Shown here piece by piece: positions 1 to 36,709 of a stretch of DNA of 36,709 nt (position 1 is the stretch's first letter; each line of letters starts with the position of its first letter). Origin of the DNA: Kiritimatiellia bacterium (GTDB taxonomy: Bacteria > Verrucomicrobiota > Kiritimatiellia > RFP12 > JAAYLN01); contig JAFWPM010000195.1 of assembly GCA_017509565.1 (NCBI GenBank), forward strand, positions 1 through 36,709, written 5' to 3'. The notes beneath the pieces are model-generated. The model was not told where the DNA came from. It saw only the letters and a program-made list of their open reading frames with translations, and did no database searches. Position numbers and translations under genes: made by a program.

Positions 1-423
1 ATCGGATTCTGCAAGTCGCACAACCAAATAGGCGACCACCACGCGAAACTCTTCGCGAACTTCGTGGCCCAGACCGAGGCCCTCGCCTTCGGCAAGACAC
101 CTGACGAATGCCGCGCCGAGGGCGTCCCGGAACGCCTCGTCCCGCACAAGACGTTCACGGGCAACAGGCCGTCGAACACACTCGTCGCCGACGAGCTTTC
201 GCCGAAGACGTTCGGCGCCCTGGTCGCGCTTTACGAGCACAAGGTCTTCGCGCAGGGGTTCCTGTGGAATATCTTCAGCTTCGACCAGTGGGGCGTGCAG
301 CTGGGCAAGGTCCTTGCTGGCAAGGTGCTGAAGGAGCTCACGGCCGACGGGACGCCGGAGCTTGCGCACGATTCATCGACGAACGCGATAATCGCGCGCT
401 GGCGAAAGGCCAACGGCAAATAG
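1..423 (+). CDS. pgi: Glucose-6-phosphate isomerase, C-terminal part (cut by window start)
   Basis: Reading frame 1 is open from base 1 to the TAG at 421-423, so the gene starts outside the window and only about 140 C-terminal residues are seen. Phosphoglucose isomerase interconverts glucose-6-phosphate and fructose-6-phosphate in the cytoplasm. Recognised family blocks are [13 protein letters not shown], the YEHKVFAQG stretch and the signature [11 protein letters not shown], followed by HDSSTNAII near the end. The lysine of the LGK motif (codon 307-309) matches the catalytic lysine known from this family (Lys518 in rabbit enzyme). The end is followed at once by a strong terminator, so it is the last gene of its transcript. 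No frameshift is visible in the part present. Confidence 0.95.
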
Positions 424-428
424 CAGAA

Positions 429-461
429 AGGCGGGGCCGCCAAGAGCCCCGCCTTTTTTTT
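429..461 (+). terminator. Intrinsic terminator after pgi
   Basis: A 9-bp GC-rich stem (429-437 pairing with 446-454, AGGCGGGGC with GCCCCGCCT) is followed by a run of eight T (454-461). It sits six bases after the pgi stop and separates pgi from the Feo operon. Confidence 0.9.
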
Positions 462-471
462 CCCGGAAAAC

Positions 472-525
472 TTGCGCGCGCTCCGAAGTTTTGATAAATT
501 AATAATGTTAGTTTTGCAAAACTAA
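472..525 (+). promoter_or_regulatory. Putative feo promoter with 18-bp palindromic operator
   Basis: The bases 508-525 form a perfect palindrome, TTAGTTTTGCAAAACTAA (two 9-base arms, no spacer), 34 bases before the feoA start. A weak promoter can be placed just upstream (TTGCGC at 472-477, 17-base spacer, TAAATT at 495-500), which would put the palindrome over the transcription start. Position and symmetry fit a metal-responsive repressor site. The TTAG...CTAA ends resemble DtxR-family boxes more than the GATAAT repeats of Fur. The identity of the regulator is inference; none is encoded nearby. Confidence 0.55.
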
Positions 526-558
526 GTTCGAGCTCTATAAGGCCAAAGGAGATATTTG

Positions 559-771
559 ATGATTCCGCTTACCATGGCCGACACCGGGACAATGGTCAAA
601 ATTCGCAAGATTGGCGGACCGGACAAGGTTCGCCGCCACCTGCAGGAGATGGGGTTCGTCGTGGACGCGATGATCTCCATCGTAACCTCGATAGACGACA
701 ACCTCATCGTTGCGGTGAAGGAGTCGCGCGTCGCCATAAGCCGCGAACTGGCGGAACGAATCATGGTGTAG
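559..771 (+). CDS. feoA: FeoA-family protein 1
   Basis: A 70-residue SH3-like FeoA domain protein, the small cytoplasmic partner of the FeoB iron(II) transporter. Typical FeoA features are the MADTGTMVKIRKIGG start, the RRHLQEMGF motif in the middle and the closing strand VAVKESRVAISRELAERI. ATG 559 is chosen because AAAGGAG (545-551) lies seven bases upstream; a TTG one codon earlier (556) is less likely. It is the first gene of the feo operon and is preceded by the palindrome at 508-525. It is more divergent from typical FeoA than the second copy, which keeps the classical MGITKG turn. Having two separate feoA genes ahead of feoB is common in anaerobes. Confidence 0.88.
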   Translation: MIPLTMADTGTMVKIRKIGGPDKVRRHLQEMGFVVDAMISIVTSIDDNLIVAVKESRVAISRELAERIMV

Positions 772-781
772 CCCCGGCCGG

Positions 782-839
782 CAACCTTTCAACCTGTAAA
801 CCTTTCAACTTTTCAACCTTTCAACCTTTCAACCTGTAA
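782..839 (+). repeat. CAACCTTT 8-bp repeat leader upstream of second feoA
   Basis: The 80-base gap between the two feoA genes is mostly an imperfect tandem array of CAACCTTT / CAACTTTT units with two copies of CAACCTGTAAAC. No Shine-Dalgarno sequence is seen before the feoA start at 852. A closely similar array precedes the gene at 3994. Confidence 0.8.
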
Positions 840-851
840 ACACACCGCACT

Positions 852-1073
852 ATGAAGACACTAAAGGAAGTTCCGGTCGGCGCGACCGTGACAGTCAGGA
901 AGCTGCATGGGGAGGGCCCATTGAAGCGAAGGGTGATGGACATGGGCATCACCAAGGGCGTGGAGATATACGTCCGGAAGGTCGCCCCGCTGGGCGACCC
1001 AATCGAAATCACGGTTCGCGGATACGAGCTTTCGCTCCGCCGCGCCGACGTCGAAATCATCGAAATCGACTAG
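852..1073 (+). CDS. feoA: FeoA-family protein 2
   Basis: A 73-residue FeoA domain protein. It has the classical pattern: MKTLKEVPVGATVTV, GPLKRRVMDMGITKGVEI, then the SH3-like strands ending GYELSLRRADVEIIEI. FeoA proteins bind or regulate FeoB on the cytoplasmic side and are needed for iron(II) uptake. The ATG at 852 is the only sensible start and aligns with the family, yet there is no purine-rich ribosome site. The leader is the CAACCTTT array, so translation may rely on an unstructured leader or on coupling. It lies 73 bases before feoB, in a gap that can form a GC-rich stem (GGCCGTTGCCGCC against GGCGGTTGGTGGC) which could tune feoB expression. Confidence 0.92.
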   Translation: MKTLKEVPVGATVTVRKLHGEGPLKRRVMDMGITKGVEIYVRKVAPLGDPIEITVRGYELSLRRADVEIIEID

Positions 1074-1146
1074 CGGCCGTTGCCGCCGAAAGGCCAATGG
1101 CGGTTGGTGGCGGCCAAAAGCAATCGATCAAAACGAAAGGCAAGCA

Positions 1147-3780
1147 ATGGCAACAGTGAAAATAGCTCTTGCAGGCAACCCGAACTGCGGCAAGACGACA
1201 CTCTTCAACGCCCTGACGGGCGGGAACCAATACGTCGGCAACTGGCCTGGCGTGACCGTTGAAAAGAAGGAGGGCCACCTCAAGGGCGACAGGGACACGG
1301 TAATCCAGGACCTCCCCGGCATCTACTCGCTTTCCCCCTACTCGCTCGAAGAGGTCGTGGCCCGCACCTATCTCGTCGAGGAGAAGCCCGACGCGATCCT
1401 CAACATCGTGGACGCCACGAACCTCGAACGCAACCTCTACCTCACGACACAGCTGCTTGAACTCGGCATCCCGACGGTCATTGCGCTGAACATGATGGAT
1501 GTCGTCAGGAAGAACGGCGACAAAATCGACGCGGACAAGCTGTCGAAGGAGCTGCGCTGCCCGGTGATACCGATTTCAGCGCTCAGGAGCGACGGCATCA
1601 AGGAGGCGGCGGCCAAGGCCGTGGAGCTGGCGAAGGGCGGCAAGGCCGCCGAGCGCCCGCATGTCTTCACCGGCAGCGTCGAGCACGCCATCGCGCACAT
1701 CGAGGAGTCGATCCAGGACAAGGCGGAGGCCAAGAGCATCCGCTGGTACTCCATCAAGATATTCGAGCGCGACAAGAAGGCATACGCCAACCTGAAGATC
1801 GACGAAAAGCTCCTTTCGCACCTTGAGGAGCACATCGCCGAATGCGAGAAGGAGCTTGACGACGACGCCGAATCGATCATCACGAACCAGCGCTACGCCC
1901 GCGTGAAGCAGGTCGTGGACCTCAGCGTCAGGAGGGCCCCCCGCAGGGGCAACCTCTCGCTCTCGGACAAAATCGACAAGGTCGTGACAAACCGCTGGCT
2001 GGCGCTCCCGATTTTCGCGGCGGTCATCTGGCTGATGTATTACGTTTCGGTCACGACCGTCGGCTCGTGGATGACCGACTGGGCCAACGACGGCGTATTC
2101 GGCGACGAAGGCTGGCACCTTGTGTGGCCCTCCGGCGAGAAGGCCGCGGCCTGGGAGGACGACACCGGGGCCTACGACGAGGCGCAGGCGCGCATCGAGG
2201 CCTTCGAGGCCGCGGGAGACGTAAGCGCCACCCGCATCTTCCGCATGGAGGACGAGGAATCCGGCGAAGTCACGAACTACCCCGAGGACCTTGACGAATA
2301 CCTCTCCGCGAAATTCACAGGCGAGGGCGCCTTCGAGGCTGTCACGCGCGACGACATCCTCGCGCTCTTCAACGCCGACGGGACGCCCAGGGACGAGGCG
2401 CTTGGAGGCATGGCCCTGGCCGAGGAGGACGGCGAGCAGGGCATCAAGGTCGCCGGCGACGAAGAAGAGGCATTCTTCCCGCTCTCCGGATTCATCGCCG
2501 ACAAGGCTTCGGTCGAGGAGGCCCGCGCCATCGAGGAGCCCAATCCCTCCGACACGTCCAAGTACGGCGTCTGGGTCCCGTCGATCCCGGCGATAACCGA
2601 CGCCGTATTCGAAAAGATCGGCATCGGCGAGGACAGCTGGGTCCACAAGCTTGTCTTCGACGTAATCTACGGCGGCGTGGGCACGGTTCTCGGCTTCGTG
2701 CCGCAGATCATCATCGTGTTCCTCTTCCTGGCCTTCCTCGAAGACGTGGGCTACATGGCGCGCGTCGCCTTCATCATGGACCGCGTCTTCCACCGCTTCG
2801 GCCTCTCAGGCAAGAGCTTCATTCCGATGCTCGTCGGCATGGGCTGCGGCGTCCCGGCGGTTCTGGCAACGCGCACCATCGAGGCGAGGCGCGACCGCCG
2901 CATGACGATTATGCTCGGCACCTACATCCCCTGCGGGGCCAAGGCCGCAATCATCGCCATGTTCGTCCCGGCCTTCTTCTCACGCAGCGCATGGGTCGCC
3001 TCCGCGATGTATTTCGCAGGCATAGCGGTAATCGTCCTCGGCGGAATCATCCTCAAGAAGTTCCGCGCCTTCGCGGGCGACCCCGCCCCGTTCGTCATGG
3101 AGCTTCCCGCCTACCACATGCCGACATTCTACGGAATCGTGCGCCACACGTGGGACCGCACAAGGGCATACATGATCAAGGCCGGCACGATCATCTTCGC
3201 GGCCTGCACCGTCCTCTGGGTGCTGATGCACTTCAACTGGACTCTCGGATGGGTTGACGAGGCGCTGGAGGAGTCCATGCTCGCCGACATCGGCAACGCC
3301 ATAAAGTGGCTATTCGCCCCGCTCGGCTTCGGCAGGGACTGGGCCGGCGCGGTCGCCTCCGTCACCGCCGAATTAGCCAAGGAGGAGGCGCCCGCCACGC
3401 TGGCGATGCTCTCCGAGCAGATGGAAGTCACCGGCGGCACGCTCCCGCACCTCCGCGCCCTCTTCGAGCAGCTCAACGGCAAGGGGCTCGGCACCCTCGC
3501 GGCCCTCTCGTTCATGCTCTTCAACCTATTCAACCCGCCGTGCCTTGTCGCGATCGCCACGGCCTTCCGCGAAATGGGCAGCGCCAAGTGGGGTTGGATA
3601 TGCGTCGGATTCCAGTGCCTGCTCGGCTACTGCATAGCGCTATGCACCTACCAGCTCGGCGCGTTCTACCTTACGGGCGCATTCGGGTTCTGGACAGCCG
3701 TGGCGGTACTTGTGGTAGTCTGGGCGCTCTACCTGCTCTGCCGCAAGGCCCCGGTAATCGACACCGAACACGAGGACTAG
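1147..3780 (+). CDS. feoB: Ferrous iron transporter FeoB with large acidic extracytoplasmic insert
   Basis: An 877-residue inner-membrane iron(II) transporter. The N-terminal G domain has G1 GNPNCGKT (10-17), G3 DLPG (55-58) and G4 NMMD (115-118), followed by the helical GDI-like spacer. The membrane part starts near residue 285 (LPIFAAVIWLMYYV). Both Gate motifs are present: MGCGVPA with Cys567, and FNLFNPPCLVAIAT near residue 795. FeoB proteins are usually about 650-780 residues; the extra length is a block of roughly 170 residues (about 317-490) after the first membrane helix, very rich in Asp and Glu, and predicted to face the periplasm. It follows the feoA pair and is followed 10 bases later by its Cys-rich partner, so this is one operon. 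A weak GAAAGG lies 8 bases upstream of the ATG. Confidence 0.96.
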   Translation: MATVKIALAGNPNCGKTTLFNALTGGNQYVGNWPGVTVEKKEGHLKGDRDTVIQDLPGIYSLSPYSLEEVVARTYLVEEKPDAILNIVDATNLERNLYLTTQLLELGIPTVIALNMMDVVRKNGDKIDADKLSKELRCPVIPISALRSDGIKEAAAKAVELAKGGKAAERPHVFTGSVEHAIAHIEESIQDKAEAKSIRWYSIKIFERDKKAYANLKIDEKLLSHLEEHIAECEKELDDDAESIITNQRYARVKQVVDLSVRRAPRRGNLSLSDKIDKVVTNRWLALPIFAAVIWLMYYVSVTTVGSWMTDWANDGVFGDEGWHLVWPSGEKAAAWEDDTGAYDEAQARIEAFEAAGDVSATRIFRMEDEESGEVTNYPEDLDEYLSAKFTGEGAFEAVTRDDILALFNADGTPRDEALGGMALAEEDGEQGIKVAGDEEEAFFPLSGFIADKASVEEARAIEEPNPSDTSKYGVWVPSIPAITDAVFEKIGIGEDSWVHKLVFDVIYGGVGTVLGFVPQIIIVFLFLAFLEDVGYMARVAFIMDRVFHRFGLSGKSFIPMLVGMGCGVPAVLATRTIEARRDRRMTIMLGTYIPCGAKAAIIAMFVPAFFSRSAWVASAMYFAGIAVIVLGGIILKKFRAFAGDPAPFVMELPAYHMPTFYGIVRHTWDRTRAYMIKAGTIIFAACTVLWVLMHFNWTLGWVDEALEESMLADIGNAIKWLFAPLGFGRDWAGAVASVTAELAKEEAPATLAMLSEQMEVTGGTLPHLRALFEQLNGKGLGTLAALSFMLFNLFNPPCLVAIATAFREMGSAKWGWICVGFQCLLGYCIALCTYQLGAFYLTGAFGFWTAVAVLVVVWALYLLCRKAPVIDTEHED

Positions 3781-3790
3781 GAGGCCAGTC

Positions 3791-3928
3791 ATGAACACCG
3801 GAGAAATCATCGTCGCGGCCATATTCGCCATTCTCGTCGGACTCGCAATCCGCCGCATCGTGAAAAAGGGAACCTGCGACTGCGGTTGCGGCAAGGGGGG
3901 CGACTGCCCCCATTGCCACGGCCGCTAG
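3791..3928 (+). CDS. FeoB-associated Cys-rich membrane protein
   Basis: A 45-residue protein. It has one N-terminal membrane helix (residues 5-20, IIVAAIFAILVGLAI), a basic stretch (RRIVKK), then a short tail with five cysteines and a histidine (CDCGCGKGGDCPHCHG). This layout is that of the small FeoB-associated Cys-rich membrane proteins found next to feoB in many anaerobes. The tail probably sits in the cytoplasm and handles Fe(II), but its exact role is not established. AGGAGG overlaps the feoB stop and is spaced correctly for the ATG at 3791, so the gene is translationally tied to feoB. Confidence 0.88.
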   Translation: MNTGEIIVAAIFAILVGLAIRRIVKKGTCDCGCGKGGDCPHCHGR

Positions 3929-3933
3929 GCCCC

Positions 3934-3986
3934 CTTCAACCTTCCGACCTTTCAACCCATCAACCCTTCAACTTTTCAACTTTTCA
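3934..3986 (+). repeat. CAACYTTT-type repeat leader upstream of the outer-membrane protein gene
   Basis: An imperfect array of CAACCTTC / CGACCTTT / CAACCCTT / CAACTTTT units, ending seven bases before the ATG at 3994. As at 782-839, no Shine-Dalgarno sequence is present, and the 8-bp phase is clearest in the last two to three units. Confidence 0.75.
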
Positions 3987-3993
3987 ACATCTT

Positions 3994-4812
3994 ATGAACT
4001 ACACCAACACCACAATCGCAGCGGCGCTGTGCGCCGCGCTCGCCGCCCCCGCCATCGCGGAGATCGAACTGCCTGAGGTTTCGGTCGGCCTGGACTACTC
4101 CTCCAAGCAGGTAACGCGCGGTCTCATCGACAACGAGGAGGGGATCGTCACCGCCTCCGCCGCCATTGAGTGGCAGGGCTTCACCGCCGAAGTCGATGGC
4201 CTCTTCAACACCACCGACGAGATGAAGGAGGACGGCTACGACAGCTGGGACAACACCGAAGTCGACTACATCCTCGGCTACGGCTACACGTTCGGCGCCG
4301 ACGACTACGGCATCTTCACCGACGTCGAGGTCGCCTTCGACTACACCTACGAGTGGGACAATGGCGGGGACTTCGAGGACAACGACCATGTCCAGTACCT
4401 CCACGCCTCGGTCGGCCTGCCCGAAATCTTCCTTGCGCCGACGCTCGCCGGCGAATGGATGCTCGACCAGTTCCATGGCCAGTACTACAGCCTCGAACTC
4501 TCCCACGGCTTCGACCTGATCGCCGGCGAAGGCGAGGATGCCGACCCGGTGCTGGCCCTCAACCTCTCGATTGTCCAGGGCCTCGCCAACGACGACTACA
4601 ACGAGGACGACCTCGAAAAGGACTTCTGGGCGCTTCGCGACACGACCCTCACCGCCACGCTCGACTGGGCCGCCTGCGAGTACATCACCGTTTCGCCCTA
4701 CGTCGCCTACACCGACACCTACTCGGGCACCGTCCGCAAGGCCGCAAAGTGCGACGAGCACGGCGACGCCCACCATTTCTTCGCCGGCGTATCCGTATCG
4801 GCCGCGTTCTAA
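3994..4812 (+). CDS. Outer-membrane beta-barrel protein (porin-like), function unknown
   Basis: A 272-residue protein with a clear signal peptide (MNYTNTTIAAALCAALAAPA, cleavage after AIA near residue 22). The mature part alternates amphipathic strands and acidic loops (VSVGLDYSSKQVTRGL, VDYILGYGYTFG, YITVSPYVAYTD) and ends in phenylalanine (SVSAAF), as expected for an outer-membrane barrel. The loops are unusually rich in Asp and Glu. The QVTRGLIDN-like start resembles the opening of bacterial outer-membrane proteins that report exotic surface colour or copper-type loops, but I cannot assign a subfamily. Its place directly after the feo genes, with an acidic character like the FeoB insert, hints at a role in metal passage across the outer membrane; this is inference. 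A terminator follows at 4842. Confidence 0.75.
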   Translation: MNYTNTTIAAALCAALAAPAIAEIELPEVSVGLDYSSKQVTRGLIDNEEGIVTASAAIEWQGFTAEVDGLFNTTDEMKEDGYDSWDNTEVDYILGYGYTFGADDYGIFTDVEVAFDYTYEWDNGGDFEDNDHVQYLHASVGLPEIFLAPTLAGEWMLDQFHGQYYSLELSHGFDLIAGEGEDADPVLALNLSIVQGLANDDYNEDDLEKDFWALRDTTLTATLDWAACEYITVSPYVAYTDTYSGTVRKAAKCDEHGDAHHFFAGVSVSAAF

Positions 4813-4841
4813 ATCCACCACTCTCCTAATGTTAACTCCAC

Positions 4842-4872
4842 GCCCCGGAAGGCCAGCCCTTCCGGGGCTTTT
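4842..4872 (+). terminator. Intrinsic terminator after the outer-membrane protein gene
   Basis: An 11-bp perfect stem (GCCCCGGAAGG at 4842-4852 with CCTTCCGGGGC at 4858-4868) with a 5-base loop and a TTTT tail. It ends the feo region. The rest of the gap up to 5098 holds only a promoter-like sequence near 5000. Confidence 0.9.
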
Positions 4873-4999
4873 CCTTATTGTATTGGCCAGAATAATGTCA
4901 GCATGGCAAGCGCGGCCCTCCCATGAAGACGCAGTCATTAGCCGTTGCCAGCACAATAATCTGCGGGGTGGACCGCGCAACCGCGCAGGCGGCGCCGCC

Positions 5000-5028
5000 T
5001 TGACAAATCATAACCTTTTTGGTAGGCT
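5000..5028 (+). promoter_or_regulatory. Putative promoter of the nifU-nifS-larE-bioB operon
   Basis: TTGACA (5000-5005), a 17-base spacer and TAGGCT (5023-5028) lie about 70 bases before nifU. The -35 is consensus; the -10 is only a half match, so the assignment is moderate. No clear Fe-S-regulator site is seen in the leader. Confidence 0.5.
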
Positions 5029-5098
5029 ATTTGGCGCATTTAAAGGGCAATTATGCTGGGAACCTGGACTATTCCAAACTTAGCGTAGGGCGTTCATC

Positions 5099-5686
5099 AT
5101 GTGGAACTATACTGAAAAGACACTGGACCATTTCCGCAATCCGCGCAATGTCGGCAAAATCGACAATCCCGACGGCGTCGGGACAGTCGGATCCCTCGCC
5201 TGCGGCGACTCGCTGACGCTTGCCTTCAAGCTCGGCGCGGACGGCAGGATTGAGGATGTCAAGTTCCAGACATTCGGCTGCGCCAGCGCCATTGCGTCGT
5301 CTTCCGCGCTGACGGAGCTCGTCAAGGGCAAAACCCTGGAGGAGGCGGAAAAAATCACCAACAAGGACATTGCGGACTACCTTGGCGGGCTTCCGGCGCA
5401 GAAGATGCACTGCTCGGTGATGGGGCGCGAGGCGCTTGAGGCCGCCATACGCAACTACCGCACCGGCGAGACGGTGGTCCGCGACCTGAAGGAGGAGAAA
5501 ATAGTCTGCAAGTGCTTCAACGTCTCCGAGGAGGAGATTGAGCGCGTTGCCACCGAAAACAACCTCACGACGCTGCGCGAGGTGATGTTCTACTGCAAGG
5601 CGGGCGGCGCGTGCGGGAAGTGCCGCGGTGAGATACAGGCAATCCTCGACCGCATCGCGAAGGAACGGGGGGGCGCGGCGCAATGA
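5099..5686 (+). CDS. nifU: NifU-like Fe-S cluster assembly scaffold (IscU domain plus BFD-like [2Fe-2S] domain)
   Basis: A 195-residue scaffold on which [2Fe-2S]/[4Fe-4S] clusters are built from sulfur delivered by the adjacent cysteine desulfurase. The IscU-type N-domain carries the three ligands Cys35 (ACGD), Cys61 (FGCAS) and Cys105 (KMHCSV). The second domain, from about residue 134, is BFD-like with Cys137/Cys139 (CKCF) and Cys172/Cys175 (CGKC), plus a nearby Cys166. The C-terminal Nfu domain of Azotobacter NifU is absent, a short form common in anaerobes. ATG 5099 gives the standard start MWNYTEKTLDHFRNPRNVG. The stop overlaps the nifS start by four bases, which indicates translational coupling. 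No nitrogenase genes are nearby, so the role is general Fe-S supply. Confidence 0.95.
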   Translation: MWNYTEKTLDHFRNPRNVGKIDNPDGVGTVGSLACGDSLTLAFKLGADGRIEDVKFQTFGCASAIASSSALTELVKGKTLEEAEKITNKDIADYLGGLPAQKMHCSVMGREALEAAIRNYRTGETVVRDLKEEKIVCKCFNVSEEEIERVATENNLTTLREVMFYCKAGGACGKCRGEIQAILDRIAKERGGAAQ

Positions 5687-6852
5687 ACGGGCCGGTGATA
5701 TATCTCGACAACAACGCCACGACGCGCCCCGCCCCGGAGGCCGTCGCCGCGATGCTGCCCTACCTGGAGGAGCGCTGGGGCAACCCTTCGAGCATGCACG
5801 AGTTCGGCGGGTCGGTCATGGCCGACGTCGAGGAGGCGCGCGCAAAGGTGGCCGCGTTCATCGGCGCGCAGCCGGAGGAGATCGTTTTCACCAGCTGCGG
5901 GACGGAATCCGACAATGCCGCCATCTTCGGCGCGGCGCAGGCGCTCGGCGCGGGCGCCACGCTTGTGACGACCAGGGTCGAGCACCCGGCCGTCCTCGGC
6001 CCGCTCCGCCACCTGCGGGACAACTTCGGCTTCAAGCTGGTGGAGGTCGGCGTGGACGGGGGCGGGAACCTCGACCTCGCGCAATTCGCCGATGCGCTGG
6101 CCGCCCCCGGCCCAAAGGCCGCCTTCGTCATGTGGGCCAACAATGAGACCGGCGTCATATTCGACATCCCCGAAATCGCGCGCATGTGCCGCGCCACCGG
6201 CACATTCCTCCACACCGACGCCGTCCAGGCAGCCGGCAAGATCCCCATAGACGTCTCCGCTGTCCCGGTCGACACCCTCGCCTTCGCCGGCCACAAGATC
6301 CACGCACCGAAGGGCATCGGCGTCCTCTACGTGCGCCGCGGGACGCGTCTCGGGCGCTTCATGATCGGCGGGCACCAGGAAAGCGGGCGGCGCGGCGGCA
6401 CCGAGAACGTGCCATACATCGCCGCCCTCGCGAAGGCGTGCGACCTCGCCGCCGAACACCTCGCCGCCTCCGCCGAAGTGGGGAGGCTCCGCGACAAGCT
6501 TGAAAACGGCCTCATTGCGACATGCCCCGACGCCAGCGTGAACGGCGACAGGTCGCGCCGCGTCCCGAACACGTCCAACGTGAGCTTCTCCTACATCGAG
6601 GGCGAGGCGATGCTGTACCACCTTTCCGAATACGGCATCTGCGCCTCGTCGGGGTCGGCCTGCTCGTCGGACTCCCTGGAGGCATCCCATGTCATCCGCG
6701 CCATGGGCGTCCCCTTCACCGCCGCCCACGGCTCACTGCGCTTCAGCCTCAGCCGTTACACGACCGAGGCCGAAATCGACCGCGTCCTTGAGGTGATGCC
6801 GGGGATTGTAGCCACCCTGCGCAGGATTTCCCCATTTGTGCCAAATGCGTGA
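5683..6852 (+). CDS. nifS: Cysteine desulfurase (NifS/IscS class)
   Basis: A 389-residue PLP-dependent enzyme that converts cysteine to alanine and passes sulfur as a persulfide to acceptors such as NifU. It begins with the family start IYLDNNATTRPAPEAV. The PLP lysine is Lys205 in FAGHKIHAPKG, and the catalytic cysteine is Cys327 in the loop SSGSACSSD. RRGGTENVPYI is also typical. It overlaps nifU by four bases and the next gene by eight. The operon order puts sulfur mobilisation next to two sulfur-consuming enzymes, a LarE-like sulfur transferase and biotin synthase. Confidence 0.97.
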   Translation: MNGPVIYLDNNATTRPAPEAVAAMLPYLEERWGNPSSMHEFGGSVMADVEEARAKVAAFIGAQPEEIVFTSCGTESDNAAIFGAAQALGAGATLVTTRVEHPAVLGPLRHLRDNFGFKLVEVGVDGGGNLDLAQFADALAAPGPKAAFVMWANNETGVIFDIPEIARMCRATGTFLHTDAVQAAGKIPIDVSAVPVDTLAFAGHKIHAPKGIGVLYVRRGTRLGRFMIGGHQESGRRGGTENVPYIAALAKACDLAAEHLAASAEVGRLRDKLENGLIATCPDASVNGDRSRRVPNTSNVSFSYIEGEAMLYHLSEYGICASSGSACSSDSLEASHVIRAMGVPFTAAHGSLRFSLSRYTTEAEIDRVLEVMPGIVATLRRISPFVPNA

Positions 6853-7711
6853 CGTCGACGTAAAACTCGCGCGGCTGCGCCGTGCGCTCCGAGACCTCGG
6901 ATCGGCGGCGGTGGCCTTTTCCGCCGGCGTCGATTCGACATTCCTTTTGCGCGTGGCTCACGAAGAACTCGGCGGCAGGTGCGTCGCGGTCACGGCTCGG
7001 TCTCGCTCGTTCCCGAAGCGCGAACTCGACGAAGCGGCCGCATTCTGCCACGCCGAGGGCGTCCGGCAAGTTGTAGTCGATTCGGAAGAGCTGGACATCC
7101 CGCAGTTTGCGGAAAATCCGCCCGACCGCTGCTATCACTGCAAGAAGGCGATTTTCGGCAAGTTGCTCGACTTCGCGCGGGAAAACGGACTCGCCGCCGT
7201 GCTTGAGGGCTCAAACACCGACGACGACGGCGACTACCGGCCCGGACGACGCGCAATAGCCGAACTCGGCGTCAGGAGCCCGCTCCACGACGCAGGGCTT
7301 TCAAAGGCTGAAATCCGGACTCTTTCGCGCGAAATTGGCCTTCCGACCGCGGACAAGCCGAGCCTCGCGTGCCTGGCGTCGCGCTTCCCCTACGGCGAGA
7401 GGATTACCGCGGACGGCCTGGAAATGGTCGGCCGCGCCGAAGAATGGATGCACTCCGCATTCCCCGGGCTGGGGCAGCTGCGGGTCCGGTGCCTTGCCGG
7501 GAGAACGGCGCGGATCGAGGTCCCGCCAGCGGACATTGGGCGGGTGGCGGGAAAGGCGGCCGAGGTGGACAGTGCGCAGCGCACCCTCGGGTTTCAATGC
7601 GCCTCGCTCGACCTCCGCGGCTACAGGACTGGCAGCATGAACGAAATGCTCGGGCAACGGGCCGGGCGGGCAAACAACGACGGATTCAACCAGCATGGCC
7701 AACGCAATTGA
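6845..7711 (+). CDS. larE: LarE-like ATP-dependent sacrificial sulfur transferase (PP-loop)
   Basis: A 288-residue PP-loop protein. The nucleotide loop is AFSAGVDST (24-32), with Ala in place of the usual second Gly. NPPDRCYHCKKAIF, KPSLACLASRFPYGE and the closing LDLRGYRTGSMNEML are hallmarks of the LarE family. LarE AMPylates the nickel-pincer precursor and, in Lactiplantibacillus, donates sulfur from its own Cys176. With the start at ATG 6845 the cysteine in KPSLACLASR is also residue 176, which supports this start over the TTG at 6836. Cys216 and Cys252 further on leave open a cluster-bearing form. It overlaps nifS by 8 bases and bioB by 17. No larB or larC is in the window, so the true sulfur acceptor is uncertain. 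Confidence 0.88.
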   Translation: MRDVDVKLARLRRALRDLGSAAVAFSAGVDSTFLLRVAHEELGGRCVAVTARSRSFPKRELDEAAAFCHAEGVRQVVVDSEELDIPQFAENPPDRCYHCKKAIFGKLLDFARENGLAAVLEGSNTDDDGDYRPGRRAIAELGVRSPLHDAGLSKAEIRTLSREIGLPTADKPSLACLASRFPYGERITADGLEMVGRAEEWMHSAFPGLGQLRVRCLAGRTARIEVPPADIGRVAGKAAEVDSAQRTLGFQCASLDLRGYRTGSMNEMLGQRAGRANNDGFNQHGQRN

Positions 7712-8675
7712 AATCGCAAATCGCATAATCGCCGGCGGGAGGGCGACCCCCGCGGAGGCCCTCGGCCTGCTTGAACGCGCCGGGCGCGAGGAGCTTCACG
7801 ACGCCGCGCACATTGTCACGCAGTCCTGCGCCCCGCGCCACTTCGACTTCTGCGGCATCGTCAACGCCCGAAGCGGGCGCTGCCCCGAAAATTGCAAATG
7901 GTGCGCGCAGAGCGCCCACTGGGACACGGGCGTCGAATGCCACGGCTGGATAGGCACGGACGCCTGCGTGAAGGCGGCCCTCGACGCCGAGGCGAACGGC
8001 GTCGAGAGAATCGGCATCGTCACAAGCGGCCGCGCGCAGGGGCCCGGGGACATCGACGCCCTTTGCGAGGCCCTAAGGGCGATGCGCCGCGCGAGCGGCA
8101 TCCATCTCTGCGGCTCCCTCGGGCTCGTCTCGGAAAAAGACCTCCGGCGGCTAAAGGAGGCGGGGCTCGAAAGGGTGCACTGCAACCTTGAAACGGCCCC
8201 GTCGCTCTTCGGGGAACTCTGCTCCACGCATACGCAGGACGAAAAGATCGAGACGCTCAAGGCCGCCCGGCGCATTGGGCTCGACGTTTGCTGCGGGGGG
8301 ATCATTGGCATGGGCGAGACTGACGCCCAGCTGGTCGAATTAGCATTCGCGGTCTCCGAAATTGGGCCTTCGTCGATTCCGGTCAACATCCTCCACCCGA
8401 TAAAGGGCACACCGCTCGGCGACCGGCCTTTCCTTGACGAGGGGCGCATACTGGATTCCATATCCATCCTGCGCCTCGTGAACCCGCATACGCCGCTGCG
8501 CTTCGCCGGGGGCCGCGCGAGGCTGTCGGACGACACCGCCCGCCGCGCGATTTACTGCGGCATCAGCGCCGGCATATCCGGGCCGCTGCTTACCACGCCC
8601 GGGGCCGACTACGCAGACGACCGCGCCCTGGCCATCGAAGCCGGATACGACGTGCCCGGCAAGGCCACTACCTGA
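7695..8675 (+). CDS. bioB: Biotin synthase, anaerobe type lacking the C97-equivalent ligand
   Basis: A 326-residue radical-SAM enzyme that inserts sulfur into dethiobiotin to make biotin. The CxxxCxxC motif is Cys63/67/70 (CPENCKWC). Other family blocks are CGGIIGMGET, NILHPIKGTPL, LRFAGGR and LLTTPGADYADD. Of the auxiliary-cluster ligands known from E. coli, Cys128 and Cys188 have counterparts (Cys139, Cys199) and the Arg region is kept. The position of Cys97 is Gly107 (RIGIVTSGR). Extra cysteines occur at 45 and 53 and in VHCNLET (163). This fits the divergent biotin synthases of strict anaerobes, which use a different auxiliary cluster. The start lies inside larE, so the genes are coupled. 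Its end overlaps the convergent gene at 8668 by eight bases. Confidence 0.95.
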   Translation: MANAIEIANRIIAGGRATPAEALGLLERAGREELHDAAHIVTQSCAPRHFDFCGIVNARSGRCPENCKWCAQSAHWDTGVECHGWIGTDACVKAALDAEANGVERIGIVTSGRAQGPGDIDALCEALRAMRRASGIHLCGSLGLVSEKDLRRLKEAGLERVHCNLETAPSLFGELCSTHTQDEKIETLKAARRIGLDVCCGGIIGMGETDAQLVELAFAVSEIGPSSIPVNILHPIKGTPLGDRPFLDEGRILDSISILRLVNPHTPLRFAGGRARLSDDTARRAIYCGISAGISGPLLTTPGADYADDRALAIEAGYDVPGKATT

Positions 8676-10017
8676 TGACCTGGGCACCCTTCCCGTCCAT
8701 CGCGCCGAAGAGCTTCAGGGCGTCCTCAAGCGGATAGCGGTTGGCGAACATGTCGCATGTCGTGGTGACCGTTCCCTGGAGCGGCAGCCCGAGAACGCCG
8801 CGCAGGCCGTTTGCCGCACCCTCGTCAAGCTTCGTCGATTCGGAATACTTCATCGACAGGAAGGCGTTGAGGTATTGCGCGTTGATGCGGCCGGAGAAGG
8901 CCTCGGGGCTTGCGAGGCTTTCGTTGTCCTCGATCGACTCGATTCCGTCGGTCCCTTCGAGGTCCTCGAAGTCGTCGACGCGAACCTTGGCGATGGAGGG
9001 CGAAACCGTCATCTGGATGTCCGACTCGCGGTTGAGGAAGAACACGTTCCCGTCTATTTTGGTCTCCTTCGTGGAGGGGACGCCCTTGGTGTTGTCGAAG
9101 CCGGTGAGGACATTGAGGCCGATTACGTTGTCGTGTATCGACGCCTTGACGCCGGTGTTGCCGCGTATGCCGAAGCCCATGTCGGCGAGGTCGTTGAGGC
9201 GGCTCCAGGTGAAGAGCACGGTGTTGTTCGCGAACTCCCACTCGACTTCCGGCGCCCAGCCCGCGCGCGGGCGCGACGGCCCGTCCATCGGAACGGCCTT
9301 CGAGCAGGCGACGCTTGCGCCGACCATCCGGTTGTTGCAGAACACGCAGTTCTCAATCGTCACCTTGCCGGAGAACCAGTTGACGTTTACGGCAATGTTG
9401 CCGCCATTGACAAAGGCGCAATTGCGGATGGCCAGGTTCCCCTCGACGCGCCCGGCCGTAGCGGAGTAGATCATGTAGCGGTTGGGGCTTACCTGCTTGT
9501 CCTCCAGGTTCTTCGCCGGCCCCTCAAGCCACATGCCGGTCTCAAAGCCCTCCGGCCTGCCCTTGGTGGCGTGGTAGGAGTTGGCGAAGCCCTCGTCGAA
9601 GATTATGCCGTCAATGGCGAAGTCGACGCCCTTCGGCGCATTGGGGGTCTTGTCGAACTCCATGTGGAGGACGCCCTGCCCGTTTCCGCGGACGTAGCTG
9701 TCGTTCCGCGCCTGGAAGAGGGTGCGGAACTTGAGCGGGGCGCGCTCGGAGAAATCGCTGGAGTAGCCGCCGATGATGGAAACCGGCTTCTCCATGAGGA
9801 ACCAGCCCTGCTTCATCTTGCCGGGGTATGTCCCGCCGGCCAGGTGGATCGCGTCGCCGGTCTCGGCGACCTCAAGGGCCTTCCACAGGTTCTTCAGCGG
9901 GGCCTCCCTCGTGCCGTCGTTCTTGTTCTTGCCCGATTCGATGGACACGTAGATGTTCTTCGCCTGAAGGACTGCGGCGGCCATGGCCGCCATGGCGGAA
10001 ATGACTATCTTTTTCAT
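8668..10017 (-). CDS. Secreted right-handed beta-helix protein (DUF1565-like)
   Basis: A 449-residue exported protein. The signal peptide is MKKIVISAMAAMAAAVLQA. The mature start, IYVSIESGKNKNDGT followed by PLKNLWKALEVAETGDAIHL and GGTYPG, is the classic opening of parallel beta-helix proteins of the DUF1565 / pectate-lyase-fold group. Later turns repeat the IENCVF-CNN and FANNTVLF style of stacked rungs. No catalytic residues can be assigned, so it may bind or cleave a polysaccharide. ATG 10017 is chosen over the upstream in-frame ATG at 10047 because it begins the signal peptide and lies just after a promoter (10031-10036), leaving a very short leader. The C-terminus is AQVIR, with a terminal Arg like other secreted proteins here. 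Confidence 0.8.
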   Translation of the reverse strand: MKKIVISAMAAMAAAVLQAKNIYVSIESGKNKNDGTREAPLKNLWKALEVAETGDAIHLAGGTYPGKMKQGWFLMEKPVSIIGGYSSDFSERAPLKFRTLFQARNDSYVRGNGQGVLHMEFDKTPNAPKGVDFAIDGIIFDEGFANSYHATKGRPEGFETGMWLEGPAKNLEDKQVSPNRYMIYSATAGRVEGNLAIRNCAFVNGGNIAVNVNWFSGKVTIENCVFCNNRMVGASVACSKAVPMDGPSRPRAGWAPEVEWEFANNTVLFTWSRLNDLADMGFGIRGNTGVKASIHDNVIGLNVLTGFDNTKGVPSTKETKIDGNVFFLNRESDIQMTVSPSIAKVRVDDFEDLEGTDGIESIEDNESLASPEAFSGRINAQYLNAFLSMKYSESTKLDEGAANGLRGVLGLPLQGTVTTTCDMFANRYPLEDALKLFGAMDGKGAQVIR

Positions 10018-10030
10018 GGTGTGCACCAGT

Positions 10031-10036
10031 ATTCTA
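10031..10036 (-). promoter_or_regulatory. Extended -10 element proximal to the 8668-10017 gene
   Basis: On the minus strand the sequence reads TGCTAGAATAC, an extended -10 (TGC plus TAGAAT). The predicted start of transcription falls about seven bases before the ATG at 10017, so the message would be almost leaderless. No good -35 is seen at 17 bases. A near copy of this element, with a good -35, lies at 10206-10234. Confidence 0.55.
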
Positions 10037-10060
10037 GCATTTGTCATCCCACGTAATGAT

Positions 10061-10180
10061 CAACGCAGAGGCGCAGAGACGCAGTGGTTTCTGGCATTGT
10101 TTGCCAAAAGTCATGTGCAATCATACCATTCATGATATGGGCAAGTGACGTCAGCGTTCCTATTCTCCGCGACTTTGCGT
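10061..10180. repeat. Dispersed palindromic element, CGCAGAG family, intergenic copy
   Basis: The left arm ACGCAGAGGCGCAGAG (10063-10078) pairs with the right arm CTCCGCGACTTTGCGT (10165-10180) at 13 of 16 positions, with about 85 bases between. The same arm sequences occur in the in-frame element at 28579-28730. The copy is bracketed by two near-identical stretches, ACCAGT(GT)ATTCTAGCATTT (about 10026-10043 and 10199-10216), which contain the two promoters. No gene is visible in the gap 10018-10252 apart from this element and those promoters. Confidence 0.65.
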
Positions 10181-10205
10181 TAAAATACTTGTGGGAAACC
10201 AGTGT

Positions 10206-10234
10206 ATTCTAGCATTTTCGCCATACGGCGTCAA
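10206..10234 (-). promoter_or_regulatory. Strong leftward promoter TTGACG-17-TAGAAT
   Basis: Minus strand: TTGACG (10234-10229), 17-base spacer, TGC-TAGAAT (-10 at 10211-10206). It lies 18 bases outside the IS left end and points toward the 8668-10017 gene, about 190 bases away across the palindromic repeat. Confidence 0.65.
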
Positions 10235-10252
10235 ATTAGCCTTGGCGGCTGT

Positions 10253-10283
10253 CAGGGCTGACGCATCAAAATGAGGTTTCCTG
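10253..10283 (+). repeat. Left terminal inverted repeat of the IS
   Basis: Matches the reverse complement of 12121-12150 exactly for the first 26 bases; one extra T is present here. Weaker similarity (CTGGAGGGTTG against CTGAAGGGTTG) continues to about 10297. Confidence 0.9.
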
Positions 10284-10336
10284 CCCTGGAGGGTTGCGCG
10301 CCCGTTTTTTTGACTGCTAAGTGTAGTGTACTGCGT

Positions 10337-10405
10337 CCCGCAGCCGTAGCGCGGCGGTCGTAGCCGGGGGTGCGCGCCCGCGGGGGGCGTGGTTTGCGCC
10401 GGAGG
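10337..10405. repeat. Left subterminal inverted repeat of the IS
   Basis: About 68 bp, very GC-rich, beginning CCCGCAGCCGTAGCGCGGCG and ending TTGCGCCGGAGG. It matches the reverse complement of 12002-12068 over most positions. It lies between the transposase stop and the left tip and can fold into its own stem (GCGCCCGCGGGGGGCG). A role in transposase binding or in blocking read-through is likely. Confidence 0.75.
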
Positions 10406-10445
10406 GGCGTTCTGCCGTTTTGTTCCGAGGCCGATCCATCCGCCG

Positions 10446-11597
10446 TCACGCCGCGAGGATGGCCTCCCGCATTTTCCTGTCGTTCCAGGTCAGTGTCTTT
10501 TTCCTCCGGCTCATGCCCCCCTCCGTGCCCTTGTCCCTCCGTATCATGTCGAAGCAGAAGTGCCGCATTATGGCCAGGTTCTCTGCCGAGAAGCCCCCGC
10601 GAGCGCGTGAGTGGTCCTCGTCGAACACCATGTCCAGCGTCCAGTGCAGCGGGTTCTCCACGTCCCAGTGCCTCCTTGAGATTCCGAGCGCCCTCCGGGC
10701 GTCAGCCGGCAGGGAGGAGATGAAGTAGCGCGTGCTTTCGGTTGTCTCGCCGGTCTTCGAGTCCTCCGTCTTCGTCGCCACCATGCAGACGCTTTTGAGC
10801 CCAGCCCATTCCCTCCCGCCATCGAACCATCCGTCGATGTCATCGGTGTGCAGGCATTCCCAGACGGTGATCCTGCCGTGCCCCTTCTCGGCGACCCTCG
10901 CGAAGTCGAACTTGCCGTTCAGGCGCGGATGCCATCCGAGGGCGCCGTTGTCGCGGAACATCTCTTCGGCCGCCTCCAGCAGGCCACCCTGGTTGCCCTT
11001 CAGGGCGATGAGGTAGTCCGCGTCCCTTCCGACTATGGTCTCGACGACCGTCTTCTGGCACCCCGCCGCGTCGATGGTGACGACGGCCCCGGCGATCCGG
11101 AGCTTCTTCAGGAGCCCCGGCATGGCCGTTATCTCGTTGGACTTGTCCGAAGTCTTCACCTGGCCCACGACGATCCTGTCCCGCGACGAGTAGGCGCTCA
11201 CCACGCAGGGCCGCCTGCCGTCCGGGGCGTTCGCCCTGCGTATGGCCTTGCCGTCGACATGAACCTCGTCCGCCGCGCCCGGGATGCTCTTCCAGTCGAT
11301 CCACTCCATGAAGCACGCGTCAAGCATTGCGGGCGGCAGATTCTTCCAGAAGTGGCGGAAGGCGTCGTGGCTCGGCGTCCCGTTCCTGAAGTCCGGCAGC
11401 CGCGGGTCCAGCCCGTGGAGGCTCCGCAGCCAGTCGGCCTTCTCCCTGCCGAAGCCCGCGAAGTCGTAGTGGCTCGTCCCGCCGGCGACGAGCGCGCAGA
11501 GCGTCACCAGCGCGATCTCGGAGGCCCTGTACCTGCACCTCCCCTTCACCCTGAAGTCCAGCTCGTCCAGCCTCCCCAGCGACTCAACCAGCGTCAT
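10446..11597 (-). CDS. ISAs1-family DDE transposase
   Basis: A 383-residue transposase. It has the family layout: an N-terminal domain (LVTLCALVAGGTSHYDFAGF, GTPSHDAFRHFW), then DEVHVDGKAIRR with the first catalytic Asp, VTIDAAGCQKTVVETIV with the second, and RRHWDVENPLHWTLDMVFDE near the C-terminus with the Glu region. The DADYLIALKGNQ block is also diagnostic. The ATG at 11597 follows a purine-rich GGGGGAGGCGGGG; an in-frame TTG at 11630 is an unlikely longer start. Length is normal and no frameshift is visible, so the enzyme looks intact. It is divergent from the companion gene at 11660, and the 60 bases between hold that gene's promoter. Confidence 0.95.
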   Translation of the reverse strand: MTLVESLGRLDELDFRVKGRCRYRASEIALVTLCALVAGGTSHYDFAGFGREKADWLRSLHGLDPRLPDFRNGTPSHDAFRHFWKNLPPAMLDACFMEWIDWKSIPGAADEVHVDGKAIRRANAPDGRRPCVVSAYSSRDRIVVGQVKTSDKSNEITAMPGLLKKLRIAGAVVTIDAAGCQKTVVETIVGRDADYLIALKGNQGGLLEAAEEMFRDNGALGWHPRLNGKFDFARVAEKGHGRITVWECLHTDDIDGWFDGGREWAGLKSVCMVATKTEDSKTGETTESTRYFISSLPADARRALGISRRHWDVENPLHWTLDMVFDEDHSRARGGFSAENLAIMRHFCFDMIRRDKGTEGGMSRRKKTLTWNDRKMREAILAA

Positions 11598-11623
11598 CCC
11601 CGCCTCCCCCCACAAAAAAAAAC

Positions 11624-11652
11624 TTGACAAAACTACTACTATAGTATATAAT
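11624..11652 (+). promoter_or_regulatory. Consensus sigma-70 promoter of the IS companion gene
   Basis: TTGACA (11624-11629), exactly 17 bases, TATAAT (11647-11652): a perfect match to the housekeeping consensus, rare in this GC-rich window. The -10 ends seven bases before the ATG at 11660, so the transcript would be leaderless or nearly so. Confidence 0.88.
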
Positions 11653-11659
11653 AACCTGC

Positions 11660-11992
11660 ATGAAAAGTCAAGAAACGCTTTTGAAGATGGTCGAGGCCAT
11701 GCCCCGCATGGCGCGGGGGCGGCTCTGCGTCCTGTCGCGGAGCGCCAAGGGCGGGAAGTTCTACCACCTGCAGTACCGCAAGGACACGAAGCTGTTCCAG
11801 AAATACATACCGCTCCGCGAGGTCGCGGCCTACGAGGAGGCGACGGAGCTGTACAGGCGGTTCATGGAGGCGGTGGACGCCTTCGTGGACGACATGTCAC
11901 GGAAATCCATGGCGGAGATAGCGGAGGAGTGCGGAAAGGAGGCGCGAAAGCGGGACTCGCCTAGCAAGGGCGGCAGCCGCAAGACCAAATGA
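11660..11992 (+). CDS. IS-borne small basic protein, function unknown
   Basis: A 110-residue protein encoded inside the IS, divergent from the transposase. The core is RLCVLSRSAKGGKFYHLQYRKDTKLFQKYIPLREVAAYEEATELYRRFMEAVDAFVDDM. It reads as a short beta hairpin rich in Tyr, Phe and Lys followed by a long helix, with a basic tail (GSRKTK). The YHLQY-K-KYIP pattern resembles small DUF6788-like proteins often found beside integrases and transposases; I am not certain of the family. A DNA-binding accessory or regulator of transposition is a reasonable guess only. It has a consensus promoter and no leader, and it ends just before the right subterminal repeat. Confidence 0.75.
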   Translation: MKSQETLLKMVEAMPRMARGRLCVLSRSAKGGKFYHLQYRKDTKLFQKYIPLREVAAYEEATELYRRFMEAVDAFVDDMSRKSMAEIAEECGKEARKRDSPSKGGSRKTK

Positions 11993-12001
11993 CCGAAGGC
12001 G

Positions 12002-12068
12002 CCTCCGGCGCAAGCCCCCCCCGCGGGGGCGCTCCGCCCGACTACGGCCGCCGCGCTACGGCGGCGGG
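12002..12068. repeat. Right subterminal inverted repeat of the IS
   Basis: Partner of 10337-10405 in inverted orientation, starting ten bases after the companion gene stop. It includes CCCCCCCCGCGGGGGCGC and CGGCCGCCGCGCTACGGCGG, both able to form hairpins. Confidence 0.75.
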
Positions 12069-12120
12069 AACCGGCTCATCCCCTTCGCCCTCAAAAATCG
12101 GCCACACAACCCTTCAGAAT

Positions 12121-12150
12121 CAGGAACCTCATTTTGATGCGTCAGCCCTG
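12121..12150 (-). repeat. Right terminal inverted repeat of the IS
   Basis: Reverse complement of the left end. Its outermost bases CAGGGCTGA, read on the minus strand, supply the last two codons and the stop of the oxidoreductase gene at 12142. Confidence 0.9.
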
Positions 12151-13914
12151 GGGGAAAGCGGGGAGACGCATGCCGCCCTCGATCAGGCGATTCTGGAGTT
12201 CGCGTATGCGCGTCTTGCCGAGTTCGCGCGGCGTCGTGCCGCCAAGCGCGCACATTGCCGCAGCCGTTCCGGCCGCCTGCCCTTCGGTGGCGCAAGTCGC
12301 GCCGACGCGGGTCGAGCCAAGCGCGAGATGCGTGACGGATATGCACCGCCCGGCCATGAGGAGGTTGGGCACGTTTCGCGAATACAGGCAGCGGAACGGT
12401 ATCGAATAGATCGGAACCTCGCGCGGCCTGGAGCCCGGTCCCCAGCCGTTGGAAACAGGACTCTTCATGCCAAGCGGGTCGTGAACGTCGAGTCCCCATC
12501 CGCCGTAGCACACGCGGTCGTCGAACATGCGTCCGGAAAGAAGGTCGCATGCCGAAAGGATGCAGTCGCCGACGAGCCTCCGGGATTCGCGCCGCCCGTT
12601 GATCCACGGGACGCTGACGAGTTCGGCGTTCGCAGCCTCTCCTGCAAGCGGCGACATGTTCTTGAGCCAGCCCCAGTAGGCGAAGACGTAGCGGATAAGT
12701 TCGTCGCGGGCCTCCTCGCCATGCGCCAGGTCGTCGATGTCGTTCGGGTGTTCAAGCCACCACGGGCGGCCTAGACCGTCCGGTTTGCGCGAGAACCCTT
12801 CCGGCAGGACGTCCGCCCATGCTGGTGTCTCGAACCGGATGGGGCGGTCGCGCATCTCCCATTTGTAGTCCGTGAGGCACCCGCTCATCGTAAGGCGGTC
12901 TGCCATGGCGGGCGCGAGATCGGGCGGCTCGCCGAATTCCTCGGCCGCCTCCCGCCCGAAGCGGAATTCCGCGCCCGCGAGTGCGCCAAGCGTGCCGTCG
13001 CCCGTGCAGTCCACGAAAACAGCCGCGCCCCAGCGCGTCCGCGCGCCAGTCAGCGTGTTGCGGGAGACTGCCGCGAGAATGCGGCCCGACGGGACGCCCT
13101 GCGCCGCTTCTGCGGACACGACGCGCTCACCCAGGGCTACGGTCAGGTTTTCCTCCTTGGCGAACAGGCGCATTGCCGCCGGGAAAAGAAAGCGGCGGTC
13201 CCTGCGTTCGTTGAGGGCGTTCCATTCCTCGACGATGCCGCGCTCGTCCCATCCCGGATGGTGGAACGTCGCCGCGCCGTCGGTGCGGATTCCTATTTCG
13301 TCCGAACAGTTGCCGCCGGCGACGGGCCTGTCCTGCACAAGGGCGGTCTTCGCTCCGGCGCGCGCCGCCGCAACGGCGGCGCAGACGCCGGCCGGCCCGG
13401 CGCCTGCGACAACCACGTCGAACCCGCCAGCGTCGCGCACCGGCGGCTGCGGCGCCATCTGCGCCCGCAGCCGCTCCGTATCGCCGTATTCGTCGACGGG
13501 CCTTTCGCCGGCCTCAGGCACCAGCCAGAACGCGTCGCATCGCGCGAAGGCTCCGCTCGCATCCTCCAGGGCCAGCGAATGCGTCCCCGAGCCGAGGTCG
13601 ATCGCCCCGGCGCGTTCCCACACCCAGCCCGTCTTTCCTGAAGCGCCCATCTCCCCGCCGACGCGTCCGCCGTCCACGAGAACCCGGAACCGACCCGGAT
13701 GATGCTCCGGCACCCAGTCCTTCGTGCGGAGCCAGAGCGCATATCGGCCTCCATCCTCGACAGCGAACGAAGTTCTCGCCGCGCCGACAGGCTTCCCGAC
13801 TCCCGGAGCCATCAGGTATGCTGAACCCATCAGGTGCGTGAACTGCGTCTCTACGACCCACGCGCCCTTGTCCCCGAAGTCCTCGGCCTCGATCCAGATG
13901 CCCCTGTTTCCCAT
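12142..13914 (-). CDS. FAD-dependent oxidoreductase with N-terminal carbohydrate-binding-like domain; 3' end truncated by IS
   Basis: A 590-residue protein. Residues 1-140 form a beta-rich module (IWIEAEDFGDKGAWVVETQF ... RYALWLRTKDW) of the kind attached to secreted or surface sugar-active proteins. From about residue 165 there is an FAD_oxidored domain: DVVVAGAGPAGVCAAVAAAR (Rossmann GxGxxG), GGNCSDEIGIRTDG, VDCTGDGTLGALAGAEFRFG. No signal peptide is seen. The substrate is unknown; neighbours suggest sugars or their derivatives. It starts five bases after the stop of the upstream gene, with AGGG ahead of the ATG, so both are one operon. The C-terminus MRLPAFPQG ends in IS sequence: only Gln-Gly and the stop come from the IS tip, so perhaps a few native residues are lost. 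Confidence 0.85.
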   Translation of the reverse strand: MGNRGIWIEAEDFGDKGAWVVETQFTHLMGSAYLMAPGVGKPVGAARTSFAVEDGGRYALWLRTKDWVPEHHPGRFRVLVDGGRVGGEMGASGKTGWVWERAGAIDLGSGTHSLALEDASGAFARCDAFWLVPEAGERPVDEYGDTERLRAQMAPQPPVRDAGGFDVVVAGAGPAGVCAAVAAARAGAKTALVQDRPVAGGNCSDEIGIRTDGAATFHHPGWDERGIVEEWNALNERRDRRFLFPAAMRLFAKEENLTVALGERVVSAEAAQGVPSGRILAAVSRNTLTGARTRWGAAVFVDCTGDGTLGALAGAEFRFGREAAEEFGEPPDLAPAMADRLTMSGCLTDYKWEMRDRPIRFETPAWADVLPEGFSRKPDGLGRPWWLEHPNDIDDLAHGEEARDELIRYVFAYWGWLKNMSPLAGEAANAELVSVPWINGRRESRRLVGDCILSACDLLSGRMFDDRVCYGGWGLDVHDPLGMKSPVSNGWGPGSRPREVPIYSIPFRCLYSRNVPNLLMAGRCISVTHLALGSTRVGATCATEGQAAGTAAAMCALGGTTPRELGKTRIRELQNRLIEGGMRLPAFPQG

Positions 13915-13919
13915 GTGCC

Positions 13920-16226
13920 CTACCGCATGTGGATGACTGTCGCGGCGACCTTGCCGGCGCGGACGGCGCCCTTGCCTGAAACCGCCACGCCCGCGCGGGA
14001 GATTGCCGCGCCGTGTCCGGCAATCTCGCGCCCGCCGACGGAAAACGCGGGCATCGTCACCTCCGCCTCGTCCTCAAGGTCGAGCAGCAGCGTCGAACCA
14101 GCCGCCATGTCTATCGCCACATTGTCGAGTTCTCCAAGCGGGGAAACCTTTGAGAGTCGCACGTCGTCGATGAAGAACATCGGCCCGACGTTATCGTTGC
14201 CGCCGCATGTCTCGAACGCAACCGTGTTATCCCCGGCGGAGAGTTCGACCGTATGCGAGAAGCGTTCGAACACGCCGGGATCTGTCGAGACACTGTCAAA
14301 CTCCTGGCCGCCAACGGAGGCCTTCAGCGTGAAGCCCTCGAAGCTCACCGAATAGTCGCGACGCGCACGGGCGAACGAGAACCTGTAGATGCCGGATTCC
14401 GGGACGGACACCGTCTGCGAAAGCCGCGTCCGCTGGCGCAGGTAGGCTGTCTTGTCGCCCGCCGTCGTCCATGGATGCGCCGAAGAGACCACGCAGCCAT
14501 TGGACTGGACGCCACTTCCATCTCTGTTGCCGTCGTTTTCCGCCAGTTTTTCAAGTGTCCATCCGTTGGGTGTCAGCGCATCGAAACCTCTGTTGTCCGT
14601 TATCGCATTGGCCTCGAAACTGCCGTTGGCGACCAGGTTCGAGCAGGAGACATCCGTGAGGCGCAAGGTTCCGCCTGAAGCGACGGAAATCAAGAACCCT
14701 CCGGTTCCGCCTGAAACGCCTGTCGAAAGCTCCAGCGTCCCGCCGTCGCTCACGTTCGCGGCAACGTCGTCAAGGACGCTTTCAGACACCGCTAGCGTTC
14801 CGGCGTTCGCGGAAAAGACCGCGCCAGACGCGCCTATTCCGCAGAGAGCGACGCGGCCGGCGCCGGTCTTGGCAAGCGCGGTTTGCACGGCGCGGCGGCA
14901 GAAAACGCGTATGTCGTCAATGGCGAGTATCGACCATTTGTCGGCGTCCTCCGCAGGCTTTGTTGTCTCGAATTGGAGATAGTAGCTCCCGGCGGGGAGA
15001 TTGAACGGTCCGACCTCGAACTCCGTAAAGGCGTTGTGGTAGTCATCGCGGGCGGGAAGCGTTTTTTCGTAATAGACGGTGCCGTCCGCGGCGCTCGTGA
15101 AGCGGACTTTCATTTCGATGCCGTAGGAATAGTATTTTGAGCGCGTTGCGGCGCACAAGGCGACGAACCATTCTCCCTGAGCGTCGGGAATGGCGACCGG
15201 GGAATTTGCGGCGAGTCGGTGCAGGCAGCGCATCACGCAGTAGTGAGTTCCGGCCGATGTCCTGCCTTCGATGTCGAGGTTGGACGCTCCGCCGTTTTCC
15301 TTGACCCCGACCTTCTCTCCCGCGCCTGACAGTTTCGTAAGAGTCCAGCCGGTTTCCCCGTTTTCGAAACTGGCGTTCGCGGGTGTTGCGGTGGCCGTCG
15401 TTTTCGTGGCAGTCGCCATGTCGATCGGGAGGCCGAGTTCAACGTCGGCGCCCGCCGCCGCCTCAATCGCCAGGTTGTCGGCGCTGACGGTAAAGCGTGA
15501 AGCCGCCCTGTCGGCAGCCGTGCCGACGTAGTCGAAGAACGGGGAAAGAGACGGCCGAGCGACACGGAGAGTCCCGTCACCAAGTTCAAACGGTTTTAGT
15601 GCGCCCGATAGCCGGATTCCCGCCAGTGCTTCATTGTCAGACCCAGTCAGCGAGAGGGTGATGCGACTGTCGCCTGAAACGCGGCCCAACCATGGACGGA
15701 ATGAAGCGTTGGCGATGCCGAGCGACCGGATTACCGGGTAGTCGGCAAGTCCGGGCGCGACGACTTGCGAGTCGGCATGCGCGAAGACCACCTTGTTGGA
15801 AATCTCCAGCATGCCGGAATTGCGCGCGACGATTTTCCCCAAATAGAGACCGTTCCCGCCACCGCCCAGGACGAGAGGCCCGGTTCCAAGGGCGTCTGCG
15901 CCCCTCACGCGCATCTGTCCGCTGGCGATTTCGATGCCGTCTGGAAGGTCGGACGCTTCGGATGGAACAAAGTCGAATTGGAAGAGATCGGGCATGTCGA
16001 AGACGAGTTTCCGGACTGTCGCCACATCCGGGAAGGACTGTGAAAAAGTCTTCTCGGATGTCGTCCACTCCGCCGATCTGCGAACCGTCACGATCGCGCC
16101 GTTGGTCGAGACCGAGAACATCGCGTTGTCGTCGGCCGCGCCGGCAGCCAGCGCCGCGCAGAGTGCCGCCGGGACTGCCGCCATCCTTGCGGCGGTTCCG
16201 GACAGCCTTGTCTTTAGGTATTGCAT
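13920..16226 (-). CDS. Large secreted beta-strand-repeat protein with two carbohydrate-binding-like modules
   Basis: A 768-residue exported protein. ATG 16226 is chosen because GGAGGA (16235-16240 on the plus strand as TCCTCC) lies eight bases upstream and the protein then opens with a signal peptide (MQYLKTRLSGTAARMAAVPA, cleavage near AAGA). The first third has beta-strand-repeat traits (GTGPLVLGGGGNGLYLG, DGTLRVARPSL). Two related jelly-roll-like modules follow: ANASFENGETGWTLTKL ... ILAIDDIRVF and LVANGSFEANAITDNRGF ... MFFIDDVRLSKV. These begin with NASFEN/NGSFE and end with IDDIRV/IDDVRL like family-4/9-type carbohydrate-binding modules. It probably sits on the cell surface or in the medium and binds glycans. 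It is probably co-transcribed with the oxidoreductase five bases downstream. The C-terminus is ATVIHMR. Confidence 0.78.
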   Translation of the reverse strand: MQYLKTRLSGTAARMAAVPAALCAALAAGAADDNAMFSVSTNGAIVTVRRSAEWTTSEKTFSQSFPDVATVRKLVFDMPDLFQFDFVPSEASDLPDGIEIASGQMRVRGADALGTGPLVLGGGGNGLYLGKIVARNSGMLEISNKVVFAHADSQVVAPGLADYPVIRSLGIANASFRPWLGRVSGDSRITLSLTGSDNEALAGIRLSGALKPFELGDGTLRVARPSLSPFFDYVGTAADRAASRFTVSADNLAIEAAAGADVELGLPIDMATATKTTATATPANASFENGETGWTLTKLSGAGEKVGVKENGGASNLDIEGRTSAGTHYCVMRCLHRLAANSPVAIPDAQGEWFVALCAATRSKYYSYGIEMKVRFTSAADGTVYYEKTLPARDDYHNAFTEFEVGPFNLPAGSYYLQFETTKPAEDADKWSILAIDDIRVFCRRAVQTALAKTGAGRVALCGIGASGAVFSANAGTLAVSESVLDDVAANVSDGGTLELSTGVSGGTGGFLISVASGGTLRLTDVSCSNLVANGSFEANAITDNRGFDALTPNGWTLEKLAENDGNRDGSGVQSNGCVVSSAHPWTTAGDKTAYLRQRTRLSQTVSVPESGIYRFSFARARRDYSVSFEGFTLKASVGGQEFDSVSTDPGVFERFSHTVELSAGDNTVAFETCGGNDNVGPMFFIDDVRLSKVSPLGELDNVAIDMAAGSTLLLDLEDEAEVTMPAFSVGGREIAGHGAAISRAGVAVSGKGAVRAGKVAATVIHMR

Positions 16227-16289
16227 CAATTGTTTCCTCCACGCGCTGGCGGCGTCCACCATGGACCCCATCGCCGCGCTACAGATTCC

Positions 16290-16295
16290 ATGATA
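16290..16295 (-). promoter_or_regulatory. Possible -10 box upstream of the 13920-16226 gene
   Basis: Minus strand TATCAT lies about 65 bases before the ATG at 16226. No good -35 is present. An AAAAAACTTTGC stretch (16332-16345 area) sits further upstream and recurs upstream of the gene at 22406, so activator-dependent transcription is possible. Confidence 0.3.
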
Positions 16296-16355
16296 CCATC
16301 CCGCCACCGGACGAGCGTTCCTTTTCTGCAAAGTTTTTTTTGCGGGGTGTGGATT

Positions 16356-17585
16356 TCAGCGCCGGTGCAAAGCCCGCCAGGCGGTCATGGACGCTCCCGT
16401 CCGCCTGCGGAAAACCTTGCGCAGCTCGACCTGCGAACCGAAGCCGCACATGTCGGATATCGCTCCGATGGACGTGTCGGTCTCGGCGAGAAGCGTGAAG
16501 ACGCGCTCAAGGCGTACTTGCAGTATCTCGTCGTGGGCGGTGTGCCCCATCGCCTCGCGGAACCTGAGGTAGAAGAGACGCTCCGAGACGCGGCTGCGCC
16601 GGACGAGATCGGCAGTCGTGAGGCCATCGCAAGCTTCGCGCCGGATCGTTTCCATGGCCCTGGCGACGAAATGTTCGCTCCGTCCCCGCCCGCGCGTGGA
16701 TTTGCGCCGGTCCACAAGCAGCTGGCCGAAGGTTGCGACGCCACCATGCATCGCGACAGGCGCTTGGGCGGATTCGCGCCTGCGCGGCCCTTCATTGCGG
16801 GCGCAGCCAAACCCTTCGTTCGAGGCGAAGGCGAAGAGCGCTTTCGCCGCGAGGTAGCCGGAAAGCTCGAAGTCTATTTTCACGGATGAGATGTCACGCA
16901 CGATTTGCGCCATCGCCGGCTTGCTGGGTGCGCCGCCGTTGGCGCCGACGAGCGTGGCGTCGTATGGCATGAAACGGTGCGCGGCGCCGAGGGCGAGCGC
17001 GACGTCGGCGGCAATGCCGTCGTTGACGGCGAAGATGGCGCAGCGGCCCGGAAGCGACGCGATCCACGGCCCCAGGCGCTTCCGGAACGCCTCTTCGGTC
17101 CTGTCGCGCCCCGTGTCGAAGACTAGGCATTCCGCGCCAGCCCTGCGGCAGAGAGTCTGGAACGCACCTGACCGCTCCTGCGACCAGCGCTGTCCCGACT
17201 GCCAGTATGGGACGACAGCATAGACTGGCGGCGCCCCATACGAGAGTTCGGCGAACGCAGACTCCGCGATTGCGGTCTCGTCGCACCGGACGAAAGGCTG
17301 CGCCTCTCGCCATTGCGCCGTGTCGGGGACGTCGATGAATACCGTGGGAGTCCCGGCGAAGAGACGGGGCGAAAGGCGCGGAGTCTCGGCGACGCAGCCG
17401 ACGGGACGGAGGCTGCGCAGCTTCGACGGCACATCCTCGGGACTGCAGTCGGCGGCGCCGAGAGCCACCACTTCGAAGCCGAGCGCCCCTGCATGGCGGC
17501 GGATGCCGTCCAGCCGGCGGCGGAACATCTCCGCCTTGGCGCCGAGACTGAAGTTCACGTAGAGGATTGCCGCCCTTGCCTTCAT
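16356..17585 (-). CDS. XylR-like transcriptional regulator (PBP1 domain plus AraC helix-turn-helix)
   Basis: A 409-residue cytoplasmic regulator. The N-terminal 280 residues are a periplasmic-binding-protein-type sugar sensor (AILYVNFSLGAKAEMFRRRLDGIRRHAG; VFIDVPD; CAIFAVNDGIAADVALALGA). It ends in the linker motif QLLVDRRKSTRGRGR, then a two-part AraC domain (LTTADLVRRSRVSERLFYLRFREAMGHTAHDEI ... SIGAISDMCGFGSQVELRKVFRRRTGASMTAWR). Such proteins usually activate adjacent sugar-use genes when a ligand is bound. The start MKARAAILY aligns with its paralogs at 22610-23845 and 35168-36403. A TATATA box plus the palindrome AGGGAGACACCCT lies 34-55 bases upstream. Downstream on the same strand come the beta-strand-repeat protein and the oxidoreductase, its likely targets. 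Confidence 0.92.
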   Translation of the reverse strand: MKARAAILYVNFSLGAKAEMFRRRLDGIRRHAGALGFEVVALGAADCSPEDVPSKLRSLRPVGCVAETPRLSPRLFAGTPTVFIDVPDTAQWREAQPFVRCDETAIAESAFAELSYGAPPVYAVVPYWQSGQRWSQERSGAFQTLCRRAGAECLVFDTGRDRTEEAFRKRLGPWIASLPGRCAIFAVNDGIAADVALALGAAHRFMPYDATLVGANGGAPSKPAMAQIVRDISSVKIDFELSGYLAAKALFAFASNEGFGCARNEGPRRRESAQAPVAMHGGVATFGQLLVDRRKSTRGRGRSEHFVARAMETIRREACDGLTTADLVRRSRVSERLFYLRFREAMGHTAHDEILQVRLERVFTLLAETDTSIGAISDMCGFGSQVELRKVFRRRTGASMTAWRALHRR

Positions 17586-17618
17586 GTCATGCCTTTTGCA
17601 AATGGGGTTGTACCAATT

Positions 17619-17640
17619 AGGGAGACACCCTTATATATAA
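17619..17640 (-). promoter_or_regulatory. TATATA box with AGGGAGACACCCT palindrome before the regulator
   Basis: On the minus strand TATATA is followed by AGGGTGTCTCCCT (17631-17619), a hairpin/operator with 4-bp arms. The same 13-base palindrome with a TATATA box lies at 36431-36453 before the other intact regulator. A perfect inverted repeat GGCATTA-tcag-TAATGCC (17650-17667) covers the -35 zone. Autoregulation of the XylR-like regulators is the simplest reading, but this is inference. Confidence 0.5.
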
Positions 17641-17945
17641 TAAAGTCCCGGCATTATCAGTAATGCCGCGGCGACAATCGAACACAGGGTTCCAATGCGC
17701 AGTATTTTCCAGTCAGAGAATCCATGCAATGCGGCCAATATCACCACAAGCATGACACCGGGCGTTTCACGCAAAAACTCCAGCAATCCGCGCTGCATGC
17801 CGGATACATTGTGGATTTCAACAAGATAGTTGTTGAACACCGCTCCGAAACAGCCAATGCCAACTCCCCAAACGAGTATGCTGGTGAAAAACGAACCAGC
17901 GCCCGAGCCCGGCTTGCATATTTGCGAATATGAAAATAATTTCAT
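17631..17945 (-). pseudogene. MFS transporter, N-terminal fragment
   Basis: A 104-codon remnant. The sequence SILVWGVGIGCFGAVFNNYLVEIHNVSGMQRGLLEFLRETPGVMLVVILAALHGFSDWKILRIGTLCSIVAAALLI reads as the first three membrane helices of a major facilitator transporter. A functional protein would need about 400 residues; this one stops at a TAA inside the TATATA box of the next gene, so the regulator's promoter appears to have replaced the rest. It begins 26 bases after the GH5 stop on the same strand and was presumably the sugar importer of that operon. Base composition is clearly more AT-rich than its neighbours, which suggests foreign origin or decay. Confidence 0.7.
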
Positions 17946-17971
17946 GGTTCACCCATCGGCGTTATGGATTT

Positions 17972-19561
17972 TTAGTCAATACGGCCCGCGAAGCCGTCAC
18001 GCAGGGCGTCCAGGAGTGGCTCGTTGATGGGCATGTCGGAGCCATCAGCCGCCTGCTCCTGAATAGCCATGGTCTGGATGCCCGGGCGGTGCGGCTCGCG
18101 GTAGTTCCAGAACGTCCAGTGGAAGCCGTGTCTCTCGAAAAGGCGGATGCGCTCGCGCGTGGCGCGGGCCTGGTAGCCGGGATCGGCGGCGTCGGGGATG
18201 TCGGAAAACTCGCCGACCCAGACCGGAACGCCGTTGCGCCGCGCAAAGTCCGCCGCCGGGGCGATTCGCCGCGCAATGTCGTCCGGGTCGATGTCCGCGT
18301 CGCCAAGGCCGCGCACGGCCGCCGCGGCGTAGGTGCGCCCGGTGGCGTTTTCGAGCCGCATCCAGCCGCGGATCAGGAAGGAGCGCTCCTTGCCGGAGGT
18401 CCAGATTTTCGCGCCCTCCCAGCCGTTGTAGTCCTGATCGGGCGCCGGATCGACGCGGAGCGAGCCGGGGGCGCCGCGGCCCATGTCTGGATCGAAGACC
18501 ATGCGCGAAACGGGGGAGCGCTCCGGGCGGAAACCTTTCGCCCCGGCGTCGAAGGAAAAGCGGCGGAGCGTTTCGCCCGTGGCGGCGTCGATGATCTCTA
18601 TGTCGTCGAACCAGACCGTTCCGGCGTTCCTCTCCGTGCGAAGTAGCGTGGTGAAACTGCGATCGTCGGGAAGCGAGCGGTATTCGACCTCGAAGGGCAC
18701 CCAGCCGTCCGTCGTGCCGTCGCGGGCGTTTTCGCCTTCACCCACGTTGCGGAGCCACTTGATGCTGCGCCCGCCCTCGTAGAAGTGGAAGGTGTAGATG
18801 ACGTTCGAATCGTCAAGGAGTATTCCGTCCACCATGGCGCTGGCGGGCGACCAGTTGTCGCCGGGAACGACGAGGGTCTTCTCCGGCGCGACCTCGCGCA
18901 CCGCCGCCGCCGCGCGGCGGACGACGGCCATGTGCGGGGCGGGCCCCTGGCGCTGCGTCACTGGTTCGTTCATGAGCTCGTAGGCGGCGACGGCCGTCTC
19001 GTCGCGGTAGCGCGCGGCGAGTGCGCGCCAAAGCGAGACGTAGCGCGCCTGGCAGCCCTCGTCCGACCACAGGCGGTTGCCGCCGCCGTCGGAGTAGGAG
19101 ACGGGCGTCTGGCCGCCGGGGCATTCGTGCATGTCGAGAATGACGTAGAGGCCGTGCCGCGCGGCCCATCCGACCACCTCGTCGATGTCGCGCACCTTCG
19201 CCTCGTCGAGAGTGCCGTCGCGGGCGTCGGACTCCACGTCCTTGTAGGAAAACGGCAGACGCATCAGATTCGCGCCCCACTGCGCCATGCGCTCCGCCTC
19301 GCGCTCCGTGTAGACCGTCCCGGCGTCGTGCCACCAGCCCCAGTTCACGCCACGGAGGCGGACTTCCTCCCCGCCCGCCACGAGGCGCGCCCCTTCGACG
19401 CGGATCGGCGGCAACGGCGTGGATTGGCCAGTCGCGCCGCCACAGCCACCGGAGACCGCGCAGCCCGCGCCGCATACAACGGCAAATACTAATAACGCAA
19501 AGAGCTGGGAAGATACCACCGCTATGTTCTTCAAATAGTCGCTAATGGTTAATCTGCTCAT
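17972..19561 (-). CDS. Exported glycoside hydrolase family 5 enzyme with inserted beta-sandwich module
   Basis: A 529-residue retaining glycosidase. ATG 19561 starts an export signal (ISDYLKNIAVVSSQLFALLV, then CGAGCAVSGGCGG; possible lipoprotein cysteine at 30 or 34, lipobox imperfect). The catalytic barrel has LRGVNWGWWHD, MRLPFSYKDV, VILDMHECPG, the acid/base Glu199 in YELMNEPVT, and the nucleophile Glu451 in VWVGEFSD, then WTFWNYR. The two glutamates are 252 residues apart, against roughly 100-120 in ordinary GH5. The extra part (about 285-412) is a carbohydrate-binding-like sandwich (TVWFDDIEIIDAATGE ... SFLIRGWMRLENATG). Substrate is probably a beta-mannan or beta-glucan; not provable here. 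It is followed by the MFS fragment. Confidence 0.88.
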   Translation of the reverse strand: MSRLTISDYLKNIAVVSSQLFALLVFAVVCGAGCAVSGGCGGATGQSTPLPPIRVEGARLVAGGEEVRLRGVNWGWWHDAGTVYTEREAERMAQWGANLMRLPFSYKDVESDARDGTLDEAKVRDIDEVVGWAARHGLYVILDMHECPGGQTPVSYSDGGGNRLWSDEGCQARYVSLWRALAARYRDETAVAAYELMNEPVTQRQGPAPHMAVVRRAAAAVREVAPEKTLVVPGDNWSPASAMVDGILLDDSNVIYTFHFYEGGRSIKWLRNVGEGENARDGTTDGWVPFEVEYRSLPDDRSFTTLLRTERNAGTVWFDDIEIIDAATGETLRRFSFDAGAKGFRPERSPVSRMVFDPDMGRGAPGSLRVDPAPDQDYNGWEGAKIWTSGKERSFLIRGWMRLENATGRTYAAAAVRGLGDADIDPDDIARRIAPAADFARRNGVPVWVGEFSDIPDAADPGYQARATRERIRLFERHGFHWTFWNYREPHRPGIQTMAIQEQAADGSDMPINEPLLDALRDGFAGRID

Positions 19562-19654
19562 AAAATCAATTATATTCAATGCCATGTGGGTAGTCAATAT
19601 AATCCGGCCAAAAACCTTGTTGCATTCCACCCAAGTGCCTCGGAGGACGGCTAA

Positions 19655-19745
19655 GCGACATTCGACAGCCGACAGCCCGGCGACGATCGACACCCAACTG
19701 CCGCAAGTCGTTTCCGGCTGTCGGATGCCGAATGTCGAATGTCGC
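19655..19745. repeat. Dispersed inverted repeat, GCGACATTCGA family
   Basis: The arms GCGACATTCGA...CCGACAGCC (19655-19677) and GGCTGTCGG...TCGAATGTCGC (19716-19745) pair over 20 positions, with a 7-base bulge in the right arm. It lies between the end of the gene at 19764 and the GH5 start and could act as a terminator-like hairpin. The rest of the gap 19562-19763 shows no gene. Confidence 0.6.
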
Positions 19746-19763
19746 CGGACTCTGCAGACAGTG

Positions 19764-22406
19764 CTACCGCACGACCATGACGAACGGGATGGCCGAGGCG
19801 TAGATCACGCCGTCCGAAAGCGTCAGGTTCACGTGGCGGGAGCCGCCGCCGGAGAGCTGCGCGACGACCTTTTCCGGCAGCGTTCCGGAGATAGACCCCA
19901 CCTTCGCCACCGCGAACCGGTCGGGGAGCGACGATCCGGAAACGGCCAGCGCCGGCTCGCCGGCGAGGACGAGCGTGTCGATGGTGAGCGGTTCGGCCGC
20001 ATCCAGGTCCACGGCGAAGAGGGAGCCGGCCTCGAACTGCGCCTTCTTGACGGTCCCCGTGCCGCCGATGGCCGCGCCGTCGCGGACGACCGCGTTTGCG
20101 TCTCCGCTCGCGAACGAGCCGTCGAACAGGACGGTTCCCTCCTTGACGTTGAACTGCCCGGTCGTATTGCAGCCCGCGGCGAGGCGGAGCGTTCCGGCAC
20201 CGGTTTTTCGCACGATTCCGTCGCCGGAAGGCGCGGCGCCCGCGACGAGCGTTTCGCCGTTCGCGACCTCGAACGTTCCGCCGTTCGTCCGGGCCGTGTC
20301 CGTGGAGACGGTGCCGGTGTTTTCGACGACGATCGCGACCGAGGCGGGGATCGTGAACGAGCTCTCCGCGGAGAACACGCCGTTGCTGCGGAAATGGATC
20401 GCGGACGCGCCGCCGACCGCGGCGGCGGACGCGAACGCCGCCTTGACCGCGAAGTTCTCGATCCGCCATGTTCCCGTGAACGCCGCGTTGTCGCCGGAGA
20501 AGCGGAAAATGCCGGGATAGGAGGCGTTCGGCGCGTAGTCGGACGAGGTCGAGGACTCGTAGGCCATGCGCACGGGACCCGTGCCGGAGACGGCCGCCGA
20601 GACGCCGAGCGTGCGGCTCTTCTCCCGCTTGCCGTTCTCGTGGTACACCTGCAGCAGCAGCTCCACGGGCGCAGAATCGGAGCCGGAGACGGTCGCGGCG
20701 CCCGCTACGTCGCTGCCCTGCGCGCGCGTGGAGTTCATGATCGCGCCGCTTTCGAGGCGCAGGTCCGGGACCGTCACGGTCGCGCCCTGCGCGGAGAACT
20801 TGCCGCCGGCGAGGATCGTGAGCGGAGAATCGGGGAACGCGCCCGCCGCGCCGTCCGGCGCGCGGAGCTGCAGGCCCGATTTGACGAAGTAGAGCGCGTC
20901 CGCGTGCGGGGTCTGTCCGTCGCTCCAGCGCGCGGCGGAGGCGAACGACGAGCCGCTGGAGGCGGTGTCCGACGCCGTCAGGAAGACCATCGCCTTGGGG
21001 AGCGTATAGACGAGGGAGTTCGTGCCGTCGCCGGAAACGACGGAGAACGTCCCGCCCTCGATGGAGGAAAGCGAAGGCGCCGAGGCCGTGAACGCGGAGG
21101 CGTCGATGGCGCCGGCCGCCGTGAGAACCGTGAACGAAGCGGAGGAGGAGAGCGACTCGGCGTCGGAGTCCGTGAATTCGACGGCGACGGACGAGCCGGA
21201 CGGCAACGAGAGCGAGCCGGTCACGACGAGCGGATCCGCGGCGAGCGGCTTGCGGATCGCGGTCGCGCCGGATGCAAAGCCGTCCAGCGAGAGCGAGGCG
21301 AACGTGGCGCCGCCCGCGAGCGAGACCGTCGCGCCGCCGGTGACGGAGACCGCTCCGGCGCTCGCGCCGTCGGCCACCGCGAAGTCGTTCGTCTGCGCGA
21401 CCGCGAGCGGTATCGCGGGATTGGCGTAGCCGCTGCCGAGCGCCAGGACGCCCGTGCCGTCGGTGGCGATGCCGTCGATGCCGGAGATCGCGACGTCTCC
21501 GAGTTCGACGGCGCGGTAGGTGGTTCCGTTGGCCCCGCTGTTTTTCACGACGAGCGTGCCCGTCCCGGAAATCGTCGAGCCGCCGCCGATGGCAAGGCCG
21601 GTGTCGGAGCCGCTCGCGGTATAGACGCCGATCGTCGAACCGGCGACGGTGATCGCGGCGCCCTCGATCGCCACGGTGCCGGAGGACGCGCCGAAAAGAC
21701 GCGCGGTGTCGTTGTCGAGCGCAAGCGAGGGCGAAGCGCCGAGCGACGAGGAGGAAGCGACCACCAGGCAGACGCCGTTGCCGGCGCCTTCGACCTCGAT
21801 CGATCCGTTGTAGCCGGAGTTGTCGCCGCGGAGGAAGCAGTAGAACTGCGCGCCGGAGCCGTCCGCGCCGTCACTTGCGGTGCGCTGGATCTTGAGGCAC
21901 GTCCCGGAAGCGCCGGAAATGGCGGAATCGACGTAGGTCCGCCGGACGCCGCCGTTGCCGGAGCCTTGGAAAATCGACGGCGCGGACGGAACGCCGAAAA
22001 CCGTCATTGCGCCCTTCAGCGTCTTGTCGGAGGCCCCGTCGCCTTGGGAGACAAGCGCGTTGTAGATGCGGAAGTCGGCGATCTCGATCGACGAGCCTTT
22101 TCCCTTGAGGATGAAGCGCGCGCCGCCGTCAAGCGAGAACGAGTTGCCTCGGAACACGCTCGCGGCCTTGTCGATGGCGGGAGAGCGCGTGTCGCGCCCG
22201 TTGTTGACGAGGTAGTCGTTGCCCGCGACCGGCGCGCCGCCGGGGAAATTCGCGCCGTCGATGATCGAGTTCTTTCCCGCGCCGTCGCTGGCCGACTGCA
22301 CGATGTAGCCGGAGGTGTCGGAGATGGAGGTCGTGTAGGCGAACGCCACTGCGCTGTGCGCGGCGACCACGAATGCAAGGCAGAATTTTGGAACAGTCTT
22401 GTTCAT
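19764..22406 (-). CDS. Large secreted autotransporter-type beta-strand-repeat protein
   Basis: An 880-residue protein. ATG 22406 has AAGGAG six to eleven bases upstream, and the product opens with a signal peptide (MNKTVPKFCLAFVVAAHSAV, cleavage AFA|YTT near 23). The body is Gly/Ala/Ser-rich beta-strand repeats such as GIVRKTGAGTLRLAAGC, GQFNVKEGTVLFDGSF and GTGTVKKAQFEAGSL, matching the autotransporter-associated beta-strand repeat. Yet there is no C-terminal barrel: the protein ends IPFVMVVR. It is probably a fibrous surface or secreted protein shaped like a beta-helix. It follows the regulator at 22610-23845 and precedes the GH5 gene, which suggests a role in glycan capture. The long open frame on the opposite strand is an antisense shadow of this biased coding. 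Confidence 0.8.
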   Translation of the reverse strand: MNKTVPKFCLAFVVAAHSAVAFAYTTSISDTSGYIVQSASDGAGKNSIIDGANFPGGAPVAGNDYLVNNGRDTRSPAIDKAASVFRGNSFSLDGGARFILKGKGSSIEIADFRIYNALVSQGDGASDKTLKGAMTVFGVPSAPSIFQGSGNGGVRRTYVDSAISGASGTCLKIQRTASDGADGSGAQFYCFLRGDNSGYNGSIEVEGAGNGVCLVVASSSSLGASPSLALDNDTARLFGASSGTVAIEGAAITVAGSTIGVYTASGSDTGLAIGGGSTISGTGTLVVKNSGANGTTYRAVELGDVAISGIDGIATDGTGVLALGSGYANPAIPLAVAQTNDFAVADGASAGAVSVTGGATVSLAGGATFASLSLDGFASGATAIRKPLAADPLVVTGSLSLPSGSSVAVEFTDSDAESLSSSASFTVLTAAGAIDASAFTASAPSLSSIEGGTFSVVSGDGTNSLVYTLPKAMVFLTASDTASSGSSFASAARWSDGQTPHADALYFVKSGLQLRAPDGAAGAFPDSPLTILAGGKFSAQGATVTVPDLRLESGAIMNSTRAQGSDVAGAATVSGSDSAPVELLLQVYHENGKREKSRTLGVSAAVSGTGPVRMAYESSTSSDYAPNASYPGIFRFSGDNAAFTGTWRIENFAVKAAFASAAAVGGASAIHFRSNGVFSAESSFTIPASVAIVVENTGTVSTDTARTNGGTFEVANGETLVAGAAPSGDGIVRKTGAGTLRLAAGCNTTGQFNVKEGTVLFDGSFASGDANAVVRDGAAIGGTGTVKKAQFEAGSLFAVDLDAAEPLTIDTLVLAGEPALAVSGSSLPDRFAVAKVGSISGTLPEKVVAQLSGGGSRHVNLTLSDGVIYASAIPFVMVVR

Positions 22407-22431
22407 GAGGTTGTGTCTCCTTTCGCCGATT

Positions 22432-22578
22432 ATCCTAGCCGCTTTTGGCGAGGACACCTCCAGAATCCGGCAAAGTTTTTTATCTCCCGCAGAAAACGCT
22501 CCACTCCCACGGCGTTGCCAAAAGGCGTAGTGTCCATACGGCGATTGGCAACAACGAGGCATGATGGAAGTTTGGCAA
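22432..22578 (-). promoter_or_regulatory. Upstream control region of the 19764-22406 gene
   Basis: Minus strand GGCTAGGATAAT (-10 TAGGAT at 22437-22432) lies 26 bases before the start. No clear -35 is present. Further upstream are three 7-base sites, TTGCCAA at 22515 and TTGGCAA at 22545 and 22572, which also occur upstream of the other beta-strand-repeat genes. An activator-dependent promoter is likely. Confidence 0.4.
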
Positions 22579-22609
22579 GGATGGTGTCATGGAGTTTGAG
22601 GACGAGACA

Positions 22610-23845
22610 CTATCGGAAATTCCGTCCGCGCCACGCCCCCATGGACATCCCGAAGCGGGAGCGGAATACGGCGTCGAGCGCGCTGTAGCAGCCGAAACCG
22701 CAGAAGTCGTGGACGATGGTGACTGGCGTGTCGGTCTGCGCAAGGAGCGCGCAGGCGCTTTCCAGCCTGACTGAGAGGATTTCCTCGTTTGCCGTGTGCC
22801 CCATCGCCTCGCGGAAACGCAGGTCGAAGGTGCGGCGCGGGACGATCCGCCCCAGCTCCTTCTCCAGACGGTCGATGACACCGGTGATCGTGATGCCGTT
22901 GCAAGCCTCGGCACGGATGATTTCCACCGCCCGGAGTATCCACGGCTCGTGCCGCCCGCGACCTGATGTCGATTTGCGGCGCGTGACCAGCAGCGGGCCG
23001 ATGGGAATTGCCGATTTGCCGATAGCATTCGATCGCACTCGACGGCAATCAGTTCGCTTGCATTCAACGGAACTCGATTGAAATCGGCGGCTTCTCGATG
23101 CCATAATCTCCACAAGCGCCCGAGCGGCGACAAAACCTATCCGCTCGAAATCGAGCTGGATCGAAGTCAAGGGAATTGGGGCATTTTCGCAGATTTTGGA
23201 TATGTTGTCCGTGGAACAGATCGAAATATCCTTCGGAATGTGGCGGTGCGCGGCGATTGCCGCGCGTTCCACGGCCTCGGCAGTGGCGTCGCTGGCGGTG
23301 AAAATCGCGGTATGGCCTGGCAAATCGGCGACCCAGTCTGACAACCGCTCGAAACGGCTCTCCTCCGACTCCGGCCAGTTCGCCGGAAAAACTTCACATT
23401 CCGCCCCCTCCTTCCTGCAGCACCGCATGAAGGCGTCGACTCGCATTCGCGACCACGGGTGCGGGACGATAAACCCGACGGCGGCGAAGGCGGCGGGCTT
23501 CCATCGCGAAAGTTCGCGAAACGCGGCATTGGCCACCGCCGCGTCGTCGATCACGACATCGGGGGCCTTGCCCGCGATTGCCTCCGCCGGGTATTCGATA
23601 TAGGAGGCGGGGATGGCACCGAGGACGTCTGGCATGTAATCGACCGTGCGACCGGATCCCTCGACGATCACGCCGCCCGGACGGTAGTCGGCGATAAACG
23701 ACCGGACATCCCTTTGGCGCAATTCGTCGCGTGTGACCATGGCGACCTCCATTCCGCTCAATCCGGCGTAGCGCCGTATTCCGGCCAGCTTCAGAATCTG
23801 GCTCGGATTGTTCGGCACCATGTCGATGTAGAGAATGTCCGCCAT
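22610..23845 (-). CDS. XylR-like transcriptional regulator (PBP1 domain plus AraC helix-turn-helix)
   Basis: A 411-residue paralog of the regulator at 16356. It opens MADILYIDMVPNNPSQILKL and carries GIRRYAG, YIEYPAEAI, HTAIFTASDATAEAVERAAI and DISICSTDN in the sugar-sensor part. After the motif GPLLVTRRKSTSGRGR comes the AraC domain (GITITGVIDRLEKELGRIVP ... FDLRFREAMGHTANEEILSVRL ... DTPVTIVHDFCGFGCYSALD). The start at 23845 fits the family; a longer in-frame extension to 24124 has no such support. The linker (residues about 254-285) is encoded by a repeat-rich stretch (23010-23088). A promoter (23962-23990) and a palindrome (23897-23911) lie in its leader. Likely targets are the beta-strand-repeat gene and GH5 directly downstream. 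Confidence 0.92.
   Translation of the reverse strand: MADILYIDMVPNNPSQILKLAGIRRYAGLSGMEVAMVTRDELRQRDVRSFIADYRPGGVIVEGSGRTVDYMPDVLGAIPASYIEYPAEAIAGKAPDVVIDDAAVANAAFRELSRWKPAAFAAVGFIVPHPWSRMRVDAFMRCCRKEGAECEVFPANWPESEESRFERLSDWVADLPGHTAIFTASDATAEAVERAAIAAHRHIPKDISICSTDNISKICENAPIPLTSIQLDFERIGFVAARALVEIMASRSRRFQSSSVECKRTDCRRVRSNAIGKSAIPIGPLLVTRRKSTSGRGRHEPWILRAVEIIRAEACNGITITGVIDRLEKELGRIVPRRTFDLRFREAMGHTANEEILSVRLESACALLAQTDTPVTIVHDFCGFGCYSALDAVFRSRFGMSMGAWRGRNFR
23010..23088. repeat. Inverted and direct repeats inside the linker of a regulator gene
   Basis: GCCGATTT (23010-23017) and AAATCGGC (23081-23088) form perfect 8-bp arms. Between them an 18-base direct repeat, GCATTC-6N-ACTCGA, occurs twice with a 35-base period (23025 and 23060). 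The stretch encodes the Cys/Arg-rich linker between the sensor and AraC domains. Confidence 0.5.
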
Positions 23846-23896
23846 TTCTACAGCGGCTCCATCGCTGGAATGCCGATGAGGGCCGGGAAATCGTGG

Positions 23897-23911
23897 ACTC
23901 CGGTCCGGAGT
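23897..23911. promoter_or_regulatory. 15-bp palindrome in the regulator leader
   Basis: ACTCCGG-T-CCGGAGT is a perfect inverted repeat with a single central base, between the promoter at 23962 and the regulator start at 23845. It may be an autoregulatory operator. Confidence 0.4.
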
Positions 23912-23961
23912 TCTCTGGTTCTGCGTTCTGCCATGTCGCCCCATTGTCGTTTGCGCCTTCA

Positions 23962-23990
23962 ATTCTAGCAAAACGCGGGGCGAAAGCCAA
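23962..23990 (-). promoter_or_regulatory. Promoter TTGGCT-17-TAGAAT of the 22610-23845 regulator
   Basis: Minus strand: TTGGCT (23990-23985), 17 bases, extended -10 TGC-TAGAAT (23967-23962), followed by TGAAG. The same TGCTAGAATTGAAG string is present at the promoter near 26469. The leader is about 110 bases. Confidence 0.65.
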
Positions 23991-24288
23991 GCGCGAAGCG
24001 CAGTTGACAGAGATTCCAGAGGATACACCCTGCTTCCCCCGAAAAGCCTTCTCGCTTGGCCTAATGTCGCGGCGTCGCGGGCGCCCAATCCGCCGCAGGC
24101 GGATGATGTCGCCGCATTTTCCAAGCTCGCCAGTGGTCGCGTGGAAGCGCGACCCTCACAATGCGGCTCGTCCCGCCGGAATATTGCCTCCTAGCGCGCA
24201 AGCGCCTCTAGCAATGATGGCTCCCGGCACAAGCACCCGCACTTATGCACGAAGAGCCTCCTTCACACACCACCACAACCTCACTTCA
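23991..24288. other. Intergenic stretch without a recognisable gene
   Basis: No coding signal is seen. It holds a perfect 7-bp hairpin, GGTCGCG-tggaag-CGCGACC (24135-24154), and a smaller CCGCC-GCA-GGCGG stem near 24087. These look like intergenic repeats or a terminator for the alpha-galactosidase transcript. Confidence 0.5.
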
Positions 24289-24420
24289 CTAACCGAATAC
24301 CGCGCGTTCGCGCATTCGTCGCCTGGCTGCCGCGCAGGAGGAGGCGGCAATGGCTGCCACTACGGCGAGGAGTGGCAGCGTCAGCAGGAAATACAGATGG
24401 ACAATGGCCGCGATCAGCGC
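24289..24420 (-). pseudogene. MFS transporter, C-terminal remnant
   Basis: Minus strand, in a frame shifted from the alpha-galactosidase end, 43 codons read ALIAAIVHLYFLLTLPLLAV then VAAIAASSCAAARRRMRERA and a TAG at 24291-24289. This is one hydrophobic helix followed by an Arg-rich cytoplasmic tail, as at the end of MFS sugar transporters. There is no start codon, and the upstream part has been replaced by the alpha-galactosidase gene. The family call rests on pattern only. Confidence 0.45.
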
Positions 24421-26126
24421 CCGGCCTCACGAACCACGACGCCATGCGCGCCTCCGAAATCGAAGACCGCGCGGACTGCGCCTCCGTCGCCACGTTCCGC
24501 CTCCCAGACGGTCGGCGGCGTCCGCTCCCAGCGGTCTACTGGCCGGAGGTTCGACCATGTGCCGGACTCGGACAAGGCGCGGCGGACGAGCGGCAGGCGC
24601 TCCGCCGAGAGCGTTGACATCCGGTCGGAAAGCAGCAGCGAACCACCGGCCAGTGAGACCGCGCGCTCCCACAGCTCGACTTCCGGCAGCGCCAGTTCCG
24701 TGTTGTCGTCCCGGACGATGAGGGTGTCGGGGTCGTTGATCCAGAGACGCCCGTTCATGTAGGCGTGGTTCACCACGTTGCGGCAGACATTCGGGACATT
24801 TGGCGCCTCGGCGAACTGCCCCGGCTTGCTCCAATACGGCGTAATGTCCGTCGAAGAGCGCATCGCGTCGATGATTCCGACTACGGGGGCGAAGGGCGTC
24901 GTGCAGCCAAGTATGAACCCGTCGTCACCAAAACCGCGCCTGATTGCCTCGAACCCGCGCCGCAGCGCCTGGGCGCGGGTTGCCGTCCGGTCATGGTAAA
25001 CCGCGCCCGGAACGGCGCATTCGATTATGCAGAAATCAAGCTTTACGTAGTCGATGCCGAGCGCGCGTATGTCGCGGAAGAGCGTTTCGAGGTGCCGTTG
25101 GACATCCGGACGTGTCGCGTCGAGGACGAATACGCGGTTGCCACGCCATCCCATTGGCGAAAAGGGGGCGCCGGAGGCGTCGCGCAGGAGCCAGTCGGGA
25201 TGTTCCGCGGCCATGGCCGAGTCGCTTTCGACCATGAACGGGCCTACCCATAGGGCGGGCGCAAAGCCGCGCCTTTTCGCCTCGTCGGCAAACCGCGCAA
25301 GACCGCCGGGGAATTTGTCATTGGCGCCGCGCCAGTCGCCAAGCGCCGTCTGCCATCCGTCGTCAAGCTGGATATAGCGCACTTTGCCGAATTCAGGATC
25401 GTCGCGGTGGGCTGCAAGCCAGTCCATGTTCTCCACGATGTCCGAGAGCGCGACCTTGCTGAAGTAGTAGTACCAGCTGCACCAGCCGACGGGCGGCGCA
25501 AAGCGGCGGCGGGCGCCCGAATCGGCCGCCCAGCGGTCCGCGTAGGCGGCGAAGAGGGATTCGGTATCCGTGCCGTCAAGGATGAGGAGCGATTCGGTTT
25601 CAATCCGGCCGCCGGCAGGCAGTTCGGCGCCGTCGCAGGCGCAGAGCGCAAGGAATTCCTCGACGCCGCCGGCGTCGAGTTTCACGGAAAAGTGGCCGAA
25701 GCGATCGGCGGCCGTCGTGAATCCGAAGAGTCGCATGGCGCCGTCAGGACGCCGCAGGCAGCACATGTTGTCGGAAAGGTAGCGGCCGCGCTCGCCGGGG
25801 TGGAAGTCATCCGGCGTCGAGACGCAGTTCTTAAGGTAGCCCGGCGAATAGTCAAAGGGTTCGTCGTCCCAGTTGCGGACACCGCATGGACTGGCCATTT
25901 GCCAGCTTTCGACGTAGAATTTCAGACCGGGCGCATCAAAGTCCCCGCGGCCGGGCGCCTTGCGCCAGCCCAGCTCTTCGGGCCGGACGGTCGTGCCGGC
26001 GCGATTCTCCAGCGCAATGCGCCGAACGCCGTTTTCACGGCCCTCTGTCAAAAACAGGCCGCGCTTCGCGGCCTCTTTGGCGTCAAGCCATTCGCCGCCG
26101 AGTTTAAGGACTGGTGAGAGTTTCAT
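24414..26126 (-). CDS. Alpha-galactosidase, GH36 (melibiase) family
   Basis: A 570-residue retaining glycosidase that removes terminal alpha-linked galactose. Family motifs are PPVGWCSWYYYF, YIQLDDGWQ, ALWVGPFM, the nucleophile Asp364 in YVKLDF, and the acid/base Asp427 in RSSTDITPYW. No signal peptide is seen, so it acts in the cytoplasm, probably on imported oligosaccharides. It is shorter than many GH36 enzymes (about 700 residues) because the N-terminal sandwich is reduced. The ATG at 26126 (preceded by TTG at 26129) begins the protein MKLSPVLKLGGEWLDAKEAA. Its own regulator (26574-27290) is broken, so control may be lost or taken over by the promoter at 26469. The MFS remnant overlaps its end. 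Confidence 0.92.
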   Translation of the reverse strand: MKLSPVLKLGGEWLDAKEAAKRGLFLTEGRENGVRRIALENRAGTTVRPEELGWRKAPGRGDFDAPGLKFYVESWQMASPCGVRNWDDEPFDYSPGYLKNCVSTPDDFHPGERGRYLSDNMCCLRRPDGAMRLFGFTTAADRFGHFSVKLDAGGVEEFLALCACDGAELPAGGRIETESLLILDGTDTESLFAAYADRWAADSGARRRFAPPVGWCSWYYYFSKVALSDIVENMDWLAAHRDDPEFGKVRYIQLDDGWQTALGDWRGANDKFPGGLARFADEAKRRGFAPALWVGPFMVESDSAMAAEHPDWLLRDASGAPFSPMGWRGNRVFVLDATRPDVQRHLETLFRDIRALGIDYVKLDFCIIECAVPGAVYHDRTATRAQALRRGFEAIRRGFGDDGFILGCTTPFAPVVGIIDAMRSSTDITPYWSKPGQFAEAPNVPNVCRNVVNHAYMNGRLWINDPDTLIVRDDNTELALPEVELWERAVSLAGGSLLLSDRMSTLSAERLPLVRRALSESGTWSNLRPVDRWERTPPTVWEAERGDGGAVRAVFDFGGAHGVVVREAGR

Positions 26127-26132
26127 CAATTG

Positions 26133-26441
26133 CTAAACCTCTTCCGACATGGGCAGTCGAAAAGCAAAACTTGGGCACTTGCCACGTTCATCCGCCGGGT
26201 TCGCGCCTATGGCGGTTCCGCCAAGGCACTCCCTGAATCGTTCGGCGTAGCGCCTATCGCAGCAATCCTTTATGCTGCAAGACAGAAGCGACTTGCCGAA
26301 GCGACGAAGACGCAGGGACACGGCATGCCGGACATTCTCCAAGTCATGCATTTTCGCCGCACGATCCATAAAACAGGCGTTCGCTTTGCGCATTGGCGCG
26401 TAGCCCGACACGCCATAGCGAATGAAGCGTAGCTCTTTCAT
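26133..26441 (-). CDS. Possible small ORF / leader of the alpha-galactosidase gene
   Basis: A 102-codon frame (MKELRFIRYGVSGYAPMRKA...) that starts about 25 bases after a good promoter and stops six bases before the alpha-galactosidase ATG. GGGAA lies nine bases before its ATG. The spacing suits a leader peptide or coupled gene, but the amino-acid composition (many Arg, Cys) matches no family I know, and the opposite strand is equally open. If it is not translated, this is a 330-base untranslated leader. Confidence 0.3.
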   Translation of the reverse strand: MKELRFIRYGVSGYAPMRKANACFMDRAAKMHDLENVRHAVSLRLRRFGKSLLSCSIKDCCDRRYAERFRECLGGTAIGANPADERGKCPSFAFRLPMSEEV

Positions 26442-26468
26442 GGAATTCCCTTGTCGATTGCGGCTTCA

Positions 26469-26497
26469 ATTCTAGCAAAGCGATTCATGAATTTCAA
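26469..26497 (-). promoter_or_regulatory. Promoter TTGAAA-17-TAGAAT
   Basis: Minus strand: TTGAAA (26497-26492), 17 bases, extended -10 TGC-TAGAAT (26474-26469). The best candidate to drive the alpha-galactosidase gene. Confidence 0.7.
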
Positions 26498-26505
26498 ATC
26501 CCGAT

Positions 26506-26564
26506 GTGCGGCGAGACGCCGCACCTCCAAAGCCCATCCTGATGCGCAGGCTCAGCCCTGCGCA
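26506..26564. repeat. Pair of REP-like hairpins next to the RAYT tail
   Basis: Two perfect 8-bp stems in tandem: GTGCGGCG-aga-CGCCGCAC (26506-26524) and TGCGCAGG-ctcagc-CCTGCGCA (26543-26564). They lie just downstream of the RAYT-type coding tail at 26574, the place where REP sequences that RAYT transposases act on are normally found. Confidence 0.6.
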
Positions 26565-26573
26565 ATCCCCGCT

Positions 26574-27290
26574 TCAGGCGCTTCTCTTCCCTGCGCAGAA
26601 CAGCGGGGTACTTCGCTCACCGGTGCCGAAGCTTATCGGCTTGGTCCTCGCCCTCCCCGGCTGGCTGAATTCGCCTATCCTCGCCTTCACGTATTCCTTC
26701 GACCCGAAGGCTATCCCCCTGGAGATGTTTCTATCCCTCTTGCGCATATCCTCCAGCCTTATCCGCACCACGGCGTTGCCGTCGCGCCCGGGCGCCTGCC
26801 CTTCCCCGCCGTCCTGCGCAGCCTCCCCGCCGTCCTCGACGGTCTCCATCTCCAGCCGCGACACGTATGCCCTCCACTTCTCCGCCGCGCCAGCATTGCC
26901 GAAGCACATTGACAGCAGCGCCGCCCTGGCGCGCCTGTCGCCCGCGTACGCAGCCCCGTAGCCGCTCCAGGCGTACTTCGCCGCGCCGTCCCAGTGAATC
27001 CGCGCCCCTGCGCCGCCGTGGAGGGTCGGTGGGGCGTGCAGATAGACGACAGGCGTTTTCCCGAAGAGGCGTGGCGGAAAGCCCGCGTGGAGGCCGGCGC
27101 ACTCCACGATGCATCCCGCGACGGGAGCATGCTCACGGAAAAGAGCCTCAAGAGACTCAGGGCGGGTTTCAGACTCAAGCACTGTCGCGGCCACCCAGCC
27201 GAGCGTGGCGGCATAGCGCCGGATTCCGGCCAGCGTGAGCGCGTGAATCGAATCGCCGGGGCTGATGTTGAGGTAGAGGATGGTTGTCAT
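26574..27290 (-). pseudogene. Chimera: XylR-like regulator N-terminus fused in frame to RAYT transposase C-terminus
   Basis: A 238-codon open frame. Residues 1 to about 98 (MTTILYLNISPGDSIHALTL ... GIRRYAATLGW ... TPVVYLHAPP) match the sensor start of the XylR-like paralogs. From about residue 100 the sequence changes to AAKYAWSGYGAAYAGDRRAR and, after an acidic linker, RNISRGIAFGSKEYVKARIG ... FGTGERSTPLFCAGKRSA. This second part is the C-terminal half of a REP-associated tyrosine transposase and is closely similar to the partial gene at 36492-36709. The regulator lacks its AraC domain and the transposase lacks its catalytic HUH/Tyr half, so neither should work. The frame is intact, so a fusion protein may still be made. 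It lies upstream of alpha-galactosidase, its former target. Confidence 0.72.
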
Positions 27291-27461
27291 CTACATCGCC
27301 TCTTCGGCGATCTGTTCGGCGCGGATCATCTCGTCGCCCCTGAACTGGTAGACGATCTGGTGCGGCACGTCGGCGCGGATGCCGAAGGCCTCCAGCCGCG
27401 TCGCACCATGACGCGTCTCGTTGTAATGCGACAAATAGTCTGTCCCTTTATGCGCCCACCG
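27291..27461 (-). pseudogene. C-terminal remnant of an unidentified protein
   Basis: Between two stops a 56-codon frame ends RLEAFGIRADVPHQIVYQFR, then GDEMIRAEQIAEEAM and TAG, directly abutting the ATG of the chimera. The clean composition suggests the tail of a real protein that lost its front; I cannot name the family. The adjoining 27462-27617 shows no gene. Confidence 0.35.
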
Positions 27462-27617
27462 CTACGCGAAGGCGCGCGGGCGGATCGGCCGGGAAATCGG
27501 CACGCCTCGCGCACGGTCTTCGTGGCGCTCACCGCGCGCTTCTTCGTCGAGAAGGCGATAATGCAAAATATGGGCGCGGCCCGCTTCGCGTGTAAGGCGG
27601 GATGGGCGTGGAGCAAT

Positions 27618-29915
27618 TTACCTCGGCCGTTCCGCGCAGCCGCGGATGCCTTCCAGCAGCGCCCTCCTGCGAGGGGTGTCGGCGGCGGGCGCGAGGTGCT
27701 GTGCGTCGGGGCCCTCGTGCTCGACGCTCCAGCCTTCCCATTCGCGGAAGGCGTGGTAGGTCCAGTCCCAGCCATATTCCTCGAATATCGCGATGCAGTC
27801 GCGCAGGTATTGGTCCGCCCCCGGCGCCCAGGCGATGGCGCTGAATTCGCCGCAGTAGATTTTCGCGCCGTGGCGGAGCTGGAAGTCGCGCACGGGCCCC
27901 AGCGCCCCTCGCAGGGATTCCGCGTTCCACCCCTTTTCGGCGTTGGGATAGGGATCGGGCGTCTTCCCCTGCTTCCACATCACCCCCTGGTGCGTGAAGC
28001 GCAACGGCACGTACATGTGAACTTCGTAGATGACGTTCGTAAGGTCGAGCGGCGACAGCGTGGCGAAGGCGCTCGGCGAGTCCTGCGAATTGGCTTCGAC
28101 GATGACCGGAACGTCGGGATCGATTTCGCGGATGGCCTCGGCGGCGCGCTTCTGGAGCGTCCAGAAGTCGCATCCCGGCAGGGCCTCGGAGGTCTGCATC
28201 GGCTCGTTCACGAGGTCGTAGCCGTAGATGCCCTCGCGCCCCTTGAAGCGCGCGGCGATGCGCCGCCACGTTTCGACGAAGAAGTCCGCGCATTCGGCGT
28301 CGTGGCACATGCGCAGGTCGTTCGCGGCGTCGCGGTTGCCGGGCGGCGTGTGGAGGTCGAGTACCACCTTCATGCCGCGCGCCGCGGCCTGCGGCAGGAC
28401 AAACGAGTCGAAGTGGTCGAGCTTTTCGGCAAGCCAGCGGCCGTAGGCCTCGAAATCGACCGGGGCGTCCTTTTTCTGCCTGTAGCCCCACATCTGGTAG
28501 CGGAGGAGCGTCGCGCCCCAGGCCTGGAGCGTGTCGAAGTCGGCCTCGGTCATGCGGTGCGGCGACATCACACCCCGGAGATTTTCAACGCAAAGCCGCG
28601 GAGTGGCAGAGCTGTTTTGGACAGGATTGGCAGGATTGGCAGGATTGCCACCCTCACGCAGAGGCGCGGAGGCGCAGAGGTTTTGTTCCCGCCTTTCTCC
28701 GCGTCCCCGCGTCTCTGCGTTAAGATTTCCAGTGTACACGCACCGGTGGGTCTGGTTCGTGACGGGCCAGGGCGGAATCGGTTCGACGAGGCGGAGCGAG
28801 GAAAGGTCGAATTCGGCGTGGCCGCTCGCCTCCTGGAGTCCGAGGACGAGGCGGACCTTGCGGCGCGTGGCGGCGCTGAAGTCGCCGAGGCGGATCGTCT
28901 GCTCCGGGAAGTCGCCGAGACGCGACGCCGTGTTGGGGTAGAACCAGTCGCCGGCGACGGGGTCCTCGTATTCAAACTGGAACTTGAGGCCGTTGTACCA
29001 ATGGAGCGGCTTGCCGATTCCCCTGCCGCTGGCCGTGATCTCCGCGCCGACGGGCCGTCCGTCCCAAGGCGAGAGGTCGATTTCGGCGGAGGCGAGGCCG
29101 CCCTTCGCCGCCTCCTCGCCGGGCGGCACGTCCACCACGAGGCGATCGCCATCGATGCGGGCGTACGGCGTGGTCGTCCAGACAAGCGTCGGCTCCGCGC
29201 CGAGGCGGTCGAGTTCGTCGAAGCCGACGATCGCCATGCCGAGCGATTCGGCGGCAGCGAGGATGGTTTCGAGGTCGGCGCGCGACATGCTCACGCCTTC
29301 GGCTGTTTCGCCGATGCCGTGGGAATACAGGACGAGGACGGCGTTCGACGCGGCGACGCCGGGCACCATGGCGGCGACTTCCGCGCCGCCGCGCCTGTAC
29401 TTCGGACCGACGCCGAGGCCGGGCAGGTAGCGGCGCGACGCCGCTTCGGCGACGGGGAAGGCGCCGGCGAAGTCGCCGCCGCCGCGAAGGCGGTCGAAGT
29501 GGCGCAGGAGAAAGGCGTCCGTCTGCGGCGTGTGGCGGCTCATCGGATAGGCGAAGGAGCGCACGGGGAGGCCGGCCGCGCGGCAGGCCGCGAGCTGCGG
29601 CTCGATCTCGTCGGCGAGGTATCCGTCTTCGCCGAGTTTCGCGACGACATCCGGCGCGACTTGGTGCTTGAGGCCGTGCAGGCCGATGGAATGGCTGGCT
29701 TCGGAGAGTTTGCGCAGCGAGGCGACCGCCCCGTCGTCGATGTCGTGGTAGGCGAAGAAGGTCGCGTGTGCGCCGTGCGCGGCGAAAATCGGCAGGGCCG
29801 CCTCCCAGTCGGGGAAGCGACTGTCGTCGAACGTGAGGCACAGGACGCCATTCGCCGCTGCGGTCGCCGCCACGGCGGAGGAAAGGATCAGTGACATTGC
29901 GTACTTTGCGGACAT
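27618..29915 (-). CDS. Polysaccharide deacetylase - GH5 fusion, interrupted in frame by a palindromic element
   Basis: A 765-residue exported protein (signal peptide to about residue 21). The N-terminal part is a NodB-type deacetylase domain: LTFDDSRFPDW with Asp31, and the zinc motif His80-x3-His84 in IGLHGLKH, then FAYPMSRHTPQ and LVLYSHGIGE. A beta-sandwich of about 130 residues follows (ASAEIDLSPWDGRPVGAEIT ... HAEFDLSSLRLVEP). The rest is a GH5 barrel with acid/base Glu571 (YDLVNEPM) and nucleophile Glu690 (IYCGEFSAI), at normal spacing. Between sandwich and barrel lies a 48-codon low-quality stretch (TRGRGERREQNL ... NPANPANPVQ) encoded by a dispersed palindromic repeat. Joint action on an acetylated beta-mannan or similar polymer is plausible. 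It is transcribed from its own promoter at 29943-29971. Confidence 0.88.
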   Translation of the reverse strand: MSAKYAMSLILSSAVAATAAANGVLCLTFDDSRFPDWEAALPIFAAHGAHATFFAYHDIDDGAVASLRKLSEASHSIGLHGLKHQVAPDVVAKLGEDGYLADEIEPQLAACRAAGLPVRSFAYPMSRHTPQTDAFLLRHFDRLRGGGDFAGAFPVAEAASRRYLPGLGVGPKYRRGGAEVAAMVPGVAASNAVLVLYSHGIGETAEGVSMSRADLETILAAAESLGMAIVGFDELDRLGAEPTLVWTTTPYARIDGDRLVVDVPPGEEAAKGGLASAEIDLSPWDGRPVGAEITASGRGIGKPLHWYNGLKFQFEYEDPVAGDWFYPNTASRLGDFPEQTIRLGDFSAATRRKVRLVLGLQEASGHAEFDLSSLRLVEPIPPWPVTNQTHRCVYTGNLNAETRGRGERREQNLCASAPLREGGNPANPANPVQNSSATPRLCVENLRGVMSPHRMTEADFDTLQAWGATLLRYQMWGYRQKKDAPVDFEAYGRWLAEKLDHFDSFVLPQAAARGMKVVLDLHTPPGNRDAANDLRMCHDAECADFFVETWRRIAARFKGREGIYGYDLVNEPMQTSEALPGCDFWTLQKRAAEAIREIDPDVPVIVEANSQDSPSAFATLSPLDLTNVIYEVHMYVPLRFTHQGVMWKQGKTPDPYPNAEKGWNAESLRGALGPVRDFQLRHGAKIYCGEFSAIAWAPGADQYLRDCIAIFEEYGWDWTYHAFREWEGWSVEHEGPDAQHLAPAADTPRRRALLEGIRGCAERPR
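28579..28730. repeat. Palindromic element inserted in frame in the deacetylase-GH5 gene
   Basis: The direct repeats AGATTTTC (28579-28586) and AGATTTCC (28723-28730) lie exactly 144 bases apart (48 codons). Between them are the outer arms ACGCAAAGCCGCGGAG and, at the far end, CTCTGCGTTAAG; a 24-bp hairpin (28656-28679 with 28697-28720, 20 of 24 paired); and a tandem GGCAGGATTG run (about 28621-28648). Removing 144 bases fuses YTGN to LRGV and restores a normal GH5 opening. The arms match the intergenic element at 10061-10180. Confidence 0.78.
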
Positions 29916-29942
29916 CGTGGATGATTGCAGACAACGGTATCA

Positions 29943-29971
29943 ATGCTAGCGTAGTTCACTTAACCGTGCAA
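29943..29971 (-). promoter_or_regulatory. Promoter TTGCAC-17-TAGCAT of the deacetylase-GH5 gene
   Basis: Minus strand: TTGCAC (29971-29966), 17 bases, TAGCAT (29948-29943), about 28 bases before the ATG at 29915. It lies in the short gap after the hydrolase gene at 29989. Confidence 0.6.
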
Positions 29972-29988
29972 GCGCTTCCCCTCGCCCG

Positions 29989-30939
29989 CTACTGGATGCG
30001 GTCGCCCCAGATCGCGAGGACGGCCTCGGTGCCGAGCGGCTCGATGCGCGCCGCGTCGTCGAGCGCCCTGCGCACGTCGATGCGCCCCGTGCCCTCGTGG
30101 CCGAGTTCGTCCAGATGGGCGACAACGGTCCGCTTCGGGCGGAACTTGCGGACGCAGTCGGCGATGTCGATGCCGTTGTGCGGGTGGCAGATCCACAGGT
30201 CCGGCTCGCGCGTCGGGTTGAGCATCCGCGTGTGGAAGGAATCGCCGGAGTGGTAGAGCGTCCAGTCGCCGACGGAGATTTCGAAGGCGGAGGTGAACTC
30301 CCGGAGGTAGTCGTTGTGGTCGGAGGGGGTGACGCGGATCGTGGCGTCGGCGATCTGCAGCGTCCGCTCGCCGCGCGAATAGCCGCCGGGCGTCGTGCCA
30401 CGCTTGTGCGCGCCGTAGTTGCACATGAAGTTCGAGACGACCGTCTTGCGGTGGCGGTCCATCGTGGCGAGCAGCGCCTCGTCCACATGGTCGTCGTGGT
30501 TGTGGGTGACGAGCGCGAAGTCCAGGAGCTGCTCCGCCAGCAGCCCCTTGCGGTGCGCCAGGTCGATGGCGAAGACCGCCTTCGGCGTCTTCACGACGAC
30601 GCCCATGTTGTACACCAGCCACACGGCCGGGGCACCGGTGACGGAGGTGGACTGCACCTCGGCCATCACCTTGTCGAACGCCTCGTCGTAGCGCTTCAGG
30701 CCGGGATAGTCGCGATGGGTCTGGCGAACGACGTTTTCGGGGCAGTCCGGGCCGGCGGCGCGGAAGAGCTCGTAGGCGGAGGGGGGCGTCGAATCGACGT
30801 CGCGCTGGAAGGCGGCGAGGCGGGCGGGCACGGCGTCGGGAGGTGGGGCGTCCTGCCGCACCGGCTCGCCTTCGGCGCGGCCGGAGGCCGCACATCCGAG
30901 GAAGGTCGCAGTCATGACCACAAGCAGACTCCGTTTCAT
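29989..30939 (-). CDS. Metallo-beta-lactamase-fold hydrolase, probable lipoprotein
   Basis: A 316-residue protein. The N-terminus MKRSLLVVMTATFLGCAASG has a lipobox (LGC, Cys16), so it is probably anchored at a membrane. The hydrolase fold shows the metal motif HNHDDH (His146, His148, Asp150, His151), GDWTLYHSGDSFHT with a metal Asp, and KRTVVAHLDELGHE. It resembles the UlaG/RomA-like branch that acts on phosphodiesters or lactones, but the substrate cannot be told. The gene starts two bases after the stop of the 870-residue beta-strand-repeat gene, so both are one operon. The downstream deacetylase-GH5 gene has its own promoter but may also be reached by read-through. Confidence 0.85.
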   Translation of the reverse strand: MKRSLLVVMTATFLGCAASGRAEGEPVRQDAPPPDAVPARLAAFQRDVDSTPPSAYELFRAAGPDCPENVVRQTHRDYPGLKRYDEAFDKVMAEVQSTSVTGAPAVWLVYNMGVVVKTPKAVFAIDLAHRKGLLAEQLLDFALVTHNHDDHVDEALLATMDRHRKTVVSNFMCNYGAHKRGTTPGGYSRGERTLQIADATIRVTPSDHNDYLREFTSAFEISVGDWTLYHSGDSFHTRMLNPTREPDLWICHPHNGIDIADCVRKFRPKRTVVAHLDELGHEGTGRIDVRRALDDAARIEPLGTEAVLAIWGDRIQ

Positions 30940-30941
30940 GC

Positions 30942-33554
30942 CTACCGGACAATCAGCACAAACGCAGCGGGGGCCACGGAGGCGGAGACGGTTTTCACCG
31001 AGACGCCGCCGAGGTCGAAGGCGGGGCCGGCGGAGAACGAAACCGCCGCCGATTTGCCGCTTGTGGCCGAGCCGGAGAGCGCAGGCAGCAGCGCGTCAAC
31101 CGTGGCGGCGGGAGCGGTGAAGACCGCGAGGCGGAAGGTATCGGACGGGAGGGAATTCGACGCGACGATGCGCACCGGGAGCGTGGCTCCGGCCGAGGAA
31201 AGACCGTTGGTGAGGACGACGCCGCGGGCGGAGAACTCCGGTGCCACCACGCCCAGCGCCGCCCCGGCGGCGAAGGAGAGCGCCACGCCGGCGGCGGCGT
31301 TTTCCGCCGCGAAAGCGAGCGTTCCGGCGGTGACGGAAAGGGTGGCGTCACTCGCGGGGGCAGAAGCGCCGCTGAGCGTCCACGTGCCGCCGCCGGTCTT
31401 GGCCACGGTTCCGCCGAGGAGCGTCTGCGAGGCGATGGAGAAACCGAGATTCGCGTCGACGTTCACCGTTGCGTTGGAGATGGTCACGCCGCGATTGGCA
31501 TCCGCGACCGCGACGGAGACATTGGTGACGTTCACGCCGGCATTGGCGACGAGGAAGCCGTGCTGGAGGAACTCGGGGGGATTGCCGCCGAGTGCCGTGG
31601 CGCTCATCAGGTCCACGCCCAGGCGGGCGGCGCTGGCAGGGTACACCTCGATGGAGCCGTGGAAACTGGAGTTGTCGCCGCGAAGCTGCCAATCGACCGC
31701 GCCCGTTCCCTCGACGCCCAGAAGCAGGTTGCCCGCGCCGTGGAGGTTCGCGTTCACGACGCCCCAGCGGTGGGCGGCGCTGCCCTGGCTGAAGCGGATG
31801 CCCGCGTAGCCGCGCGTCGCGGTGGCGATGGTGATGTCGCCGGAAATTTCCTGTCGTTCGTCCGTGACGTTTCCCGGCTCGCATCCGCCGAGCTGGTGCT
31901 TGACGGAGTCGTAGAGCCGCAGGTCTTGGAAGAACAACTTCGTGCTTTGCTTGTTCATGAGAACCGTGCTGCCGGCCAGCGTTACCGAAGCGGCTTTGCA
32001 GGACCAGCTGGGGGTGAAGTAGCTGGCGTCCTTGGCCTGGAGGCGCCATGCGTTCCGCACGAGGTAGTTCGTCCCATGGTGGGGCAGGCCATCGCTCCAG
32101 TGCGTCGCCTTTTCGAAAAGCGTGGCCGTACCGGTCCCCGTCACCGTTTGCGTGACGGGTCCGTCCAAGGTCGAGAGTTTCACGGAAACCGTGACGAAGC
32201 CGTTGACGGGTTCGGAGACGGCGATTCCGCCGACGGGCTGACCGTAGCCGACGCCTGTCCAGTCGAAGAACACGCCAGAAAGATCGGTGTCTTCGGGCAC
32301 AACGAGAAAAGGCAGCAGTCCGTCTTCGGGCATGGTGGCGGGAGAAGCCGCGAGTGCGACCTTGACGACCCCGGAAAGCGCGGCGGCGGTTCGCGCCTTG
32401 AGCGGAACGGTCGCCCCGGTGGCGGCGTCAGGGTAGAGGACGATGGTTCCGCCGGTGGTGGAGAAGGCGCCGGGGGCGGGAGTGGCGTCGGCGGAAAGGT
32501 GGAGTGTGCCTCCGTTCAGCGAGACGGCGTTACCGGAGGCGAACGAGACGCCGTTCGTGAGGGCGACAGCGCCGGTTTCGGCGATGTCGAGCGAAACCGT
32601 TTCGGAGAAGGAGCCCTCGAAGGCGAGGACACCGCCGCTGCCGGTCACGTTCAGCGTGCCGGTACCCGTGACGGGCCAGTCGATGCGGGTGCGGCCCTCG
32701 TTGGAAGACACATACCAGGTTCCGCCCTTCGTGCCGACCTCGATGCGGTAGTCGATGTCGCGGCCGTCGGCCTTTCCGTAGGCGAGTTCAAAGGAGGGAT
32801 TGACGAACGTGCATTCGAAGCGGGCGCCTTCGCCGTTGAGGCAGAGCGAGGGGACGCGCACCCAATGGCCCGGCTGGTAGAAGACGTGGTCGCCGATTTC
32901 AAGGATGCCGGCGAACTCGCGGGAGGCGGCGCCGGTGTCGGTGAGGAACTTGGCTTCCTCCTTGGAGGGATAGTTATAGTTCTCGACGCGAACTCGTGTG
33001 CCCGCCGCGCCACGGAAGACGCAGTTCCAAGTGTTCGCGTTGGGGGCGCGGCCGATCAGGATAACGGCGGGGTGGCCGTTGTCGGCGACGACCGTCGCGG
33101 ACGTGCCGATGAGCGACGTGTCCCCCGTCGTGTTGAACCGGACCTGCGCGTTGCCGGCGAGGCGGAGGTCGTTGATTGTCGTCGAGGTGGTGTTGACGAG
33201 GAGTAGCTTGCCGCCGGTCGCCTGGCTGGCGGGGTCGCCGACGGTGAGCGAGCGGCCGGGGAACGTGCTGGACGCAGTTGTCGGGGTGCGCGTCCACTCC
33301 CCTTCGGCCGTGATGGTCGTCATGTAGTCCTTTCCGGAGGAGGGTGCCTCGCCATCGGACCAGTACGACCCACCCGTGAACGAGGACGTTCCGGCGGCGT
33401 TCGACTTGATTTGCGTCACGTAGTCGGCGCGGACATTGCCGGCGAAAAGCGCGGCCGCGAGGCAGACCGCCGAAACGGCGAAGGCCGGAGCGGCGGCGAA
33501 GGCGAGGGACGCCGCGAACGCAGCGCAACGGGCGAAACGGAATCTTGTCTTCAT
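30942..33554 (-). CDS. Large secreted autotransporter-type beta-strand-repeat protein
   Basis: An 870-residue exported protein with the same build as the one at 19764-22406. ATG 33554 is preceded at eight bases by AAGGAG and starts a long signal region (MKTRFRFARCAAFAASLAFA, cleavage possible after AFA at 26 or VRA at 43). The body has YVTQIKSNAAGTSSFTGGSY, then repeated rungs such as GTLNVTGSGGVLAFEGSF and GGTVAKTGGGTWTLSGAS typical of autotransporter-associated repeats. SYWSDGEAPSSGKDYM and THWSDGLPHHGTNYLV mark two homologous halves. There is no barrel; the end is APAAFVLIVR. Surface display by an unknown route and glycan or cell adhesion are likely, not proven. It is co-transcribed with the metallo-hydrolase two bases downstream. 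Confidence 0.8.
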   Translation of the reverse strand: MKTRFRFARCAAFAASLAFAAAPAFAVSAVCLAAALFAGNVRADYVTQIKSNAAGTSSFTGGSYWSDGEAPSSGKDYMTTITAEGEWTRTPTTASSTFPGRSLTVGDPASQATGGKLLLVNTTSTTINDLRLAGNAQVRFNTTGDTSLIGTSATVVADNGHPAVILIGRAPNANTWNCVFRGAAGTRVRVENYNYPSKEEAKFLTDTGAASREFAGILEIGDHVFYQPGHWVRVPSLCLNGEGARFECTFVNPSFELAYGKADGRDIDYRIEVGTKGGTWYVSSNEGRTRIDWPVTGTGTLNVTGSGGVLAFEGSFSETVSLDIAETGAVALTNGVSFASGNAVSLNGGTLHLSADATPAPGAFSTTGGTIVLYPDAATGATVPLKARTAAALSGVVKVALAASPATMPEDGLLPFLVVPEDTDLSGVFFDWTGVGYGQPVGGIAVSEPVNGFVTVSVKLSTLDGPVTQTVTGTGTATLFEKATHWSDGLPHHGTNYLVRNAWRLQAKDASYFTPSWSCKAASVTLAGSTVLMNKQSTKLFFQDLRLYDSVKHQLGGCEPGNVTDERQEISGDITIATATRGYAGIRFSQGSAAHRWGVVNANLHGAGNLLLGVEGTGAVDWQLRGDNSSFHGSIEVYPASAARLGVDLMSATALGGNPPEFLQHGFLVANAGVNVTNVSVAVADANRGVTISNATVNVDANLGFSIASQTLLGGTVAKTGGGTWTLSGASAPASDATLSVTAGTLAFAAENAAAGVALSFAAGAALGVVAPEFSARGVVLTNGLSSAGATLPVRIVASNSLPSDTFRLAVFTAPAATVDALLPALSGSATSGKSAAVSFSAGPAFDLGGVSVKTVSASVAPAAFVLIVR

Positions 33555-33612
33555 GGTGAAGTCTCCTTTGTCCGGGCGGGCTGCACGGCGCAATCCGCCC
33601 GCGACGCAAACG

Positions 33613-33663
33613 AGTCTAGCACGTCCGCGCCTGAAAACCGGTCGTTTTGCCAACAATTTTGCC
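33613..33663 (-). promoter_or_regulatory. Promoter region of the 30942-33554 operon with direct repeats
   Basis: Minus strand extended -10 TGC-TAGACT (33618-33613). No clear -35. Upstream, GGCAAAA occurs twice 12 bases apart (33663-33657 and 33651-33645), placed as an activator site would be. The second copy forms TTGGCAA, the heptamer also seen upstream of the genes at 22406 and 10017. Confidence 0.45.
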
Positions 33664-33665
33664 CG

Positions 33666-35012
33666 CTATAGAAGCGAGGCCATGTAGAGCGGCAGATGCG
33701 TGATGCCGTCCTTCTCCATCACGTCCTTGGCGTAGAGGATGAACGACTCGCCAAGACGGTCGCCGAACTTCGCGCGGAACTTGTCGAGCGAGGAATGGCG
33801 GGCGTAGTTGCGGCCGCTTTTCACTTCGACGGGGCAGATCCTGTCGCCACGACGGACCAGGAAGTCGATTTCCATCCGGTTGGCCGCAATCTCCAGATCG
33901 TATCGCGCATAGAAGAACAGCCGCCGCCCGGTCGCAGTCAGGGCCTGCGCCACGCTGTTCTCGATCACCATCCCCTCGTTGATTCCCAAATCCCCCAAAT
34001 AGACCTCCTCGTACAGCGCCCCCTCGGTGAACGGACTGTCGCCAAGGGTCTGCGAAATCATCAGCCCCGTGTCGGCCGAATAGACCTTCATCGTCGAATC
34101 GTCCTCGGTGAGCGCCAGGGCGACGCCGGGGTCGGTCGCGTTGTAGGCGATGTTGGCGACCTTTGCGTCGGCAAGCCAAAGAAACGACGATTCGTAGGAG
34201 CGCCGCCGCGCGCCCTTTTCCAGCGCCGCCAGGGAAAAACGCTTCTCCTTCTTCGAAAGCTGCCCCGGAATTCCGTCGAAGATCCGCCGGACCTTGGGGG
34301 CGGACGCTCCGGCGAACTTGGCGATGTCGTCGTGGTAGAGCTTGAGAATCGACCTCTTCACGACATCCACGTCCCCGAAATTCCTCGTTTCCGCGTATTT
34401 GGCCACGGCCTGGGGCATCCCTCCGACGAGCAGGTATTCGCGGAAACGGCGCATCGCGGTTTCGTGGAAACTCTCGCCCATCGGGCTGCGCTTCGAATAT
34501 GCCTCGGCAATCATGGGCCACGTGACCACGTCGCCCATGGCTTCGAGGAATTCCTCGAAGTCCATGGGATACATCCCCACGGCTTCCTCCTCGGACGGAA
34601 TCGTGATGTTCCTGACGTTCCTGCGGAGCGAAATCAGGGATCCCGTCTCGATGTAGTCGTAGCGGCCGTCCGCGACGAGGGACTTCACGAGCTGCCGCGC
34701 CTGCGGGCAGCGCTGCACCTCGTCGAACACGATGAGCGAATCCCGTTCGTAAAGACGGACGTTGTAGGCGAAGCTCAGTTCCGCGAACAGCACGTTCAGG
34801 TCGTCGGGGTGGTTGCGGATCGCCGACAGCACCCTGCGGTTCGGTTTCGTGAAATCGACCATGACGACCGATTTGTATTCGCGCTTTCCGAACTCGCCGA
34901 TGACAGTGGTCTTGCCCACCCGGCGCGCCCCCTCGACGAGAAGCGCCGTGCCGCCGCGGGAACGACGTTTCCATTCCAGCATCTTGTCGTAGATTTTACG
35001 CCTGAACACCAT
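33666..35012 (-). CDS. AAA+ ATPase with DUF4143 nuclease-like C-terminal domain
   Basis: A 448-residue protein of the large DUF4143 family. It has Walker A GARRVGKTT near residue 28, Walker B SLIVFDEVQRCP, and the sensor-like ETGSLISL. The middle is helical (FREYLLVGGMPQAVAKYAET, VKRSILKLYHDDIAKFAG), and the C-terminus has a PD-(D/E)XK-like core EIDFLVRRGDRICPVEVKSG. These ATPases are abundant in gut anaerobes; their biochemical role is largely unknown, with suggested links to DNA processing or mobile elements. The gene is alone among carbohydrate genes. Its upstream region carries three 34-bp direct repeats (35079-35164), which suggests specific binding by this protein or a partner. All key residues seem intact. 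Confidence 0.92.
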   Translation of the reverse strand: MVFRRKIYDKMLEWKRRSRGGTALLVEGARRVGKTTVIGEFGKREYKSVVMVDFTKPNRRVLSAIRNHPDDLNVLFAELSFAYNVRLYERDSLIVFDEVQRCPQARQLVKSLVADGRYDYIETGSLISLRRNVRNITIPSEEEAVGMYPMDFEEFLEAMGDVVTWPMIAEAYSKRSPMGESFHETAMRRFREYLLVGGMPQAVAKYAETRNFGDVDVVKRSILKLYHDDIAKFAGASAPKVRRIFDGIPGQLSKKEKRFSLAALEKGARRRSYESSFLWLADAKVANIAYNATDPGVALALTEDDSTMKVYSADTGLMISQTLGDSPFTEGALYEEVYLGDLGINEGMVIENSVAQALTATGRRLFFYARYDLEIAANRMEIDFLVRRGDRICPVEVKSGRNYARHSSLDKFRAKFGDRLGESFILYAKDVMEKDGITHLPLYMASLL

Positions 35013-35078
35013 GTCGCGCTCCTTTGTTTCGTTGACGGGGCAATTATCGCAAATCCATCCGGGAAAGTCAAGGGCACT

Positions 35079-35164
35079 GCACGTTTTTAAGCATCATGCC
35101 GACGACAAAATCGCACGTTTTTAAGCATCGTGCATACAGCAAAAGTGCACATTTTTAAGCATTA
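35079..35164. repeat. Three 34-bp direct repeats (iteron-like) upstream of the ATPase
   Basis: The unit GCACGTTTTTAAGCAT begins at 35079, 35113 and (as GCACATTTTTAAGCAT) 35147, an exact 34-base period. In unit 2 the ends GCACG and CGTGC can pair around the AT-rich centre. The spacers are similar (CGACGACAAAATC, ATACAGCAAAAGT). The array fills the gap between the regulator stop and the ATPase start. Confidence 0.85.
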
Positions 35165-35167
35165 ACC

Positions 35168-36403
35168 TCACCGTCTGCGCCGCTTGCGCCATTCGCGCAT
35201 GGACATCCCGGTGCGCCGGCGGAAGAGGTGGCGCAGCTCGATTTCCGAGCCGAAGCCGCACATCCCGGCAATCGCGTCGATGGCCGTGTCGGTTCCGGAA
35301 AGCAGTGCCTCGACCTGCTGGAAACGCACATGCTGGATTTCGTCGAGGATGCTGTGCCCCGTCGCCTCGCGAAAGCGCTTTTCGAGGAGCCAGCGCGAGC
35401 AGCGGAAGCGCTTCGCGAGGGCGGCGGCGGTGAGGCCGTCGCAGGCCTCGCGCCGGATCGCCTCCACGGCGTCCAGCACCCATGGCTCGCGCCGCCCGCG
35501 GCCGCCGGTGCTTCGGCGCCGGATGACAAGGAGCGGGCCGTATGAAATTGTAACGGTTGAGTTTTTTGCCACAAAGGGCACAGAGTTCCCAATATCTTTT
35601 TCCTTCTTTGTGTCCTTTGTGGCTAAAGATTGTTCCGCAGCCTTCTTTGCGCCCATCATCTCCCCGAGCAATCTCGCGGCGAGGAATCCCCCGCTCTCGA
35701 AATCCATCGGGATGCTGGAAAGGGATGGCGAAACCGTTTCGCAGAGCGCGGAGTCGTTGTCGACGCCGACGAGCGTAAGATCGCGCGGGATGGAACGACC
35801 TGCGGCCTTCGCCGCGCGGGCGATGGAGGCCGCGGTGGCGTCGTTCACGGCGAAAACGGCGGTACGCGGCGGCAGCTCCGCAATCCATTCCCGGAGACGC
35901 GCATCCGGCTCGTCCCCTCCCCTGCCCCAATCCACGAGACAGAGGCAGCGCCTCCGCTCCTTTCGGCAAAGCGCACGGAAGGCCGCGACGCGGGCGTTCG
36001 ACCAAATCCCGTCCGGCATCGCGGAATCTGATAGCCCCACGGCCGCGAAGCCGTCGGGGTTCCCGGACGAAAGCTCCCGGAACGCGGCGGCGGCGACGCT
36101 GCCGTTGTCCACGGCCACGCGCGCGATCCGCCGCCCGCGCGGAACGGACAGGCAGTTCATGAACACCGCCGGGACGCGCCCGAAGGCGGCCGGGGGAAGG
36201 TCCGGCGGCCCGTTGGAGCATTCCACGATGCAGCCGACCGGCCGTTTCTCCGCCAGAATCACCGACAGGCCCTTCCCGTGCGCGACGCGGTAGTTGACCG
36301 ACTCCGCCGTCCAGCCGCGCATCGCCGCGTAGCGGGAAATGCCGGAAAAGACCGCATCGTGGACGGCGATGCCGCTGATGTGTCCCAGATACAATATGTT
36401 CAA
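35168..36403 (-). CDS. XylR-like transcriptional regulator with repeat-encoded linker
   Basis: A 411-residue regulator if read from the TTG at 36403 (NILYLGHISGIAVHDAVFSG), which fits the paralogs in length and start. In-frame ATGs at 36448 and 36466 would add a tail encoded by the TATATA/palindrome region, so they are less likely, though not excluded. The sensor domain has VFMNCLSVPRG, TAVFAVNDATAASIARAAKA and LTLVGVDNDSALCETVSPSL. The AraC domain follows GPLLVIRRRSTGGRGRREPW (LTAAALAKRFRCSRWLLEKRFREATGHSI ... DAIAGMCGFGSEIELRHLFRRRTGMSM). The linker SLATKDTKKEKDIGNSVPFVAKNS comes from a palindromic element (35567-35623). The next genes on the strand are the ATPase and the beta-strand-repeat operon. 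Confidence 0.88.
   Translation of the reverse strand: MNILYLGHISGIAVHDAVFSGISRYAAMRGWTAESVNYRVAHGKGLSVILAEKRPVGCIVECSNGPPDLPPAAFGRVPAVFMNCLSVPRGRRIARVAVDNGSVAAAAFRELSSGNPDGFAAVGLSDSAMPDGIWSNARVAAFRALCRKERRRCLCLVDWGRGGDEPDARLREWIAELPPRTAVFAVNDATAASIARAAKAAGRSIPRDLTLVGVDNDSALCETVSPSLSSIPMDFESGGFLAARLLGEMMGAKKAAEQSLATKDTKKEKDIGNSVPFVAKNSTVTISYGPLLVIRRRSTGGRGRREPWVLDAVEAIRREACDGLTAAALAKRFRCSRWLLEKRFREATGHSILDEIQHVRFQQVEALLSGTDTAIDAIAGMCGFGSEIELRHLFRRRTGMSMREWRKRRRR
35567..35623. repeat. In-frame palindromic element in a regulator gene, CACAAAG family
   Basis: GCCACAAAGGGCACAGAG (35568-35585) pairs with CTTTGTGTCCTTTGTGGC (35606-35623) at 16 of 18 positions around a 20-base AT-rich loop. It is read in frame as the linker between sensor and DNA-binding domains. 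Its composition differs from the flanking GC-rich codons. Confidence 0.75.
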
Positions 36404-36430
36404 GCGCCCCGGCGCAGAATTCGCCTTGTT

Positions 36431-36453
36431 AAGGGAGACACCCTTCATATATA
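36431..36453 (-). promoter_or_regulatory. TATATA box with AAGGGAGACACCCTT palindrome
   Basis: Minus strand TATATATG followed by AAGGGTGTCTCCCTT (36445-36431), 28 bases before the likely start at 36403. Matches 17619-17640, before the regulator at 17585, in sequence and position. Confidence 0.5.
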
Positions 36454-36491
36454 TGGTGTAGGCCATGGTTTCGCTTTGCCTCCCCTGTTTT

Positions 36492-36709
36492 TCAGGCGCT
36501 CCGCCTCCCGGTGCAGAACAGCGGCGTACTTCGCTCGCCGGTGCCGAACATCACCGGCTTGGCCCCCGCCTTCCCCGTCCGGCTGTATTCGCCTATCCTC
36601 GCCTTCACGAAGTCCTTCGAACCGAAGGCCATCCCCCTGGAGATGTTCCTGTCCTTCAGGCGCATCTCCCTTAGCTTGATCCTCACCACGGCGCCGCCAT
36701 GCCCTGGCG
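36492..36709 (-). CDS. REP-associated tyrosine transposase (RAYT), C-terminal part, cut by window end
   Basis: The frame is open from the window edge to TGA at 36492. About 72 residues are seen: GAVVRIKLREMRLKDRNISR, GMAFGSKDFVKARIGEYSRT, GTGERSTPLFCTGRRSA. The GSK-(E/D)FV and Gly/Ala-rich basic tail are the usual end of TnpA-REP (RAYT) proteins, which mobilise REP hairpins. The catalytic HUH and Tyr motifs would lie outside. It is nearly the same as the tail of the chimera at 26574, so at least two copies existed here. Whether the missing part is RAYT or another fusion cannot be seen. Confidence 0.7.
   Translation of the reverse strand, partial: PGHGGAVVRIKLREMRLKDRNISRGMAFGSKDFVKARIGEYSRTGKAGAKPVMFGTGERSTPLFCTGRRSA

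Follow-up and report, generated by a model that had tools for sequence, protein, structure and literature searches.

The Rickettsia palindromic elements and their like (RPE/WPE; Ogata et al., 2000, 2005) are palindromes of ~100–150 bp that lie between genes and in frame within genes, with a large share of copies being genic (PMC2229807, PMC10969869). In Rickettsia, orthologs have been reported with RPEs of different groups close to one site, and whether these represent separate arrivals or one diverged insert was left open (PMC3767692). In the REP/REPIN and RAYT systems, repeats are tagged with GTAG or CGTC (PMC3733652, PMC2817692). MITEs such as Correia, ERIC and RUP are short and non-coding, possess inverted arms, and occasionally create in-frame fusions (PMC2229807). 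Lastly, the TAACTGA heptamers of Beggiatoaceae are short tandem repeats that were described as intergenic (PMC4679880).

We compared these systems with a palindromic block in a 36,709-nt stretch of DNA (hereafter the window) from a Kiritimatiellia bacterium. Its genome consists of 3.2 Mb in 314 contigs, and is a rumen Kiritimatiellae bin judging by its named relatives. The features of the host gene, which encodes a 765-aa product, are as follows.

27618..29915, minus strand: host gene, polysaccharide deacetylase + beta-sandwich + GH5 (Pfam, AlphaFold2, PDB fold match)
aa 23–132: N-terminal polysaccharide deacetylase domain (Pfam PF01522, E 8.5e-10)
about aa 245–381: beta-sandwich
aa 452–721: GH5 barrel (Pfam PF00150, E 1e-25)
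28584..28727, minus strand: replaceable linker cassette of 48 codons (aa 397–444), boundaries from 86 junction comparisons
28656..28720, minus strand: module 1, hairpin of 8-nt CTCYGCGN units (family A8), from its 24-nt arms and genome-wide copies
28588..28650, minus strand: module 2, array of 9-nt AATCCTGNC units (family B9), then TCCAAAA and a third A8 arm
28579..28586: direct repeat AGATTTYC, left copy, alleged target duplication (not supported)
28723..28730: direct repeat AGATTTYC, right copy

The original prediction had described a two-domain enzyme gene; the beta-sandwich and the GH5 barrel are indeed present, but a deacetylase domain makes the gene three-domain. The closest PDB fold of the protein is TtEnd5A (8ag9, 42% identity). 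In the AlphaFold2 model, the domains mostly have a pLDDT above 80, whereas the linker falls below 50 at model residues 169–212 (aa 400–443). The linker cassette is thus predicted to be a disordered spacer between confidently modeled domains, in line with the earlier description of 48 low-complexity residues exactly between the sandwich and the GH5 barrel. These 48 extra codons are in frame and stop-free, and the predicted tryptic peptides of the insert include EGGNPANPANPVQNSSATPR.

All parts that had been described for 28579–28730 (nested arms, tandem units, direct repeats 144 nt apart, and a preserved frame) were found. The 24-nt arms (28656–28679 and 28697–28720) are 83% complementary across a 17-nt loop, the outer arms (28587–28611 and 28697–28721) are 76% complementary, and at 28622–28650 lies a CAGGATTGGCA array of three units at 9-nt spacing, the unit of which can also be given as CAGGATTGG. 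The direct repeats, AGATTTTCA and AGATTTCCA, start at 28579 and 28723. The window holds eight matches to the A8 pattern (0.55 expected) and two to the B9 pattern (0.00 expected), while an Rfam search of the window found no family. In the RNA sense, the block folds into one long hairpin at −66.1 kcal/mol (shuffles, −46.7 ± 3.6; z = −5.4). Two high-copy repeat families, A8 (the arms) and B9 (the array), make up this composite block. At 144 nt with nested arms, it falls within the size range of RPE palindromes, and its terminal inverted repeats (the outer arms) are reminiscent of MITEs. Unlike MITEs, however, the block has arms made of imperfect tandem units, and neither TA ends nor a target duplication was found consistently.

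Partial matches to the block occur 62 times in its own genome, the block itself counted, hence at ~60 other places, the B9-A8 order is repeated at seven loci (L003, L004, L005, L006, L009, L021 and L029), and the full B9-TCCAAAA-A8 order at several loci besides the block. The repeat census covered 409 kb of the 3.2 Mb plus pattern searches. Inverted repeats with a score ≥ 16 numbered 11 against one in simulation, and a de novo search uncovered further families of like style, GTTGAAA and CGACATT among them. Among 145 relatives of the same order, an A8 triple-unit pattern (one mismatch allowed) was present in 91, with 0 to 102 copies per genome, whereas the reversed control gave almost no matches; across the phylum, counting exact matches only, it was present in 46 of 388 genomes. 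The A8, B9 and C8 strings were not found in the literature searched, a scope that left out many subscription papers. Two further repeats lie elsewhere in the window.

19656..19744: palindrome of 7-nt CGACANN units (family D7) with 22-nt arms, upstream of a gene
10041..10205: intergenic ~165-bp element, A8 arms and a conserved loop (TTTCTGGCATTGTTTGCAAAAAGTCATGTGCAATCATCCCATTCAGG...)

D7 also serves as the GH5 linker cassette of paralog C266 (L079/L093). Copies of the ~165-bp element, 78–88% identical, lie at L008, L011, L022, L024, L030, L101 and L104; the L024 copy holds a nested B9 hairpin. We also noted an ISAs1-like transposase gene (PF13808 + PF01609; 10446–11630, minus strand) ~250 bp from the window copy, and no inverted ends shared between the two were found. 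About a third of sampled copies (13 of 42) of two families, TTTGTGAACAAT and GCGGGCATCYYGCCCGC, are in frame within coding-like ORFs, these counts being approximate as ORFs were called stop-to-stop with GC3 filters rather than by a gene finder; of ten repeat clusters counted as "coding", two are located ahead of a gene and two match through a single core.

The original likening to RPEs thus holds at the level of organization: dispersed palindromic families with in-frame genic copies, alongside intergenic ones, operate alike in another lineage. Here, the RPE features were taken from reviews, and the likeness is one of description and not of RPE sequence. By contrast, the phylum is different, at least 11 sequence-unrelated families occupy one site, and several of these are built from 7–9-nt units. 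Moreover, the CGTC end tag (PMC3733652) is absent from A8/B9, and the block instead ends in TTAACGC...GCGTTGA. Since end tag and lineage differ, we do not class the block as an RPE, a separation that is itself by description. The repeats also resemble REP/REPIN in their high-copy hairpins, composite mosaics and some genic copies, and families P and K, the former seen in other orthologs, have a GTAG or CGTC adjoining the hairpin; the GTAG tag is, however, missing from A8/B9. The STRR of cyanobacteria are short tandemly repeated heptamers. The repeats described here likewise include scattered arrays with a few units of 7 nt each, but they form inverted pairs and enter genes.

To define the junction between the sandwich and the GH5 barrel, we extracted it from orthologs and paralogs and compared 86 distinct junctions. 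All 86 have lengths that are multiples of three, are stop-free and contain no frameshift, which bears out the expectation that copies keep the frame. This regularity most simply reflects selection on a working protein, and in-frame occupancy is expected from survivorship and hence gives no evidence of targeting. A translational bypass element or an intein was rejected, given that every junction is frame-constrained and that no intein domain was found. In outgroups (e.g. Victivallis) linkers are short, mostly 6–24 nt and typically 18 nt, i.e. ~6 residues of the type YPDRVRNRPxLRGVM. The junction YTGNLRGV, which was obtained by deleting the block and taken for the expected GH5 opening, is therefore not the ancestral one. 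In the genera around the window, by contrast, many linkers are 39–243 nt long and derive from at least 11 repeat families, including A8, B9, C8, D7, TTGTGAACAAT (V), GACAAGC, GAGACAA, CGTCATTGC (K) and the GTAG-tagged P. When the linker is left out of tree building, the resulting tree demands at least 34 switches between linker classes. Long linkers appear repeatedly, in two groups of genera, always at the same position, and many orthologs keep short ones (some of 12–30 nt).

The turnover is clearest among three sister genomes (G018, G022 and G050) that are mostly 95–98% identical to the genome of the window (G000) and syntenic over much of it; all close genomes are fragmented metagenome bins with some N-masked stretches. 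In all four, the GH5 alignment is interrupted at one and the same point. The intervening block measures 153–163 nt in the window, 137–157 nt in G018, and 48–58 nt in both G022 and G050, and consists of the A8/B9 composite, the V family, and a short CCGCGATTCATCGCGG palindrome, respectively. A single insertion into an otherwise fixed site, as originally supposed, does not account for this: G018 shows what the original prediction had itself named as a refutation, lacking the arms yet having an unrelated linker of equal length (138 nt), although that linker is itself another palindromic repeat family (V). Elsewhere, the linker of GH5 paralog C248 is 130 versus 76 nt between genomes, that of another GH5 paralog 167 versus 8 nt, and the insert in a PFL-like enzyme 156 versus 246 nt. 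Turnover is not universal, however, as the C248 element is kept at 97% identity in three species (no synonymous and two to three non-synonymous changes, too few to test selection), so an insertion can persist as well as be exchanged.

The cassettes tend to follow the repertoire of the host. TTTGTGAACAAT, the family of the G018 cassette at the GH5 site, has 75 copies in G018, 34 in G022, 18 in G050 and nine in G000, while GCGGGCATCYYGCCCGC, which supplies the regulator cassette in G022 and G050, has 91 copies in G022, 22 in G018, 16 in G050 and two in G000. The correspondence is imperfect, however, since A8 is also found in the sisters.

We considered whether one ancient insertion per gene had diverged beyond recognition, a possibility not settled for RPE-4/6/7 in Rickettsia. 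The long linkers do all lie at the same place, but flanks that are mostly 95–98% identical enclose unrelated cassettes, which have their matches in different dispersed families, and many orthologs and the outgroups are short-linkered. Near-identical flanks around unrelated inserts indicate separate arrivals in this lineage and, in contrast to the case in PMC3767692, exclude one diverged insert; the ancient-insertion account is contradicted here and barely conceivable as an explanation. An artefact of assembling or binning repeats is almost as hard to credit: the data are fragmented and partly masked, but independent assemblies agree in placing both flanks within a single gene and in frame every time, and the near-identical C248 element comes from three separate bins. 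In an observation of another kind, G000 is labelled as belonging to another family than G018, G022 and G050, whose contigs its own match at 95–98%, and shows mostly lower similarity (72–96%) to its labelled genus mate G001; the classification or binning of G000 may be off. G018 also carries, on C136, a 267-bp insert relative to G022 and G050 that is MITE-like; its inverted ends are of the GGTGTGACCAAAGCC type and its direct repeat is CATGGTCGG.

Next, we asked whether other genes contain the same kind of insert. The window encodes a regulator with a repeat-derived linker.

35168..36466, minus strand: LacI-type/AraC regulator with an in-frame repeat in its linker (PF13377 aa 153–280, HTH_18 aa 350–429)
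35543..35654, minus strand: regulator linker block, C8 palindrome of 8-nt CACAAAGN units at 35568–35627

Between PF13377 and HTH_18, the window has a CACAAAG palindrome and G022 and G050 a GCGGGCATCTTGCCCGC array; the linkers are 112 nt in the window, 223 in G050 and 352 in G022 (differences of 111 and 240, multiples of three), with closely similar flanks. CACAAAG/A8 sequence also lies between the N-terminal and concanavalin-like domains of an alpha-L-rhamnosidase in L091. Separately, a 1140-codon frame at L103:380–3799 (minus strand) with beta-lactamase-like, PFL-like and glycine radical domains has a GTTGAAA repeat, with DAGTFQPFNFSTFQLF as its in-frame reading, that G022 and G001 conserve, and two more LacI-AraC regulators (22610–24124 and 16356–17585, both minus strand) have linkers, SSSVECKRTDCRRVRSNA and SNEGFGCARNEGPRRR, that look repeat-derived.

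These genes bear on the possibility that gene conversion among the several GH5 paralogs of each genome shuffles ready-made linkers and that new repeat insertions are rare. Some paralog cassettes do have common edges (TACACTGGAARTCTTAACGC; TATCGCGC.CCGGTGGAAATG), namely window C199 with paralog C248, G018:C154 with G050:C22, and G022:C80 with G050:C139, suggesting some exchange between paralogs. However, on either side of the C199 linker the vast majority of informative sites are ortholog-type, which leaves no long conversion tract reaching the flanking sequence, and conversion as the whole cause is rejected. Furthermore, paralog cassettes match over short parts only, unrelated genes (the regulator and the PFL-like enzyme) behave likewise, and the G050 regulator cassette matches another place in G022, at 94% over 185 nt, better than it does any paralog. 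Judged from these sequences, exchange between paralogs may explain part of the replacement; shuffling as the prevailing process is unlikely.

A dedicated linker diversification or a structured-mRNA function, in which the hairpin or the peptide is selected (for pausing, spacing or regulated translation), would fit the strong RNA folds of the GH5 cassettes (z of −5.4, −3.5 and −3.1) and the recurrence of long linkers in two genus groups. Against this, family, length and fold vary freely, orthologs with 12–30 nt manage, the fold of the regulator cassette is not significant (z = −1.6), and the same repeats are found between genes. We regard such a function as very unlikely.

The original prediction further proposed a visible 8-bp target duplication and RAYT or another transposase as the driver. 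In the version considered here, the element would travel as a REPIN or MITE, duplicating its target and mobilized by a transposase of the RAYT/IS200 type. Neither part found support. The AGATTTYC pair is marginal (chance p 0.008–0.033) and is absent from paralog C248, although an element of the same kind sits there. A clean filled/empty pair, in which G018 only has a 69-nt palindrome in the gene beside C248, shows no target duplication, which speaks against that part of the proposal. A 14-nt direct repeat, GTATTCTAGCATTT, does flank the ~165-bp element at 10041–10205 but none of its seven other copies (1/8), so duplication is possible for some family. Y1_Tnp genes exist in G000 (seven) and in 106 of 145 relatives, and hairpins suit Y1 substrates. 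Y1 chemistry leaves no target duplication, and in this respect the clean 69-nt site agrees with a Y1 enzyme. Family P (GTAGCCGAARCCGC..) even starts with GTAG, the tag that marks REPs (PMC3733652). Nevertheless, none of 20 Y1 loci in six genomes has any of the repeat families within 1.2 kb, a further difference from REPs; A8/B9 modules lack both end tags; G004 and G126 are array-rich without a Y1 gene; 12 genomes with at least four Y1 genes have no A8 arrays; and the abundances of Y1 genes and arrays correlate weakly (rho 0.26 per Mb). Mobilization by such a transposase is accordingly improbable.

Instead, we think it likely that selfish, high-copy palindromic repeats repeatedly colonize permissive linkers, that selection keeps the in-frame survivors, and that the 144-nt block is one occupant of a fast-turnover site. 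The families are dispersed, they occupy genes in frame, one site is repeatedly refilled in each of several genes, and the repertoires are host-biased. These genomes harbor many unrelated palindromic families, several built of 7-, 8- or 9-nt units, at up to ~100 copies. In the scheme that we propose, copies would arrive throughout the genome, and most in-gene arrivals would be lost. Survivors would be those that are in frame, stop-free and placed where a surface loop or a linker between domains tolerates them, and their translation would yield a disordered spacer. Further insertions, together with deletions and exchanges, would then swap the content, giving near-identical orthologs with unrelated cassettes drawn mostly from the repertoire of their own genome. 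From sequence comparison, we infer that the insert is probably translated and nearly neutral, and that a transposition or template-switching step is involved. A bolder version, that one machinery makes all these unrelated 7–9-nt-unit palindromes, inserts them without target duplication, and is in this lineage the main source of interdomain linkers, which are continually rewritten from the current repertoire, appears doubtful.

Palindromic inserts that keep the frame have mostly been regarded as peculiar to Rickettsia and Wolbachia; here they occur in Kiritimatiellae, with many families and turnover at one site. This provides a natural replicated experiment on selfish DNA as a source of protein segments, on the tolerance of linkers, and on the survival rate of random in-frame inserts, and the finding points to a mobilizing machinery for common, scarcely described environmental repeats.
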